From Falsiroseomonas tokyonensis (GTDB lineage: Bacteria > Pseudomonadota > Alphaproteobacteria > Acetobacterales > Acetobacteraceae), in contig NZ_JAFNJS010000005.1 of assembly GCF_019024325.1 (NCBI RefSeq), forward strand, positions 186,001 through 250,000: 64,000 nucleotides of DNA. The letters run 5' to 3'. Below are positions 1 through 64,000 of this stretch, piece by piece. The translations under genes and the position numbers were made by a program. The notes under the pieces were generated by a model. That model searched no databases and was not told where the DNA came from. It was given only the letters and a program-made list of their open reading frames with translations. Each line of letters begins with the position of its first letter. The stretch's first letter is position 1.

Positions 1-7
1 GTCGGAC

Positions 8-841
8 GTGACCCTCACCCAATCCACCGCGGTGCCGCCCTTGCCGGCGCTGCGGTTGTGGCGGCACGTCCGGCCCGTGCTGCTTTCGCTGATCGTGCCG
101 CTGCTGCTGCTGGCCTTCTGGCATTGGGCGGTGGCGGCGGGGATGACGCGGCTGATCCCCTCGCCGGCGGAGGTCGCCGAATACATGGTGGACTTCGCGG
201 TGGGCGGCATCTGGGACGATGCTTTCTCCGCCACGCTGCATATCCACCTGCTGGCCTCCGCCAGCCGGGTCTATGGCGGCTTCCTGCTGGCGGCGCTGGT
301 CGCCGTGCCGATCGGCATCCTGATCGGCCGCGTCGCGCTGGTGCGGCAGCTGCTCGATCCCTTCCTGCAATTGATGCGGCCGATCCCGGTCACCGCCTGG
401 CTGCCGCTGTCGATGATCCTCTTCGGCCTGGGCACGCAATCGGCCTTCTTCCTGGTCTTCCTCGGCGCCTTCTACCCGATCCTGCTGAACACCATTCTCG
501 GCGTGAAGAATGTCGAGCCGCGGCTGTTCGAGGCGGCCGCGATGCTCGGCTGCCGCGGCAATGCCCAGTTTTTTCGAGTCGTGCTGCCGGCGTCCTTGCC
601 TTCCATTTTCACCGGGCTCCGCCTTGGCCTCGGCCTCGCCTGGTTCGTCATCGTGGTGGGGGAGATGACGGGCGTGCCGCAGGGGCTGGGCGCCGTCATC
701 ATGGACGGGCGCACGCTGAGCCGCACCGAGCTGGTGATCTGCGGCATGATCGTGATCGGCATCGCCGGCTTCCTCTCCGACCGCCTGGTCGTGCTGCTGA
801 TGAACCGCCTACTGCGCTGGAGCCCGATGCACCGTGGCTGA
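8..841 (+). CDS. ABC transporter permease, NitT/TauT (SsuC/TauC) family
   Basis: A 277-residue polytopic inner-membrane protein of the nitrate/sulfonate/taurine importer class. The N-terminus is cytoplasmic and Pro-rich, followed by a first membrane helix (about residues 20-40) and a binding-protein-dependent transport core. The EAA-type loop that docks on the ATPase is seen as EAAAMLGCRGNAQFFRVVLP (about 175-194). The GTG start lies only 7 bases into the window, so an upstream start cannot be excluded. The ATPase gene overlaps its 3' end by 8 bases. The periplasmic binding protein must lie before the window. Downstream deacetylase and racemase genes suggest a ureide- or hydantoin-like substrate, but this is inference. 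Confidence 0.85.
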   Translation: MTLTQSTAVPPLPALRLWRHVRPVLLSLIVPLLLLAFWHWAVAAGMTRLIPSPAEVAEYMVDFAVGGIWDDAFSATLHIHLLASASRVYGGFLLAALVAVPIGILIGRVALVRQLLDPFLQLMRPIPVTAWLPLSMILFGLGTQSAFFLVFLGAFYPILLNTILGVKNVEPRLFEAAAMLGCRGNAQFFRVVLPASLPSIFTGLRLGLGLAWFVIVVGEMTGVPQGLGAVIMDGRTLSRTELVICGMIVIGIAGFLSDRLVVLLMNRLLRWSPMHRG

Positions 842-1607
842 GATCCCGATCCTCGACATCCAGGGCGTGGGCAAGACCTACATCCTGAACGACAGCCGCA
901 TCGAGGCGCTGCGCGATGCGAACCTGACCGTGCGCAAGGGCGAATTCATCTGCCTGATCGGCGCCTCCGGCTGTGGCAAGTCCACGCTTCTCCGAATTGT
1001 CGCGGGCTTCGAGGCGCCGACGGCAGGCCAGGCCCTGATGTGGGGCAAGCCCATCACCGGGCCGGCGCCGGATCGCGGCATGGTCTTCCAGGATTACGGC
1101 CTGTTCCCCTGGCTGACGGTGCGCGAAAACATCGGCTTCGGCCCGGCCAGCCGCGGCCGCCCCAAGGCGGAGGTGCGCGACACCGTCGAACGCTTCATCG
1201 CGCTGATCGGCCTGACGCGCTTCGCCGATGCCTATCCGCACCAGCTCTCCGGCGGCATGAAGCAGCGCGTCGCCATCGCCCGCGTGCTGGCCAATGACGC
1301 CGAGGTGGTGCTGATGGACGAACCTTTCGGCGCGCTGGATGCGATGACGCGCGAACGCCTGCAGGATGAACTGCTGGAGCTGTGGCAGCGCACCGGCCTC
1401 ACGGTGCTTTTCGTCACCCATTCCATCGAGGAGGCGATCTTCCTCTCCGACCGCGTCGTGGTGATGGAGCCCGGCCCCGGCCGCATCGCCAGCGCGCATC
1501 CGGTGGAGCTGCCGCGGCCGCGCGACGTCTCCTCCCCCGAATTCAACGCGGTGCGGCGCGATCTCGGTGCGCGGCTGCATTCGCACCATGCGAAGAAGGC
1601 GGCCTGA
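834..1607 (+). CDS. ABC transporter ATP-binding protein, SsuB/TauB family
   Basis: The 257-residue cytoplasmic ATPase partner of the upstream permease. It shows Walker A (GASGCGKST, about residues 43-51), the Q-loop in VFQDYGLFPW, the signature LSGGMKQRVAIAR, Walker B VVLMDEPFGALD and the switch His in FVTHS. Length is normal for the NitT/TauT family. Translation starts at GTG inside the permease gene (8-base overlap), implying coupling. Its stop overlaps the ATG of the next gene by one base (TGATG), so transporter and catabolic genes form one operon. Confidence 0.93.
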   Translation: MAEIPILDIQGVGKTYILNDSRIEALRDANLTVRKGEFICLIGASGCGKSTLLRIVAGFEAPTAGQALMWGKPITGPAPDRGMVFQDYGLFPWLTVRENIGFGPASRGRPKAEVRDTVERFIALIGLTRFADAYPHQLSGGMKQRVAIARVLANDAEVVLMDEPFGALDAMTRERLQDELLELWQRTGLTVLFVTHSIEEAIFLSDRVVVMEPGPGRIASAHPVELPRPRDVSSPEFNAVRRDLGARLHSHHAKKAA

Positions 1608-2482
1608 TGCGCCCCGAACAACGCCTGCGCTACACCACGCCCGCCGACCGCCCACCCAGCGCCCTGCCGAATGGCGCCAAGGTTGCCGTCTGGCCAGTGG
1701 TGAATGTCGAGAACTGGCTGATCGACAATCCCATGCCGCGCCAGGTGCTGGTTGCGCCCACCGGCGTGCCGCTGCTGCCGGACATCGCCAATTGGGGCTG
1801 GCACGAATACGGGATGCGCGTGGGCTTCTGGCGCTTCCTGGACGCCTTCCAGAAGCGCGGCATCCGGCCGACGCTCTCCGTCAATGGCTCGGTCTGCACT
1901 GCCTATCCGCGTGTGGCCCAGGCGGCGCATGAGGCAGGCTGGGATTTCATGGGCCATGGCCATGTGCAGGTGCCGACGCACAAGGTGCCGGACCAGCGCG
2001 CCATGATCCGCCAGACCATCCAGGCGATCCAGGACTGCACCGGCGCCCCGCCGCTCGGCTGGCTGGCCCCCGGCCTGACGGAAACGCTGGAGACCGCGGA
2101 CCTGCTGGCCGAGGCCGGGTTGCGCTACTGCGCCGATTGGGTGGTGGATGACCTGCCCTGCCGGCTGGAGACGGCGGACGGGCCGATCTTCACCATGCCG
2201 TATAGCGTGGAGCTGAACGACATCCCCGTGGTGATGATCCAGCACCATGACGAGCAGGAACTGCCTCGCCGCGCCCGCCTGCACGCCGCGCGCCTGCTGG
2301 CGGAGGCGGGCAGCACGCCGCGCATCATGTGCATCGCCATCCACCCCTATATCTCCGGCGTCCCGCACCGCATCGCGGCGCTGGAGCAGATGCTGGACGA
2401 CCTTGCCGCCATGCCCGGCATCGCCTTCCTGCAGGCGCGCGAAATCCTGGCGTGGTACGAGGGCTGCGGCGACCCAACCTGA
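1607..2482 (+). CDS. Polysaccharide-deacetylase-fold amidohydrolase, PuuE/allantoinase-like
   Basis: A 291-residue NodB-fold protein. It resembles the PuuE (metal-independent allantoinase) branch, with NVENW near the N-terminus, GHGHVQVPTH (about residues 115-124) in the position of the His-x-His metal motif, and IAIHPYISG near the C-terminus. Unlike true chitin or peptidoglycan deacetylases it has no TFDDG motif and no signal peptide, so a cytoplasmic small-molecule C-N hydrolase is likely. ATG overlaps the ATPase stop by one base. Next to a hydantoin-type racemase, a ring-opening or ureide-hydrolysing role is reasonable; the exact substrate is unknown. Confidence 0.8.
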   Translation: MRPEQRLRYTTPADRPPSALPNGAKVAVWPVVNVENWLIDNPMPRQVLVAPTGVPLLPDIANWGWHEYGMRVGFWRFLDAFQKRGIRPTLSVNGSVCTAYPRVAQAAHEAGWDFMGHGHVQVPTHKVPDQRAMIRQTIQAIQDCTGAPPLGWLAPGLTETLETADLLAEAGLRYCADWVVDDLPCRLETADGPIFTMPYSVELNDIPVVMIQHHDEQELPRRARLHAARLLAEAGSTPRIMCIAIHPYISGVPHRIAALEQMLDDLAAMPGIAFLQAREILAWYEGCGDPT

Positions 2483-2490
2483 GTGACCGC

Positions 2491-3216
2491 ATGAAGCTGC
2501 TGCTGATCAACGCCAATACCACCGAGGCCATCACCGACCGCCTGGTGGAGATCGCACGCGGCCTGGCGCCGCCGGGCATCGCCATCCAGGGCGCCACCGG
2601 CCGCTTCGGCGCCCGCTACATCGCCAGCCGCGCCAGCAGCGCCATCGCCGCCCATGCCGCGCTGGATGCCTACGCGGAACACGGCGCGGGGGCGGATGCG
2701 GTACTGATCGGCTGCTTCGGCGATCCCGGCCTGGATGCGCTGCGCGAGCTGGCGCCGGTGCCGGTCTTGGGGCTGGCCGATGCCTCCGCCGCCGCAGCCC
2801 AGGGCCGGCGCTTCGGCGTGGTCACCGGCGGCGCCGCCTGGCAGCCGATGCTGCAAGAATTCTTCGCCGGCCGTGGCTACGCGGCGCAGCTCGCCGGCAT
2901 CCGCACCGTGGCCCCCACCGGCGGCGAAATCGCGCGGGACCCGGAGGGCGCGCTGGCGCTGCTCACCGAAAGCTGCCGCGCCTGCGTGGAGCAGGACGGG
3001 GCGGAGGTGGTGATCCTGGGCGGCGCGGGCCTTGCTGGCCTGGCCGCGCGCATCGCGATCGGCGTGCCGGTGCTGTGCTCGGTGGAAATCGGCATCTTCG
3101 CGGCGCTCGCAGCCATGGGACAGGGCGGCGCCGGGCTGATGCCGCATGGCGCGGTGGAGACCATCGGCCTGTCGCCGGCGCTGGCGACGCGGCTCAGCGC
3201 TGATAGCGGGCCATGA
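2491..3216 (+). CDS. Asp/Glu/hydantoin racemase family protein
   Basis: A 241-residue protein of the two-domain Asp/Glu/hydantoin racemase fold. The start ATG at 2491 gives the typical N-terminus MKLLLINANTT. The first catalytic cysteine is present in GCFGDPG (about residues 79-85). The second cysteine, normally in a G-C-A-G motif in the C-terminal half, is replaced by glycine in ILGGAGLAG (about 173-181), so two-base racemisation may be lost or altered. It follows the deacetylase by 8 bases in the same operon. Its 3' end overlaps the convergent flavoprotein gene by 23 bases. Candidate substrates are allantoin or 5-substituted hydantoins. Confidence 0.82.
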   Translation: MKLLLINANTTEAITDRLVEIARGLAPPGIAIQGATGRFGARYIASRASSAIAAHAALDAYAEHGAGADAVLIGCFGDPGLDALRELAPVPVLGLADASAAAAQGRRFGVVTGGAAWQPMLQEFFAGRGYAAQLAGIRTVAPTGGEIARDPEGALALLTESCRACVEQDGAEVVILGGAGLAGLAARIAIGVPVLCSVEIGIFAALAAMGQGGAGLMPHGAVETIGLSPALATRLSADSGP

Positions 3217-4264
3217 AGCGCCGGTCGATCCGGTCCTTCAGCCACCAGACCCAGCGGCCGGCGAAGACCAGGCCGTTGCGGGTGCCGAGGGCGCTTCCAT
3301 CGGCCAGGGACAGCAGCCGCAGATAGTCCCGCTGCGGCGCAAAGGGTCTCGGGGCCTCACCCGCCGCCACGGCCCGCAGATTGGCCGCCAGCACCGGCCC
3401 CTGCCGCACCGCAAAGACGCCGGCCTTGGGCAGACCACCCGGAAAGCTCGCCACATCGCCGGCGGCGAAGATCTGCGCCTGGCCCTCAGTCCGCAGGCAG
3501 GCATCGACGCGCAGGAAGCCGCGCGCATCGCGTGCCAGCCCGGTTTCCGCCAGCCAGGGCGCCGCAGCGGCGCCGGTGGCCCAGACCAGCGCCTCCGCCT
3601 GCAGCGGCGGGGCGGCGGCGAAGTGCAGGGTGCCGGGCGTCACCTCCACGACGTCCTCGCCCTGCCGCAGCGTCACCTCTCGCCGCGCCAGGGCATCCGC
3701 CGCGCGCTGCCGCAGCCGCGGCGGGAAGCCGGGCAGCAGGCCGGCCGCGCCCGTCACCAGCGTCACCGCCGCCTGCCAGCGCAGCGCCAGCGCCACCTCG
3801 AACCCCGCCGCGCCCCCGCCCACCACCGCCAGGCTGCGGGAGTCCGCCAGGCGGCCAAGCCGTGGCAGCAGCGCGTCGATCGGCTTCAGCGGCAGGGCAT
3901 GGGCGGCGGCGCCGGGCGTGCGCATATCGGGCGTGGCACCGGTATCTATGGAGAGCAGGTCCCAGGCGATGTCCTCGCCCGAGGCCCGCCGCACCAGGCG
4001 CCGCGCGGGGTCGATCCCCGTGGCGCGGTCCAGCACCAGCGCCACCCCGCAGCGCGCCGTCAGCGCCGCCATGTCGACCAGCGCCTGCACCGGCCGGTAG
4101 AGCCCCGCCATCACGCCCGGCAGCATGCCGGAATAGGGCGACTGCGCCTCCCGCGTCAGCAGCGTCACGCGCCAGCCGGGCAGGGGGTTTGCGCCAAACT
4201 GCCGCAGCACCTCCAGATGCGCATGGCCGCCGCCGAGCAGCAGAAGGTGGCGGCGGTCGGGCAT
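3194..4264 (-). CDS. FAD/NAD(P)-dependent oxidoreductase of the SelD-N-terminus type
   Basis: A 356-residue pyridine-nucleotide-disulfide-oxidoreductase-fold protein. The N-terminal FAD motif LLLLGGGHAHLEVLRQF is characteristic of the domain found fused to selenide-water dikinase (SelD) or alone, distantly related to NDH-2 and sulfide:quinone reductases. A second Rossmann motif (VVGGGAAGFEVALAL, about 165-180) and the FAD-closing IFAAGDVA motif are present. No SelD domain follows. I chose ATG 4264 because an AGGA precedes it; the open frame reaches 4330. It diverges from the D-aminoacylase gene over about 80 bases. A quinone- or NADH-linked role is inferred; the electron partner is unknown. 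Confidence 0.78.
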   Translation of the reverse strand: MPDRRHLLLLGGGHAHLEVLRQFGANPLPGWRVTLLTREAQSPYSGMLPGVMAGLYRPVQALVDMAALTARCGVALVLDRATGIDPARRLVRRASGEDIAWDLLSIDTGATPDMRTPGAAAHALPLKPIDALLPRLGRLADSRSLAVVGGGAAGFEVALALRWQAAVTLVTGAAGLLPGFPPRLRQRAADALARREVTLRQGEDVVEVTPGTLHFAAAPPLQAEALVWATGAAAAPWLAETGLARDARGFLRVDACLRTEGQAQIFAAGDVASFPGGLPKAGVFAVRQGPVLAANLRAVAAGEAPRPFAPQRDYLRLLSLADGSALGTRNGLVFAGRWVWWLKDRIDRRFMARYQR

Positions 4265-4344
4265 GGGAGGATCCTGGTCGCAATGGGCTTCCATCTCAGA
4301 TGGGCCGGCGCCATGCTCCGCGCAACGCATCAGGACCCCGCCCG

Positions 4345-5796
4345 ATGACGCTCCGCTGCGACCTGATCCTCCGCGACGCCACGATCATCGACGGCACCGG
4401 CCGCCCGCGCCGGCGCGGCGACGTGGCGGTGCAGGACGATCGCATCGCGGGGCTCGGCGACCTCGGCGCCTGGTCGGCGGAGCGGGAGGTGATGGCGGAG
4501 GGCCGCGTGGTGGCGCCCGGCTTCATCGATGCGCATACGCATGACGACCAGGCCGTGCTCTGCGGCCCCGCCTGCATGCTCTGCAAGACCAGCCAGGGCG
4601 TCACGACGGTGGTCGTCGGCAATTGCGGCATCAGCCTGTCGCCCGTGCCGATGCGCGAGCGCCCGCCCGCGCCACTCGACGGCGTCTGCGCCCCTGAATG
4701 GTGGATCTTTGACAGTTTCGGTGCCTATGCGGAGCGGCTGCGCACGACGCCATCTTCGGTGAATACGCTCGCGCTGATCGGCCATATGTCGCTGCGCGTT
4801 GGCGCCATGGGCCGCGACACCGGCCGCCCGGCGACGGACAAGGAGGCGGAGCGGATGCGCAAGCAGCTCGCCCAGGCCCTGTCCGAAGGCGCCGCCGGCT
4901 TCTCCACCGGTCTCTTCTACCCGCCGAGCAAGGCGGCGCCGACCGAGGAGGTGATCGCGGTGGCGGAGACGCTGCGCGACCACAAGGGCCTCTATGTCAC
5001 GCATATGCGCGACGAGGCGGACCATGTGCTGGACAGCATCGAGGAGACGTTGCGCATCGGCAAGGCGGTCGGCGCGCCCGTCATCATCAGCCACCACAAA
5101 TGCGCCCAGCCCGAAAATCACGGCCGATCGGTGGAGACGCTGCCGCTGATCGCGCGGCATGCGGCGGACTATCCCGTGGCCTTCGACGTCTATCCCTATA
5201 CCGCCTCCTCCACTTCGCTGGCCGCGCGCAAGCCGCGTCCCGATGTGCCGGTGACGGTCACCAGCTCCGTCCCGCATCCGGAAATGGCGGGCCGCGCGCT
5301 GTCCGACATCGCGCAGGAATGGGGCGTGTCGCTGGAGGAGGCGGCGCAGCGCCTGACGCCGGGCGGCGGCGTCTTCCACAACATGGCGGAGGACGATATG
5401 CGCCGCATCCTGGCGCATCCGCTGTCGATGGTGGGCAGCGATGGCGGGCCATTGGCAAAACATCCGCATCCGCGCCTCTGGGGCACCTTCCCGCGGGTGC
5501 TCGGCCAGTATTGCCGTGAGCTCGGCCTGTTCGATCTGGAGACGGCCGTGCACAAGATGACGGGCCGCACGGCGGCGATCTTCGGCATCCCGGACCGTGG
5601 CGTGCTGCGGGAAGGCGCCTTCGCCGACCTCGTGCTGTTCGATGCCGCCACGGTGCGCGATCGCGCCACCTTCACCGAGCCGAAGCAGGCGGCCGATGGC
5701 ATCGTCGAGACCTGGGTGAACGGCCAGTCCGTCTACACCCATTCCGCCGGCGCCAGCGAGACCCCCGCCGGGCGCCTGCTGCACCGCGCGGCCTGA
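4345..5796 (+). CDS. D-aminoacylase (N-acyl-D-amino-acid deacylase)
   Basis: A 483-residue amidohydrolase that removes the acyl group from N-acyl-D-amino acids. It begins with the small beta domain, then the metal motif GFIDAHTHDD (about residues 60-69), the bridging cysteine region VVGNCG, THMRDE, ISHHK and the late aspartate in MVGSDGG, which together match the D-aminoacylase/dihydroorotase-like group. Length is normal. It is divergent from the flavoprotein and convergent with the RND gene, whose stop lies 5 bases away. With the racemase and deacylating enzymes upstream it fits salvage of D-amino-acid derivatives or N-carbamoyl/N-acyl amino acids. Confidence 0.9.
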   Translation: MTLRCDLILRDATIIDGTGRPRRRGDVAVQDDRIAGLGDLGAWSAEREVMAEGRVVAPGFIDAHTHDDQAVLCGPACMLCKTSQGVTTVVVGNCGISLSPVPMRERPPAPLDGVCAPEWWIFDSFGAYAERLRTTPSSVNTLALIGHMSLRVGAMGRDTGRPATDKEAERMRKQLAQALSEGAAGFSTGLFYPPSKAAPTEEVIAVAETLRDHKGLYVTHMRDEADHVLDSIEETLRIGKAVGAPVIISHHKCAQPENHGRSVETLPLIARHAADYPVAFDVYPYTASSTSLAARKPRPDVPVTVTSSVPHPEMAGRALSDIAQEWGVSLEEAAQRLTPGGGVFHNMAEDDMRRILAHPLSMVGSDGGPLAKHPHPRLWGTFPRVLGQYCRELGLFDLETAVHKMTGRTAAIFGIPDRGVLREGAFADLVLFDAATVRDRATFTEPKQAADGIVETWVNGQSVYTHSAGASETPAGRLLHRAA

Positions 5797-5800
5797 TCGC

Positions 5801-8800
5801 CTATTCGGCCGGCGCCAGCGCCCCCGCCGGTGCCGAAGCGGCCCGCTTCGCCCGCGGCAGGGCCAGCGCATGCAGCGCCGGCACCACCAGCAGCGTGGCG
5901 ACGGTGCCGAGTGCCAGCCCGCCGATCATCGCCGCCGCCATCGGCCCCCAGAAGACCGAGAGCGTCAGCGGCACGAAGGCCAGCACGGCGGCCAGCCCGG
6001 TCAGCACCACCGGCCGCGCGCGGCGCACGCTGCTTTCGATGATCGCCTGGCGCAGCGCCATGCCGTGCTCCACATCCTGCCGCACCTGGTCCACCAGGAT
6101 CAGCGTATTGCGCATCACCATTCCGGCCAGGGCGATCACGCCCAGAAGCGCCACGAAGCCGAAGGGCATGTCCAGCAGCAGCAGCGCCGCTGCCGCGCCC
6201 GGTATGCCCAGCGGCGCCGTGGCGAAGACCAGCGCGACGCGGCCGAAATGGCGCAGCTGCACCATCAGGATCAGCAGCATCACCGCGATCATCGCCGGGA
6301 ACAACGCGAAGAGGCTGGCATTGGCCTTGCCGGATTCCTCCGCCGCGCCGCCCACCTCGATCCGCATGCCCACGGGCAGCCGCGCCTCGATCTCGCGCAT
6401 TCGCGGCAGTGCGGCGGCCGTCACATCCGGCGGCTGCAGCCCGGGCGCGACATCGGCACGCACGGTGAGGAATGCCTCCCGGTTGCGGCGCCAGAGGATG
6501 GGCTCCTCCATCACCGGCTCCAGCCGCGCCACCTGGCCGAGCGGCACGGGACCGGCTTCCGTCACCAGCGTGAGATCCGCCAGGTTGGACAGGCCCAGCC
6601 TTTCGGCGGCCGGTGCGCGCAGCACCACATCCACCAGCCGCGCGCCTTCCCGCAGCCGCGTCGCCGTCACGCCGGAGACCAGCGCCTGCATGGATTGCGC
6701 GACGGCCTGGGGCGAGAGGCCGAGCTGGACCACGCGTTCCTCATCCAGCACCAGGCGCATGGCGGGCGCGCGCTCGCCCCAGGCCAGCTGCACGTCGCGC
6801 GTGCCCGGCGTGGCGCGCATCCCGGCCATCACCTGCTCCGCCGCCACCCGCAGCTGTTCCGGCGAGCCGCCGACGACGCGGAACTGCACCGGGTAGCCAA
6901 CGGGCGGGCCGAAATCGAGGCGGGAAACGCGCACCCGCGCCCCCGCCACCGCGCCGGTCTCGACGAAGGCCAGCAGCTTCTCCCGCAGCCTTTCGCGGGC
7001 CGGCACGTCGCGCGCCTGGATCACCAGCTTGCCGAAGGCCTCGTTCGGCAGATCGGGGTTCAGCGCCAGGAAGAAGCGCGGCGCGCCGGCGCCGATATAG
7101 GCGGTGGACATCACCGCATCCGTATCCTGCGCGATCTCCGCCTGCACCTGCTCCACCGCCGCGCGGGTGGCGGCGAAGGTGGAGCCCTGGCGCAGGTTTA
7201 CATCCACCAGCAGTTCGAGGCGGGAGGAGGTGGGGAAGAACTGCTTCTTCGTCATGCCGAGGCCCACAAAGCCCGCGGCCAGCACCGCCAGCGTCGCCGC
7301 CAGCACGACCCAGCGATAGTCCACGCACCAGGCCACCATCCGCCGCAGCAGGCGATAGAAGCGCCCGTCATACAGCGAGTCATGCGTCACCACATGCTTC
7401 GGCACCGGCAGCAGCTTCACGCCCAGCCAGGGCGTGAACCAGACGGCGACGAGCCAGGAGGCCAGCAGCGCACCCCCCACCACCCAGAAGATGCCGCCCG
7501 CATATTCGCCGCTGGTGGAGGCGGCGAAACCCACCGGGATGAAGCCCGCCATGGTCACCAGCGTGCCGGACAGCATCGGCGCCGCGGTGCTGCCCCAGGC
7601 GAAGGCGGCTGCGCGGGCCTTGTCCCAGCCTTCCTCCAGCTTCACCACCATCGCCTCGATCGCGATGATCGCGTCATCCACCAGCAGGCCCAGCGCCAGG
7701 ATCAGCGCGCCGAGCGAAATCCGCTCCAGCTCCGTGCCCCAGTAGAGCATCATCAAAAAGACGGCGGCGAGCGTCAGCGGCACCGACAGCGCCACGATGA
7801 TGCCGGCGCGGACGCCGAGCGAGAGGAAGGAGATCAGCAGCACCACGCCCAGCGCGGCGACGAATTTGGTCAGGAACTCCGCGACGCTCTCCGCCACGAT
7901 ATGCGGCTGATCGGAGACGAGCTGCAACTCCAGCCCGAGCGGCAGGTCGCGCCGCACCTCCGCCAGCGCCTGCCGCAGGCTTTCGCCCAGCGCCAGCACA
8001 TTGAAGCCGGGCTGCTTGACGACGGAGATCATCACCGCGCCGGCGCCATCGTGGAACACGGCCGCGCTCGGCGGATCGGCCAGGCCGCGCGAGACCTCCG
8101 CGATATCGCCCAGGCGCAGCGTGCGGTCGCCGAGGCTGACCGGCACATTGCGGATCGCCTCCACCCCGTCCAACCCGCCGCCGACGCGCAGATGCACGCG
8201 CAGCGCACCGGTTTCCACCACGCCGGCCGGCGCCACGGGGTTCTGCCGCGCCAGCGCATCCAGGATGGCGGAAGGCGCGATGCCCAGCGTGGCCAGCCTG
8301 GCATGGCTGACCTCCACATGGATGCGCTGCGCGATCTCCCCCTGGATCGCCACCTTCTCCACCCCCGGCACGCGCAGCAGGCGCAGGCGGATCTGCTCCG
8401 CCTGGCGCACCAGCTCGGGGTTCTCCGCGCCGGTCAGGGCCATCACGGCGGAGTAGACGTCGGAATATTCGTCGTTAAAGAAGGGGCCCTGCACGCCGGC
8501 CGGCAGGCTCGACACGATATCGCCCACCTTCTTGCGGACCTGGTACCACAGCTCCGGCACCAGCCGCGGCGGCGTGGTGTCGCGCAGCACGATGGTGGTC
8601 ACCGCCTGGCCGGGCCGCACATAGGTCTCCAGCCGGTCGAGATGCGCGAGGTCCTGCAGCCGGCTCTCGATGCGGTCCGCCACCTGCGCCTGCATCTCCG
8701 CAGCCGTCGCACCAGGCCATTGCGCCGTCACCACCATGACCTTCAGCGTGAAGGAGGGATCCTCCGCCCGGCCGAGCCGCAGATAGGCGCCGGTGCCGAG

Positions 8801-8878
8801 CACCGCGAGCAGCAGGATGGCGAACAGCGTCAGCGCGCCGTTCCGCACGCCCCAGGCGGAAAGGTTGAAACGATCCAT
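5801..8878 (-). CDS. RND efflux transporter, AcrB/HAE-1-like inner-membrane pump
   Basis: A 1025-residue proton-driven multidrug-type pump. The start MDRFNLSAWGVRN is placed at 8878; the frame stays open upstream but that part lacks RND features. Visible are the first membrane helix, two large periplasmic porter regions, 12 expected membrane helices and the TM4 proton-relay pair in GLLVDDAIIAIEAM (about residues 405-418). It is 13 bases downstream of the adaptor gene in a TetR-MFP-RND operon on the minus strand. No outer-membrane channel gene is adjacent, so a TolC-like partner must be elsewhere. Substrate cannot be read from sequence. Confidence 0.93.
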   Translation of the reverse strand: MDRFNLSAWGVRNGALTLFAILLLAVLGTGAYLRLGRAEDPSFTLKVMVVTAQWPGATAAEMQAQVADRIESRLQDLAHLDRLETYVRPGQAVTTIVLRDTTPPRLVPELWYQVRKKVGDIVSSLPAGVQGPFFNDEYSDVYSAVMALTGAENPELVRQAEQIRLRLLRVPGVEKVAIQGEIAQRIHVEVSHARLATLGIAPSAILDALARQNPVAPAGVVETGALRVHLRVGGGLDGVEAIRNVPVSLGDRTLRLGDIAEVSRGLADPPSAAVFHDGAGAVMISVVKQPGFNVLALGESLRQALAEVRRDLPLGLELQLVSDQPHIVAESVAEFLTKFVAALGVVLLISFLSLGVRAGIIVALSVPLTLAAVFLMMLYWGTELERISLGALILALGLLVDDAIIAIEAMVVKLEEGWDKARAAAFAWGSTAAPMLSGTLVTMAGFIPVGFAASTSGEYAGGIFWVVGGALLASWLVAVWFTPWLGVKLLPVPKHVVTHDSLYDGRFYRLLRRMVAWCVDYRWVVLAATLAVLAAGFVGLGMTKKQFFPTSSRLELLVDVNLRQGSTFAATRAAVEQVQAEIAQDTDAVMSTAYIGAGAPRFFLALNPDLPNEAFGKLVIQARDVPARERLREKLLAFVETGAVAGARVRVSRLDFGPPVGYPVQFRVVGGSPEQLRVAAEQVMAGMRATPGTRDVQLAWGERAPAMRLVLDEERVVQLGLSPQAVAQSMQALVSGVTATRLREGARLVDVVLRAPAAERLGLSNLADLTLVTEAGPVPLGQVARLEPVMEEPILWRRNREAFLTVRADVAPGLQPPDVTAAALPRMREIEARLPVGMRIEVGGAAEESGKANASLFALFPAMIAVMLLILMVQLRHFGRVALVFATAPLGIPGAAAALLLLDMPFGFVALLGVIALAGMVMRNTLILVDQVRQDVEHGMALRQAIIESSVRRARPVVLTGLAAVLAFVPLTLSVFWGPMAAAMIGGLALGTVATLLVVPALHALALPRAKRAASAPAGALAPAE

Positions 8879-8891
8879 GATCGGCGCTCCC

Positions 8892-10028
8892 TCAGCGCAG
8901 GGTGGCGGAAAGGCGGGTCTGCACCACGCGCACGCGCTGGCCGGGGTCGAGCAGCTGTGGCCCGAGCGCCACCACCTGGTCGCCCTGCGCCAGCGGCCCG
9001 GTGACCTCCGCCGTCTGCTCCGCCAGAGCCAGCACCTGGACCGGCACGGCCTCGATCCGCGATGCGCCGCCGCTGGGGGGCAGCAGGCGCCAGACCATCG
9101 GGCCATGCCCGCGGTCATGCAGGGCGGAGAGCGGCAGCCGCGCGGCGGCCTCCCCCGGCTGGGCCAGGCGGATGGTGCCGGTCATGCCCAGCGCCACCCA
9201 ATCCGGCGCGGCATCGAGCGTGAAGCGCACGGCATAGGTGCGCAGCGCGGCATCGGCCTGCGGCGCCACTTCCCGCAGCCTGGCCGCGACCGGAACATCC
9301 GGCCGCGCCCAGAAGCGGGCCTCGGCCTGGGCGGTGGCGAGGCCCGGCAGCGCCGATTCCGGCACGCGGACCAGCAATTCGCGCTCCGCCGGATCGGCCA
9401 GGCGCAGCACGGCCTGGCCTTCCGGCACCACCTGCCCGGCCTCCGCCAGCAGCGCCGTCACCACGCCGGGGGAGGGCGCGCGCAGCGTGGCGTAGGACAG
9501 GCGGTTGCGGGCGAGTTCCAGCGCCGCCTGGGCGGAGGCGACGCGTTCCGCCGCGGCGCGGGCACTGGCCACGCGCTGGTCGTCATAGCTGGCCGAGACA
9601 TGGCCTGCGGCGCGCAATTCGCGGGACCGTGCGGCCTCGTTGCGCGCCTGGCGGGATTGCGCCTCGGCCGAGGCCAGGTCGGCTTCCGCCGCGCGCAGCG
9701 ACAGGCCGAGATCGGCGGGGTCGAGCTGCGCCAGCACCTCGCCCGCTGCCACAGGCTGCCCGACCTCCACCGCGCGGCTGACGATGCGCCCGCCGGTGCG
9801 GAAGCCCACCTCCACCTCCCGCCGCGCCTGCACCACGCCGGTATGGGCCGAGAGGTTGCGGGCGGAGGACAGCACCACCTCTGCCACCTGCACGGGGCGC
9901 GGGCTCTCGGCCGCCGGGGCGGGTGGCGGGGCGGAGGCTTCGCCGTTGCAGGCGGTCAGCAGCCCCATGCCGATGCCGGTGAGGATCGGCAGGGACAGCA
10001 GCAGGGCGGGGGCGCGGGGGATCGTCAT
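8892..10028 (-). CDS. RND efflux periplasmic adaptor (membrane fusion protein) lipoprotein
   Basis: A 378-residue adaptor linking the RND pump to an outer-membrane channel. The N-terminus has a hydrophobic signal and a lipobox (LLTAC followed by NGEAS, Cys about residue 27), so it should be lipid-anchored in the periplasm. Then come the lipoyl/barrel-sandwich half (GRIVSRAVEVGQPVAAGEVLAQLD), an alpha-helical hairpin rich in Ala, Glu and Arg (about 110-190), and beta-barrel and membrane-proximal domains. It sits between tetR and the RND gene. A 29-bp repeat matching one at tetR lies 39 bases before its start and is a likely operator. Confidence 0.92.
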   Translation of the reverse strand: MTIPRAPALLLSLPILTGIGMGLLTACNGEASAPPPAPAAESPRPVQVAEVVLSSARNLSAHTGVVQARREVEVGFRTGGRIVSRAVEVGQPVAAGEVLAQLDPADLGLSLRAAEADLASAEAQSRQARNEAARSRELRAAGHVSASYDDQRVASARAAAERVASAQAALELARNRLSYATLRAPSPGVVTALLAEAGQVVPEGQAVLRLADPAERELLVRVPESALPGLATAQAEARFWARPDVPVAARLREVAPQADAALRTYAVRFTLDAAPDWVALGMTGTIRLAQPGEAAARLPLSALHDRGHGPMVWRLLPPSGGASRIEAVPVQVLALAEQTAEVTGPLAQGDQVVALGPQLLDPGQRVRVVQTRLSATLR

Positions 10029-10066
10029 GGGGGGTCGCTCGCAGCTATCTGCGGCAGGCTTACCCC

Positions 10067-10095
10067 TTATGAATGATGAAAGTCAATAATCGTCA
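10067..10095. promoter_or_regulatory. Candidate TetR operator, site A (upstream of the efflux adaptor)
   Basis: The 29-bp site reads GAATGATG (10071-10078), nine bases, then AATCGTCA (10088-10095). The same two blocks with the same spacing recur, inverted in the genome, at the tetR start (10739-10767). The site is AT-rich against the surrounding DNA and lies between tetR and the adaptor gene. On the minus strand it contains TTGACT, usable as a -35 element. Its left half is less symmetrical than in site B. Confidence 0.6.
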
Positions 10096-10106
10096 GCCGG
10101 CAGAAA

Positions 10107-10739
10107 TCAGGGCCGCAACCCCCGCAGCAGCAGCTCGATCACCAGGCCGAGCTTGCCGGCCATCTCCTCCTCCGGCTCATCGCGCAGGCCGCATTCGGCG
10201 ATCAGCACCGGATGCATGAAGCCGATGGTGGCCATCTTGATGGCGGTGGCCGTCGCATCCGCATCCAGACGGGCGAATTCGCCGCTGGCCGCGCCATCCA
10301 TCAGCACGTGGCGGATGGCGGTGCGGATGCCCTCGATGAAGCGTTCCACCACGCCCCAATGCTCGGCCATGGCGGCGGTGACCATGTCGTGCAGCCGGCG
10401 CTGGGTGAAGAACAGGGCCATGTGGCGGTGATGCAGCGTCTCCAGCAGCGTGCGCAGGCGCTCCGTCGCCGTGCCGCGGCCGCGGGCGATGGCCCAGAGC
10501 TCGGCCTCCACCCCGTCCAGCATGCGCGCCGCGATCACCTCGTTGATCGCCGACTTGGAGGGGTAGAAGCGGTAGATATTGGCCGGCGACATGCCGAGTT
10601 CGCGGGCGATATCGGCCACCGTGGTCTTCTGGTAGCCGATCGTGCGGAACAGCGTCTCCGCCATGTCCTCGATGCGGCGGCGCGTCTCCTCGGCGGTGGC
10701 GCCGCGGCGCTGGGCGGCCTCCCGGGTGCTTGTGCTCAT
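10107..10739 (-). CDS. TetR/AcrR-family transcriptional repressor
   Basis: A 210-residue regulator. The N-terminal helix-turn-helix is clear (TVADIARELGMSPANIYRFY, about residues 40-59, followed by PSKSAINEVIA), with a helical ligand-binding domain after residue 70. It is the first gene of the tetR-adaptor-RND operon, and two matching 29-bp sites overlap its start codon and precede the adaptor gene. This supports autoregulation and control of the pump. The effector is probably a pump substrate. The VOC and MFS genes transcribed the other way may share its regulation. Confidence 0.9.
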   Translation of the reverse strand: MSTSTREAAQRRGATAEETRRRIEDMAETLFRTIGYQKTTVADIARELGMSPANIYRFYPSKSAINEVIAARMLDGVEAELWAIARGRGTATERLRTLLETLHHRHMALFFTQRRLHDMVTAAMAEHWGVVERFIEGIRTAIRHVLMDGAASGEFARLDADATATAIKMATIGFMHPVLIAECGLRDEPEEEMAGKLGLVIELLLRGLRP

Positions 10740-10767
10740 GACGATTTACCTAAACCATCATTCGTCA
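10739..10767. promoter_or_regulatory. Candidate TetR operator, site B (at the tetR start)
   Basis: On the plus strand the site runs from TGACGATT (10739-10746) to CATCATTCGTCA (10756-10767). TGACGA and TCGTCA at its ends form a perfect inverted repeat with a 17-base centre. Read on the minus strand it gives GAATGATG-N9-AATCGTCA, identical in blocks and spacing to site A. It overlaps the tetR start codon and lies 63 bases before the divergent VOC gene, so it could control both directions. Confidence 0.65.
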
Positions 10768-10830
10768 AATTTCCAGCCTCCCACCGCCGGCCACTTGGAA
10801 AACCATCCCGGAATGCGCGACAAAGGGATC

Positions 10831-11214
10831 ATGAGCCCTTATCGATTCGATCACATCCATCTTCGCAGCCCGGACCCCGAGGCCACCGCCGCCTTCTATG
10901 TCTCGGCCTTCGGCGCCGAGATCAAGCAGCGCGTGACCCCCGGCGGCAAGCTGCGAGTCGTGCTGGACCTGGCCTCCGTGCCGCTGTTCGTGGAGGAGGT
11001 GCCGGCCGGCACCGCCGCCCCGCCGGCGCCGCCCTTCCTGGGGCTGGAGCATGTGGGGCTCGGCGTGGACGACCTGGACGCGGCGCTGGCCGACCTGAAG
11101 GCCAAGGGCGTGCCCTTGATTTCCGGCCCCACCGAGGCACGCCCCGGCGTCCGCATCGCCTTCCTGCAGGCGCCGGATGGCGTCCGCGTGGAGCTGATCG
11201 AGCGCCGCGGCTGA
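10831..11214 (+). CDS. VOC-family (glyoxalase/dioxygenase fold) protein
   Basis: A 127-residue vicinal-oxygen-chelate protein built from two beta-alpha-beta-beta-beta modules. Likely metal ligands are the His of DHIHLRS, the Glu near VEEVPAG, the His of LEHVGLGV and the Glu of RVELIER, as in lactoylglutathione lyases and extradiol dioxygenases. ATG 10831 follows an AAGGG and gives a family-like start (MSPYRFDHIHL); ATG 10813 is in frame but has no ribosome site. It is divergent from tetR, with operator site B between them, and 13 bases before the MFS gene. The reaction cannot be assigned. Confidence 0.82.
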   Translation: MSPYRFDHIHLRSPDPEATAAFYVSAFGAEIKQRVTPGGKLRVVLDLASVPLFVEEVPAGTAAPPAPPFLGLEHVGLGVDDLDAALADLKAKGVPLISGPTEARPGVRIAFLQAPDGVRVELIERRG

Positions 11215-11227
11215 GATCGCGCTGCCG

Positions 11228-12373
11228 ATGACGCGCTGGCCCCCTGTCGCCGCCATGCTGGCCGGCGGCATCCTGGGGGCGGCGCAGATCGGCAAGGTGC
11301 CGGCGGCGATGACCACCATCGGCGCCGAATTCAGCCTGGGCCTGACCGGGGCCGCGCTGCTGGTCTCGCTGTTTGCGCTGATGGCGGCCCTCGGCGGGCT
11401 CGGCATCGGCCTGGCGGTGGCGCGCATCGGGCCGCGCCGGGCGCTGCTGAGCGGCCTGGGGCTCGGCACCCTCGCGGCCGCGGCCGCCGCGCTGGCGCCC
11501 AATACACCGCTTCTCCTGCTGGCCCGGGTTGCGGAAGGCGCCGGCTTCCTGCTGCTGGTGGTGGCCGGCCCGGGGCTGATCGCCGCCTGCGTCGCGCCGC
11601 GCGACCGCGGCTTCGCCATGGGCCTTTGGGGCACCTATATGCCCGCCGGCATCGCGCTCGGCCTGCTGAGCGCACCGCTGGTGGAGGCGCAGGGCTGGCG
11701 CCTGGCTTGGCTGGGGCTGGCCCTGGCGCTGGGCGGTGCCGCGCTGCTCTGCATCTGGCTGGTGCCGCGCGCCGCCGCGACCGAGGCACCGGCCGCGGCG
11801 CCGATCCTGGCGCAGCTGCGCGCCCTGGCCGCGGCACGTCGGCCGCTGCGCATCGCCACCGCCTTTGCCACCTACAACGTCATGTATTTCGGCATCGCGG
11901 CCTTCCTGCCGGCCCGGCTGGAATCGCTCGGCGCCGGCACCGGCGGGGCAGGGGCCGCGGCGGCGCTCGCCGCGCTGGCCAATGCGGGCGGCAACCTGGC
12001 CAGCGGCCTGCTGATGCGGCGTGGCGTGGCGGCGGACCGGCTGGTGGTGGTGGGCGCGCTCGGCATGGCGGTGACTGCGGCGGGCGTCTATCTGGTGCCG
12101 CAGCCGGCGGCGGTGGTGGCGCTGGCGGTGCTGGCGTGTGGCATTGGCGGCGTGCTGCCGGCGGCCTGCTTCGCGCTGCTGCCACGCGCCGTGCCCGACC
12201 CGGCGCTTGTGGCGCCGGCGGTCGGGCTGGTGATCCAGGGCAACAACCTGGCACAGCTTCTGGCGCCGCCGCTGATCGGCGCGCTCGCCTCCTCCTCCTG
12301 GGCGCTGGCCTCACTGCCGCTGCTGGTGGCGGGGCTGCTCGCGACTTTGGCAGGACGCGCGCTGGCGCGCTGA
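11228..12373 (+). CDS. MFS transporter
   Basis: A 381-residue major-facilitator protein with about 12 hydrophobic helices. The TM2-3 loop carries a degenerate MFS motif (VARIGPRRALLSG, about residues 61-73), and the second half begins near residue 200. It is short for an MFS exporter and closest in feel to CynX/NimT-like or sugar/drug efflux members. It is 13 bases after the VOC gene and probably co-transcribed with it from the tetR-side promoter. Substrate unknown. Confidence 0.85.
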   Translation: MTRWPPVAAMLAGGILGAAQIGKVPAAMTTIGAEFSLGLTGAALLVSLFALMAALGGLGIGLAVARIGPRRALLSGLGLGTLAAAAAALAPNTPLLLLARVAEGAGFLLLVVAGPGLIAACVAPRDRGFAMGLWGTYMPAGIALGLLSAPLVEAQGWRLAWLGLALALGGAALLCIWLVPRAAATEAPAAAPILAQLRALAAARRPLRIATAFATYNVMYFGIAAFLPARLESLGAGTGGAGAAAALAALANAGGNLASGLLMRRGVAADRLVVVGALGMAVTAAGVYLVPQPAAVVALAVLACGIGGVLPAACFALLPRAVPDPALVAPAVGLVIQGNNLAQLLAPPLIGALASSSWALASLPLLVAGLLATLAGRALAR

Positions 12374-12493
12374 TTTCGCGCGCGCCGCGGCCTTGCCGGC
12401 CCGCGTCGCCCCCGCCAAGCTGCATCCCACGCGGCCGATCAAGCGCCGCATGCAGGGATCGCGCACGCCAACCGAGTCGAAGGAAGCGTATAC

Positions 12494-13312
12494 ATGCCAA
12501 GCCATCTCGATCGCCGCCACCTGCTCGGCCTCGCCGCCGCGCTGCCGCTGCTGGGCACCACCGCCCAGGCGCGTCCGCTGGAGCAGGTGCTCTCCACCAA
12601 GCGCCTGCGCGCCGGCATCAACCCCACCCTGCCGCCGATGGGCCTGTTCAACGAGCGCAACCAGATCGACGGCTTCGATGCCGACATCGCGCGCGAGATC
12701 GCCCGGCGCATGAATGTCGAGCTGGAGATCGTGCAGGTCGGCAGCCCCGATCGCATCCCCTTCCTGCAATCCGACCGCATCGACATCGTGCTGGGATCCA
12801 TCACCCGCACGGTGGAGCGCGCGCTGGTCATCGACTACACGGTGCCGCTGCACACGCAGTCCATGGTGGTGCTGACCAAGGCGAGCGGCACCGCCGTGCC
12901 GATCGAGAAGCCAGCGGACCTGAACAATCGCGCCGTGCGGCTGGTGCAGGTACGCGGCACGGTGGGCGTGCCCTGGATCCAGGCCAATGCGGCGCAGGCG
13001 CAGGTGACGCTGCTGGACAACTACCCCGACTGCTTCCGCGCCCTGGCGCAGGGCCGCGCGGATGCCATGGTGGATGTGGCGGAATCCATCGTCATCCCGA
13101 TGCGCAACTTTCCCGTGCAGTGGAAGATCCTGGACGAGGTGCTGGCCAGCTTCTGGGTCGGCATCGGGGTGCAGAAGGGCAATACCGCGCTGAAGGACGT
13201 GCTGAACGTCATCCTCTTCGAAATGCACCGCAGCGGCTTCGTCAACACCACCTGGCAGAAGTATTTTGGCGTGCCGATGACCACGCCGATCCCCTTCAAC
13301 CCGATGTTCTGA
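12494..13312 (+). CDS. ABC transporter substrate-binding protein, polar amino acid type (set 1)
   Basis: A 272-residue periplasmic binding protein (HisJ/GlnH fold). The N-terminus MPSHLDRRHLLGLAAALP is a signal peptide with a weak twin-arginine character and cleavage near AQA-RP. The mature start LRAGINPTLPPMGLFNERNQIDGFD and the inner GSPDRIPF block match its paralog at 19242 closely. It is followed by two permeases but no ATPase gene; the ATPase at 18487 may serve both systems. An AGGA lies a little far (about 13 bases) before ATG. Confidence 0.88.
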   Translation: MPSHLDRRHLLGLAAALPLLGTTAQARPLEQVLSTKRLRAGINPTLPPMGLFNERNQIDGFDADIAREIARRMNVELEIVQVGSPDRIPFLQSDRIDIVLGSITRTVERALVIDYTVPLHTQSMVVLTKASGTAVPIEKPADLNNRAVRLVQVRGTVGVPWIQANAAQAQVTLLDNYPDCFRALAQGRADAMVDVAESIVIPMRNFPVQWKILDEVLASFWVGIGVQKGNTALKDVLNVILFEMHRSGFVNTTWQKYFGVPMTTPIPFNPMF

Positions 13313-13315
13313 AGC

Positions 13316-13984
13316 GTGCAGCTGCAATACGGGCAGGTCTGGCAATACCTGCCCGACTTCCTGCTGGGCGCGCTAACGGCGCTGTGGATCGCCGGCGTCG
13401 CCTTCGCCGGCGGCCTGCTGATCGGCCTGGCCGGCGCGGCGGCGCTGACCTTCGCCGCGCGCCCCTGGCGTTGGCTGGTCACGGCCTATGTCCGCTTCTT
13501 CACCTATACGCCGCAGCTGGTGCAGATCTTCTTCCTGTTCTTCGCACTGCCCGAGCTCGGCATCATCCTCTCGCCCGTCACCGCCGTGCTGATCGGCATG
13601 ACGCTGAACGCCGGCGCCTATCTGACCGAGATCGAGCGCGCCGGCTTCGCCAGCGTGCCGCGGGCGGAGCTGGAGGCGGCGGAGACGCTGGGCTTCGGCC
13701 GCCTGCAGACCGTGTGGTACGTGATCGCGCCGCATGTCATCCGCGCGCTGTATCCGGCGCTGTCCAGCCACTACATCATCATGACGCTCGGCACCTCCAT
13801 GGCCGCGATCTTCGGGCTGGAGGAGCTGACGGGGCGCGCGCTGAATGCGAACGCTATCTCCTTCCGCTCGGTCGAGATTTTTTCGATTGTCGCGGTCATC
13901 TACATCGTGCTGACGGTCGTGGCTTCCGCGCTGCTGTGGCTCGTCGGGCGCTGGCTGTTCCGGGTGAAGGCCAAGGTGTTCTGA
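13316..13984 (+). CDS. Amino-acid ABC transporter permease 1 (set 1)
   Basis: A 222-residue HisM/HisQ-family inner-membrane permease with about five helices and the docking loop built around AAETLGFGRLQTVWYVIAP (about residues 119-137). It starts at GTG three bases after the binding-protein stop. The C-terminus GRWLFRVKAKVF is nearly the same as GRWLFRVNAKVF in the 20070 paralog, showing that the two transporters derive from one duplication. It works as a heterodimer with the next gene. Confidence 0.9.
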   Translation: MQLQYGQVWQYLPDFLLGALTALWIAGVAFAGGLLIGLAGAAALTFAARPWRWLVTAYVRFFTYTPQLVQIFFLFFALPELGIILSPVTAVLIGMTLNAGAYLTEIERAGFASVPRAELEAAETLGFGRLQTVWYVIAPHVIRALYPALSSHYIIMTLGTSMAAIFGLEELTGRALNANAISFRSVEIFSIVAVIYIVLTVVASALLWLVGRWLFRVKAKVF

Positions 13985-13985
13985 G

Positions 13986-14690
13986 ATGAATGCCTGGGAC
14001 ATGCTGCTGGCCGAGGCGCCGCGCTTCTACACCTGGTGGAACCTGCGCTTCCTGGCGATCGCGGTGGGCAATACGCTGGTGGCGGCGGTCGCCGGCTGCG
14101 GCATCGGCTATGCGATCGGCTTCCTGCTGGCGGTGTTGCGCCTGCCGCAGATCAATCCAATCGCGCCGCTGCGCGCGGCCTGCATCCTCTGGGTCGAGAT
14201 CTTCCGGCGCATTCCCTTCCTGGTGCTGCTGCTGCTGGTCTTCTTCCTATCGCAATTCGCGAAACTGGAGGCGCCGCTCTGGTCCATCGCCGTCACGGCC
14301 GTGGCGCTGCGCATGTCGGCCCTTGCCGCCGAGAATGTACGGGCCGGCTTCGAGACGGTGCGCCGCACGCAATGGGAAGCGGCGCAGACCATGAACCTGC
14401 CGGGGCTGACCACGCTGCGCCGCGTGGTGCTGCCGCAGAGCTGGCGGGTGATCCTGCCGCCGTCGATCGTGCATGTGCTGTCGATGGTGAAGGAGACCTC
14501 GCTGGTCAGCCAGATCGGCTTCATCGAGATCACCTTCGCGGCCAAGATGCTGACGCAGCGCGGCTTCTCGGCGCTGATCACCTACGGCACCGCGCTGGTG
14601 CTCTACTTCGTCATCAGCTGGGCGCTGGCGAACCTCGGCCGCTGGGCCGAACGCCGGCTGACGCTGCGGCCTACAGCCCCGAGGTCCTGA
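13986..14690 (+). CDS. Amino-acid ABC transporter permease 2 (set 1)
   Basis: A 234-residue second permease subunit of the polar amino acid family, with the docking loop around WEAAQTMNLPGLTTLRRVVLP and the block SQIGFIEITFAAKMLTQRGF that is shared with the 20748 paralog. It begins one base after the stop of permease 1. Its last 20 bases overlap the 3' end of the convergent DapA-family gene, leaving no room for a separate terminator. Confidence 0.9.
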   Translation: MNAWDMLLAEAPRFYTWWNLRFLAIAVGNTLVAAVAGCGIGYAIGFLLAVLRLPQINPIAPLRAACILWVEIFRRIPFLVLLLLVFFLSQFAKLEAPLWSIAVTAVALRMSALAAENVRAGFETVRRTQWEAAQTMNLPGLTTLRRVVLPQSWRVILPPSIVHVLSMVKETSLVSQIGFIEITFAAKMLTQRGFSALITYGTALVLYFVISWALANLGRWAERRLTLRPTAPRS

Positions 14691-15594
14691 GCGCCGCGCG
14701 GAGCATCGCGGCCTCCGCCGCATCGACCGGCGGCTGCGGCAGGCGCACCGTCGCATCCGCAATCACGCCCATCTCCGCCAGGCAAAATTTCAGCCGCGCC
14801 GTGGCGCGCCCACCTGGCGGTGCGCCGTAGATCGCCTCGGCCAGCGGTTCCAGCCTCTCATGCAGCGCCCGCGCGGTGGGCAGGTCGTTCGCGCGCACCG
14901 CGGCATCGAGTGCCACGATCTCATCCGGCAGGATATCCGCCAGCGAGACCAGGCTGCCATTCGATCCATGCACGTAGCAGGCGAAAAGATGCTCGTCGCC
15001 TGAGGCGCAGACCGCGACATCCGGCCGCTTGGCGCGCACGCGGCGACGCACATCGTCGTAGCTGTCCACCTCCCAGCCGCCTTCCTTGATGCCGACCACC
15101 TCCGGAATTTCGAGCAGCGCATCCAGCGTCTCCGCCGTGAAGGCCATGCGCCCCGCGGCGTGATGCGCCTGGAACAGGAACAGCGGCATGCGTGGCACGG
15201 CCTCGGCCACCGCGCGATGATGCAGCACGGACATGGTGGTGGTGTGGGCCAGGGCAAAGCTGTTCGGAAGGAAGACCATCACCGCATCGGCGCCCGCCGC
15301 CTTCGCATCCCGCGCCTCCTCCGCGGCTTCCAGGCTGCTCTCGGCATTCACGCCGGCGACGACGAGCCGCGTCGCACCAACGGTCGCCACCGTCACCTCA
15401 ACGGCGCGCCGCTTCTCGGACCGGCTCATCACATAGTTTTCGCCGGCATGGCCATTAATCAGCACGCCCGCCATGCCGTCCCGCAGCACGCAATGCGCGG
15501 TGTGGCGCGCGTAGCTCTCCCAGTCCACGCTGTAGTCGCTGCGCATCGGCAGCACGGTGGAGGGGTAGATGCCGTGGAATGTCTGGGGCTTCAC
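14671..15594 (-). CDS. DapA-family (dihydrodipicolinate synthase-like) lyase/deaminase
   Basis: A 307-residue (beta/alpha)8 class I aldolase-family protein. The Schiff-base lysine is in VVGIKEGGW (about residue 165). The substrate-carboxylate loop is GHAGENY rather than GTTGE, and the YNxP tyrosine region of DapA is replaced by LFLFQAHHAAG, so it is not a standard DapA. The GTG start overlaps the upstream flavoprotein stop (GTGA). As the last gene of an operon with a three-subunit flavin dehydrogenase, a role like 1-pyrroline-4-hydroxy-2-carboxylate deaminase (LhpC/HypD) of hydroxyproline breakdown is a good but unproven candidate. Confidence 0.85.
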   Translation of the reverse strand: MKPQTFHGIYPSTVLPMRSDYSVDWESYARHTAHCVLRDGMAGVLINGHAGENYVMSRSEKRRAVEVTVATVGATRLVVAGVNAESSLEAAEEARDAKAAGADAVMVFLPNSFALAHTTTMSVLHHRAVAEAVPRMPLFLFQAHHAAGRMAFTAETLDALLEIPEVVGIKEGGWEVDSYDDVRRRVRAKRPDVAVCASGDEHLFACYVHGSNGSLVSLADILPDEIVALDAAVRANDLPTARALHERLEPLAEAIYGAPPGGRATARLKFCLAEMGVIADATVRLPQPPVDAAEAAMLRAALRTSGL

Positions 15595-16691
15595 GCCGCC
15601 TTCTCCTGCGCCAGCAAACGATCGATGGGAAACAGCGGCAGCTCCGGCGCCTGGCCACAGATGGCCTGGGCCAGCAGCTTCCCGAGATAGGGCCCGCTGG
15701 TATAGCCGGAATGCACGCTGCCGATGATCCAGGCGTCGTCGATGCCGGGAATTGGCCCGATGGCCGGCAGCGCATCCGCCGTCTCCGCCTCCAGCCCCAG
15801 CCAGGCGCGCAGCACCCGCGCATCCCGCAGCGCCGGCACGGCATGGGCCGCCAGCCGCACATTGCCGAGGAAGCTTTCGGGCTTCACCGCCAGCCCGCCG
15901 CGCGCGCGGTCGCCAATGCCCTGCCAGCCACCGCCGATCAGCACGGAGCCGTTGGCATATTGCTTCAGCGACAGCAGGCCGGAGGCAACGCCGAGCACCG
16001 TGCGCATCACCGGCGCCATGCGTTCCGTCACCACCAGCTGGTTGATCAGCACCTTGATCGGCAGCGTTACGCGGAGCCAGGCCGCCATGTCCTGCAGCCA
16101 GACGCCGCCCGCCAGCACGATGCGCTTCGCCTGCACCGTGCCCGCCGCAGTCTCCAGCACGAAGCCCGGCGCGATGCCCTGCACCGCGCAATCCTCCCGC
16201 AGCTCCACGCCGGCATTGAGCAGCGCCGGCCGGAAGGCGCGGCCGGTGAGGTAGGCACTGGTAAAACCGTCGATTGGGCAGTGCCCGGCGGCGATCACGC
16301 GCTCCGACAGCCCCGGCTCGATTTCCCGCGCCCGCGCCGGCGTCACCAGCTCGATCGGCGCGCCGGCCTGCCGCCGGAAATGCGCGCGCTCCTCCAGCAT
16401 CGCCGCCTCATGCTCGGTGAAGGCGACCGAAAGGCCCGGGCAGGCGGTGGCGAGCACATGGCCGCCATCGCACCATTCGGGCATGCGCAGCCACATCTCA
16501 TGCGCCCGCAGCGCATAGGGGATCAGTGCCGCGCGGGTCATCTGCATGGTCAGCGTGCCAGCGTTCACGCCCGAAGCTTCGCGGCAGATCGCGCCGCGAT
16601 CCAGCAGCACCACCTTCATCCCGGCGCGCGCCAGGAACAGCGCCGTGGAGCAGCCCATCACCCCCGCGCCGATCACCGCGACATCGAACAT
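15591..16691 (-). CDS. FAD-dependent amino-acid oxidoreductase (DAO/HcnC-like, beta subunit)
   Basis: A 366-residue glycine/D-amino-acid-oxidase-fold flavoprotein. The N-terminal Rossmann motif is VAVIGAGVMGCSTALFLARAG with an acidic end (VVLLDRG), followed by the SGVNAG loop, and the C-terminal FAD contact is near VHSGYTSGPYLGKLLA. It starts one base inside the preceding gene's stop (TGATG). The gene order [2Fe-2S] subunit, large FAD subunit, DAO-like subunit matches HcnABC and heterotrimeric D-hydroxyproline dehydrogenases (LhpB/E/F). Here it should oxidise the amine carbon of a cyclic or D-amino acid at the membrane or cytoplasm. Confidence 0.88.
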   Translation of the reverse strand: MFDVAVIGAGVMGCSTALFLARAGMKVVLLDRGAICREASGVNAGTLTMQMTRAALIPYALRAHEMWLRMPEWCDGGHVLATACPGLSVAFTEHEAAMLEERAHFRRQAGAPIELVTPARAREIEPGLSERVIAAGHCPIDGFTSAYLTGRAFRPALLNAGVELREDCAVQGIAPGFVLETAAGTVQAKRIVLAGGVWLQDMAAWLRVTLPIKVLINQLVVTERMAPVMRTVLGVASGLLSLKQYANGSVLIGGGWQGIGDRARGGLAVKPESFLGNVRLAAHAVPALRDARVLRAWLGLEAETADALPAIGPIPGIDDAWIIGSVHSGYTSGPYLGKLLAQAICGQAPELPLFPIDRLLAQEKAA

Positions 16692-18100
16692 CAGATCGGC
16701 GCCGGCTTGGGCACGGGGATATCCGCATAGTCGAATTCGCCGAGCAGCGCGTCCATCGGCACCGGCCGCAGCGGCAGGCGCCCGGTGGCGAAGCCGGCCT
16801 TCTCGCGGCCGCCGCAATGCATCCCCACCAGCTCCGCCGCCGTCTCGCCGCAGATGCGCCCCTGGCACGGGCCCATGCCACAGCGGGTGAATTGCTTCAT
16901 CTGGTTCATGTCGGCGGCGCCGTCCGCGCAGGCGGCCTCGATCTCCGCACGCGTCACGCCTTCGCAGCGGCAGACGATGGTCTCGGGCGGAATCGCGCGC
17001 ACCAGCGCGGGCCGCAGCGCCATCATCCGCGCCATGGCGCCGCCCGCCTTCGCCGCGCGCGCCAGATCCCGCGCCGGCGCGACGCGCGCGGCGGCATGAT
17101 CCGGCAGCAGCCCCAGGTCGTGCAGCGCTGCCAGCGCCGCAACCCGGCCCGAGGCCGGCGCGGCCGCGGCACCGCGCACACCCGCGCCATCGCCGGCGGT
17201 ATAGAGCAGCGGCACCGAACACCGCTGGTCCGCATCCAGCACCGGCACCCAGCCGCCTTCCGCCGGCGCGTAGCGATGCGCGGCGCGGAAGGTGCGCGTC
17301 GCTTCCGTCGCCGGCACCAGCCCATGGCCGATGCAGAGCGCGTCGCAGGCGATCCATGCACCTTCGACCTGCACGGCTTGCAGAACCTCGTCGCCTCTCG
17401 CCGCCGTCACGCCTGCGCCCGCTATCACGCGGACGCCGCGCGCCACCAGCGTCGCACGCCAGGCGAGGCCCTGCGCCAGCAGATCGGGCCGCGCCGCCAG
17501 CCGCGGCAGGGCGCGCAGCCATTCGGTGCGGTGCGCGAGATCCACCACCGCCGCCACCTCCGCCCCCGCCTTCAGCAGCTTCGCCGCCACCGCATAGAGC
17601 AGCGGTCCGGCGCCCGCCACCACCACGCGACGCCCGGGCAGCACGCCATGCGCCTTCAGCAGGATGGTCGCGGCCGCCAGGCCGAGCACGCCAGGCAGCG
17701 TCCAGCCGGGGAAGGCGATAATGCGTTCATGCGTGCCGCAGCAGAGCACCAGTGCGCGCGCCTCCATCGCGAAGCTGCGGCCATCAGAATCCAGCGCATC
17801 CAGGCGGAAGGGCGCGGCGGGCTCCCTCTGCGGCACCAGCGGCCCGCCGCCCACGCCCCAGACGCGGCAGCCTGTGCGCAGTTCGGCGCCCGAGGCCAGC
17901 AGCGCGGCGCGCAGCGCGTCGCCCGCGCGCCTGTCGGCATCGACAGGCCCGATGAATCCGGAAGGCGGTGCGCGGTAGACCTGGCCACCCGGCGCCGCGC
18001 TTTCCTCCAGCAGCACCACGCGCGCGCCGCGCTGCGCCGCCTCCGTCGCCGCGGCCATGCCCGCGGGCCCGCCGCCGAGAACCGCGATATCGTAGCTCAT
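16691..18100 (-). CDS. FAD/NAD(P)-binding oxidoreductase with C-terminal [2Fe-2S] domain (HcnB/OoxA-like, alpha subunit)
   Basis: A 469-residue flavoprotein. It begins MSYDIAVLGGGPAGMAAATEA, has a second nucleotide motif (VVVAGAGPLLYAVAAKLL, about 155-172) and a C-terminal BFD-like iron-sulfur region: VCRCEGVT, then FTRCGMGPCQGR, giving a C-x-C...C-x4-C set (about 378-420). This architecture is found in HcnB, opine oxidase OoxA and D-hydroxyproline dehydrogenase alpha subunits. Its start overlaps the small [2Fe-2S] gene by four bases (ATGA). It passes electrons between flavins and the ferredoxin-like subunit. Confidence 0.88.
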   Translation of the reverse strand: MSYDIAVLGGGPAGMAAATEAAQRGARVVLLEESAAPGGQVYRAPPSGFIGPVDADRRAGDALRAALLASGAELRTGCRVWGVGGGPLVPQREPAAPFRLDALDSDGRSFAMEARALVLCCGTHERIIAFPGWTLPGVLGLAAATILLKAHGVLPGRRVVVAGAGPLLYAVAAKLLKAGAEVAAVVDLAHRTEWLRALPRLAARPDLLAQGLAWRATLVARGVRVIAGAGVTAARGDEVLQAVQVEGAWIACDALCIGHGLVPATEATRTFRAAHRYAPAEGGWVPVLDADQRCSVPLLYTAGDGAGVRGAAAAPASGRVAALAALHDLGLLPDHAAARVAPARDLARAAKAGGAMARMMALRPALVRAIPPETIVCRCEGVTRAEIEAACADGAADMNQMKQFTRCGMGPCQGRICGETAAELVGMHCGGREKAGFATGRLPLRPVPMDALLGEFDYADIPVPKPAPI

Positions 18101-18384
18101 GTCGCTGTCACCACCATGCCGGCGCGCACCGGCACCAAGCAGGCCTGCACCAGGCGTCCATCGACGCGCAGCAGGCATTGCTGGCAGACGCCCATCATGC
18201 ACAGCGCGGCGCGCGGCCGCGCGGCATCCTGTCCTTCGCCAAGGCGACGTATACCGCATGCGATCAATGCGGCGGCGAGGTTCTCGCCCTCGGGCGCGGA
18301 AAGCGAGGTGCCTGCAAAACTGAAGGTCACGTCGGCGGGACGCGAAATGCCTGCGATGCGGAGGGGATGTGCCACATCTTTCAT
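18097..18384 (-). CDS. (2Fe-2S)-binding protein (HcnA-like, gamma subunit)
   Basis: A 95-residue ferredoxin-fold protein with the cluster motif CMMGVCQQC (about residues 62-70) and a following Cys in LVQACLVP, typical of the small subunit of HcnABC and heterotrimeric amino-acid dehydrogenases. ATG 18384 gives the family-like start MKDVAHPLRIAG; an upstream in-frame ATG 27 bases earlier is possible. It is the first gene of the minus-strand operon reaching down to the DapA-like gene. It shares a 102-base divergent promoter region with the ABC ATPase gene. Confidence 0.85.
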   Translation of the reverse strand: MKDVAHPLRIAGISRPADVTFSFAGTSLSAPEGENLAAALIACGIRRLGEGQDAARPRAALCMMGVCQQCLLRVDGRLVQACLVPVRAGMVVTAT

Positions 18385-18486
18385 CCTATCGTGCTCTGCG
18401 ATCACGTCCATGCCCGCAATCATGCTTGACGGCATGCCCATCGCACAAAGACACTTTGCGACAACGGAAGGGATGGGGGATCTGGC
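18385..18486. promoter_or_regulatory. Divergent promoter region between flavoenzyme operon and ABC transporter operon
   Basis: This is the only non-coding gap between the two operons, so both promoters should be here. It holds TTGACG (18426-18431), a reasonable rightward -35, and a small inverted repeat CAAAG-ACA-CTTTG (18446-18458) that could bind a regulator. No regulator gene is adjacent. The -10 box is not obvious. Confidence 0.4.
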
Positions 18487-19227
18487 TTGGCCTTCCTCGC
18501 GCTTGATGGGCTGTCCGCCAGCTATGGCGGCGGCAAGGATGTGCTCAGCGACGTCACGCTGAACTTCGCAAAGGGCGAGGTGGTGGGGCTGATCGGCCCC
18601 TCCGGCTCGGGCAAATCCTCGCTGCTGCGCGCCCTCGTCGGGCTGCTGAAGCCGCATGCGGGGCGGGTGACGCTGGGTGGCGCGCCGGTGGATTACGGCA
18701 ATCGCGAATCGCTGCGTTCGGCGCGGGACCGCTTCGCCATCGTCTTCCAGCAGTACAACCTGTTCCAGAACATGACGGCGCTGCGCAACGTCGCCATCGC
18801 GCCGACCCTGGTGAAGAAGCGTAAATCGGCGGAGGTCGAGGCGGAGGCACGCAGCCTACTCGCCAAGGTGGGCCTCGGCGAGAAGTTCAACGCCTATCCG
18901 GATGAGCTTTCCGGCGGCCAGCAGCAGCGCGTCGCCATCGCCCGCGCGCTGGCACTGCATCCCGACATCCTGCTGCTGGACGAGGTGACCAGCGCGCTGG
19001 ACCCGGAACTGGTAGGAGAGGTGCTGGACACCATCCGGGCGCTCCATGCGGATGGCATGACCATGCTGATCGTCAGCCACGAGATGGCCTTCATCCGCGA
19101 AGTCGCGACCACCGTCGTCTTTATGGACCAGGGCCGCGTGGTGGAGGTCGGGCCGCCAACTCAGATCTTCGACGCGCCGCAAAGCCCCCGCCTGCGTGAC
19201 TTCACCGCCCGCATCCTGCGGCATTAG
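18487..19227 (+). CDS. Amino-acid ABC transporter ATP-binding protein (GlnQ/HisP family)
   Basis: A 246-residue ATPase with Walker A GPSGSGKSS (about residues 37-45), Q-loop VFQQYNLFQNMT, signature LSGGQQQRVAIAR, Walker B ILLLDEVTSALD and the switch His in IVSHEMAF. Translation starts at TTG preceded by GGGGGA seven bases away. It is the only amino-acid-type ATPase gene among two paralogous permease/binding-protein sets (12494-14690 and 19242-21428), so it probably energises both. Confidence 0.92.
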   Translation: MAFLALDGLSASYGGGKDVLSDVTLNFAKGEVVGLIGPSGSGKSSLLRALVGLLKPHAGRVTLGGAPVDYGNRESLRSARDRFAIVFQQYNLFQNMTALRNVAIAPTLVKKRKSAEVEAEARSLLAKVGLGEKFNAYPDELSGGQQQRVAIARALALHPDILLLDEVTSALDPELVGEVLDTIRALHADGMTMLIVSHEMAFIREVATTVVFMDQGRVVEVGPPTQIFDAPQSPRLRDFTARILRH

Positions 19228-19241
19228 GGAGAGCCATCGCC

Positions 19242-20066
19242 ATGACCGACCGCCGCTCGCTTTTCGTCGGAGGCGCCGCCGCGGCGGCCGCCGGTGCCGC
19301 CCTGTTCACGCCCGGCCAGGCTGCGGCCCGGCCGCTGGAGGATGTGCTGCGCGCCAATGAGCTGCGCGTCGGCGTGAACCCCACTTTGCCACCGCGCGCG
19401 CTGTTCAACGACCGCAACCAGATCGATGGCTTCGAGCCCGAGGTCGCCGCCGCCATCGCCCGCAAGCTGGGCGTGCCGCTGGTGCTGCAGGCCGTGGGCT
19501 CGCCGGACCGCATCCCGATGGTCGCCTCCGGCCGCATCGACTTCGTCATGGGCGCCATGTCCCGCACCAGCGAGCGCGCCAAGGTCATCGACTACACCGT
19601 GCCCGTGCATTCCGAGAATTACGGTATCCTGGCCGTCGCCGGCCGTGGCCACACCACCATCGAGTCGCTGAACAAGCCGGAGATCACGCTGGCCCAGGTG
19701 CGCGGCACCACCGCCATCCCCTATATCGCCCATGCCATCCCGAATGCGCAGGTGCTGCTGCTGGACAACTATCCGGACCGCAACCGCGCCATCGCCCAGG
19801 GTCGCGCGCAGGCCAGCTTCGACGGTGTCGATTCCGTCCGCTTTTCCCTGCGCCCCTTCCGCCAGGTGCAGTGGGAGGTGACGGGCATCGCCGAATACGG
19901 CGTCACCTATTCCGGCCTCGGCGTCGCGAAGAACAACCATTCGCTGCGCAACTGGCTGAACATCGCGCTGTATGAACTGCATGTGGATGGCACCATCGAG
20001 CGCGCCTGGGAAAAGTGGTTCGACGGGCCGATGATCACCAAGGTGCCGCATAACGCCTTCTTCTGA
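19242..20066 (+). CDS. ABC transporter substrate-binding protein, polar amino acid type (set 2)
   Basis: A 274-residue periplasmic binding protein. MTDRRSLFVGGAAAAAAGAAL is a signal peptide with a paired arginine, cleaved near AAA-RP. The mature part begins ELRVGVNPTLPPRALFNDRN, and the blocks GSPDRIPM, DYTVPVH and LLDNYPD match the set 1 protein at 12494. A GGGAGA precedes the ATG by about nine bases. Located 14 bases after the ATPase and three before permease 1. The two binding proteins may offer two specificities for one ATPase. Confidence 0.9.
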   Translation: MTDRRSLFVGGAAAAAAGAALFTPGQAAARPLEDVLRANELRVGVNPTLPPRALFNDRNQIDGFEPEVAAAIARKLGVPLVLQAVGSPDRIPMVASGRIDFVMGAMSRTSERAKVIDYTVPVHSENYGILAVAGRGHTTIESLNKPEITLAQVRGTTAIPYIAHAIPNAQVLLLDNYPDRNRAIAQGRAQASFDGVDSVRFSLRPFRQVQWEVTGIAEYGVTYSGLGVAKNNHSLRNWLNIALYELHVDGTIERAWEKWFDGPMITKVPHNAFF

Positions 20067-20069
20067 AGG

Positions 20070-20744
20070 ATGAGCTACACCCTCATCTATTCTCAGGTTA
20101 CCGGCCATATTCCCTATCTGCTGGCCGGGGCCTGGCTGACGCTGCAACTGGCCTGCATCTCCTTCTTCATCGGCTGGGCGATCGGGCTGGTGAATGCCTC
20201 CCTGCTCGTCTACGGGCCGCGCCCGGCGCGGCTGGCGGTGCGGGCCTATGTCACCTTCTTCATCAACACGCCCTTGCTGGTGCAGATCTTCTTCATATTC
20301 TTCGTGCTGCCGGATATGGGCATCCTGCTCTCGCCCTATGCCGCGGTCGCCATCGGCATGTCGCTGAACGCCGGCGCCTATCTCACGGAAATCCAGCGCG
20401 CGGGTTTCGGCAGCCTGCGGCGGGCGGAGATGGATGCGGCGGCGGCCATGGGCTTCAGCTTGGTGCAGACCATCTGGTATGTGGTGCTGCCGCATATCGC
20501 CAAGGCGCTGTACCCGCCGCTGGCGAACCAGTTCATCATCCAGGTGATGACCACCTCCATCGCCGCCATCTTCGCGGTCGAGGAGCTGACGGGCCGCGCC
20601 TACAACGTGAATTCGCTGACCTTCCGTGCGCTCGAGGTCTTCTCCATCACCGCCGTCATCTATGTCCTGCTGACCATCGCCTGCAGCCTGGCGCTGGCAC
20701 TGCTCGGCCGCTGGCTGTTCCGCGTCAACGCGAAGGTGTTCTGA
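20070..20744 (+). CDS. Amino-acid ABC transporter permease 1 (set 2)
   Basis: A 224-residue HisM/HisQ-family membrane protein with about five helices, docking loop AAAAMGFSLVQTIWYVVLP (about 121-139) and C-terminus GRWLFRVNAKVF. It is the counterpart of the permease at 13316, sharing LNAGAYLTEI, EELTGRA and the last 12 residues with one change. It starts three bases after the binding protein and is followed after three bases by permease 2. Confidence 0.92.
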   Translation: MSYTLIYSQVTGHIPYLLAGAWLTLQLACISFFIGWAIGLVNASLLVYGPRPARLAVRAYVTFFINTPLLVQIFFIFFVLPDMGILLSPYAAVAIGMSLNAGAYLTEIQRAGFGSLRRAEMDAAAAMGFSLVQTIWYVVLPHIAKALYPPLANQFIIQVMTTSIAAIFAVEELTGRAYNVNSLTFRALEVFSITAVIYVLLTIACSLALALLGRWLFRVNAKVF

Positions 20745-20747
20745 GCG

Positions 20748-21428
20748 ATGTGGGACCAGGTGATGGAGGAAGCGCCGCGCTTCTTCGGCCATTACAACCT
20801 GCTCTTCATCGGGGAGGCGCTGGTCAATACGCTGCTGCTGTCCTGGCTCGGCGCGACGCTCGGCTTCGGCTTCGGCTTCCTGTTTGCGATCTGCCGGCAT
20901 CCGCGCCTGTTCGGCCTGCTGCCGCTGCGCATCGCAGCCACGCTCTATGTCGAGCTGTTCCGCCGCATCCCCTTCCTGGTGAAGCTGATGTGCGTCTTCT
21001 TCGCCTTCCAGCTCTCCGGCGCGCAGGCCTCGCTTTTTACCGTGGCATTGGTCACCGTGGTGCTCTCGGCCGCGGCCTTCGCGGCGGAGATCGCCCGCGC
21101 CGGTCTCGAATCCATCCCCGCCCCGCAATGGGACGCGGCGGAGGCGATGAATTTCGGCCGCTGGCGCACGTTGTGGCGGGTGGTGGCGCCGCAGAGCTTT
21201 CGGATCGTTCTGCCGCCGCTGTTCGGCTACACGGTCGGCTTCATCAAGAGCACCTCCATCGCCAGCCAGATCGGCGTGATGGAGCTGACCTATGCAGCCA
21301 AGATCCTGAACACGCGCGGCTTCTCCGCCCTGCTCTGCTTCGGGACCATCCTGTTGCTCTATTTCCTGATCTGCTGGCCCACGAAACACTTCGGCGAACG
21401 GCTGGAACGCCGCCTCGCCCGACGCTGA
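20748..21428 (+). CDS. Amino-acid ABC transporter permease 2 (set 2)
   Basis: A 226-residue permease with docking loop WDAAEAMNFGRWRTLWRVVAP and the block SQIGVMELTYAAKILNTRGF that aligns to the set 1 permease at 13986. It ends the transporter genes, 11 bases before the DUF6282 hydrolase gene, so the hydrolase and HpxZ are probably in the same transcript and act on what is imported. Confidence 0.92.
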   Translation: MWDQVMEEAPRFFGHYNLLFIGEALVNTLLLSWLGATLGFGFGFLFAICRHPRLFGLLPLRIAATLYVELFRRIPFLVKLMCVFFAFQLSGAQASLFTVALVTVVLSAAAFAAEIARAGLESIPAPQWDAAEAMNFGRWRTLWRVVAPQSFRIVLPPLFGYTVGFIKSTSIASQIGVMELTYAAKILNTRGFSALLCFGTILLLYFLICWPTKHFGERLERRLARR

Positions 21429-21439
21429 GGATCCACGCC

Positions 21440-22348
21440 ATGCCCTATACTATGCCCGGCGCGCACCTGCTGCAGGGCGCCATCGACGTGCATGTGCATT
21501 GCGCGCCGCATCTGAACGGCCGCTCCGTGAATGTTTTCGAGGCGGTGCGCCAGGCCGCCGCCGCCGGCATGCGCGCCATCGGCATCATGTGCAATTTCCA
21601 GAACACCTCGGGTTTCGCCGCCCTGGCGAATGACGAGCTCGGCCATCTCGGCTGCCGCGCCTTCGGCGGTGTCATCATGCAGCCCACCGCCGGCGGTGTG
21701 ACGCTGGAAGTGGCCAAGGCCGCGATCGGCTATGGCTATGGCCCCGGCACCGGTGCGCGCTTCGTCTCCCTGCCCACGCACCACACCCGCTACATCGCCG
21801 AACGCGAGGGCCGCAGCCCCGCCTTCCTGGAGACCACCTTCCAGGTCCCCGAATCGGGTAAGGTGCCCGATGTGGTCTGCGCCATCATGGACCTGTGTGC
21901 CGAGAAGGATTTGGTCTTCGACTGCGGCCATGTCTCGGGCCGCGAAGCCGTGGCGTTGGCCGAGGAATGCAAGCGCCGCGGAGTCACCCGCATCCGCACC
22001 CATGGCTCCCGCTATGCCATCGACCAGATCCAGGCCATCACCGCGCTCGGCGGCTATGTGGAACTTTCCTTCTTCATCCTGACGCATGCGACCCAGGTCG
22101 GGCTGACCCATGTGGATGAGGAGAAGCACAAGATCAGCTCCGCCAGCACCATCCAGGACTTCACGCCGCGCATCCGCGCCGCCGGCGACCGCTGCATACT
22201 TTCCTCCGATGGCGGGGTCTTCCTGCTGCCGCCGCCGGTGGAATGCATGCGCGAATATATCCTTCTGGTGCAGAGCGAGGGCTTTTCGGATGAGGAGATC
22301 CGTCGCATGACCTCCACCAATCCGGCCGCGCTCTTCGGCCTCGACTGA
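21440..22348 (+). CDS. DUF6282-family amidohydrolase-like protein
   Basis: A 302-residue protein with amidohydrolase-superfamily traits: AIDVHVHC (about residues 15-22) as the metal His-x-His, [21 protein letters not shown] and a terminal SSDGG. It has no signal peptide. ATG 21440 is the first in-frame start after the permease stop. The family is annotated only as DUF6282 and its reaction is not established to my knowledge. Position after an amino-acid-type importer and before HpxZ suggests a hydrolytic step on an imported nitrogen compound. Confidence 0.75.
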
Positions 22349-22383
22349 GACCTTACTTCCGCGACCGCCAAGGACGAACCCTG

Positions 22384-22761
22384 ATGCAGACCGACATCCC
22401 CGAGATCGTGGCCGAGGTGACCGCCGCCTTCGAGCGCTATGAGCGCGCCCTGGTCAGCAACGATGTCGCGGTGCTGGACGAGCTTTTCTGGAACGATCCG
22501 CGTACCATCCGCTACGGCGCCACGGAAATCCTGCACGGCTATGCCGAGATCATGGAATTCCGCGCCTCACGCCCCTCCACCGGGCTGGAGCGGCAGCTGC
22601 TGCGCACCGTCATCACCACGCATGGCCGTGACTTCGCCACGGCCAATACCACCTTCAGCCGCAACGGGCGGACCGGGCGGCAGAGCCAGACCTGGGTCCG
22701 TCGGCCGGAAGGATGGCGGGTGGTGGCCGCCCATGTCAGCCTGATGCCACCGGAAGCTTAA
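22384..22761 (+). CDS. hpxZ: HpxZ-like protein (oxalurate catabolism, NTF2 fold)
   Basis: A 125-residue NTF2-like protein matching HpxZ (DUF3225): [18 protein letters not shown] near the N-terminus, [13 protein letters not shown] (about 36-48) and the C-terminal [20 protein letters not shown]. In Klebsiella HpxZ belongs to the hpx system for purine breakdown through oxalurate; its precise role is unclear. No AtzF/HpxW/HpxY gene is near. Together with the PuuE-like and racemase genes at the window start it points to ureide metabolism in this genome. Confidence 0.85.
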
Positions 22762-22819
22762 CAAATCGCCGGCTAATCCCGTTCAACGAAGCGTGAGTGC
22801 GCGTTCTGGACAGGCGGTA

Positions 22820-22848
22820 TTGCGGACGATACGCGGACTGCCTGATAG
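22820..22848 (+). promoter_or_regulatory. Weak sigma-70-like promoter candidate before sensor kinase 1
   Basis: TTGCGG (22820-22825) is followed after 17 bases by TGATAG (22843-22848), 37 bases before the kinase ATG. Spacing is ideal but the -10 box is poor. It is the best candidate in the 123-base gap after hpxZ. Confidence 0.3.
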
Positions 22849-22884
22849 GGTGCAGGAATACTGCAATGAAGCTGCACGAACAGA

Positions 22885-24450
22885 ATGGGCGTTGAAATTT
22901 TAACGCTACCGGTCAGAACGTCCCTTGCGCCGGGGCTCTGCACGCTCGTCGATCCGGATCTAATATACCTTCATCTGATCTCGGATGTTGCGATTGGTCT
23001 CGCCTATTTCTCCATCCCCGCTGCGCTGCTGATTTTCGCGCGGCGCCGGCGCGACCTGGCCTATCCCTGGGTGGTCCTGCTTTTCGCCGCCTTCATCATC
23101 GCCTGCGGCACCACCCATCTCATGCATGCCTGGACCATGTTCCGGCCCGACTACGAGACGGAGGGCCTGGTGAAGGTGGTCACCGCCGCCATCTCGGTCA
23201 CCACCGCCATCCTTCTCTGGCCGCTGCTGCCCCGCCTTCTCGCTTTGCCCAGCCCCCAGGCCCTGGCGCGGGAGGTGGAGGAGCGTCGCATTGCCGAAGC
23301 CCGCGCCCTGGCCAGCGAGGCGCGCACCGCCGCCTTCATCGAGCATCTGCCGGAGGCGCTTTTCGTGCTGCGCCCCGGGCCGCGCGGCGACTTCACCGCC
23401 GAGGCGGTGAACCCGGCCTTCGAAAGGCTCTACGGCATCGAGGACGCCAGCATCCGCGGCCACGACATGGCGGAGGTCCTGCCGCCCGCGCTGCTGGCGC
23501 GACTTCTGCCGCATTGGCGCCAGGCGATGGAGACGCGGCGGCCGGTGGACTATACGACGGAGGCCGAGACGGGGATCGGCTGGCGCGTCTGGCAGACCAT
23601 CCTGGTGCCCATGGTCGGACCGGATGGTCAGGTTGAGCGGCTTCTCGGCTCGGCGCGCGACATCACCATGACCCGCCGTCTGCAGGCCGACCTGCTGCAG
23701 AGCGCCCGTCTGGCCACCATCGGCACCATGTGCGCGGGCCTCGCGCATGAAACCAGCCAGCCGCTGAACGCTGCCATGCTCTGGACTCGCAATGCCCGGG
23801 CGGTGGCGGACGGGATGGAGCCGGCGGAAAGCGCCGACCGGCTGCGCCAGTCGCTCGGCATCATCGAGGGCCAGCTGCGCCGCGCGGGGGACTTGGTCGG
23901 CCGGATCCGGGCCCTGCCGGGCGAGGATGAGGGCACCCCCCAGCCCTTTGACGCCGCCGCCACCGCCGCCTCGGCGCTGCGTCTGGCCATGGGGCAATAT
24001 GCTGGGGAGGGCATCGACTTCGCCCTGCATAGCCAGGCCTCCACCCTGCCGGTGCAGGGCGTGCCGGCGCGGCTGGAACAGGCGCTGCTGCAATTGCTCG
24101 CCAATGCGCGGGATGCGGTGCTGGACCGGCGGGAGAGGGAGCCGGATGCGCCGATGCAGATCGTCCTGACGCTGCGCGAGGAGCCCGGAGAGGCCGTGCT
24201 GGAGGTAGAGGATAGCGGCCCGGGCGTGCCCGAGGGCTTGCGTGACGCGATCTTCGACCCCTTTTTTACCACACGCGAACCAGGGCGCGGCAGCGGGCTC
24301 GGCCTGCCGCTGGCAGCGGCGGTGGCGCGCGGGATGGGGGGAGGCATAGAGGCGCGAAACCGACCGGAAGGCGGTGCGCTGTTCAGCATGCGGCTTGCAC
24401 TCGCGCCAATGGCGAGTCTGCCGGCCGGAGGGGCTGTGACGAACCAATGA
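22885..24450 (+). CDS. Sensor histidine kinase with ethylene-receptor-like membrane domain (kinase 1)
   Basis: A 521-residue kinase. Residues about 25-125 form three helices that resemble the ethylene-binding domain of plant ETR1: ISDVAIGLAYFSIP and FIIACGTTHLMHAW. Asp34, Tyr41, Ile44, Pro45, Ile71, Cys74 and His78 match ETR1 Asp25, Tyr32, Ile35, Pro36, Ile62, Cys65 and His69 with the same spacing, including the two copper(I) ligands; Lys97 may match Lys91. A PAS domain (about 150-265), a phospho-acceptor region (GLAHETSQPLN, His288), and an ATPase domain (LLANARDAV, VEDSGPGV, GSGLGLPLA) follow. The next gene, a stand-alone receiver, overlaps by four bases (ATGA). Confidence 0.88.
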   Translation: MGVEILTLPVRTSLAPGLCTLVDPDLIYLHLISDVAIGLAYFSIPAALLIFARRRRDLAYPWVVLLFAAFIIACGTTHLMHAWTMFRPDYETEGLVKVVTAAISVTTAILLWPLLPRLLALPSPQALAREVEERRIAEARALASEARTAAFIEHLPEALFVLRPGPRGDFTAEAVNPAFERLYGIEDASIRGHDMAEVLPPALLARLLPHWRQAMETRRPVDYTTEAETGIGWRVWQTILVPMVGPDGQVERLLGSARDITMTRRLQADLLQSARLATIGTMCAGLAHETSQPLNAAMLWTRNARAVADGMEPAESADRLRQSLGIIEGQLRRAGDLVGRIRALPGEDEGTPQPFDAAATAASALRLAMGQYAGEGIDFALHSQASTLPVQGVPARLEQALLQLLANARDAVLDRREREPDAPMQIVLTLREEPGEAVLEVEDSGPGVPEGLRDAIFDPFFTTREPGRGSGLGLPLAAAVARGMGGGIEARNRPEGGALFSMRLALAPMASLPAGGAVTNQ

Positions 24451-24818
24451 CCTGGCGAATCCTGGTTGCCGAAGATGAGGGCCTGGCCGCCATGGCCCTC
24501 GAGGACGAACTGCTTCGGGCGGGCTATGAGGTGGTGCTGGCGCCGGACGGCCAAGCGGCGCTGGAAGCCGCCGACCGCACCCCGCCCGACCTGCTGCTGA
24601 CCGATCTGCGCATGCCGCGGCTGGACGGGTCCGGCCTGATCCGTGCCCTGCGCGCCGCACGCCCCGGCCTGCCCGTGGTGGTGATGACCGGCTATGCGCC
24701 GGCCGGCGGCGCCAGCGCCTTCGGACGGGACGGCGAGGGCCCGGTCGCGCTGTTTCCCAAGCCACTCGACATGGATGCGGTGCTGGCGGAGCTTCGCAAG
24801 CTGCTGCCCGGGCCGTAG
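24447..24818 (+). CDS. Stand-alone response-regulator receiver (CheY-like)
   Basis: A 123-residue receiver with the acidic pair AEDE (residues 8-11), phospho-acceptor Asp53 in LLLTDLRMP, the Thr in VVMTGYAP and the conserved lysine in LFPKPLD. It has no DNA-binding or enzymatic output domain. ATG overlaps the kinase stop, so it is the translationally coupled partner of kinase 1. Output must go through protein contact or phosphorelay; no downstream partner is visible here. Confidence 0.9.
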   Translation: MTWRILVAEDEGLAAMALEDELLRAGYEVVLAPDGQAALEAADRTPPDLLLTDLRMPRLDGSGLIRALRAARPGLPVVVMTGYAPAGGASAFGRDGEGPVALFPKPLDMDAVLAELRKLLPGP

Positions 24819-24849
24819 AAGATCCCCCGGGCGGCGGATGGGGCAGTCG

Positions 24850-25602
24850 ATGGGGTTTTCGCTCGCGGGTCGGGTGGCGCTGGTGACGGGCGCATCGGGC
24901 GCTTTCGGGCGCCACTTCGCCCGCATCCTGCACGGCGCCGGCGCCCGCGTGGTGCTGGGCGCGCGGCGTCCGGATACGGTGGCGGCGCTGGTCGCGGAAC
25001 TCGGCGAGGCCGCCATGGCGGTGGCGCTGGAGGTGACGGAGGAAGCCAGCATCGCCGCGGCGCTGGACCAGGCCGCCGCGCGCTTCGGCCCGCCCGGCAT
25101 CCTGGTGAACAATGCGGGCATCGCGGCAACGCGCCCCTTCCTCGACCATGATGTGGCGGATTGGGACCGGGTGATGCAGGTGGATCTGCGCGGCGCCTTC
25201 CTGGTGGCGCAGGCCGTGGCGCGCAGCATGGTGGCGGCGGGGCAGGGCGGGTCTATCGTCAATGTCGCTTCCATCCTGGGCAGCCGCGTGATTCCGGGCG
25301 TCGCCGGCTATTCCGCCGCCAAGGCGGGGCTGATCCAGCTGACCCGGCAGATGGCGGTGGAACTGGCCCGCCACCGCATCCGCGTGAATGCGCTGGCGCC
25401 CGGCTATATCGCCACCGAGATCAATGCGGGCTTCTTCGAGACCGAGGCCGGCCAGGCGCTGGTGAAGCGGATTCCGCAGCGTCGCCTCGGCACGGTGGAG
25501 GACCTGACCGGGCCGCTGCTGCTGCTGGCCTCGGAAGCCGGGGCGCATATGACGGGCAGCGTGCTGACCGTCGATGGCGGCCATTCCATCAACAGCCTCT
25601 AG
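24850..25602 (+). CDS. SDR-family NAD(P)-dependent oxidoreductase
   Basis: A 250-residue classical short-chain dehydrogenase: cofactor motif TGASGAFG, NNAG (about residues 86-89), catalytic Ser in NVASILGS, YSAAK (Tyr-x3-Lys, about 156-160) and the late PGYIATEI. ATG 24850 has GGATGGGG six bases before it; ATG 24838 is an alternative. It is 12 bases before the acyl-CoA dehydrogenase gene, so oxidation or reduction of a hydroxyacyl-CoA is plausible. Confidence 0.88.
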   Translation: MGFSLAGRVALVTGASGAFGRHFARILHGAGARVVLGARRPDTVAALVAELGEAAMAVALEVTEEASIAAALDQAAARFGPPGILVNNAGIAATRPFLDHDVADWDRVMQVDLRGAFLVAQAVARSMVAAGQGGSIVNVASILGSRVIPGVAGYSAAKAGLIQLTRQMAVELARHRIRVNALAPGYIATEINAGFFETEAGQALVKRIPQRRLGTVEDLTGPLLLLASEAGAHMTGSVLTVDGGHSINSL

Positions 25603-25614
25603 GACAGACCCCGT

Positions 25615-26817
25615 ATGGATTTCGCCCTGCCGCCCGAGATCGACGCCATCCGGATGCGGGTGCGGGATTTCGTCGACACCAAGCTGATCCCGCTGGAGGC
25701 CGACCGCGCCAATTACGACGAGCACGAGAACATCCATCCCGATGTCCTGAAGCGGATGCGGGCGGAGGCGAAGGCGGCGGGACTCTGGGCGCTGCAGATG
25801 CCGAAAGCGCGCGGTGGCGGCGGACTGTCCGTGGTGGGCATGGCGGCCTGCTACGAGGAAATGAACCGCTCCATCTTCGGCCCCGTGGTCTTCAACAGCG
25901 CCGCACCCGACGACGGCAATATGATCGTGCTGGAGAAGGTGGCGACGGAGGCCCAGAAGGCGCGCTGGCTGCAACCCATCATCGACGGCGATGTGCAGTC
26001 CAGCTTCGCGATGACGGAGCCCGATGGCTGCGGCAGCGATCCCTCCCTGACCTATACGCGGGCGGAGAAGATGCAGGGCGGCTGGCGCGTGACGGGGCGG
26101 AAGCACTACATCACCGGCGCCGGTGAATCGAAACATTTTCTCCTCATTGCCCGCACCAGCGATGATGACCGGCGCGGCCTCACCTGCTTTCTGTTCCATG
26201 CCGATCAGCCAGGCTGGCGCATCATCCGCCGCATCCCGATCATGGGGCCGGAGGAACATGGCGGGCATTGCGAGATCGAATTCGACGGCCTGGAGATCCC
26301 TGACGAGAACGTGCTGATGGGCATCGGCGACGGGCTGAAGCTGACGCAGATCCGCCTCGGCACCGCCCGCCTCACCCATTGCATGCGCTGGCTCGGCATG
26401 GGGCGGCGCGCCCTTGAGATCGCGATGGAGCGCATCGCCGTTCGCGAAAGTTTTGGCCAGAAGCTGATCGACCGCGAATCCGTGCAGGGGCTGGTCGGCC
26501 AGGCAGCGATGGAGCTGGAGATCGGCCGGCTGCTGACCATGAAGGCGGCCTGGGTGCTGGACCAGGGCGGCTTCGCGCGGAAGGAGGTCTCGATGGCCAA
26601 GATCGTCGTCGCCGATGCGCTGCACAAATCGGTGGATACGGCGCTGCAACTGCTCGGCGCGCGCGGCTATTCCAAGGACACGCCGGTGGAATGGATGTAC
26701 CGCTACGCCCGCCAGGCGCGCCTGGTGGATGGCGCCAGCGAGGTGCACCGCATGGTGCTGGCGAATTTCCTGCGCCGCGAGGGTCGCGACTTTTTCGCCT
26801 GGGGCGCGCATGGATGA
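25615..26817 (+). CDS. Acyl-CoA dehydrogenase, ACAD10/11-like
   Basis: A 400-residue flavoprotein of the acyl-CoA dehydrogenase fold. FAD-contact motifs are FAMTEPDGCGSDPS (about residues 129-142) and WRVTGRKHYIT. The position near the C-terminus that in medium-chain enzymes holds the catalytic Glu (IYEGT) reads LVDGASEVH, as in human ACAD10/11. The following gene is an aminoglycoside-phosphotransferase-fold kinase overlapping by eight bases, the same two domains that are fused in ACAD10/11. These enzymes are linked to 4-hydroxy-acid breakdown through a phosphorylated acyl-CoA; the same role is inferred here. Confidence 0.9.
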   Translation: MDFALPPEIDAIRMRVRDFVDTKLIPLEADRANYDEHENIHPDVLKRMRAEAKAAGLWALQMPKARGGGGLSVVGMAACYEEMNRSIFGPVVFNSAAPDDGNMIVLEKVATEAQKARWLQPIIDGDVQSSFAMTEPDGCGSDPSLTYTRAEKMQGGWRVTGRKHYITGAGESKHFLLIARTSDDDRRGLTCFLFHADQPGWRIIRRIPIMGPEEHGGHCEIEFDGLEIPDENVLMGIGDGLKLTQIRLGTARLTHCMRWLGMGRRALEIAMERIAVRESFGQKLIDRESVQGLVGQAAMELEIGRLLTMKAAWVLDQGGFARKEVSMAKIVVADALHKSVDTALQLLGARGYSKDTPVEWMYRYARQARLVDGASEVHRMVLANFLRREGRDFFAWGAHG

Positions 26818-27790
26818 GGCGGCGCTGCGCGGCTGGCTCGCGCAAGCGGCTGGCGATGACGCGTTGCGCATCACCGCGCTGACAAGGCTCTCGGGTGGCG
26901 CCATCCAGCAGAACTGGGCGCTGGATGTGGAAGTTGCGGGAACGAAGCGGCGCTGGGTGCTGCGCACGGATGCGCCTGCGGTGCTCGCCGTCAGCCACAC
27001 GCGGCCGCAGGAATTCGCGCTGTTGCGTGCGGCGCGTGAAGCCAGCGTGACGGTGCCGCAACCGCTCTTCCTCTGCGAGGATCTGTCGGTGATCGGCCGG
27101 CCCTTCTTCGTCATGGCGCGGGTGGAGGGCGTGGCCGCGCCACATCGCGCGGTGAAGGACCCGACGCTGGGTGGCGGGCGGCAGGCCTGCGTGGCGGCGC
27201 TGGGGCGCGAACTGGCCCGCATCCATTCCATCCGCCCGCCGCGCGCGGATCTCGCCTTCCTCGGCGAACCGCCGCCCGATGCGGCGCGGGCCGCCATTGC
27301 GGGCCTGCGCGCGCGGCTGGACGCCGCCGGAACGCCGCGGCCCGTGCTGGAATGGGGGCTGCGCGCGCTGGAGCGGAAGGCTCCCGCGCCGGTGCCGCCG
27401 GTGCTCTGCCACAATGATTTCCGCACCGGCAATGTCATGCTGGACGCGCAGGGCGTCGCCGCGGTGCTGGACTGGGAGTTCGCCGGCTGGGGCGACCCGC
27501 ATGCGGATCTCGGCTGGTTCTGCGCCAAATGCTGGCGCTTCGGCCAGGTGGCGCAGGAGGCCGGTGGCATCGGCCCGCGCGAGGCCTTCCTGGCCGGCTA
27601 TGGCCAGCCCGTGGATGCGGCGCGGCTGCCCTGGTGGGAATTGCTGGCGACCATCCGCTGGGCCGTCATCGCGGCCGATCAGGCGGCGCGGCACCTCTCC
27701 GGCCAGGAACGCAGCCTGGAACTGGCGCTGACCGGCCATATGGTGCCGGAGCTGGAATGGGACGTGCTGGCGATGGCGGAGGCGCTGTGA
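26810..27790 (+). CDS. Phosphotransferase-family protein (APH fold), ACAD10/11-type kinase
   Basis: A 326-residue kinase-like protein. The N-lobe has RLSGGAIQQNWAL; the catalytic loop LCHNDFRTGNVML (about residues 199-211) and the metal motif VLDWEFAGWGDPHADLG are intact. It overlaps the ACAD stop by eight bases. Stand-alone versions next to ACAD genes are common and correspond to the N-terminal kinase domain of animal ACAD10/11. It is therefore more likely a hydroxyacyl-CoA kinase than an antibiotic-resistance enzyme. Confidence 0.88.
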   Translation: MDEAALRGWLAQAAGDDALRITALTRLSGGAIQQNWALDVEVAGTKRRWVLRTDAPAVLAVSHTRPQEFALLRAAREASVTVPQPLFLCEDLSVIGRPFFVMARVEGVAAPHRAVKDPTLGGGRQACVAALGRELARIHSIRPPRADLAFLGEPPPDAARAAIAGLRARLDAAGTPRPVLEWGLRALERKAPAPVPPVLCHNDFRTGNVMLDAQGVAAVLDWEFAGWGDPHADLGWFCAKCWRFGQVAQEAGGIGPREAFLAGYGQPVDAARLPWWELLATIRWAVIAADQAARHLSGQERSLELALTGHMVPELEWDVLAMAEAL

Positions 27791-28095
27791 TGCAGGAGAA
27801 GCCCGACGCCGCCGACCTGCTCGCCACCGCGCGGGATGTGGTTTTGCAGGACCTGCTGCCCGCCCTGCCACCGGACAAGGCGATCGCGGCGCGCATGGTG
27901 GCCGCCGCCATCGCGCTCGCGCTGCGCCAGGCCACGGCGCCGCCGATGGCGGAGGCGGACCTGGCCGCACTGGCCGCGGCGATCCGCGCCGGGCGGCATG
28001 ATCCTGGCACCGAAAGCCACGCGCAGGTCGCGGCCTTCCTGCGCGACTACGCCCGCGCCCGCGCCGCGGTCAGCGCGCCGAAGGCGCTGGGCTGA
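27790..28095 (+). CDS. DUF6285-family small protein
   Basis: A 101-residue, Ala-rich, mostly helical protein without signal peptide. It is the small DUF6285-type protein that travels with the APH-fold kinase and acyl-CoA dehydrogenase genes; function unknown. Its ATG overlaps the kinase stop by one base (TGATG) and its last 26 bases overlap the convergent CoA-transferase gene. It may be an accessory subunit of the kinase. Family assignment rests on context and general resemblance. Confidence 0.65.
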   Translation: MQEKPDAADLLATARDVVLQDLLPALPPDKAIAARMVAAAIALALRQATAPPMAEADLAALAAAIRAGRHDPGTESHAQVAAFLRDYARARAAVSAPKALG

Positions 28096-29209
28096 ACGAC
28101 GCGCCTCGGTGCTCGCCGAGGCGCGGCGCGCCGCGCGGCGGCAGCGGGCGAGCGCCGTCGAAGCTGATCGGCGTGGCGACCACGGCAAAATCCTCGCCTG
28201 GCGGCGTCGCCAGCATCTGCATCGCCGCCGCCTGCGGCTCCGCCAGCATTTCCTCGATCGTGTTGATCGGCGCGCAGGGCACGCCGGCTTCCACCAGCAG
28301 GCCGAGCCATTCCGCGCGCCGGCGCTCGCGCATGATCTCGCGGATCATCGGCAGCAGCGCGTCCTTATGGGCCAGGCGATCGCGGTTGGTGACGAAGCGC
28401 GCATCCGCGATCCACTCGGCATGGCCCAGCACGCGCGCAAACTTGGCGAACAGCCGGTCATTGCCGCAGCAGACCAGCAGCGGCGCATCTGCGGCATCGA
28501 AGGCCTCGTAGGGCACGAAGCCCGGATGGCCGGAGGCATGCCGCACCGGTTGCTCGCCCAGGTTCACGAAGGCGGACACCTTCTGGTTGGCCCAGGCAAA
28601 GGCGGTTTCGAAGAGCGAGGTATTGATGACGCAGCCCCGCCCCGTCGCCTCCCGCTGCCGCAGCGCCGCCAGCGCGCCGATCACCGTCCACATGCCGGTG
28701 CCCTGGTCCACCACGCTGGCACCCATCCGCACCGGCTTGCCGCCCGGCTCGCCGGTGATGGAGGACAGCCCGGAAAAAGCCTGCAGCAGCGGCTCATAGC
28801 CGCCATGGTCCTTCATCGGCCCGCGATGGCCGAAGGCGCCCATCTCGCAATAGATCAGCCGCGGATGCCGCGCCGTGGTTTCGGCGCCGCCAAGGCCCAG
28901 CGATTCCGGCACGCCTGGCCGCATATTGTGCAGCAGGATATCCGCCTGTTCGAGCAAGGCGTGCAGCGCCGCCAGGCCCTCCGCGGATTTCAGATCCAGC
29001 GCCACGCTGCGCTTGCCGCGGTTGAACTCGTGAAACACCAGCGCATCGCCGCGCCGAAAATCGCGGCCCATCTGCCGTGCATCGTCGCCGCCCTGCGGCT
29101 TCTCCACCTTGATCACATCGGCGCCGAGATCCGCCAGGATCGCGCCCGCATAGGGGCCGGCAAAAACCTGGCCGATCTCCACCACCTTCACGCCATCCAA
29201 TGGCTTCAC
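28070..29209 (-). CDS. CaiB/BaiF-family (class III) CoA-transferase
   Basis: A 379-residue CoA-transferase. The N-terminus KPLDGVKVVEIGQVFAGPYA and ADLGADVIKVEKPQGGDDAR are diagnostic, and the catalytic Asp lies in ASVVDQGTG (about residues 166-174). The GTG start overlaps the stop of the HMG-CoA-lyase-like gene (GTGA), tying it to that operon. It probably activates an organic acid to its CoA ester, or passes CoA from the lyase product. Its 3' end overlaps the DUF6285 gene. Confidence 0.92.
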   Translation of the reverse strand: MKPLDGVKVVEIGQVFAGPYAGAILADLGADVIKVEKPQGGDDARQMGRDFRRGDALVFHEFNRGKRSVALDLKSAEGLAALHALLEQADILLHNMRPGVPESLGLGGAETTARHPRLIYCEMGAFGHRGPMKDHGGYEPLLQAFSGLSSITGEPGGKPVRMGASVVDQGTGMWTVIGALAALRQREATGRGCVINTSLFETAFAWANQKVSAFVNLGEQPVRHASGHPGFVPYEAFDAADAPLLVCCGNDRLFAKFARVLGHAEWIADARFVTNRDRLAHKDALLPMIREIMRERRRAEWLGLLVEAGVPCAPINTIEEMLAEPQAAAMQMLATPPGEDFAVVATPISFDGARPLPPRGAPRLGEHRGASFSPAPSAR

Positions 29210-30177
29210 GCTGCCAGGCCCTGCTTCGCTCGGTATTTTGCCAGCGACCCCGCATGCATGACGCGCCCATTAAGCCGGCGGCCGATCAGGCGTTCGGCCA
29301 TGCGGGCGCATTCCACCAGCGCCTCCAGGTCGATGCCCGTCTCGATGCCCATCTCGTGGCACAGGAAGACCAAATCCTCCGTGCACACATTCCCCGCCGC
29401 GCCGGCATCGCCATGCGCCGCGAAGGGGCAGCCGCCGAGGCCGGCCACGCTGCTGTCGAAGAGATCCACGCCCATCTCCAGCGCCGCCAGCACATTGGCG
29501 GTGCCGAGGCCGCGCGTGTCGTGCAGGTGCAGGCCGATGCGCGTGTCGGGCAGCGCCTCCCGCACCATGCCGATCAGGCGGCGCGTCTGCTCCGGATTGC
29601 CCCAGCCCATGGTATCCGCGAGGAACACCTGCGGCAGTTTCTCGCCCCGTTCCGCGCAGATGTCGTGCGCATAGCGCGCGAGGTCCACGACGCGTTGCGG
29701 CGGAATATCGCCCTCATAGTTGCAGCCGAAGGCGGCCATGATGATGGCGTAGTCCGGCTTCACGCCCGCTGCGGCATAAAGGTCGAGCCAGCCCTTCTGC
29801 CGCTCCGCCATCTCCGCCGCCGAGCAGCGGTTGTTGCGCTGCGCGAAGGAATCCGAGGCATAGAGGGAAATCTTGCCCTGCAGGTCCACATGCCCCGTGG
29901 CGCGGGCCCGTTCAAAACCCTGCTCATTCAGCCAGAGGCCGGCGTATTGCACGCCAGGCTTCTTGCGGATGGCGGCGAAGAATTCGGCGCTGTCGGCCAT
30001 CTGCGGCACGTGCTTCGGGCTGACGAAGCTCGCCACCTGGATGTGGTGCAGCCCCGTCTCCGCCAGCGCCTCCACCAGCTTCACGCGCTCCGCCAGGGGA
30101 AAAATGGTCTTCTCGATCTGAAAGCCCTCGCGCGGACCTTCCTCGCGGAACTCGACCTTCCTGGGCCGGTCGGACAT
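29206..30177 (-). CDS. Hydroxymethylglutaryl-CoA lyase-like enzyme
   Basis: A 323-residue (beta/alpha)8 DRE-TIM metallolyase. It has SFVSPKHVPQMAD, the metal His pair in GLHLHDTRG (about residues 211-219) and the catalytic Cys loop GLGGCPFA. The usual catalytic G-x-RDG motif reads GPREGFQ (Asp to Glu), which marks a divergent subgroup, so the substrate may not be HMG-CoA. It lies 11 bases after fahA and overlaps the CoA-transferase, suggesting joint processing of acetoacetate-related or branched acyl-CoA compounds. Confidence 0.82.
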   Translation of the reverse strand: MSDRPRKVEFREEGPREGFQIEKTIFPLAERVKLVEALAETGLHHIQVASFVSPKHVPQMADSAEFFAAIRKKPGVQYAGLWLNEQGFERARATGHVDLQGKISLYASDSFAQRNNRCSAAEMAERQKGWLDLYAAAGVKPDYAIIMAAFGCNYEGDIPPQRVVDLARYAHDICAERGEKLPQVFLADTMGWGNPEQTRRLIGMVREALPDTRIGLHLHDTRGLGTANVLAALEMGVDLFDSSVAGLGGCPFAAHGDAGAAGNVCTEDLVFLCHEMGIETGIDLEALVECARMAERLIGRRLNGRVMHAGSLAKYRAKQGLAA

Positions 30178-30188
30178 GGTTCTCTCCC

Positions 30189-31454
30189 TCAGGGCGCGGC
30201 GAGGATGGTGCCGCTGCAATCGCCGAAGCCGATGCTGGCAAAACCATCGCGGCGGGCGCGGGCGCGCAGCGTGATGCTGTCGCCGTCCTCCAGGAAACGG
30301 CGCGTGGTGCCGGATGGCAAGACCAGTGGCTTGCGCCCGCCCTGGGTGATTTCCAGCAGCGATCCGTAGCCCGCCTCGGTCGAGATGGTCCCGCTGCCGA
30401 AGAGGTCGCCAGGTTGCAGGTTGCAGCCGCCGCAGGTGTGATGCGCCACCATCTGCGCCGGGGTCCAGTACAGCCCGCGCGCATCGCTGGTGGAAAGGCG
30501 ATGCGGCGCCTCGCCCGGCACGGTCAGCCAGACTTCCAGCTCCAGCGCCAGCGCGCCCTCGGCCTGGTCCGCCTCGTCCCAGAGATAGTCCATCGGCTTC
30601 GGATCGCCCTCCGGCCGCGCCGGCTGCGCCACCCGAAACGGCGCCAAGGCATCCGGCGTGATGACCCAAGGGCTGATGGATGAACAAAAGTTCTTGGCCA
30701 GGAAGGGGCCGAGCGGCTGGTATTCCCAGCCCTGGATATCGCGCGCGGACCAGTCGTTCAGCAGGCAGTACCCCGCGATATGCCCCGCCGCCTGGGCGAT
30801 CGGTATCGGCTCCCCCAGCGCATTGCCGGTGCCGATCCAGATGCCGAGCTCCAGCTCGTAATCCAGGCTGCGGCTCGGCCCGAAGCTTGGCTGGGTCTCC
30901 GCCGCCGGCTTGCGCTGCCCGTTGGGCCGCCGCAGCGCGGTGCCGGAGGGGCGGATGGAGCTGGCGCGGCCATGATAGGCGATCGGCACATGCTTGTAGT
31001 TCGGCATCAGCGGCTGGTCCGGGCGGAACAGTGCGCCGACATTGGTGGCGTGCTGGATGCCGGCGTAGAAATCGGTGTAGTCGCCGATGCGCACCGGGAG
31101 ATGCAGCGTGCATTTTTCCGCGTCGTGCAGCTCCAGCGGCGCATCGCTGCCCTCCGCCAGCAGCTCGGAGAGCTGCGCGCGCAAGGCCTGGCGCGGCGCC
31201 GCGCCCATGGCGAAGAAGCCGTTCAGCGTGCCATCCGCCATCGTGGCCACGGCCTCGGCCGCCACGCCCGTCAGCGGCGCGCTGGCAATGTCCAGAATGC
31301 TGTCGCCGATCGCGACGCCGGCCCGCTTTGCTCCGCCCGGCGGTGCGAAGATGCCGAGCGGCAGGTTCTGGATCGGGAAATCCGCATGGCCATTGGCGGA
31401 GGCGACGCGGCTGCGCCGCGCCGCATCATGGGTCGCATCGAGCATCCAGGTCAC
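30189..31454 (-). CDS. fahA: Fumarylacetoacetase
   Basis: A 421-residue FAH, the last step of the homogentisate route, splitting fumarylacetoacetate to fumarate and acetoacetate. Visible are [11 protein letters not shown] near the N-terminus, the active-site segment [18 protein letters not shown], the catalytic His in [11 protein letters not shown] and the metal Glu pair in [15 protein letters not shown] 31454 overlaps the hmgA stop (GTGA) and gives a TWMLDATHD start; ATG 31445 is an alternative. Length is normal. Confidence 0.95.
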
Positions 31455-32791
31455 CGCCGCGTCGGATCGAATTTCTTCACTAGGCCGGACCAGCAGGCCT
31501 CGTAATCCGGCTGGCGCTGCGCGACGCCGGCGGCATAGGCCGTCACACGCTGCGGCAGCCGCGTTTCGAACATGAAGGCCATGGTATTGGCCAGCTTGTG
31601 CGGCACGAGTTCTACCGTGCTGGCTTTCTCGAACGCCTCCGCATCCGGCCCATGCGGCAGCATGCAGTTGTGCAGCGAGAAGCCGCCAGGAACGAAACCC
31701 TGCGGCTTGGCGTCGTATTGGCCGAGGATCAGGCCCATGAACTCGCTCATCAGGTTCATGTGGTACCAGGGCGGCCGGAAGGTGTTTTCCGCCACCATCC
31801 AGCGCTCCGGAAACAGCACGAAGTCGATATTGGCCGTGCCCGGAGTCTCGGAGGGCGCCGTCATCACCGTGAAGATTGAGGGATCCGCATGGTCGAACAG
31901 CAGCGGCCCCACCGGCGAGAACCGGGAAAGGTCGTATTTGTACGGCGCGTAGTTGCCGTGCCAGGCCACCACGTCCAGCGGCGAATGCCCGATCTCCGCC
32001 TGCCAGAGCTGCCCGCCCCATTTCACGACGACCAGCTGCGGTCGCTCCACATCCTCATAGGCCGCGACGGGTGACAGAAAGTCGCGCTGGTTCGCCAGGC
32101 AATTGGCGCCGATCGGGCCGCGCTCCGGCAGGGTGAAGGCGCCGCCGTAATTCTCGCAGACATAGGCCCGCGCCGGTTCTTCATTGAACAGCTCGACGCG
32201 GAATTTCACGCCCCGCGGCATCACCGCGATCTCGCCCGGCGCCACATCGATCACGCCAAACTCTGTGCGGAAGCGCAGCGCGCCCTGCTGCGGCACCACC
32301 AGCATCTCGGCGTCGGAATTCCAGAAGGTCTCATCCACCATGCTGCGGGTTACCAGCGCGATGCTGGCCGCCATGCCGGTTTGTCCCGAGATATCGCCGC
32401 AGGTGGTGATGGTGCGCATGCCGGTGAGGAAGGTCTCGCCGGTGGCCGGGATCGGCAGCGGGTCCCAGCGCAGCGGCTGGATCGGCAGGCCGGTCTCCTC
32501 CGCGCAGGGCGCGCTGCGCCACAGTCCGGCCTCGCGCGGCGCGAAGCGGCCGATATGCGCGACGGTCGGGCGGATGCGATACAGCCAGGACCGTGCATTG
32601 CTGGCCCGCGGCGCGGTGAAGGGGCTGCCCGAAAGCTGCTCGGCATAGAGCCCATAGGCGCAGCGCTGCGGCGAATTGCGGCCGACCGGCAGGGCGCCGG
32701 GCAGCGCCTCGGTCTCGAAGCCATTGCCGAAGCCGGACATATAGCCGGCATTGGCGGCCGAGATGATGGTCTGTTGCGGCGTAATATCCAT
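31451..32791 (-). CDS. hmgA: Homogentisate 1,2-dioxygenase
   Basis: A 446-residue iron(II) dioxygenase that opens the ring of homogentisate in tyrosine and phenylalanine breakdown. Family blocks include [49 protein letters not shown] (His and Glu iron ligands) and [21 protein letters not shown] lies seven bases before ATG. It is the first gene of the operon hmgA-fahA-HMG-CoA-lyase-like-CoA-transferase. Maleylacetoacetate isomerase is not encoded here. Confidence 0.96.
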
Positions 32792-32906
32792 GCTCGCCTC
32801 CCTCCGATCCGGCCAGCATAGCGCATCCGTGGCCGCTAGGGATGCTGGACGCGCGCGCCTGGCGGCGGCAGGTTTGGCCCCGAACAACGCCAGGAACACC
32901 CCTCGG

Positions 32907-34079
32907 ATGAGCCTTCGCGGCCGCGCCTGCATCGTCGGCGCCTTCGAACACCCCACCCGCAAGGCGCCCGACAAATCCGTGGCCCAGCTGCATGCGGAGG
33001 TCGCCTTCGGTGCGCTGCAGGATGCCGGGCTGACCAAGGCGGATGTCGATGGCTATTTCTGCGCCGGCGACGCCCCCGGCATGGGCCCGCTGGCCATGGC
33101 GGATTACCTGGGCCTCGACCGCCTCAGCCATGTCGATTCCACCGATATCGGCGGCAGCTCCTACCTGGCGCATGTGGCGCATGCGGCGGCCGCCATCGCG
33201 CTCGGCCGCTGCAACATCGCGCTGATCACGCTGGCCGGCCGTCCGCGCAGCGAGGGCCAGGCCACCGGCACCGGGGCGCGGGCCCAGAACCCCACCGTGC
33301 CGGATGATCCTTTCGAGATCCCGATGGGCCGCACCGTCGCTGGCAGCTACGCGCTGTGCGCCATGCGCCACATGCACGAATTCGGCACCACCAGCGAGGA
33401 CCTAGCCTGGATCAAGGTCGCCGCCAGCCAGCATGCGCAGCACAATCCCCATGCGATGCTGAAGAAGCCCGTGACGGTGGAGGAGGTGGTGAATTCGCCC
33501 ATGGTGGCGGACCCGCTGCACCGCCTGGATTGCTGCGTCATCTCGGACGGCGGCGGCGCCCTGATCGTCGCCCGCCCGGAGATCGCCCGCAGCCTGAAGC
33601 GCCCCGTGGTGACGGTGCGCGGCACCGGCGAATCCATAAAAGGCCAGTTCGGCGGCTATCCCGACCTGACCTTCTCCGGCGCCCGCTTCTCCGGCGCCCG
33701 CGCCTTCGCGGAAGCCGGCGTGACGCCCGCCGATATTCGCTACGCCAGCATCTATGACAGCTTCACCATCACCGTGCTGATCCAGCTGGAAGACCTCGGC
33801 TTCTGTGCGAAGGGGGAGGGCGGGCGCTTCGTGCGCGACGGCAACCTGATCTCCGGCGTGGGCCGCCTGCCCTTCAACACGGATGGCGGCGGGCTGTGCA
33901 ACAACCACCCCGCCAATCGCGGCGGCATGACCAAGGTGATCGAGGCGGTGCGGCAGCTGCGCGGCGAGGCGCATCCGGCGGTGCAGGTGCCCGATTGCGG
34001 CCTGGCGCTGGCGCATGGCACGGGCGGGCTGCTCGGCCACCGGCACGGCAGCGCCACGCTCATCATGGAAAGGGAGTGA
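32907..34079 (+). CDS. Thiolase-like (SCP2-thiolase family) protein without the usual active-site Cys
   Basis: A 390-residue thiolase-fold protein. ATG 32907 follows an AGGA and gives [14 protein letters not shown]. The N-terminal nucleophile position (usually a Cys within an ACASG-like motif) reads [10 protein letters not shown], without Cys. The C-terminal half keeps [16 protein letters not shown] and [18 protein letters not shown] with its His. A DUF35 gene follows after five bases. Such pairs act as condensing or retro-aldol (Ltp2-like) enzymes. A classical acetyl-CoA acetyltransferase activity is unlikely. Divergent from hmgA. Confidence 0.85.
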
Positions 34080-34084
34080 GCGCC

Positions 34085-34483
34085 ATGTCCGAACGCATCA
34101 TCGCAGCCCCGGTCATCGACCCCTCCACCCAGTCCTTCTGGGACGCGGCCCGCGAGGGCCGGCTGATGCTCGGCCTGTGCCGTGACACGGGGCGGCACTT
34201 CTTCTACCCGCGCGGCGCCTCGCCCTTCACCCTGTCGCCGAATGTCGAGCTGGTGCCGGCAAGTGGCTTCGGCACCATCTACAGCTACACGGTGATGCGG
34301 GTCGCAGAGCCCTATGCCTGCGCCTATGTCGAGCTGGCGGAAGGCCCGCGCATCTTCACCAACATCGTCGATTGCGCCTTCGAGGACATCCGCATCGGCA
34401 TGAAGGTGCGCGTGGTCTTCAAGCCGACGCGGGATGCGGAAGGTGCGGCCGGCGCACCCGTGCCGATGTTTGCGCCCGCCTGA
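34085..34483 (+). CDS. DUF35 OB-fold protein, partner of the thiolase-like protein
   Basis: A 132-residue OB-fold protein. The N-terminal helix and rubredoxin-like part reads MLGLCRDTGRHFFYPRG, where only one of the expected four zinc cysteines remains, so the zinc ribbon is degenerate. The OB-fold block GTIYSYTVMRVAEPYACAYVEL and the end GMKVRVVFKP are typical. In known pairs DUF35 binds the acyl-CoA and channels it to the thiolase-like subunit. The 135 bases after it hold only an AT-rich stretch (about 34503-34525) and no clear promoter. Confidence 0.88.
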   Translation: MSERIIAAPVIDPSTQSFWDAAREGRLMLGLCRDTGRHFFYPRGASPFTLSPNVELVPASGFGTIYSYTVMRVAEPYACAYVELAEGPRIFTNIVDCAFEDIRIGMKVRVVFKPTRDAEGAAGAPVPMFAPA

Positions 34484-34618
34484 GGCCGAGGCCGTACCCA
34501 CCGGATCAATATTAACTTTTTGTTCACACGAGAGGTGCAGACAGGCTGCTTTCCATGGGCGCGGCGCTGCCTGGCGGCTGGATAGGGCAACGCCTCCGCC
34601 AGAGAGGTAGCCCAAGCC

Positions 34619-36505
34619 ATGATGGCCGATGTGTCGCGCTGGCTTTTCGACCCGGCGGGCCTCACCCCGCACGGCTTCTGCCTGATCTGGGAGCCGGGGC
34701 TGATCTGGGCGCACGCCTTGGCCGGTTTTGCCATCGGCCTGGCCTATTTCACCATTCCGGTGGCCTTGGCCGTCTTCGCAAGGCGCCGGCGCGACCTGGT
34801 CTATCGCCCGGTGATCTGGCTCTTCGCCGCCTTCATCATGCTCTGCGGCGTTGGTCATTGGCTGGACATCCTGACGCTCTGGGTGCCGGCCTATGGCATC
34901 CAGGCCGTGGTGAAGGTGGCGACGGCGCTGGTGTCCGTGGCGACGGCGATCGCCCTCTGGTGGGTGCTGCCCTACCTGCTCGCTTTGCCTTCCCCCGCCC
35001 GGCTGCGCGCGGCCGACCAGGCGCTGGCGGAATCCCGCCGTCGGGCCAGCTTCGAGCATTCGCCGGTCCCGCTTTTCACGCAGACCTTCGACGGCCTTGT
35101 GACCGACGTTTCCAATTCCTGGCTCGCCTTGCTCGGCTACGCCCATGGCGAGGTCGTCGGCCGGCCGCTGACGGATCTGCAACCGGCAGGCGCGACGGGT
35201 TGGGACAGCGGTCAGCGGAGGCTGCTGGAATCCGGGGAGTCCTGCGAATCGGAACAGCGGTTCCTGCATGCCGATGGTCGGATCGTCGATGCCTTGGTGA
35301 CCGCGCGGCTGGAACACAAAGGGGCGGATGCGAACCTCTCCTGCGTCCTGGTGGACATCACCGCCCGCAAGCGTGCCGAGGCGGCGCTGCGCACCAGCGA
35401 GGAGATGCTGCGGCAGTCGCAGAAGATGGAGGCCATCGGACGGCTCGCCGCCGGTGTGGCGCACGACTTCAACAACATCCTGCAAAGCATCGTGGGCGCG
35501 CTGGAGCTGGTGCTCGACGAACTGCCGGAGGGAACCACGGGGTACGAATATGCCGGCGTGGCGCTGGATGCGGCGGAACGCGGCTCCTCATTGACCCACC
35601 ATATGCTGTCCTACGCCCGCAAGCAGATCCTGCGGCCGCGCAACATCGCGCTCGGGCCCTTCCTGGCGGATATGCAGAAGCTGCTGGAACGCACGCTGGG
35701 GCCGCACATCACCGTCATCCTCCGTCCCACCGCAGCGCCCTCGACCTTGGCAGATCCCGGCCAGCTGCAGACGGCCCTGCTGAACCTCGCCATCAATGCC
35801 GCCCACGCCATGCCGCATGGAGGAACGCTGACGCTCGATGCCCAGCGCAGGTCCTATGGCGGCCGGGGCTGGGCCTGCCTCCGCGTGGCGGATACCGGAA
35901 CGGGCATGGATGCGGAGACCCTGGCCCATGCGGTCGACCCCTTCTTCACCACCAAGGGGCTGGAGGGAACCGGCCTCGGCCTGTCGATGGTCCAGGGCTT
36001 CGCCGAACAATCCGGGGGAAGGCTGCATCTGGTCAGCGTCCTGGGCGAGGGAACCACCGTGGAACTCTGGCTGCCCATGGTCTCGGCCGAGGCGCAGCTG
36101 GTGCAGCCGGCGGCCGTGCCTCGCCCGCTCAAGGGCCGAATCCTGCTGGTCGACGATTCGGCGGATGTGCTGCTGACAACCGGAAGCTATCTGGAGAAGG
36201 CGGGGTTCGAGGTGGTGCGCGCCGAAAGCGGCGACCGGGCGCTGGCCTTGCTGAAGGATGGGATGGTCTTCGACGTCCTCATCACCGACTACGCCATGGC
36301 CGGGATCAACGGGGCGGACCTGATCGTCGAGGCCCGCCTGCTGCTGCCGAGCATGCGGGCGCTGATGATCACCGGCTTTGCCGATCTGCGCTACACCGAC
36401 CTCCTGCCGGCCGGCACGCTGGTGTTGCACAAGCCATTCCAGCGCAAGGACCTGGCAGACGCGCTGCAAACCATCGTGCAGTCCGACCAGAAGCCGGTGG
36501 GATAA
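34619..36505 (+). CDS. Hybrid sensor kinase with ethylene-receptor-like membrane domain lacking the key Asp (kinase 2)
   Basis: A 628-residue hybrid kinase. Its three-helix N-terminal domain (about residues 25-125: ALAGFAIGLAYFTIP, FIMLCGVGHWLDIL) is clearly related to that of kinase 1 and ETR1. Cys76 and His80 (copper ligands) and Tyr43 are kept, but the position of ETR1 Asp25 is Gly36. A PAS domain (about 141-258), a phospho-acceptor helix (GVAHDFNNILQS, His282), an ATPase domain (LAINAAHAM, VADTGTGMD, GTGLGLSMV) and a C-terminal receiver (LLVDDS, LITDYAMAG, Asp557) follow. No separate response regulator is adjacent. Confidence 0.88.
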   Translation: MMADVSRWLFDPAGLTPHGFCLIWEPGLIWAHALAGFAIGLAYFTIPVALAVFARRRRDLVYRPVIWLFAAFIMLCGVGHWLDILTLWVPAYGIQAVVKVATALVSVATAIALWWVLPYLLALPSPARLRAADQALAESRRRASFEHSPVPLFTQTFDGLVTDVSNSWLALLGYAHGEVVGRPLTDLQPAGATGWDSGQRRLLESGESCESEQRFLHADGRIVDALVTARLEHKGADANLSCVLVDITARKRAEAALRTSEEMLRQSQKMEAIGRLAAGVAHDFNNILQSIVGALELVLDELPEGTTGYEYAGVALDAAERGSSLTHHMLSYARKQILRPRNIALGPFLADMQKLLERTLGPHITVILRPTAAPSTLADPGQLQTALLNLAINAAHAMPHGGTLTLDAQRRSYGGRGWACLRVADTGTGMDAETLAHAVDPFFTTKGLEGTGLGLSMVQGFAEQSGGRLHLVSVLGEGTTVELWLPMVSAEAQLVQPAAVPRPLKGRILLVDDSADVLLTTGSYLEKAGFEVVRAESGDRALALLKDGMVFDVLITDYAMAGINGADLIVEARLLLPSMRALMITGFADLRYTDLLPAGTLVLHKPFQRKDLADALQTIVQSDQKPVG

Positions 36506-36520
36506 CGGCCTGGCGCCCGT

Positions 36521-36550
36521 CCAGCAGGAGTCCAGTCGGATGCCTGCTGG
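36521..36550. terminator. Hairpin between convergent genes
   Basis: CCAGCAGG (36521-36528) and CCTGCTGG (36543-36550) form an 8-bp stem with a 14-base loop, between the ends of kinase 2 and the small Tat-signal protein. No U-tract follows. Confidence 0.4.
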
Positions 36551-36566
36551 GGCGAGCCGCCGAGGC

Positions 36567-36881
36567 TCAGCGGCAGACGCGCTGGTCCACCCAACGGACG
36601 CGGATATAGCCGAAGCGGTCGCGGTAGCGGATGCGGCGGCGCTCCACCCAGCAGCGACGGCGCCCGCGGCCCCGCGGCCGGCCGGGCGGCGGGCCCCACT
36701 GCGCCTCGGTCAGCAACTCCTCCATCTCGGCCTCGGTCAAGATGGCCGGTTCCGCCTGGGGCGCCTCGGGGGCGGGGATTTCGGGCAGCGTCGCGCGGCT
36801 GGCGGCGCTGGCGGCCCCGGCCGCGAGCGCGCTGCCCAGCGCGCCAGCCAGGCTGGCGAAGAGAAAACGACGGCGGTCCAT
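36567..36881 (-). CDS. Small exported protein with twin-arginine-type signal
   Basis: A 104-residue protein of unknown function. MDRRRFLFASLAGALGSALAAG is a Tat-like signal peptide cleaved near ASA-A. The mature part has an acidic Pro/Glu stretch (PEIPAPEAPQAEPAILTEAE) and then a very basic tail with GRPRGRGRRRCW and two Cys residues, ending VDQRVCR. A charge-segregated periplasmic protein of this kind may bind polyanions, but no family is recognised. It is 103 bases after prs on the same strand. Confidence 0.65.
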   Translation of the reverse strand: MDRRRFLFASLAGALGSALAAGAASAASRATLPEIPAPEAPQAEPAILTEAEMEELLTEAQWGPPPGRPRGRGRRRCWVERRRIRYRDRFGYIRVRWVDQRVCR

Positions 36882-36984
36882 GACGGGTCACTCCCTGCGT
36901 TCAGGATGCCCAGTCAACGCCGGGATCGTGTCCGCAAACGGCGCCAAACCATGGCGGGTTTCGGGAGGCGTGCGACGATCCGTG

Positions 36985-37917
36985 TCAGTTGAACAGCGAA
37001 CTGACCGAGGATTCCTCGCTGATCCGCTTCATCGCCTCGGCCAGCAGCTGGGCGATGGTCAATTGCTTGATATTGCGGGAAACCCGCACCGCTTCCGTGG
37101 CCAGGATGCTGTCCGTGACGACCATATGCTCGATCTGCGCCGCGCCCACGCGCGCCACGGCGCCGCCCGAGAAGACACCATGCGTTACATAGACGCTGGC
37201 CGATTTCGCGCCGTTCTTCAGCAGCGCCTCTGCCGCATTCACCAGCGTGCCGCCCGAATCGACGATGTCGTCCACCAGGATGCAGTCGCGGCCCTCCACC
37301 TCGCCGATCACGTTCATCACCTCCGACACGCCGGCCCGGGGGCGGCGCTTGTCGATGATGGCCAGGTCCGTATGGATGCGCGCCGCAATGGCGCGCGCGC
37401 GCACCACGCCGCCGACATCGGGCGAGACCACGATCAGGTCGCGGCCGGCGAAGCGTTCCTGGATGTCGCGCGCGAAAAGCGGCGCCGCGAACAGGTTGTC
37501 CACGGGGATGTCGAAGAAGCCCTGGATCTGCCCGGCATGCAGATCCATGGTCAGCACGCGATGCGCCCCGGCCTCGACGATCAGGTTCGCCACCAGCTTG
37601 GCAGAGATCGGCGTACGGCTGCCGGATTTCCGGTCCTGCCGGGCGTAGCCGAAATAGGGGATCACCGCCGTGATGCGCCGCGCGCTGGCGCGCCGCAGCG
37701 CGTCCAGCATGATCAGCAGCTCCATCAGGTTGTCGTTCGCGGGATAGCTGGTGGACTGCACCACGAAGACGTCCTCGCCGCGGACATTCTCATGGATCTC
37801 GCAGAAGATCTCCATGTCGGCGAAGCGGCGCACGGAGGCCTGGGTCAGCGCGATGCCGAGCGCCGCGGCGACCGCCTCGGCCAGCGGGCGGTTGCTGTTG
37901 CAGGCGATGATCTTCAT
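36985..37917 (-). CDS. prs: Ribose-phosphate pyrophosphokinase (PRPP synthase)
   Basis: A 310-residue class I PRPP synthetase making phosphoribosyl pyrophosphate from ribose 5-phosphate and ATP. Motifs: [20 protein letters not shown], the flexible-loop segment [18 protein letters not shown], the divalent-metal region [15 protein letters not shown], and the PRPP loop [14 protein letters not shown]. Start [16 protein letters not shown] fits the family. The upstream flank (37918-38034) is non-coding and should contain its promoter. Confidence 0.97.
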
Positions 37918-38034
37918 GGCAGGCGCGAACCCCAAGGGATGGAGTGGGGAGGAAGTAGCAAAGATCAGGCCGAACCCAGGAAAATCCCCGGCCGACGCGG
38001 CGCTTGGTAGCAACGTGACGTTATGGTGTCCATC

Positions 38035-38072
38035 GCGGGCGGATGACGGCGGCGCATGGCCGCCCCGCCCGC
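38035..38072 (-). terminator. Nested hairpin after the lipoprotein gene
   Basis: GCGGGC (38035-38040) pairs with GCCCGC (38067-38072), enclosing an inner stem GGCGGC/GCCGCC (38048-38053, 38059-38064) with a GCAT loop. It lies five bases after the lipoprotein stop on the minus strand. No U-tract. Confidence 0.45.
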
Positions 38073-38076
38073 AGGC

Positions 38077-39021
38077 TCAGCGTGCCGCGGCCGGAGTCGC
38101 CGCCGGCCCCGTGGCGGGGGATGCGGAGGGTGCGGCCTGGGCCCCGGCGGCGCCCGGGAAGCCGCCGGCATTGAAGACCACGTCCCGCACGCCGGTCGAG
38201 GCTTCCTCCGCCACCACATAGGCGACGTCGCCCCAGAGCCCGGCCAGCGTGCCGCTCGGCACCTCGTTCAGCTGCAGCACCCGGCCCAGATCCTCGCCAT
38301 CGCGGCGGGAGACGATCCAGACGATCTCGACGCGCTGCAGGCCGCGGCCGGAGGGCACCACCGTGACCTCCCCCTGCACCGCGAATTGCGCGCCCTCCGC
38401 CTCCTCCTGCACCCGGAAGCCGAGGCCGGCCAGGCTGTCCCGCATGCGGGCGGTCAGGCTGCGATTGCCATCGCCCGGCGCGCCGCGGACCGGCAGCAGC
38501 CGCAGCACCGGCGGCCCGCTGCCGGAGGCTGCCTCATCCCCCGTGCGGCGCTGGGCATCGATGCGCCCGACCAGCGTGGCAAGCTGGGGCGCCACCTCGC
38601 CTGCGATCCGCTCATGCAGGGCGGCGCCGCCCTCCGCCCAGTCCCGCGCCGGAACCGGCTGGCCCACCAGCATGCCCAGCGCCCGGCCATCGGCATCGCG
38701 CAGCGCATAGCGCGGCACCACCTGGACGCCCTGGCGCTCCGCCACCACCGCCAGCTGCCAGTCGAGCGGCAGGGCCGGGCCGGCCACCGCCGGCACCTCA
38801 TTCGCCACCAGCCCCTCCGCCAGGGCGCGGGAGAGGCTGGCCGAATCGGCATCCGTCAGCAGCAGCTGGGTCGAATTCGGCACCGCGATCCGATAGCCCG
38901 GCGGCACGCGCAGCCGCCGCGCCACGGCCCCCGGCCGGCCGCGGAAGGGCTGCGGCAGCCCGGTGCAGGCCGCCAGCGCCAGGGGCGCCAGCAGCAGGAG
39001 ACGGCGGCTATGCGAAGACAC
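38077..39021 (-). CDS. Putative lipoprotein of unknown function
   Basis: A 314-residue exported protein. SRRLLLLAPLALAAC-TG is a lipoprotein signal with Cys near residue 19. The body alternates beta-like and Ala/Arg-rich segments (GYRIAVPNSTQLLLTDADSA, VEIVWIVSRRDGEDLG) and ends in an Ala/Pro tail. No family recognised. The GTG start has no ribosome-binding site and lies inside a tiny upstream reading frame (39008-39076), whose stop is 14 bases past it, so translation is probably coupled to that frame. Confidence 0.7.
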   Translation of the reverse strand: MSSHSRRLLLLAPLALAACTGLPQPFRGRPGAVARRLRVPPGYRIAVPNSTQLLLTDADSASLSRALAEGLVANEVPAVAGPALPLDWQLAVVAERQGVQVVPRYALRDADGRALGMLVGQPVPARDWAEGGAALHERIAGEVAPQLATLVGRIDAQRRTGDEAASGSGPPVLRLLPVRGAPGDGNRSLTARMRDSLAGLGFRVQEEAEGAQFAVQGEVTVVPSGRGLQRVEIVWIVSRRDGEDLGRVLQLNEVPSGTLAGLWGDVAYVVAEEASTGVRDVVFNAGGFPGAAGAQAAPSASPATGPAATPAAAR

Positions 39022-39076
39022 AGGAGACCAGCAGGGTGAGCACCATCAGGACCATGAACATGACGACGTAGGGCAT
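39008..39076 (-). CDS. Tiny 22-residue membrane peptide, possible leader for the lipoprotein
   Basis: The frame encodes MPYVVMFMVLMVLTLLVSCV plus two residues, a single hydrophobic segment. It starts four bases after the pgeF stop and overlaps the start of the lipoprotein gene by 14 bases in another frame. The lipoprotein GTG has no ribosome site of its own, which makes translation of this frame likely. It could be a small membrane protein in its own right or a coupling leader. Its own ribosome site is weak (GGGTGA). Confidence 0.42.
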   Translation of the reverse strand: MPYVVMFMVLMVLTLLVSCVFA

Positions 39077-39080
39077 TGGC

Positions 39081-39851
39081 TCACCCAGGGCCAGCGAGGG
39101 GGATAGCGATGGCGGAAAGCTGGTGGCCCAGCGGCCCACCGCCAGCCAGGGTCCGCCGCCGATGGCTGAAGAATTTTTCCTCCAGCGCCAGCGTGTCCTG
39201 GAACAGCGCCTCGGCGCGGGCGAGGCCGGCGGCGGCGAGGCGCGCCTGGCAATAGCCGGCCAGGTCGAATTGCCAGCGATCCTCCCGCCGGCCGGGGGCG
39301 AAGAAGCGTGAAGCTTCGGCGCTTTGGGCCAGGACCGCGTCCCGCAGGTCCGGGCCGACCTCGTAGCTCGCCTGGCCGATGCAGGGGCCCACCACCGCCT
39401 CGATATCCTTTCGAGCTGCCCCGAGGCCTTCCATGGCGGCGATGGTGGCTTCCAGCACGCCGGCCACGGCGCCGCGCCAGCCGGCATGGGCGGCGCCGAT
39501 CACGCCGGCGCGGCGGTCGGCGAAGAGCACGGGGGCGCAATCTGCCGTCAGCACGCCGATCGCCTGGCCGGGGAGGTTCGTGACCAGCGCATCGGCGGTG
39601 GGACGGGCGGCATCGGTCCAGCCGGGGCGGGCATCGGCCACCGCCACCCCATGCACCTGCACCAGGCCGAGCACCGCCTCCGCCCCCAGCACGCCGGCGC
39701 AGGCCGCGCGGTTGCGGCGCACCGCCTCCGGATCATCCTGGCCGGACAGGGAGCAATTCAGGCTGGCATAGGCGCCGGTAGAGACGCCGCCCTCGCGGGT
39801 GAAGAAGCCATGCGGCAGGCCCAGATCGGCCGTCAGGAAGCCGGGGGTCAT
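39081..39851 (-). CDS. pgeF: Laccase-domain protein, PgeF/YfiH family (polyphenol oxidase / peptidoglycan editing factor)
   Basis: A 256-residue COG1496 protein. It has HGFFTREGGVSTGAYASLN, the metal/catalytic His in LVQVHGV, the Cys in TADCAPVLF (about residues 102-110) and HAGWRG (about 121-126), with a later GPCIGQASYEVG. In E. coli YfiH edits wrong amino acids in muropeptides; related proteins act on purine nucleosides. Start ATG overlaps the end of the methyltransferase gene (ATGA). Confidence 0.92.
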   Translation of the reverse strand: MTPGFLTADLGLPHGFFTREGGVSTGAYASLNCSLSGQDDPEAVRRNRAACAGVLGAEAVLGLVQVHGVAVADARPGWTDAARPTADALVTNLPGQAIGVLTADCAPVLFADRRAGVIGAAHAGWRGAVAGVLEATIAAMEGLGAARKDIEAVVGPCIGQASYEVGPDLRDAVLAQSAEASRFFAPGRREDRWQFDLAGYCQARLAAAGLARAEALFQDTLALEEKFFSHRRRTLAGGGPLGHQLSAIAIPLAGPG

Positions 39852-40849
39852 GCGGGGTCGAATCCTGGCAGGGTGGGCAGGCGAGGGTCGCAGAGGGCCA
39901 GGGCCTTGAACAGCCGGCCCATCCCCTCCGCCGCCACCAGCCGCTCGGCGCCCGATAGGATCTCCCCGGCCAGCCGCGGACGGGACCGGGCCAGCATGGC
40001 GGCGCGGGTCATCAGGCCCAGGCGCTGCAGGAACAGCCCCTGCGGCAGCGGCCCCAGCGCCGCGGCGCCGGCGGCGCGGGCGGTGCGGGCGAGGGCGGCG
40101 AAGTCCACATGGGCGGTCAGGTCGGCGCTGCCCGGCTCGGCCAGGGGGTCGAGGCCGGTGGCCTGGCCGCGCACCGCCTGCAGGCTTTCGCCGAAGCCGG
40201 ATTCGGCCGGACCGTAATCCAGGAACAGCGCCGCGCCGCCCTGCGTCGCGAGCCGCCGGGCGAGTTGCGCTGCCACCGCCTGCGCGGCCTCACCCACCTC
40301 CTGCACCGCGCCCTCCGGCGCCTCGGTGGGCAGCGTCATCTCCGCCGGCTGTTCAACGAAGCGGCCCTCGGCGAGGAAGCGTTCCCGCCAGGCGCCCTCG
40401 CGGCGGATGAATTGGCGGATCGGCAGCGCGTCCAGGAACTCGTTGCCGATCAACAGCATGGGGCCGGCGGGCAGGGTGGAGAGGTCGTCATGCCAGGCCG
40501 CCACCGCATCGCCCAGCATGCGGCGCTGCTGGTCGCGGAGCGTTGGCGAGGTCTCGACCAGATGCAGCCTCAGCGCCGCCCGAAAGGGGGCCGCCACCTC
40601 GCTCACCGCGCGCAGCGCATCGGCCATCAGCGTGCCGCGGCCGGGGCCCACCTCCACCAGCAGCACCGGGTCGGGCCGGCCCATCATCTCCCAGGTCACC
40701 GCCGCCCAGCCGCCCAGCACTTCCCCGAATGCCTGGGAGATTTCCGGCGCCGTGGTGAAATCCCCCGCCCGACCGAAGGGCGAGGCGGGCCGCGCGTAGT
40801 AGGCGGCGATGGCCCGCGCCATGAAGTGGTCGAGGCGCTCCATCGTCAC
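39848..40849 (-). CDS. SAM-dependent methyltransferase, MidA/NDUFAF7 family
   Basis: A 333-residue class I methyltransferase (COG1565). RAGDFTTAPEISQAFGEVLG and VEVGPGRGTLMADALR (about residues 65-80, SAM loop) are characteristic, with LIGNEFLDALPIRQF further on. The mitochondrial relative NDUFAF7 methylates an arginine of a complex I subunit; the bacterial role is less clear. GTG 40849 overlaps the lgt stop (GTGA); ATG 40843 is also possible. The gene order lgt-midA-pgeF is common in alphaproteobacteria. Confidence 0.9.
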   Translation of the reverse strand: MTMERLDHFMARAIAAYYARPASPFGRAGDFTTAPEISQAFGEVLGGWAAVTWEMMGRPDPVLLVEVGPGRGTLMADALRAVSEVAAPFRAALRLHLVETSPTLRDQQRRMLGDAVAAWHDDLSTLPAGPMLLIGNEFLDALPIRQFIRREGAWRERFLAEGRFVEQPAEMTLPTEAPEGAVQEVGEAAQAVAAQLARRLATQGGAALFLDYGPAESGFGESLQAVRGQATGLDPLAEPGSADLTAHVDFAALARTARAAGAAALGPLPQGLFLQRLGLMTRAAMLARSRPRLAGEILSGAERLVAAEGMGRLFKALALCDPRLPTLPGFDPA

Positions 40850-41637
40850 GCGGGGCGGCGGGCCCGCAGCATCAGTACGGCGCCGGCCAGGATCATCGGC
40901 AGGGACAGCAGCTGGCCCATGGTCGCGCCGGCAAACAGGAAGCCGAGATGCGCATCCGGCTGCCGGAAGAACTCACCCACCAGTCGCGCCACGCCATAGC
41001 CCGCCAGGAAGGCGCCCGTGACAAACCCCTCGCGCTCCCGAATGCCGGGGATGCGGACCAGGATGTTCAGCGCGATGAAGAGCAGCACGCCTTCCATCGC
41101 CGCCTGATAGAGCTGGCTCGGATGGCGCGGCTCCGGCCCGCCGGTCGGGAAGACCATGGCCCAGGGCACGTCGGAGACGCGGCCCCACAATTCGCCATTG
41201 ATGAAATTCGCCAGCCGTCCGAGCCCGAGCCCGATCGGCACCACCGGCGCCACCCGGTCCCCAAAACGCAACGCCGGCAGCCCCTGGCGCCGGCAGAACC
41301 ACAGCGCGGCGACGATCACGCCCAGCATGCCGCCATGGAAAGACATGCCGCCCTGCCAGACATACAGCGCCTCCCACGGCGCGGTAATGTAGTAGCCCGG
41401 CCGGTAGAACAGCACGTAGCCGAGCCGCCCGCCCAGGATGATGCCCAGCGTGGTCCAGGTGACGAAGTCGTCCAGCTGCTCCCGGCTGGCGGCGACCGGC
41501 GCCAGCGCCACCAGCCGCCGCGCCAGCATCCAGCCCAGCACGATGCCGGCGATATAGGCCAGCGCGTACCAGCGCAGCGCGAAGGGGCCGATCTCGATCA
41601 GCACCGGGTCGATGACGGGGAAGGCGATCACGAACAT
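40846..41637 (-). CDS. lgt: Phosphatidylglycerol:prolipoprotein diacylglyceryl transferase
   Basis: A 263-residue inner-membrane enzyme that adds diacylglycerol to the lipobox Cys of prolipoproteins. About seven helices; the essential His is in MSFHGGMLG (about residues 97-105) and the signature GLGRLANFINGELWGR (about 135-150) is intact. Several proteins of this window (38077, 53544, 58973, 8892) would be its substrates. It begins five bases after the hldD stop and overlaps the methyltransferase gene. Confidence 0.96.
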   Translation of the reverse strand: MFVIAFPVIDPVLIEIGPFALRWYALAYIAGIVLGWMLARRLVALAPVAASREQLDDFVTWTTLGIILGGRLGYVLFYRPGYYITAPWEALYVWQGGMSFHGGMLGVIVAALWFCRRQGLPALRFGDRVAPVVPIGLGLGRLANFINGELWGRVSDVPWAMVFPTGGPEPRHPSQLYQAAMEGVLLFIALNILVRIPGIREREGFVTGAFLAGYGVARLVGEFFRQPDAHLGFLFAGATMGQLLSLPMILAGAVLMLRARRPA

Positions 41638-41641
41638 CAGG

Positions 41642-42622
41642 TCACCGGTGCGGATCGGGGTTCAGCAGGAAGTCCCGCACATAGCGGCCGACGCCGTCTT
41701 CCAGCGTCGTGGGCGCCCGGTCGAAGCCGGTCGCGCGCAGCTTCGCCATCGGGGCTTCCGTAAAGTACTGGTATTTGCCGAGCAGGTCCGGCGGCATGTC
41801 GATGAATTCGATGCGGGCGTTCTGGCCGAGGCCGGCGAACATCGCCCGGATCAGGTCGACGAAGCTGCGCGCCTGGCCGGAGCCGATGTTGAACAGCCCG
41901 CTGACCTTCGGATGGTCCAGCAGCCAGAGGATGGCCGCCACGCAGTCGTCCACATGCACGAAGTCCCGCATCTGCGCGCCATCGGCATAGTCGGGACGGT
42001 CGGAGCGGAAGAGCCGGGCCGGCTCCCCGCGCTGCACCTCGTGGAATTTATGAAAAACCACGCTGGCCATGCGGCCCTTATGGTATTCGTTCGGCCCATA
42101 GACGTTGAAGAAGCGCAGCCCCGCCCATTGCGGCGGCGCCGGCTGGCCGCGCGCCAGCAGATCCGCCACGCGCCGGTCGAAGGCCAGCTTCGACCAGCCA
42201 TAGAGGTTCAGCGGTCGCAGCGCGGCCAGCGCCGCCGGGCTCTCGTCATCGGCAAATCCCAGCGCGCCATCGCCATAGGTGGCGGCGGAAGAGGCGTAGA
42301 TGAAGGGGATGCCGCGCGCCGCGCATTCCGCCCAGAGCGTCAGCGGCAGGGCCAGGTTGGTGTCCGCCACCAGGTCGCCATCGGTCGCCGTGGTCGCGCT
42401 GATCGCGCCCATATGCAGCACCGCGGTGACCTTGGGCTGGGTCTTCCAGAAATCGGGCAGCTGGTCCGGGTGCAGAATGCCGGCGATGCCGTGATGCGCC
42501 AGGTTGCGCCACTTCACGCCATCCCGCAGCCGGTCCACCACCAGGACCTCCTCGCCCCGGTCACAGAGTGCGGCGACCAGGTTGGACCCGATGAAACCGG
42601 CCCCGCCGGTCACGACATACAT
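41642..42622 (-). CDS. hldD: ADP-L-glycero-D-manno-heptose-6-epimerase
   Basis: A 326-residue NAD(P)-dependent SDR-type epimerase that makes the heptose precursor for lipopolysaccharide core. N-terminal MYVVTGGAGFIGSNLVAAL, the catalytic region YASSAATYG, the Tyr-x3-Lys LYGWSKLAFD (about residues 140-149) and RFFNVYGPNEYHK are all family-like. Start ATG 42622 is the first residue of the Rossmann fold. It diverges from the BMFP gene over 105 bases. Confidence 0.93.
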   Translation of the reverse strand: MYVVTGGAGFIGSNLVAALCDRGEEVLVVDRLRDGVKWRNLAHHGIAGILHPDQLPDFWKTQPKVTAVLHMGAISATTATDGDLVADTNLALPLTLWAECAARGIPFIYASSAATYGDGALGFADDESPAALAALRPLNLYGWSKLAFDRRVADLLARGQPAPPQWAGLRFFNVYGPNEYHKGRMASVVFHKFHEVQRGEPARLFRSDRPDYADGAQMRDFVHVDDCVAAILWLLDHPKVSGLFNIGSGQARSFVDLIRAMFAGLGQNARIEFIDMPPDLLGKYQYFTEAPMAKLRATGFDRAPTTLEDGVGRYVRDFLLNPDPHR

Positions 42623-42727
42623 CGGCGGTTGTCCCTTCGCGTCGCGGCCCCTATCTCGCCGCGGGCGGGGTATAGGCCGCGGGATCGCGGCCGGACAAGG
42701 CGCACAGCATTTGGGCAGGAGGTCGTG

Positions 42728-43156
42728 ATGACCAGCGAAACCGGAGCCGGCAGTAGCGGATCCAGCGGGGCGGGCACCGGAGGCACAGGCACCGGAGGCA
42801 CCGGCGGCACAGGTAGCGGGACCGGCGGCCCAGGCTGGGGCATGGGCGGCGGCAGCGGGCCGAAGCGCGGCCTCTTCGACGACCTGGCCGGCATGGCCGG
42901 CGGCGCATTCTCCGTCCTGGCCGGCGCCCGGGCGGAGGCCGAGGCCATGGGCCGCGCGCAGGTCGAGGCCATGGTGCAGCGCCTGGAGCTGGTGCGGCGC
43001 GAGGATCTGGACGCCGCCCTGGAAGTGGCCCGACGCGCCCGCGAACAGGCCGAGGCGCTGGAAGTCCGCGTTGCCGCGCTGGAGGCGAAGCTGGCCCAGG
43101 CCGCGCCGGCCGCCGACGCTTCCATCGATCCCGGCCAGTCCGTCGACGGCGGTTGA
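42728..43156 (+). CDS. BMFP-domain protein (UbiK/YqiC-like accessory factor) with Gly/Thr-rich N-terminus
   Basis: A 142-residue protein. Residues 1-45 are a Gly/Ser/Thr-rich low-complexity tail (repeats of GTGGT type). Residues about 50-125 form the BMFP helical hairpin: GLFDDLAGMAGGAFSVLAGAR, AQVEAMVQRLELVRREDLDA and a C-terminal coiled coil VAALEAKLAQA. In enterobacteria UbiK assists coenzyme Q synthesis and binds membranes. An AGGAGG is five bases before ATG. The low-complexity extension is unusual for the family. Confidence 0.88.
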   Translation: MTSETGAGSSGSSGAGTGGTGTGGTGGTGSGTGGPGWGMGGGSGPKRGLFDDLAGMAGGAFSVLAGARAEAEAMGRAQVEAMVQRLELVRREDLDAALEVARRAREQAEALEVRVAALEAKLAQAAPAADASIDPGQSVDGG

Positions 43157-43162
43157 AAGCCG

Positions 43163-43191
43163 CGGCCGAGGTGCCATTCGCACCTTGGCCG
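43163..43191. terminator. Hairpin after the BMFP gene
   Basis: CGGCCGAGGTGC (43163-43174) and GCACCTTGGCCG (43180-43191) form a 12-bp stem (one G-T pair) with loop CATTC, seven bases after the stop. It lacks a U-tract. Confidence 0.5.
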
Positions 43192-43281
43192 CCAAGCCCT
43201 TGGCTTGCATTAAGGAAGCGGCTCTTGCGGTGGCGTTTCGCACCTGCGTAATCTAGCCATTGTGGCGATTCGGGTGGGCAG

Positions 43282-43326
43282 CCCCTATTACAGGGGGCAC
43301 CGCCCTGGTCGGGCGAAGGAGGTGCC
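43282..43326 (+). promoter_or_regulatory. Potential mutually exclusive RNA hairpins in the ybjN-like 5' leader
   Basis: Stem 1 is CCCCT (43282-43286) with AGGGG (43292-43296). Stem 2 is GGCACC-GCCC (43296-43305) with GGGC (43311-43314) and GGTGCC (43321-43326), leaving the Shine-Dalgarno AAGGAG in or beside the bulge. The two stems meet at position 43296, so they may compete. This could regulate translation, but in GC-rich DNA such pairing may be chance. Confidence 0.3.
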
Positions 43327-43329
43327 GCG

Positions 43330-43836
43330 ATGTCCGCTTATGTCGGATACGAGGAACGCGACCGATCCGCGAACCCGCTCGATGTGCTGGAACAGATCGT
43401 GACAGCGAATGAATGGGTGTTCGACCGCCGGTCGGACAGCGAAATGGCGGCGGAAGCCCCGGGCAAATGGTGCGACTACGGCCTGTATTTCTCCTGGTCG
43501 CAGGAAATCAGCGCCATGCATTTCTCCTGCACCTTTGACCTGAAGGTGCCGGCCGCGAAGCGGGACCGGCTGTTCGAGCTGCTGGCCCTGGCGAATGAGA
43601 AGCTCTGGATCGGCCATTTCGGCCTGGACAGCGACGATGGCGTGCCGGTCTTCCGCCATGCGGTGCTGCTGCGCGGCGCGCCCGGCGCCTCGGCCGAGAG
43701 CCTCGAGGACATGGTCGATATCGCGCTGACCGAATGCGAGCGCTTCTTCCCCGCCTTCCAGTTCGTGCTCTGGGGCGGCAAGCCGCCGGCCGAGGCGCTG
43801 CAGGCCGCCATGCTGGACTGCGTCGGCGAGGCCTGA
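43330..43836 (+). CDS. YbjN-domain protein
   Basis: A 168-residue protein of the YbjN family (type III secretion chaperone-like fold), whose members include E. coli YbjN, linked to stress tolerance. Family-like blocks are NPLDVLEQIVTANEWVFDR, YGLYFSWSQEISAMHFSC and LWIGHFGLDSDDGVPVFRH. It is cytoplasmic with no signal. An AGGAGGT precedes ATG by six bases and sits in a possible hairpin. It lies upstream of proC with a repeat hairpin between. Confidence 0.88.
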   Translation: MSAYVGYEERDRSANPLDVLEQIVTANEWVFDRRSDSEMAAEAPGKWCDYGLYFSWSQEISAMHFSCTFDLKVPAAKRDRLFELLALANEKLWIGHFGLDSDDGVPVFRHAVLLRGAPGASAESLEDMVDIALTECERFFPAFQFVLWGGKPPAEALQAAMLDCVGEA

Positions 43837-43841
43837 CGAAA

Positions 43842-43885
43842 GCCCTCTCCCCCCATTCATGGGGGGAAGGGTTGGGTGAGGGGGC
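43842..43885. repeat. Intergenic palindromic element between ybjN-like gene and proC
   Basis: CCCCCC (43849-43854) and GGGGGG (43861-43866) enclose ATTCAT; flanking GCCCTCT and GAGGGGGC extend the symmetry. The right arm (GGAAGGGTTGGGTGAGGGGG) has the look of a dispersed intergenic repeat seen in many alphaproteobacteria. It may also end the ybjN transcript. Confidence 0.5.
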
Positions 43886-43930
43886 TTCCACCCGCTTGCC
43901 AAGCGCGCGGGCGACGGCAAGGCTGCCCGC

Positions 43931-44731
43931 ATGACCGAGACCCTTCCCCCCCTCCTCCTCATCGGCTGCGGCAAGATGGGGGGCGCCATGCTGACCGGCT
44001 GGCGCGAACGCGGCCTGGGCGAGACGATCGTCGTCGACCCCTTCGCCAACGGCCCCATCCCGCGCGCGACGCTGCTGCGGGACCCGGCGGAGATCCCCCG
44101 GGACTTCGCACCCGCCGCGGTGATCCTGGCGACCAAGCCGCAGGAGGCGCCGGCCACCTTGCCCGCCTATGCCCGCTTCGCCGGCGGCGCCGTCTTCGTC
44201 TCCATCATGGCGGGCAAGACGGTGGGCTTCATGCAGGGGCTGCTCGGGGCCGGCGCCGCCGTGGTGCGCGCCATGCCCAATACCCCCGCCGCCGTCCGCC
44301 AGGGTTTCACCGTGGCCTTCGCCGGCCCGGGCGTGACGGCGGCCCAGCGCAGCCTGGCCGATACGCTGCTGGCCGCGACCGGGGAGGTGGACTGGGTGGA
44401 GCAGGAAGGCCTGCTGGACCCGGTGACCGCGGTCTCCGGCGGCGGCCCCGCCTATGTCTTCCTGCTGGCGGAGCTGCTGGAGGCCGCGGCGGTGGAACAG
44501 GGCATTCCGCCGGACCTCGCCCGCCGCATGTCCCGCGCCACCGTCGCCGGCTCCGGCGCCCTGCTGGCCGCGAGCGCCGAGGATGCCGCGCAGCTCCGCA
44601 AGAACGTCACCAGCCCCAAGGGCACGACGGAGCGGGCGCTGGCGGTGCTGATGGCGGAGTCCGCCTGGCCGCAGGCGATTTCCCAGGCCATCGCGGCGGC
44701 CACGGCGCGGTCGCGCGAACTCGCCGGCTGA
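43931..44731 (+). CDS. proC: Pyrroline-5-carboxylate reductase
   Basis: A 266-residue reductase for the last step of proline synthesis. N-terminal Rossmann motif LIGCGKMGGAML, the segment VVRAMPNTPAAVRQG (about residues 111-125) and the C-terminal signature with VTAVSGGGPAYVF and VTSPKGTTERAL are intact. Length is normal. Its stop codon TGA coincides with the left 3-base direct repeat of a MITE-like element, so that element may have inserted here after the stop. Confidence 0.95.
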   Translation: MTETLPPLLLIGCGKMGGAMLTGWRERGLGETIVVDPFANGPIPRATLLRDPAEIPRDFAPAAVILATKPQEAPATLPAYARFAGGAVFVSIMAGKTVGFMQGLLGAGAAVVRAMPNTPAAVRQGFTVAFAGPGVTAAQRSLADTLLAATGEVDWVEQEGLLDPVTAVSGGGPAYVFLLAELLEAAAVEQGIPPDLARRMSRATVAGSGALLAASAEDAAQLRKNVTSPKGTTERALAVLMAESAWPQAISQAIAAATARSRELAG

Positions 44732-44916
44732 GAGACCATTTGAGAACAGCGGCGGGTCGGCCCCGCGGTGCTTTTCCGCCCCTGCGTCGCGCCTCGGGCG
44801 CGCTGCTCGCGCGACGCCGGATTTGCCGATGCAACCAGCATCGGCTGTATCCGGCGCCTGGCAAGGACGAAAAATCACCTGCGGGCCCTCAACCGCCGCC
44901 ATTCTCAAATGGTCTC
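44732..44916. mobile_element. MITE-like 185-bp element at the proC stop codon
   Basis: Terminal inverted repeats GAGACCATTTGAGAA (44732-44746) and its perfect complement (44902-44916) extend with two mismatches into GCGGCGG. TGA stands directly outside both ends (44729-44731 and 44917-44919), as a 3-bp target duplication. The interior has no credible gene but a nested palindrome: CGCCGGAT (44815-44822) with ATCCGGCG, and GCCGATGC (44825-44832) with GCATCGGC around an AACCA loop. A structured RNA or terminator is an alternative. Confidence 0.55.
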
Positions 44917-44970
44917 TGAATTCACGCATTTCCCATTGGCGCGGCGCGGTTCCGCCCCCAACATCGGGTC

Positions 44971-45567
44971 ATGCAATCCACCGACACCCAGCTGCTCGAC
45001 GCCTTGTTCACCGTGATCGCCGAGCATGGCTGGCGCGGCGTGACACCCGGCCGGCTCGCCGCCCTGTCCGGCATCCCGGCCGGGGAGCTGGTGCGGCGCT
45101 TCCCCTCCCGCCTTGATCTGCTGCGGCTGCATGCCGATGCGGTGGCCGAAAGCGTCTCGGCCGGCACCGTCCCCGGCCAGGGCGGCACGCCGCGGGACCG
45201 GGTCTTCGACGTGCTGATGCGCGGCGTGGATGCGCTGCTGCCGCATCGGGCCGGCATGCTGCGGCTGATTTCCGACATGCGCCGGGACGGCGTGCTGGCC
45301 GTGGCGCTGGCGCCGATCCTGCAGCGCAGCATGGAGCGCATGCTGGAGGCGGCCGAACTGGACTCCTCCGGCCTGCAGGGCAAGCTTCGCGCCGCAGGGC
45401 TGGTGGGCGTCTGGCTGATGACGATCCGCGCCTGGGAAAAGGACGACACCGTCGATATGGGCCCCACCATGGCCGCGCTGGACCGGGCACTGGATCGCGC
45501 CGAGCAGACCGCGCGCAGCCTGCGGATCGAGCCCGGGGATCGCGCCCTGCCGCCGGACCTCGCGTGA
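44971..45567 (+). CDS. TetR-like / COQ9-like protein
   Basis: A 198-residue helical protein. The N-terminal part looks like a TetR helix-turn-helix (GWRGVTPGRLAALSGIPAGELVRRFPSRLDLL, here about residues 20-51). The C-terminal part, with WEKDDTVDMGPTMAALDRAL, resembles COQ9, a lipid-binding protein of ubiquinone synthesis that itself has a TetR fold. Either a DNA-binding regulator of the phasin gene next to it or a COQ9-type accessory factor is possible. Sequence alone does not decide. Confidence 0.72.
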   Translation: MQSTDTQLLDALFTVIAEHGWRGVTPGRLAALSGIPAGELVRRFPSRLDLLRLHADAVAESVSAGTVPGQGGTPRDRVFDVLMRGVDALLPHRAGMLRLISDMRRDGVLAVALAPILQRSMERMLEAAELDSSGLQGKLRAAGLVGVWLMTIRAWEKDDTVDMGPTMAALDRALDRAEQTARSLRIEPGDRALPPDLA

Positions 45568-45715
45568 TCGGGAAGCGAGTCCCGCGCTGCAAGACGGAGT
45601 CCTGAGAAGACTAAGTTTTTTTGTGCGTTGCAGCATTTTTCGCCTTCTGCCGCCCACTGGCCTCCGGTATAGGCCGCGCGTCCTTTTTTCCCCCCACGCC
45701 TGAGGAGCCGTTGCG

Positions 45716-46147
45716 ATGTCCGACCGCTTTGGCATGAAGCCCGACGAGATGATGCGCATGCTGTCCGAATTCCGCATGCCGGCGATGCCCGACATGTCGG
45801 GCCTGGCCGAGGCGCAGCGCCGCAACCTGGAGGCGCTGTCCAACGCCAATCGCGTGGCGCTGGAAGGCGCGCAAGCCGTGGCCCGCCGCCACATGGAGAT
45901 CCTGCAGGCCTCGATGGCCGAGATGACGGACGCCATCCGCATGATGTCCGGCACCGAGAGCCCGCAGGCCCGCGCCGCCAAGCAGGCCGAGCTGCTGAAG
46001 TCCGCCTATGAGCGCGCGGTGGCCAACATGAAGGAGGTCGCCGACCTCATCCAGAACTCCAATTCCGAGGCGCTGGGCGTGCTGAACAAGCGCTTTACGG
46101 AGGCCATGGACGAGGTGAAGACCCTGGTCGCCAAGCAGGGCGGCTGA
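45716..46147 (+). CDS. Phasin-family protein
   Basis: A 143-residue amphipathic helical protein that should coat polyhydroxyalkanoate granules. Characteristic are the long uninterrupted helix with NLEALSNANRVALEGAQAVARRH, the block MAEMTDAIRMMS and the C-terminal VADLIQNSNSEALGVLNKR. Met-rich N-terminus; no signal or membrane segment. GAGGAG precedes ATG by about nine bases. The 148-base upstream gap is relatively AT-rich with T-tracts (45614-45621, 45681-45688) and should hold its promoter. Confidence 0.92.
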   Translation: MSDRFGMKPDEMMRMLSEFRMPAMPDMSGLAEAQRRNLEALSNANRVALEGAQAVARRHMEILQASMAEMTDAIRMMSGTESPQARAAKQAELLKSAYERAVANMKEVADLIQNSNSEALGVLNKRFTEAMDEVKTLVAKQGG

Positions 46148-46159
46148 TTTCTGCGCGTT

Positions 46160-46183
46160 CCTCTCCCCCGCCCGGGGGAGAGG
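46160..46183. terminator. Perfect hairpin between convergent phasin and EnvZ-like genes
   Basis: CCTCTCCCCC (46160-46169) pairs perfectly with GGGGGAGAGG (46174-46183) around a GCCC loop. It sits 12 bases from the phasin stop and 11 from the kinase stop, so it may terminate both. Confidence 0.6.
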
Positions 46184-46194
46184 CTTGCGCGCCG

Positions 46195-47592
46195 CTAAAG
46201 CGGTAGCCGCACCCTGGCCCGCAGCCCGCCCAGCGGGCTTTGCTCCAGCACGATATCGCCGCCATGCGAGCGGGCGATATCCCGCGCGATGGCCAGCCCC
46301 AGCCCGGTGCCGCCCGCCGTCAGCGTGGCAAACGGGCGAAAAGCCTCCTCCCGCTGCGCCTCCGGAATTCCGGGGCCGTCGTCATCCACCGTGACCTGCG
46401 CCCAGGCCCCGGCCTCGGCGCGGGGAATCTCCGCTACCGTCACGCTGATCCGCCGCGCATGCTTGCGGGCATTGTCCAGCAGATTGCCCAGGCAGCGCCG
46501 CAGCGCATCCGGCCGCAGCGGCAGTTCCAGCGCCTCCGGCGCCTCCACGACCACCACCGCGCCATCCCGCTGCGCCTTCTTGGCCACGTCGCGCACGATG
46601 GCGGCGAGATCGGTCGGCTGGGTCTGCTCCTGCGCCTCCCCGCGCGCGAAGGCGAGATAGGCGGCGACCATCCGCTCCATCTCCTCCACATCCTCCGTCA
46701 GCGCCGCCACATCCTCCTCCGCCTCCGCCCGATGGGGCAGCATGGCCAGCGCCAGGCGCATGCGGGTCAGCGGTGTGCGCAGGTCGTGGCTGATGCCGGC
46801 CAGCATATCGGTGCGCTGGGCGACGAAGCGGCGGATGCGGTCCTGCATGCGGTTGAAGGCGCTGGCGGCCTGGCGGACCTCCGCCGCGCCCTCCGGCTTC
46901 ATCAGCCCGATGTCGCGGCCAAGCCCGAAGGCCTCCGCAGCGCCGGCCAGCCGCCTGATGGCGCGCACCTGGTTCTTCATGAACAGCGCCGCCACGCCGA
47001 ACAGCAGCAGGGACGATCCCACCAGCCAGATGAAGAACAGGTAGAGCGTGCCGGTAAACAGGCGCTTGCGCGGCGCCTCCACATGCAGCACGCCGTCCGG
47101 CAGCTGGATGCGGATGATCACGCTGCGGCGGTCGGATTGCCAATCGGCATCGAAGGGCCGCCGCACCCGCTCCGCCATGGCATGCGCCAGGTCGTCCTCC
47201 AGCGGCAGCAGGGGCAGGGAGGCCGCGCGGTCCGGCGGGGCGCCGAGGCTGGCCCCGGCTTCGAAAGCCAGCGCCAGGTCCAGCCGCCAGGCGGCATCGC
47301 GGAACAGCCAGGCCCGGTCGGCGGGGTCCGGCATGCGCTGCATCATCTCGATCACCAGCCCGATCTCGCCCGCCACGCCGCCGGCCAGGCGGCGGGAGAT
47401 GACATCCAGGTGGTTGCCGTAGAACAGCTGCAGCGCCACGCCCTGCAGGATCAGCAGCGGCAGCAGGATGATGAGCAGCGACCGGCCGAGCAGGCCGCGC
47501 GGCAGAAGCGTACGCAGGCGCTGGCCGAAGGCGCGCACCGGCCGCGCGGGCGGTGCCGCGGGCAGCGGCTTGGCGGCCGGCGCCAAGCTCAT
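46195..47592 (-). CDS. EnvZ-like sensor histidine kinase
   Basis: A 465-residue membrane kinase. Two helices (about residues 36-56 and 180-202) bracket a periplasmic domain, followed by a HAMP linker, the phospho-acceptor motif AGISHDLRTPLTRMRLAL (about 259-276), an N-box CLGNLLDNARKHA and the ATP lid with DDDGPGIPEAQ and GGTGLGLAIARDIA. It overlaps the OmpR-like gene by four bases, so the two form a cognate pair. A Pro/Ala-rich cytoplasmic N-terminus precedes the first helix. Signal unknown. Confidence 0.93.
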   Translation of the reverse strand: MSLAPAAKPLPAAPPARPVRAFGQRLRTLLPRGLLGRSLLIILLPLLILQGVALQLFYGNHLDVISRRLAGGVAGEIGLVIEMMQRMPDPADRAWLFRDAAWRLDLALAFEAGASLGAPPDRAASLPLLPLEDDLAHAMAERVRRPFDADWQSDRRSVIIRIQLPDGVLHVEAPRKRLFTGTLYLFFIWLVGSSLLLFGVAALFMKNQVRAIRRLAGAAEAFGLGRDIGLMKPEGAAEVRQAASAFNRMQDRIRRFVAQRTDMLAGISHDLRTPLTRMRLALAMLPHRAEAEEDVAALTEDVEEMERMVAAYLAFARGEAQEQTQPTDLAAIVRDVAKKAQRDGAVVVVEAPEALELPLRPDALRRCLGNLLDNARKHARRISVTVAEIPRAEAGAWAQVTVDDDGPGIPEAQREEAFRPFATLTAGGTGLGLAIARDIARSHGGDIVLEQSPLGGLRARVRLPL

Positions 47593-48296
47593 GACCCGGG
47601 CCTCAGCACATAGCCGCGGTGCCGCACGGTCTGCACGAAGCGCGGCTCCCGCGGATCGGGCTCGATCTTGCGGCGCAGGCGGGTCACCTGCACGTCGATC
47701 GCGCGCTCACCGGCCTCCGGCGTGCCGAGCGCCACGGCGATCTCCTCCCGGCTCAGCACCTCGTTCGGGCGCTGGGCGAGGGCCAGCAGCAGCGCCTGCT
47801 CGCCGCCCGTCAGCCGCACCACCCCCTCCGGCCCGCGCAGCTCCGCCCGCTGCGGGTCGAACCAGCGGATGCCGAGCTGCACCGGGCTGCCCGAGAGATC
47901 CGCCACCGGCGGCGGCGCGGCGCGGCGCAGGATGGTGCGGATGCGCAGCGCCAGCTCCCGCGGGTCGAAAGGTTTCGCCAGGTAGTCGTCGACGCCGTGT
48001 TCGAAGCCGGTCACGCGGTCATCCGGGGCGCCGCGGGCGGTCAGCATCAGGATGGGCAGTTCCTGGCCCTCCCGCCGCAGGCTTTCGGTCAGCTCCAGGC
48101 CGCTTTCGCCGGGCATCATCACGTCCAGCACCATCAGGTCGAAGCTGACTGAGGTCAGGGCATGGCGGGCGGCGGCGGCATCGGCGGCGGCGGTGATGCG
48201 GAAACCCTGCTCGGTCAGGAAACGCTGCAGCAGGGCGCGCAGCCGGGCATCGTCGTCCACCACCAGCAGATGCGGCGCATCCGATGTGGCGCTCAT
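47589..48296 (-). CDS. OmpR-family response regulator
   Basis: A 235-residue regulator. The receiver has LLVVDDDARLR, phospho-acceptor Asp in LMVLDVMMPGESG (about residue 58), LMLTARG and DDYLAKPFDP. A winged-helix DNA-binding domain follows (LTGGEQALLLAL, EVLSREEIAVAL, RAIDVQVTRLRRKIEPDP, VRHRGYVL). It overlaps both the MarR gene before and the kinase after by four bases (ATGA). Confidence 0.95.
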   Translation of the reverse strand: MSATSDAPHLLVVDDDARLRALLQRFLTEQGFRITAAADAAAARHALTSVSFDLMVLDVMMPGESGLELTESLRREGQELPILMLTARGAPDDRVTGFEHGVDDYLAKPFDPRELALRIRTILRRAAPPPVADLSGSPVQLGIRWFDPQRAELRGPEGVVRLTGGEQALLLALAQRPNEVLSREEIAVALGTPEAGERAIDVQVTRLRRKIEPDPREPRFVQTVRHRGYVLRPGS

Positions 48297-48907
48297 CGGC
48301 CCGCCTCCGGCCCCGGCCCGGCCTCCAGCCGTTCCAGCGCCGCGCGCGCCTCCGGCCCCATCAGCCCGCGCATGACGCGCCGGAAGCCGTCCACCGCCTG
48401 CGGCCCGGCCTCCCGATAGGCGCGCATCACCGTATCCCGCTGCCGCTCGAACAGGCTGCGCTCCAGCGCCGCGCCCTTTTCCGTCAAGGTCAGCAGGCGC
48501 TGCCGGCGGTCGCTGCGGCCGGGGCTTTGCGTGACGAAGCCATCCTCCACCAGCGGCGTCAGCACGCGGCCGAGTGATTGCTTGGTGATGCCGAGAATGC
48601 CCAGCAGGTCGCCCACCGTGATGCCCGGCCGGCGGCCGACGAAATGCAGCACGCGATGATGCGCCCGGCCCATGTCCAGCCCGGCCAGGATGGCATCCGC
48701 CCCGGCAGTGAAGTCGCGATAGCCGAAGAACAGCAGGTCCTGCGCCAGGCGCAGCTCCTCCTCCCGCAGGAAGAGCAGGTTGCGGCCGGCATGCGGGCCG
48801 CTGGAGGCGCCAGCCGGGCTGGCCCTTTCGTCTTCCCGCCCCCGCTTGTCCTCCGCGGCCGAACGCGCCGGCAGCGGCTTGGCTTGGGGATCAGTTTCCA
48901 GCGGCAT
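48293..48907 (-). CDS. MarR-family regulator
   Basis: A 204-residue protein. After a charged, disordered N-terminus (about 45 residues), the winged helix-turn-helix is clear: ITVGDLLGILGITKQSLGRVLTPLVEDGFV, then the wing RSDRRQRLLTLTEKG. It is the first gene of a three-gene operon with the OmpR/EnvZ pair, an arrangement that suggests it controls or is controlled by the two-component system. The 202 bases between its start and the GNAT gene have no gene. Confidence 0.9.
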   Translation of the reverse strand: MPLETDPQAKPLPARSAAEDKRGREDERASPAGASSGPHAGRNLLFLREEELRLAQDLLFFGYRDFTAGADAILAGLDMGRAHHRVLHFVGRRPGITVGDLLGILGITKQSLGRVLTPLVEDGFVTQSPGRSDRRQRLLTLTEKGAALERSLFERQRDTVMRAYREAGPQAVDGFRRVMRGLMGPEARAALERLEAGPGPEAGR

Positions 48908-49109
48908 GGCCGATATGCGTTCCCATGAGCCTCCCGTCCCCTTCAGGGCCGGTTATCGATGCTTTCCGCGCCGCCATGGCCTGCATGGCATCGCGCGGCA
49001 CGATTTCCCCCGATATAGGGCACCGGCGCCGCCGAGAGTAGCGATGCGCGCGACGGCAGGAGGATAGGGCGATGGCATCCATGCCAGCTATGCGGCAGGT
49101 GGCCCGCTG

Positions 49110-49634
49110 ATGCCGCTGGAACTGCGCACGGCGCGGGTCGGGGATGTGGCGCGGATCAGCCAGCTGCATGCCGACCTCTGGCGCGTCTCCCATGCCGGCA
49201 TCTTCGACGCCGATTTCATCGAGGACCCGCTGGAGGCGGCGCTGATCCTGCACTGGCAGGAACAGCTGCGCGGCCGCAAGCGCCCCGGCCAGGTGGTGGT
49301 GGCGGTGACCGGCCACCAGCTGGAAGGCTTCGCCCATGCGGCGCTGGTCTCCGGCATCGCGCAGATCGACCATTTGGAGGTGCGGGAGAAGATGCGCGGG
49401 CGCGGCATCGGGCGCAGCCTGCTCGGCCTGCTGGCGCAGCGCATGCGCCAGGACGGCGCCCGCGCCGCCACGCTGGCCGTGCCGGCGGGGCGTGAGGGGC
49501 TGCCGCGCTTCGCGAAACGCTTCGGCGGCATCCTGGGGCCGGTGGTGCAGCGGGAGAGGCTGGGCCATGCCATGCCCGAACGCAGCATCGCCTGGGCCGA
49601 TATCACCCGCTTGATCGCAGCCTGCGCGAACTGA
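49110..49634 (+). CDS. GNAT-family N-acetyltransferase
   Basis: A 174-residue acetyltransferase fold. Motif A is EVREKMRGRGIGRSLLGLLAQRM (acetyl-CoA pyrophosphate loop RGRGIG, about residues 97-102). The N-terminus LRTARVGDVARISQLHADLW fits the family. Substrate unknown. No ribosome site is strong before ATG 49110. Stands alone before the NTF2-like gene. Confidence 0.88.
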   Translation: MPLELRTARVGDVARISQLHADLWRVSHAGIFDADFIEDPLEAALILHWQEQLRGRKRPGQVVVAVTGHQLEGFAHAALVSGIAQIDHLEVREKMRGRGIGRSLLGLLAQRMRQDGARAATLAVPAGREGLPRFAKRFGGILGPVVQRERLGHAMPERSIAWADITRLIAACAN

Positions 49635-49696
49635 CCTTGCTTCCCGCCGGCGCCTTTGGTTAAGCTCCCATTAGTGAACATAAAGGGAACAGACCG

Positions 49697-50050
49697 ATGG
49701 ATACCCGGGAGATCGCCGAGGATTTCGCCGCGCTCTGCAAGGCTGACCGGCATGAGGAGGCCGGCGCGCGCTACTGGTCCGAGGATGTGGTGAGCCGCGA
49801 GGCGATGGACGGCCCGATGGCGGAGCTGCGCGGGCGGGAGGCGGTGAAGGGCAAGGGCGAGTGGTGGTACGCCAACCACGAGATCCACTCCGCCACCACC
49901 GAGGGCCCCTTCGTGCACGGCGACCAGTTCGCGCTGCGCTTCGAGATGGATGTGACGGTGAAGGAAAGCGGCCAGCGCATCCAGATGGCCGAGATTGGCC
50001 TCTATACGGTCAAGGACGGCAAGGTGGTGGAGGAGCGCTTCTTCTACTGA
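49697..50050 (+). CDS. NTF2-like (SnoaL-type) protein
   Basis: A 117-residue protein with the cone-shaped NTF2-like fold, seen in the order DFAALCKADRHEEAGARYWSED, FVHGDQFALRFEMDVTVK and IGLYTVKDGKVVEERFFY. No signal peptide. AAGGGAAC precedes ATG by about seven bases. Members may be small enzymes or binding proteins, so no reaction is assigned. It converges on the membrane-protein pair with only ten bases between. Confidence 0.88.
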   Translation: MDTREIAEDFAALCKADRHEEAGARYWSEDVVSREAMDGPMAELRGREAVKGKGEWWYANHEIHSATTEGPFVHGDQFALRFEMDVTVKESGQRIQMAEIGLYTVKDGKVVEERFFY

Positions 50051-50060
50051 TTCCAGACCC

Positions 50061-51476
50061 TCAGGCGCCTCGTGCCGGAGGCACGCCTGCGGCGTGACGC
50101 GCGCGCTCCGCGCGCTGGGCTCGCCCGCTTTCACCGGACGCATGCGGCCCGGCACCCCTTCGCGGGATGGCGGCCAGCCCGACTGCCAGTGGCAGCAGCC
50201 AGGCGATGCGCGCCTGGTAGCGGTGATGCGGCTTGGACAGCGCGCCGGCCGCCGCCGCATTGGCGGCCAGCGCGCCCAGCGCGAAGGCCAGCAGCGCCAG
50301 GCGCGACAGGTCCCGCGCCCGTGCCGCCCGCCACCCCAGCCAGAGCGCCAGCGGCAGGCTGGCCAGCAGCACCGGCAGATGCGGCCATAGCCAGGGCTTG
50401 GCCAGGCTGGGCAGCGCGCCGCGCATCTGCGCCCCGGCATCGAAGCGGGCCAGCTCCGCCGCCGGGAAATGGCCGGCGATGGCGCGGCGGGCCGAGAGGT
50501 CGAGATGCTCGGCCGAGAGCGTGTCGCCCACCCGCGTCAAGCCCAGCTGCGCCCAGGCATTGCGCAGTGCGGCGGCGGCGACCTGCAGCGGATAGGCGCG
50601 CAGCGTGGCGGCGACGATCTCCTGTGCCTCGGCCGCGCCGCGCATGGCGCCCATGGCGCGCGGACTGCCATCGGCCTCCCGGTTCAGCGGGCTGGTGCCG
50701 TCCCAGAGCAGCTCGTCGCTGTCCATCGGCAGCCGGTCGGTGAAGGCACACAGGTGCCAGCCGGCTTCCGGGCAGCGGTCGCGCAGCAGCGCCGCCGCCG
50801 GGCCATCCGCCTGCAGCCGCGCCAGCAGAAAGGCGGCGCCGTGCGGGGAGGGGGTGAAGCGCCCGAAGGCCAGGGCATTGGCGGTACACAGGAACAGCAC
50901 CGCCAGCGCCACCGGCAGCCCGGCCCGCAGCAGGGGGCGCATCCGCCGGCCGAGCAGCAGGGTCAGCGCCAGCAGTGCCAGGGCCAGCGGCAGATGCGAC
51001 AGGTGGGACGCCACCGCCAGCACCGCGACCCCCCCGACCCAGGCCGTCATCAAGGGACCCAGCCCGCCGAAGGCCAGCAGGAACAGGCTCAGCGGCACCA
51101 ACCCGGTCAGTGCATCCGGCATCAGCGTGGCCAGGAACCAGGGCGCCGAGGTCAGCAGGCCCAGCCCGGCGCAGAGCATCAGGTGCCAGCCCGGCTGCGC
51201 CGCGCCGCGCAGCGCCCGCTGGGCCAGCCAGATGAGGTGCGAGGCGATCAGCCCCTGCGCCAGCACCGCGGGCCAAAGGCTGAGCTGCCAGTGGAACAGG
51301 TGCAGGAAGGGCCCATAGGCCTGGGTCTTGTCCCAGGGCACTTCCGGCGCGGTGGTGTGCAGCAGGTAGGAGACGGTGTCGATGAAGACCAGCGGATAGA
51401 AGTTCAGGAAGGCCGGCCAGACCAGCAGCGGCGCCCCCAGCAGCACCGCGACCAGGGCGAGGCGGCGCGGCGTCAC
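50061..51476 (-). CDS. Uncharacterised polytopic membrane protein A (tandem paralog of 51473-52822)
   Basis: A 471-residue protein with about nine to ten hydrophobic helices and one large hydrophilic loop (about residues 215-310). It shares with its neighbour VWPAFLN-YPL-F-DT near the N-terminus, the block HLSHLPLALAL, the loop signature LARLQADGPAAA with RDRCPE-GW-LCAF and DRLPMDSD, and SKPH-RY-ARI near the end. The C-terminus carries an extra Ala/Arg/Gly tail over palindromic DNA. A GT-C glycosyltransferase-like architecture is possible (acidic residue in loop 1), but no known family is recognised. Confidence 0.72.
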   Translation of the reverse strand: MTPRRLALVAVLLGAPLLVWPAFLNFYPLVFIDTVSYLLHTTAPEVPWDKTQAYGPFLHLFHWQLSLWPAVLAQGLIASHLIWLAQRALRGAAQPGWHLMLCAGLGLLTSAPWFLATLMPDALTGLVPLSLFLLAFGGLGPLMTAWVGGVAVLAVASHLSHLPLALALLALTLLLGRRMRPLLRAGLPVALAVLFLCTANALAFGRFTPSPHGAAFLLARLQADGPAAALLRDRCPEAGWHLCAFTDRLPMDSDELLWDGTSPLNREADGSPRAMGAMRGAAEAQEIVAATLRAYPLQVAAAALRNAWAQLGLTRVGDTLSAEHLDLSARRAIAGHFPAAELARFDAGAQMRGALPSLAKPWLWPHLPVLLASLPLALWLGWRAARARDLSRLALLAFALGALAANAAAAGALSKPHHRYQARIAWLLPLAVGLAAIPRRGAGPHASGESGRAQRAERARHAAGVPPARGA

Positions 51477-52822
51477 CGGATTTCGCCGCGATCCGCGCCC
51501 GGCTGCGGCCGGGACCGCGGCAGCAGGGCGAGGCCCGCGATCACCGGCATCAGCCAGAGGATCCGCGCCTCATAGCGCAGATGCGGTTTCGACAATCCAC
51601 CGGTGGCCAGCGCATTGGCCGAGACACCGACCAGCACCCCCACCACCAGCCCGATCCGCCGGCGATCGCCGAGCCCGCGCCACCAGGCGAAAAGCGCCAG
51701 CGCCGCGCCGGCCAGCAGCACGGGGACGTGCCCGAACAGGAAGGGCGACACGGCTGCCGGCAGCAGGCCGCGGGGCTGCAGCGCCGCGTCATAGGTGGCG
51801 AGTTCGCGGCCCGGAAAGGCCTCCGCGATGCGCGGGCGCACGGCGGCGGCCAGGTGGGTCTCGACCAGCGTATCCCCCACCGTCGCCAACCCCATCTGGC
51901 GCAGCGCATTCAGGGCCGTGGTCCAGGCCACCTCCAGCGGATGGGTCCGCAGCGTCTCCCCCACGATGACGCTGGCCTCGGCCGAGAGCAGCGCGCCGCC
52001 CAGGAAGCGCGGCGTGCCGTCCGGCGCGCGGTTCACCGGGCTGTCCGGCTCCCAGAGGAAGGCGTCGCTGTCCATCGGCAGCCGGTCGGCGAAGGCGCAG
52101 AGATACCAGCCGGATTCGGGGCAGCGGTCGCGGATCACGGCGGCGGCGGGGCCATCCGCCTGCAGCCGGGCCAGGGCGAAGGTCGCGCCATGCGGCGACA
52201 GCACCGCCCGCCCATGCCCCCAGTAGTTCGTGCCGAGCAGCAGCAGGATCGCCGCCGCCAGCGGCGCTGCCGCGCGCAGCACCGGCCAGACCCGCCGCGC
52301 CACCAAGGCCACGAAGACCACCAGGGCGAGCGCCAGCGGCAGATGCGACAGATGCGTCGCGATGCCGATGGACGCCAGCAGCCCCAGCCACAGCACTTCC
52401 ACCCGGCTGAGCGAGTCCCGGGCAAACCCCAGCAACAGCAGTGCCAGCAGCACCACCGGGGCGAAGACATCCGGCATCAGCAGCGCGATGGTGAAGGGCG
52501 CGGTGGTCAGCAAGGCGGTGGCCAGGCAGCAGGCCAGGTGGACACCCGGCCCGGCGCTGCCGCGCAGCGCCCGCTGCGCCAGCCACAGCAGGTGCGACAG
52601 GCAGAGCCCCTGCGCCAGCAGCGGCCCCCAGAGGCTGGTGTGCCAGTGGAACAGGGCCATCAGCGGCCCATAGACATGCGGCTTGTCCCAGATCACCAGC
52701 GGCCCCGTGGTCTGGTGCAGGAAGGCGCCGGTATCGCTGAACAGCAGCGGATAGCCGTTCAGGAAGGCCGGCCAGACCAGCAACAAGGCACCGAGCAGGA
52801 TCGCCGAGAGGCGCAGGATCAA
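51473..52822 (-). CDS. Uncharacterised polytopic membrane protein B (tandem paralog of 50061-51476)
   Basis: A 449-residue polytopic protein, paralogous to the following gene along its length, with VWPAFLNGYPLLFSDTGAFL at the N-terminus, HLSHLPLALALVVFVA, the loop RLQADGPAAAVIRDRCPESG and the C-terminal GGLSKPHLRYEARILWLMP. It overlaps moaE upstream (ATGA) and paralog A downstream (ATGA), so all four genes moaD-moaE-B-A appear to be one transcript. Function unknown; the conserved exposed loop with paired Cys suggests a periplasmic catalytic or binding site. Confidence 0.72.
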   Translation of the reverse strand: MILRLSAILLGALLLVWPAFLNGYPLLFSDTGAFLHQTTGPLVIWDKPHVYGPLMALFHWHTSLWGPLLAQGLCLSHLLWLAQRALRGSAGPGVHLACCLATALLTTAPFTIALLMPDVFAPVVLLALLLLGFARDSLSRVEVLWLGLLASIGIATHLSHLPLALALVVFVALVARRVWPVLRAAAPLAAAILLLLGTNYWGHGRAVLSPHGATFALARLQADGPAAAVIRDRCPESGWYLCAFADRLPMDSDAFLWEPDSPVNRAPDGTPRFLGGALLSAEASVIVGETLRTHPLEVAWTTALNALRQMGLATVGDTLVETHLAAAVRPRIAEAFPGRELATYDAALQPRGLLPAAVSPFLFGHVPVLLAGAALALFAWWRGLGDRRRIGLVVGVLVGVSANALATGGLSKPHLRYEARILWLMPVIAGLALLPRSRPQPGADRGEIR

Positions 52823-53280
52823 GCCGGCTTCGCCCAGCGCGCGGCGGCGGCCTCGTCCGTCGCCTTGGCCTCCACCCAGCGGCTGTCGCCGCTCGCAAAT
52901 TCCTCCCGCTTCCAGAAGGGGGCGGAGGTCTTCAGCCAGTCGATCAGGAAGGCGCAGGACTCGAGCGCCGCGGCCCGGTGCGCGGAGGCGGTGAGCACCA
53001 GCACGATCGGCTCCCCCGGCACCAGCCGGCCGACGCGGTGGATCACGGTGCAGCCGGTCAGCGGCCAGCGCGCCCAGGCCTCCGCCGCGATTTTTTGCAG
53101 CGCCCGCTCGGTCATGCCCGGATAATGCTCCAGCACCAGCGCGGCCAGCCCGTCATCGGCGCGGCAAAGGCCGACGAAGCTGGCCAGCCCGCCGATATCC
53201 GTCCGGCCCGCGGTCAGCGCCGCCGATTCGGCGCCAAGGTCGAAGGGCGCTTCCTGCACGCGGATGGTCGGGCCGGCCAT
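52819..53280 (-). CDS. moaE: Molybdopterin synthase large subunit MoaE
   Basis: A 153-residue MoaE, which with MoaD puts the dithiolene sulfurs into precursor Z. It has ASFVGLCRAD (usually G-x-VR), LVLEHYPGMTERALQKI, the His-Arg pair in VIHRVGRL and the lysine-rich active segment LKTSAPFWKREEF (about residues 116-128). Its end overlaps the membrane protein gene. It starts immediately after moaD (one base). Confidence 0.93.
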   Translation of the reverse strand: MAGPTIRVQEAPFDLGAESAALTAGRTDIGGLASFVGLCRADDGLAALVLEHYPGMTERALQKIAAEAWARWPLTGCTVIHRVGRLVPGEPIVLVLTASAHRAAALESCAFLIDWLKTSAPFWKREEFASGDSRWVEAKATDEAAAARWAKPA

Positions 53281-53281
53281 C

Positions 53282-53533
53282 TCAGCCGCCCGTCACAGGC
53301 GGGAAGAAGGCCACCTCGTCGCCCGCCGCCACCGCCTGGTCGGGCGTCGCGAAGTCCTGGTTCACCGCGGCGCGGAGCTGGCGCGGATCGGCGAAGGCGC
53401 TGGCATGGCCGGGGCTGCGTGTGGCCAGCCAGGCGATCAGCCCGGCCACGTCCCGCACCTCGGCCGGCGGCGCGACATCCTCCTCGGCCAGCCCGACCCT
53501 TTGGCGGACCCAGGCGAAGTAGAGGATCTTCAA
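53282..53533 (-). CDS. moaD: Molybdopterin synthase sulfur carrier subunit MoaD
   Basis: An 83-residue ubiquitin-fold sulfur carrier ending in the required Gly-Gly (PPVTGG). The only plausible start is TTG 53533, giving MKILYFAWVRQRVG, the expected family N-terminus. It lies 11 bases after the upstream lipoprotein gene and overlaps nothing. It transfers thiocarboxylate sulfur to MoaE's active site. No moaA or moaC lies in the window. Confidence 0.9.
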   Translation of the reverse strand: MKILYFAWVRQRVGLAEEDVAPPAEVRDVAGLIAWLATRSPGHASAFADPRQLRAAVNQDFATPDQAVAAGDEVAFFPPVTGG

Positions 53534-53543
53534 GGGCTCGCCC

Positions 53544-54218
53544 TCAGTTCGGCACCACGCGCGTGCGGGTCTGGCCGTCCGGGCCGATCCAGGTCTCGAT
53601 ATTGCCGTCGCGCACCACGGCGCCGCCGCCCTGCGGGCCGGTATAGCCCTGGACGCGGGAGGTGCCGCCGGTGCCCGTGACAACGCTGCCGGAGGGGGTG
53701 GTCATCGGCCGCCCCTCCAGCCGCGGCGGCGGCGGGGTATAGGCGCCGGCGGGTGCAGGGCTCGCCGGATTGCGTGCGAAATCGCCCGGCGCGGCCAGGC
53801 TGCCCGGCGGGGTGGAGGAGCCGCGCCGCACCGGCCGTTCCCCCGGCGTCGGCACCGGGGAGGAGGCGGCCGGAGCGCCCTCGATCAGGGAGGGGCGATA
53901 GACCGGGATATTGCGCATCGCCTCGTCCGGCCCGCCCAGCAGCGTCGGCCGCTCGGCTTCCTGCACCGGCCAGACATCGCCGCCCTCCGGCACCAGCGGT
54001 TCCACCGCGGGGTTGCCGCCACGCACGCGCTGGACGGTCAGGCTGTCCGAGGTCACCACATTGGTGGAGCCCATGAAGGGCGACCAGAGGCGGTCGAGGC
54101 TGGAGCTGATGCTGCTGCCGATACCCCCGTTGGAGCAGCCGGCCAGCAACAGGAGCGCCAGCAGCGGCGCGCCTCGGGCCGGGCTCTTCGGGGATGGGCA
54201 GGTGGGTGCGGCGGCCAT
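53544..54218 (-). CDS. Putative lipoprotein with Pro/Ser/Gly-rich body
   Basis: A 224-residue exported protein. From ATG 54218 the signal is MAAAPTCPSPKSPARGAPLL and then LALLLLAGC, a lipobox with Cys about residue 28. The mature part is low complexity with many Pro, Gly, Ser, and a C-terminal GNIETWIGPDGQTRTRVVPN. A longer start (ATG 54266) is possible. No family recognised. It lies between pgsA and moaD on the same strand, perhaps in one transcript. Confidence 0.65.
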   Translation of the reverse strand: MAAAPTCPSPKSPARGAPLLALLLLAGCSNGGIGSSISSSLDRLWSPFMGSTNVVTSDSLTVQRVRGGNPAVEPLVPEGGDVWPVQEAERPTLLGGPDEAMRNIPVYRPSLIEGAPAASSPVPTPGERPVRRGSSTPPGSLAAPGDFARNPASPAPAGAYTPPPPRLEGRPMTTPSGSVVTGTGGTSRVQGYTGPQGGGAVVRDGNIETWIGPDGQTRTRVVPN

Positions 54219-54274
54219 GTCGGCTCCCGTGATCGCGATGTTCGGGCGGAAGATGCGCTGCAGCATGGCACGCC

Positions 54275-54922
54275 TCAAGAGCGAAGCGGAGTCTGCAAGG
54301 GGGCCGGGGCTGGGGCCGGCCCTGGGGACGGCGGCGCCGGCGGCTGGGCCGCCGCCCCGCCTACATGGCGCAGCCCGGCCTGCAGATAGTCCCAGCCCGT
54401 CACCAACGTGAGAATGGCGGCCGCCAGCAGCATCACCTCCCCGATCAGGGAGACGGGCAGCCAGGACAGCCAGATGACGGAGGCGCCGCTGTCGCCGGCC
54501 AGCAGCGCGCCCAGCGCGCCCATCTGGAAGCCGGTCTTCCACTTGGCCAGGTTGGTGACCGGCAGGCCGATCTTCAGCCCCGCCAGGTATTCGCGCAGGC
54601 CGGAGACCAGGATCTCCCGCAGCAGGATGACGATGGCCGGGAACAGGCCGAAGGTGCTGAGCTGGCCATTGCCGGCCAGCAGCATCAGCGCGGCGCCGAC
54701 CAGCAGCTTGTCCGCGATCGGGTCCAGCATGCGGCCGAAATCGCTGATCTGCTTCCGCGACCGCGCCAGCTTGCCGTCGAAATAGTCGGTGATCGCCGCC
54801 GCCGAGAAGACGATGCAGGCGACCAGGTTCGTCCACGGCTCGCCCAGTGTGGCGAACAGGACGAGCACCGGGATGGCCGCGATGCGCGACAGCGTCAGGA
54901 GGTTGGGAAGGTCGGTCGGCAC
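54275..54922 (-). CDS. pgsA: CDP-diacylglycerol-glycerol-3-phosphate 3-phosphatidyltransferase
   Basis: A 215-residue inner-membrane enzyme for the committed step of phosphatidylglycerol synthesis. The CDP-alcohol phosphotransferase motif is complete: ITDYFDGKLARSRKQISDFGRMLDPIADK (about residues 45-73 carries D-x2-DG-x2-AR-x8-G-x3-D-x3-D). N-terminus PNLLTLSRIAAIPVL is typical. The start is GTG with no clear ribosome site, so expression may be coupled to uvrC 27 bases upstream. A Pro/Ala-rich C-terminal tail is unusual. Confidence 0.93.
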   Translation of the reverse strand: MPTDLPNLLTLSRIAAIPVLVLFATLGEPWTNLVACIVFSAAAITDYFDGKLARSRKQISDFGRMLDPIADKLLVGAALMLLAGNGQLSTFGLFPAIVILLREILVSGLREYLAGLKIGLPVTNLAKWKTGFQMGALGALLAGDSGASVIWLSWLPVSLIGEVMLLAAAILTLVTGWDYLQAGLRHVGGAAAQPPAPPSPGPAPAPAPLQTPLRS

Positions 54923-54948
54923 AAATTCATCCGGGTGTTCATCTTGGC

Positions 54949-56901
54949 TCAGCCTTCCGGCACTCTACGCGTCCCGGCCCCCGGGTGGAAATGCCCATGG
55001 ATGCGTCGCGCCACTGCGGGGCCGATTCCCGGCGCATTCTCCAGGTCGGCCAGCGCCGCATTCCGCACCCCGCGGGCGGAGCCGAAGTGATTGAGAAGTT
55101 TCCGTTTCAGCGCGGCGCCCACACCCGGCACATCGTCCAGCTCCGACCGCACCAGCGCCTTGGACCGGCCGCTACGATGGGTGGTGATGGCGAAGCGATG
55201 CGCCTCGTCCCGCAGCCGCTGCAGGTAGTACAGGACCGGGTCGCGCGGCGGCAGCTGGATCGGGTCGCGGCCCGATTGATGGAACCATTCACGGCCGGCG
55301 TCGCGATCCGGCCCCTTGGACATGGCGACCAGCGGGATGTCGTCCACGCCGAGCTCGGCCAGGATTTCGCGCGCCGCGGAAAGCTGGCCGGCGCCGCCAT
55401 CGATCAGCACCAGGTCGGGCCAAGCCTCGCTCTCGCGGCCCGGGTCTTCCTTCAGGGCGCGGCCGAAGCGGCGTTCGAAGACCTCCCGCATCATGGCGAA
55501 GTCGTCGCCGCCTCTTGGGATCGGTGCAGGGGCCATGCTGGGGAGGGCGGGGGCCGGGCCCTTGATGCCGTATTTGCGATAGGCCGACTTCAGGAAGCCG
55601 CCGGGGCCGGCCACGATCATCACGCCATAGGCGTTGGTGCCCATGATGTGGCTGTTGTCATAGACCTCCACCCGCTCCGGCGGGGCCGGCAGGTCGAAGA
55701 TGCGGGCGACGCCGGCCAGCAGGTCGGCCTGGGCGGCGCCCTCCGCCATGCGGCGCTCGATCGCCTCCCGCGCATTGGTCAGGGCATGGTCCATCGCGGC
55801 GCGCTTCTCGCCGCGCTGCGGGCGGTGGATCTCGACCTTGCGGCCGGCCTTGAGGCTCAGCGCCTCGGCCAGCAGGGGTTCGTCCTGGGGGTCGTGGCTG
55901 ACCAGCACCAGGGGCGGCGGCGGCAGGTCGTCATAGAGCTGGGCCAGGAAGGCGCCCAGCACCTCCTCCGCGCTCTGCTCGGCCTTGGCGTGGGACAGGA
56001 AGAAGGGCCGGTTGCCGTTGTTGCGGCCGCCGCGGAAGAAAAAGACCTGCACGCAGGACTGGCCGGCCATCTGGTGCAGCGCCACCACATCGGCGTCGTT
56101 CACCCCATCCAGGTGGATGCGGTCGCTGCCCTGCACATGGGTCAGGCCGCGGATGCGGTCGCGCAGGCTGGCGGCCCGCTCGAACTCCAGCCGCTCCGCC
56201 GCCTCCTCCATCTCCGCCGCCATCTTGCGTTGCAGGGAGGGGATGCCGCCGCCGAGGAAATCCTTCGCCTCCCGCACCAGCGCCGCATATTCCTCCTTCG
56301 AGACGCGCTCGACGCAGGGGGCGGAGCAGCGCTTGATCTGGTGCAGCAGGCAGGGCCGGGTGCGGCTGTCGAAGACCGTGTCGCGGCAGGTGCGCAGCAG
56401 GAACACCTTCTGCAGCGCGGTCAGCGTCTGGTTCACCGCCCAGGCGCTGGCGAAGGGGCCCCAGTAGCTGGCGCCCTTGCGGCGCTCCCCGCGATGCTTG
56501 CCGATCTGGGGGAAGGGGTGGTCCTCGGTCAGCACCAGCCAGGGATAGGACTTGTCGTCCCGCAGCACGATGTTGAAGCGCGGCCGCAGCCGCTTGATCA
56601 GGTTGGCCTCCAGCAGCAGGGCCTCGGCCTCGCTGCCGGTGGTCACCACCTCCAGGCTGCGGGTCTCGAAGACCATGCGGCGCAGGCGCTCGGGCAGGCG
56701 GGCCAGCTGGGTATAGGCATGCACCCGCCGCTTCAGGCTGCGCGCCTTGCCGACATAGAGCGCATCGCCCTTGGCATCGAGCATCCGATAGACGCCGGGC
56801 GCCAGCGGCAAGGTCTCCAGCGCGCGCTCGATCACGGACAGCCCGCTGGGCGCGGCGGGGCCGGGGTCGGGCAAGAATTCGCGCGGATCAGCTTCGGTCA
56901 T
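54949..56901 (-). CDS. uvrC: Excinuclease ABC subunit C
   Basis: A 650-residue dual-incision nuclease of nucleotide excision repair. N-terminal GIY-YIG domain ([21 protein letters not shown]), the Cys-rich region [13 protein letters not shown], a UVR motif around [19 protein letters not shown], the RNase H-like half ([21 protein letters not shown]) and C-terminal helix-hairpin-helix [17 protein letters not shown] are all visible. ATG 56901 is preferred over the adjacent GTG 56904. The 315-base gap upstream must hold its promoter. Confidence 0.97.
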
Positions 56902-57216
56902 CACGATCTCGTGTTATCAGTTGACGGCCGACATCAAGAGCTAAAGGGGTGTGCAGGCTTTTCCACCGAAGCTGTGGACAAGTCTGTGGAGATACGGCTC
57001 CGGAAGGGCCTGGAATGGCCGTCATCCGCCAGTCACACATGTTTGCCTATGATTTGAGCGGTTTTGTTAACCATTTGATTGCGCAGGAGATTTGCCGCGG
57101 CCCCTCCGGCAATCGCGCGGGCAGTGTAACCGCTGATTTTACAAGATCACGCCGCTCTCGTTTTCGTGAGTTCAGTGGACAAGTTGAGCGTCCAGACCTT
57201 TCGTGCCCGTATCCTT
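56902..57216. other. Non-coding gap between uvrC and folB
   Basis: No credible gene: one open frame from ATG 57014 has a GGAAGGG before it but shows AT-rich third positions quite unlike its neighbours and overlaps folB. The part 57040-57190 is markedly AT-richer than the surroundings (for example GTTTTGTTAACCATTTGATT). A TGTGGACAA at 56973-56981 resembles a DnaA box with one mismatch. The gap should contain the uvrC promoter on the minus strand; no SOS box of the GTTC-N7-GTTC type was seen. Confidence 0.5.
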
Positions 57217-57627
57217 TCATGCCGCGTCGCGACAACGCTCCACCACCACCCCCACCGTCGCCACATCGGCAAAGGCATCCGGCTTTTCCACGGTGACGCG
57301 GGCCCGTTCCACACGGGCATCGGCCAGCGCGGCCAGGGCCACCTTCTCGGCCAGCGTTTCCACCAGCAGTACATGCCCCTCCGCCACCACGGCGCGGGCG
57401 GTCTCCACCAGCCGGGCATAGTCCACCACCCGGCGGAAGTCGTCCGGCCCGATGGCGGCCGGCGCGGCATCGTCCTGCACCACCAGCTCCAGGCTCAGCA
57501 CCACGCGCTGCGGCGCCGCCTTCTCATGCGGATGGATGCCGAGGCGCGCCATCAGCGCCAGGCCGCGCACGAAGACCACCCGGTAACCGCGCTCCGCATC
57601 GGGGGCATAGAGGGGGGCGTGGATCAT
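57217..57627 (-). CDS. folB: Dihydroneopterin aldolase
   Basis: A 136-residue FolB-fold protein for folate synthesis. VFVRGLALMARLGIHPHEK carries the catalytic region (G-x-HP-x-E), then VDYARLVETARAVV, LLVETLAEKVALAAL with the conserved Glu, and VTVEKPDAFADVATVGVVVER. Its start overlaps the SDR stop (ATGA), forming a two-gene unit like folM-folB. Confidence 0.9.
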   Translation of the reverse strand: MIHAPLYAPDAERGYRVVFVRGLALMARLGIHPHEKAAPQRVVLSLELVVQDDAAPAAIGPDDFRRVVDYARLVETARAVVAEGHVLLVETLAEKVALAALADARVERARVTVEKPDAFADVATVGVVVERCRDAA

Positions 57628-58409
57628 TCCAGGATCTCCGCGGCACCGCCGCCGGTGGGCGCCCATTGCAGGTGTTGCCCGCCATCGAGGGCGATCATCT
57701 GCCCGGTCATGGCGGGCAAAGCGAGGATGGCGAGCAGGGCACGCGCCACCTCCTCCGGCCCCGTGCCATGGCGCAGGGGGACGGAGGCGCATTGCCGGTC
57801 GAACTGCGCCTGGCTCTGGCGCGGGGAAGGCAGGGCCGGGCCAGGGCCGATCGCATTCACCCGGATGCGCGGCGCCAGCGCCAGGGCCAGGGTCTGCGTC
57901 AGGGTCCAGAGCGCGGCCTTGGAGACGGTGTAGGAAACGAAATGGGGCGTCAGCGACCAGACCCGCTGGTCCAGCATATTGACGATCACACCCTCCGCCG
58001 TCGCCGGCAGCGCGCGGGCCATCGCCTGACACAGCACGAAGGGCGCGCGGAGGTTGGCCTCCAGATGCGCATCCCAGCTTTCGCGGGTCGCATCGTCCCA
58101 TTCGTCGCGTTCGAAGGTGGAGGCATTGTTCACCAGCACGCCGATCGGGCCGAGGGCGGCGATCGCCTGGTCGATCAGCGGCGCCACCTGCGCCTCCCGC
58201 GCCAGGTCGGCCTGCAGCGCCACGGCGCGGCGGCCGAGGGCCCGGATGCGGGCCACCGTCTCCTCCGCCGCCGCGGCGCTGGTGCCGTAGTGGATGGCGA
58301 TGTCGAAGCCGGCCTCGGCCAGGGCCAGGGCCATGGCCTGGCCCAGCCGCTTGCTGCCGCCGGTGATGAAGGCCGCCCGCGGCAAAGCGGGGGAGAGGGG
58401 GATGCTCAT
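57624..58409 (-). CDS. SDR-family reductase, FolM-like
   Basis: A 261-residue short-chain reductase: cofactor motif ITGGSKRLGQAMALAL (about residues 16-31), NNASTFERDEWDD, and the active Tyr-x3-Lys in VSYTVSKAALWTL (about 165-177). The RVNAIGPGP block follows. TGGSKRLG is typical of pteridine/dihydrofolate reductase-like SDRs (FolM, PTR1). Coupling to folB strengthens a role in pteridine or folate reduction. No clear ribosome site before ATG 58409. Confidence 0.83.
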   Translation of the reverse strand: MSIPLSPALPRAAFITGGSKRLGQAMALALAEAGFDIAIHYGTSAAAAEETVARIRALGRRAVALQADLAREAQVAPLIDQAIAALGPIGVLVNNASTFERDEWDDATRESWDAHLEANLRAPFVLCQAMARALPATAEGVIVNMLDQRVWSLTPHFVSYTVSKAALWTLTQTLALALAPRIRVNAIGPGPALPSPRQSQAQFDRQCASVPLRHGTGPEEVARALLAILALPAMTGQMIALDGGQHLQWAPTGGGAAEILE

Positions 58410-58526
58410 GCGGGACGGGAGATAGCCCTTCGCCGCCGCCAAGACCACTCCGCCCGGACCCAAGCCTGCCAGCTTGACCCGCGCCCGCGCCCCGGGCTTT
58501 GTGGCCCGAAGGGGCGGGAGGTTCGG

Positions 58527-58853
58527 ATGCGGCTGGCGCTGGCCATGGTGACGATGCTGGCGGGACCCGCCTTCGGCCAGGGCTTCGCCCTGCCCGGACG
58601 TGGCGCGTCCGGCATCCCCGGCGTGCTCGCCCCGGCCGAGACGCCGCAGCAGCAGCGCGAATTCTGCCAGCGCCTCGCCACCGCAGCGGGACGCTGCGCC
58701 ATGGCCGGCGGCATCGCCGCCCCCGCCTTGGCCGCCTGCCTGGCGCAGGGGCTGCCGGCGCAGGATTCGATTCGGGTGGCGCAGCTGGCGCAAGCCTCCC
58801 GCGGCAGCCTCGCCGGGCTGCTCTCCGAATGCGGAATCGGGCTCGGCCGCTAA
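58527..58853 (+). CDS. Small exported Cys-containing protein
   Basis: A 108-residue protein of unknown function. MRLALAMVTMLAGPAFG is a signal peptide. The mature helical part has four cysteines (in EFCQRL, GRCAMA, AACLAQ, SECGIG), enough for two disulfides, in a compact periplasmic protein. GGGAGG precedes ATG by five bases. It diverges from the folM-like gene. A double hairpin begins at its stop codon. Confidence 0.65.
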   Translation: MRLALAMVTMLAGPAFGQGFALPGRGASGIPGVLAPAETPQQQREFCQRLATAAGRCAMAGGIAAPALAACLAQGLPAQDSIRVAQLAQASRGSLAGLLSECGIGLGR

Positions 58854-58955
58854 AGCACCATCCGATGACACCGAATCAGCGTTATCGGATTTCGTGCTTT
58901 AGAAACAATGGCTTCTAGAGCACGAGATCCGTCCGAGAGGACGGATCGTGGTCTA
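58851..58955. repeat. Double hairpin element between convergent genes
   Basis: First hairpin: TAAAGCAC (58851-58858) with GTGCTTTA (58894-58901) and inside it ATCCGAT (58860-58866) with ATCGGAT (58884-58890), all perfect. Second: TAGAG-CACGA...ATCCGTCC with GGACGGAT-CGTG-GTCTA (58916-58955) and loop GAGA. It starts at the stop codon of the preceding gene. The form resembles dispersed palindromic repeats of alphaproteobacteria; it probably terminates both flanking genes. Confidence 0.6.
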
Positions 58956-58972
58956 CGGCCCGAGCCCGGCCC

Positions 58973-59215
58973 TCAGCGTCGGCCGCCGCCGGTCAGCGCG
59001 CCCACCGCCGCGCCACCGGCGCCGCCGATCAATGCGCCGGTCACCGCCGAGCCGCCGGTCAGCGCGCCCACCGCGGCGCCGCCGGCCGCGCCGATGGCAC
59101 CGCCCGAAAGCGCGCGCTGCTCGCGCCGCGAAAGGCCCTCGCAGGCGGCGAGAGGGATGATGAGGGCGCTGGCCAGCGCCAGGCGCAGCAGGCCGCGGGT
59201 TGCGAAGGTCGCCAT
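58973..59215 (-). CDS. Glycine-zipper lipoprotein (small)
   Basis: An 80-residue outer-membrane-type small lipoprotein. The signal ends in IIPLAAC-EG. The mature part is a glycine zipper with two near repeats, GGAAVGALTGGSAVTGALIG and GGAAVGALTGGGRR, like SlyB/OsmB-type proteins. Start ATG 59215 is chosen over an upstream in-frame site because it begins the signal peptide. Role in envelope integrity is inferred from the class. Confidence 0.78.
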   Translation of the reverse strand: MATFATRGLLRLALASALIIPLAACEGLSRREQRALSGGAIGAAGGAAVGALTGGSAVTGALIGGAGGAAVGALTGGGRR

Positions 59216-59316
59216 GGAGATTGATCCCTGTCCGGTTGCACAGGGCACCAATAGGCCAGGAGCTTGCGGCGGGGATAGGGCAGGCGCTGCCTTCTGCTCG
59301 CCCTATCCGGGGCAGG

Positions 59317-61530
<2,214 letters not shown>

Positions 61531-61593
61531 GGCGCCGCGAATGTGGGCGCTCCGCCGCGGCAATGGTAGTGGTTTGGGGCGGGGGCAGTCGGC

Positions 61594-62079
61594 ATGGGCA
61601 TCGAGATCGAGCGCAAGTTCCTGGTGGCGGGGGAGGGCTGGCGCCGGGTGGCGCGCGGCCCGGGCCTGCCAATCCGCCAGGGCTACCTCTCCGCCGGCGC
61701 CGGCCCTGCGGTGGTGCGGGTGCGGATCGCCGGGCCGCAGGGCTTCCTGACCATCAAGGGGCCGGGCGGGCTGGTACGGGCGGAGTTCGAATACCCGATC
61801 CCGCTGGACGATGCGCAAAGCCTGCTCGCCCTCTGTACCGCGCCGCCGCTGGCCAAGACGCGCCATGAGGTGCCGCATGAAGGCCACCTCTGGACCGTGG
61901 ATGTCTTCGAAGCGCCGGAACGCCTGGCCGGGCTGGTTCTGGCTGAGGTCGAGCTGCCGGATGCCAAGGCCGCGCCACCCCTGCCGGACTGGCTGGGGCC
62001 GGAGGTCACCGAGGATCCGCGCTATACCAATGCCGCCCTGGCGAAGTCCGGGCCGCCGGCAGGCGCCGTGAAGGCCTGA
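61594..62079 (+). CDS. CYTH-domain protein (inorganic triphosphatase-like)
   Basis: A 161-residue tunnel-fold protein. The defining EIERKFLV motif opens it (residues 3-10), and alternating basic/acidic residues that line the tunnel follow: IRQGYLS, VVRVRI, FLTIKG, EFEYPI, and [21 protein letters not shown]. Such proteins hydrolyse triphosphate or thiamine triphosphate. Start ATG is the only one fitting the motif. Divergent from uvrB across 63 bases. Confidence 0.93.
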
Positions 62080-62212
62080 CGCCCAAGGCCTGAAGCGGCC
62101 GATCCTCGCGCCGCTGTGCGGCCCCATATCGGCCGCGAGACGAACGGCGCGCAGCGCCCCGCGTTCTGTCGTCATGGGTGCCCTGCACCCGAACAGAATG
62201 TGGAGGAAACGG

Positions 62213-63106
62213 ATGCCCCATCGTCATACGGCCCTGGCGGGCGCGGTTGCCGCGACGCTCAGCCTCGCCGGCGCCGCCTTCGCCCAGAGCACCACGCCCA
62301 GCGCCACCACCCCCAATCTCGGCGCGGCCGGCCAGCCGGTGACGCAGCAAGGCCAGCGCGGCGGCCAGGATGCGGGCGCCACGGCGCAGTCGGTGAACCC
62401 CACGCCGATGCCCCCGGGCAGCCGCGCCGGCAATGCCCCCGGCATGGGCGGCACCACGGGCCCGGCAGGCCCCGCGAACCAGGGCGCCGCCGGCGGCCAG
62501 GCGGGCACCGCACCGCGCGTCGCGCCGGCCGATCCCGCGCAGCCGCAGGGCGGCCGCGGGCAGGCCGCCACCACGGCGCCGGATACGGCCGGCACCCGCG
62601 CCCAATCGGCGCCTGGCACCCGCGCCGAATCGGCGCCTGGCGCCAGCGTCGGCGCCGGTACCGCGCCGGCTACCGTGCCGCCCGGCCAGGCCGCGGCGCC
62701 GCTGCCTGGCTCCCGTCAGCCGGCGGGCACCGAGCGCCCCGGCACCACGGCGCAGCGCCCGCTGCCGGACGGCACCACCACCACCAGCCCGGGCGCTGGC
62801 GCCGGCACCATGCCGCCCGGCACGACTGCGACGGCGCCCGGGACCCCTGGTGCGGCGACTGGCGCCACCCGTCCGGCCGCCCCGGTCCAGGGCGGCGGCG
62901 AGGCGCGGCGCGAGGGCGCTCCGCTCTCCGGCGCCAATTCCTTCACCGAGGGCCAGGCCCGCGCCCGCATCGCCGATGCCGGCTACGCGGATGTCCAGCA
63001 GCTTCGCCTGGACGAGCAAGGCGTCTGGCGCGGCCGCGCGATGCGCAATGGCCAGATGACCGGCGTCGCCATGGACTACCAGGGCAACATCGTCGCCACC
63101 CCGTGA
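62213..63106 (+). CDS. Exported Pro/Ala/Gly-rich protein with PepSY-like C-terminus
   Basis: A 297-residue protein. [20 protein letters not shown] and cleavage near AFA-QS make it exported; GGAGGA precedes ATG. Residues about 25-240 are low complexity in Thr, Pro, Gly, Ala, with an 8-residue near repeat [16 protein letters not shown]. The last 60 residues form a compact domain ([43 protein letters not shown]) resembling PepSY-type or BamE-like small folds. Function unknown. Confidence 0.7.
62591..62638 (+). repeat. Two tandem 24-bp repeats inside the exported protein gene
   Basis: Units 62591-62614 and 62615-62638 differ at one base and encode GTRAQSAP and GTRAESAP. A third partial unit (GGCGCC) follows. 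Such in-frame repeats can change in copy number without frameshift. Confidence 0.75.
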
Positions 63107-63152
63107 CCCGTGAGACTTCGGCCCGGCCCTGCATTTCATTGAGGAAACGATC

Positions 63153-63845
63153 ATGACCCAACGCACCATCGCCCGGCTTTTCGACAGTTCCAGCTCCGCC
63201 CATGCGGCGGTCCGCAGCCTGGAGGCCGCCGGCTTCGCGCATGGCGACATCACCTACATGGGCAGCGCCGCCGAGGCCGGCTCCACCGTCACCGGCGCGG
63301 ATTCGCTGGCCGGCGGCGCCGGCACGACGCGCAGCACCACGACCGAACCTGCGACGGAGACGGGGGCGGCCACCGGCGCCTCGCTGGGCACCGTGGTGGG
63401 CGGCGGCGCGGGCCTGCTGGCCGGCATCGGCGCCCTGGCCATCCCCGGCGTCGGCCCGCTGGTCGCGGCGGGCTGGCTGATCGCGACGCTCACCGGCGCA
63501 GGCGTCGGCGCCGCGGCGGGCGGCCTGCTCGGCGCGCTCACCTCCGCCGGCGTCTCGGAGGAGCATGCCACCACCTATTCCGAGGGCCTGCGGCGCGGCG
63601 GCCACCTGGTGGCGGTCCGCACCGATGAAAGCCGCGCGGCCGAGGTGGAGCGGATCCTGCAGCAGCACAACCCGATCGACACGGATGCGCGCCAGCAGGA
63701 ATGGCGCAGCGGCGGCTGGGATCCGACGGCGGAAAGCGGCCGCAATCCCAAGCCCTATCCCTCGAACCGCCCGATCGGCCAGGCGCATGCCGATGCGCCC
63801 CTGGCGAATGACCCGACGCTGCGCCGCCCTGGCGACGTGGCCTGA
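63153..63845 (+). CDS. General-stress-protein-17M-like protein with glycine-zipper membrane region
   Basis: A 230-residue protein. The N-terminus [24 protein letters not shown] matches the start of the YflT/general stress 17M domain, which also ends here near [20 protein letters not shown]. Between them (about 75-130) is a Gly/Ala-rich hydrophobic segment resembling a glycine zipper. The C-terminus is hydrophilic. GAGGAAAC precedes ATG. A stress-linked envelope role is inferred. Followed by a strong terminator. Confidence 0.75.
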
Positions 63846-63869
63846 GCCAAGGCCCCGGCGGGCTGAACC

Positions 63870-63898
63870 GGCCCTGGCACCGATCCGGTGCCAGGGCC
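63870..63898 (+). terminator. Strong hairpin terminator candidate
   Basis: GGCCCTGGCACC (63870-63881) pairs perfectly with GGTGCCAGGGCC (63887-63898) around GATCC, followed by CTTTCG. It lies 24 bases after the stop of the stress-like gene. The remaining bases to the window end hold no gene that I can see. Confidence 0.7.
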
Positions 63899-64000
63899 CT
63901 TTCGCCGAAAACGTCCGGGAAATTTTTGCGCTGCGGCATCGGCGATGCAACCGCCCCCGCTTCGTCCCCGTTACGCGGGTGTCGGTTCAGCCGCGGCAGG

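Follow-up and report, generated by a model that had tools for sequence, protein, structure and literature searches.

The two overlapping genes at positions 22885-24818 of the window, the 64,000-nucleotide stretch of the Falsiroseomonas tokyonensis genome analysed here, probably encode (with a probability of about 0.8, as judged from their sequences) an AzoEtr1-type two-component system for ethylene sensing, in which the 521-aa product of the first gene is probably functional as an ethylene receptor. The pair is a new putative member of the kind already demonstrated with AzoEtr1, and not a novelty; it would extend the bacterial ethylene receptor type, on good sequence grounds, from Azospirillum to the Roseomonadaceae. 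The features discussed below are collected in Table 1.

Table 1. Position and main characteristics of the genes discussed in the text (coordinates are those of the window, unless another locus is named).
Feature	Position	Strand	Characteristics
Receptor kinase	22885..24450	+	521 aa; ETR1_N residues 26-121, PAS_4, H-box His288, HATPase_c
Receiver-only response regulator	24447..24818	+	123 aa; phospho-acceptor Asp53; no output domain
SDR oxidoreductase	24838-25602	+	downstream of the receptor pair, same direction
Acyl-CoA dehydrogenase	25615-26817	+	downstream of the receptor pair, same direction
APH-like kinase	26819-27790	+	downstream of the receptor pair, same direction
Second ETR1_N kinase	34619..36505	+	628 aa; own receiver domain; Gly36 at the Asp25 place
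Photosynthesis cluster	L185 8062-16673, contig C57, same genome		pufC, pufM, pufL, bchZ, bchY, bchX, bchC

The reading frame of the receptor kinase is exact, with an ATG start at 22885 and a TGA stop at 24448-24450. A complete ETR1-like binding domain had been claimed for its product by a previous sequence-only reading of this DNA, and the profile search bears this out, as the ETR1_N family of Pfam (PF25487) is matched with 129.7 bits (E = 4.9e-38) against a cut-off of 27 bits; at this score a chance resemblance is ruled out. The same reading had located the residues correctly: all of the seven residues on which ethylene binding by ETR1 depends are found, namely Asp34, Tyr41, Ile44, Pro45, Ile71, Cys74 and His78, with 40 residues from Asp to Cys and 4 from Cys to His, and they are accompanied by Lys97, the equivalent of Lys91. 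In the eight-letter code used hereafter, consisting of the seven residues required in ETR1 plus the Lys91 equivalent, the full site is written DYIPICHK. An unrelated three-helix family was also considered for the sensor and rejected, as at E ≤ 0.001 no Pfam family but ETR1_N matched residues 1-121. Solved structures offered no relative: a fold search with the sensor gave no match at E ≤ 0.001, only generic helix bundles being returned, and the single match in the solved-structure search was a zinc transporter with an E value of 2.6. In the AlphaFold2 model (63-row alignment, mean pLDDT 86.9) helices are predicted at residues 24-54, 61-84 and 90-119, and Asp34, the Cys74/His78 pair and Lys97 would lie on helices 1, 2 and 3, respectively.

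Downstream of the sensor, PAS_4 (residues 153-265) and HATPase_c (393-506) are both recognised by Pfam above threshold; the HisKA match falls short of its cut-off (20.6 vs 26.9), and the protein has an H-box with His288 as well as N, G1, F and G2 boxes. The start codon of the receiver gene overlaps the kinase stop by 4 bases (ATGA), and its product matches Response_reg with 63.8 bits against a cut-off of 30.2. The architecture of a PAS-kinase with a coupled receiver, also proposed earlier, is thus confirmed by the domains, the kinase boxes, the gene overlap and the acceptor aspartate.

The closest characterised relative was reached through a protein search of plasmid records, in which 950 records gave some match, mostly to the kinase part, and only 7, all from Azospirillum, had one place covering at least 80% of the query. 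The protein of A. brasilense Sp7 (NZ_CP012915.1, L026) is 40.8% identical to the 521-aa kinase over 96%; it is 525 aa long from its ATG, is followed by an overlapping gene for a 135-aa receiver, and has Asp35, Cys75, His79 and Lys98 in line with the residues described above. Because its length, overlapping receiver and residues fit the description in PMC11819568, we take it to be AzoEtr1. The two receiver partners are 50% identical. Lys98 of AzoEtr1, which has been aligned with ETR1 Lys91 (PMC11819568), aligns here with Lys97, and the tentative equation of Lys97 with Lys91 is supported in this way. According to the same source, AzoEtr1(1-130) expressed in yeast shows saturable binding of 14C-ethylene, AzoEtr1 disruptants show little or no ethylene binding, and the D35A and C75A variants do not restore biofilm formation (PMC11819568). 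The likeness in sequence and gene order to a demonstrated 14C-ethylene binder argues well for an ethylene-receptor-like sensor kinase, as initially suggested. Within 13.5 kb around AzoEtr1, of the window genes compared, only the kinase and the receiver were found, and in the open-licence literature no paper pairing Roseomonas with an ethylene receptor was retrieved.

By the mechanism that we propose, the receptor would be a dimeric membrane protein, each chain of which spans the cell membrane with three helices; Cu(I) would be held by Cys74 and His78 on helix 2, and Asp34 on helix 1, placed beside Lys97 on helix 3, would complete the site and couple it to the output. Ethylene binding at the copper would then change the autophosphorylation of His288, presumably lowering it as in the model for AzoEtr1 and SynEtr1, and the altered autophosphorylation would in turn affect phosphoryl transfer to the receiver-only partner at its Asp53.

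ETR1_N occurs at two places in the genome of the window, both inside the window, and the same profile search detected it in 13 of the 14 same-genus relatives (none in G004), in 46/200 sampled genomes of the family and 29/398 of the phylum (own genome counted in both), and in none of the 14 control genomes. All eight residues are kept in 11/14 of the genus relatives; since the sole match of two (G009, G011) carries an altered site and there is no match in one, the receptor function is dispensable. Among 160 distinct ETR1_N domains, a sample enriched for close relatives, 119 have the identical eight residues, so that the fidelity to ETR1, previously regarded as unusual, is instead normal for the family. 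In named genomes a scan yielded 196 relatives, and among the best 80 of them 79 have a complete reading frame, 49 of these 79 with a receiver match, in a few cases a weak one, just downstream. Plasmid p2 of Novosphingobium sp. ES2-1 carries an ETR1_N kinase whose gene overlaps that of a response regulator (L027 2968-4435); this plasmid is typed as conjugative and a Cas9 gene lies near the kinase. Moreover, five loci (L022, L071, L072, L073 and L020) hold relatives in which ETR1_N is present and most of the ligand residues are replaced (e.g., DCVLLLHA, ESILLDHA), which suggests decay or a change of ligand; in the tree they group close to the 521-aa receptor, on long branches that make their placing unsure.

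The 628-aa product of the second ETR1_N kinase gene (34619-36505) matches ETR1_N with 111.5 bits (cut-off 27), and its PAS, HisKA, HATPase_c and receiver domains each score over their cut-offs. It has six of the seven required residues, with Gly36 (codon 34724-34726) in place of ETR1 Asp25, and it retains Cys76, His80 and Lys99. The affinity of ETR1 for ethylene is set by Asp25: ethylene binding is lost in ETR1 without it (PMC11819568), and its change to Asn is stated in a review to lower the affinity about 100-fold (PMC13012798); by analogy with these mutants, little or no ethylene binding is expected of the 628-aa kinase. A close counterpart was found in only 1 of the 14 genus relatives, F. 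selenitidurans (G007), with 64% identity over residues 33-624; the next best genus matches cover the kinase part. The site of this counterpart reads DCGCLCNR versus DYIPICHK, the His being gone too.

The two sensors also differ in how they have changed between the genome of the window and F. selenitidurans, the one species pair for which dN/dS was obtained, by simple Nei-Gojobori counts. In the first receptor the sensor is the more conserved part, being 76% identical (87/115) with dN/dS 0.27, vs 70% (268/385) and 0.38 for the remainder. In the second kinase the sensor is only 40% identical (48/121), with a dN/dS of 0.53 for which synonymous sites are near saturation, and the remainder is 68% identical (343/501) with 0.35; because this sensor diverges much faster than its kinase part, it is judged to be under relaxed or changed selection. 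In the domain tree (157 rows, those shorter than 90 aa being dropped) the second sensor and the first stand apart; the second falls in a group of 14 rows (support 81, from few columns), six of them with Asn, Ser or Gly instead of Asp25. These data suggest that the 628-aa kinase is a diverging second sensor of another branch, less expected than the first receptor. The natural Gly, Asn and Ser variants found at Asp25 in bacteria, whose existence has already been noted in a review (PMC13012798), would provide a ready set for probing the role of this residue.

The distribution of these variants gives a hint, and a hint only because the tree-aware sign tests miss 0.05, of a coupling between Asp25 and Lys91. 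Of the 144 distinct domains with Cys65 and His69 conserved, 132 have both Asp and Lys, 2 Asp only, 3 Lys only and 7 neither (Fisher p 1.9e-8, the strongest association with Lys91 among 30 conserved columns); on the tree of 157 rows this comes down to 2 to 3 independent pairs on supported branches. A salt bridge between the two residues has already been proposed (PMC13012798). A second ETR1_N match is found in 4/7 genomes having an Asp25-altered, Cys/His-keeping sensor vs 9/48 of the others, a marginal difference (Fisher p 0.046) between groups defined after the data had been seen, in which two of the nine (G081, G167) are split fragments and the match of G145 (L197), which the profile had missed, is left out.

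The neighbourhood of the pair bears on what the receptor may sense. The three genes that follow it, for the SDR, the acyl-CoA dehydrogenase and the APH-like kinase, stand in the same order after the pair in six of the seven other genus loci compared (L186 and L188-L192; not L187), and HpxZ lies directly upstream in five of the seven. We take this three-gene set (24838-27790) to be reminiscent of hydroxy-acid, levulinate-type catabolism. Between 22300 and 28100 the scan found no promoter-like site, with 0.5 expected, and 4 terminator-like sites, with 1.9 expected; the stretch upstream of the receptor has a fold z of -1.68, and 13/200 shuffles were equally good.

Because acyl-CoA catabolic genes adjoin the pair here and do not adjoin AzoEtr1, the physiological signal could differ from that of AzoEtr1. 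A Cu(I) site is chemically generic, and the same site could serve another small pi-ligand (another alkene, acetylene or CO), ethylene being incidental, a reading to which the recurrence of the catabolic genes in the genus would lend some weight; we consider it improbable, however, since every ETR1 ethylene residue is kept, ethylene binding is demonstrated for AzoEtr1, the nearest relative to have been characterised (PMC11819568), and the search of the neighbouring genes revealed none recognisable as alkene-oxidising. That Cu(I) at Cys74/His78 is itself the signal, and the protein a copper sensor, would agree with the correspondence of this pair to the copper site of ETR1 (PMC6586836, PMC13012798), but appears very improbable: the ethylene-specific Asp, Tyr, Ile, Pro and Ile are kept too, and the neighbours searched included no recognisable copper transporter, chaperone or oxidase. 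We also give very little credence to a sensor that now binds nothing, in a protein acting as a PAS-sensing kinase. In fact, ETR1_N does decay in relatives, in which DYIPICHK has become DCVLLLHA (G011) or ESILLDHA (G156), as well as in the F. selenitidurans counterpart of the second kinase; the sensor encoded at 22885-24450, however, evolves more slowly than the remainder of its protein and has all of the ligand residues. An ethylene receptor of the AzoEtr1 type is thus the reading that we prefer for the 521-aa protein.

The host had been described as non-photosynthetic, and this has to be corrected, as pufL, pufM, pufC, bchC, bchX, bchY and bchZ are present in one cluster of its genome, each over its NCBIfam cut-off; judged by gene content, the host resembles an anoxygenic phototroph. 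The window offers the case of one genome in which a complete sensor and one altered at Asp25 occur together, and a more elaborate arrangement can be imagined, with two functioning gas sensors that use Cu(I) and lie about 10 kb from each other. The Asp34 receptor would then have high affinity for ethylene, the Asp-to-Gly kinase would be tuned to ethylene at higher levels or to a different small ligand, and the first would be wired to the operon for acyl-CoA catabolism of an anoxygenic phototroph. We regard this arrangement as rather unlikely; if true, the two Cu(I) sensors together would give a wide sensing range.

Compared with the known systems, the pair resembles AzoEtr1 in the ETR1_N-PAS-kinase order, in length (521 vs 525 aa), in the overlapping receiver-only partner and in the seven residues plus Lys, and differs from it in an identity of only 41%, in its other neighbours, the acyl-CoA catabolic genes being absent alongside AzoEtr1, and in the second ETR1_N kinase located about 10 kb away in the F. 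tokyonensis window. SynEtr1 of Synechocystis, as described in PMC11819568 and PMC7700396, shares the path from an ethylene-binding domain through a histidine kinase to a response regulator; it has, however, a light-sensing GAF domain and a regulator that activates transcription, whereas a PAS domain and a receiver without output are found here. With Arabidopsis ETR1 the 521-aa protein has in common, by way of the Pfam profile and AzoEtr1, the required residues and the Asp-Cys and Cys-His spacing; unlike the plant receptor, whose signalling is mostly independent of the histidine kinase (PMC11819568), it has its kinase boxes and its receiver intact.
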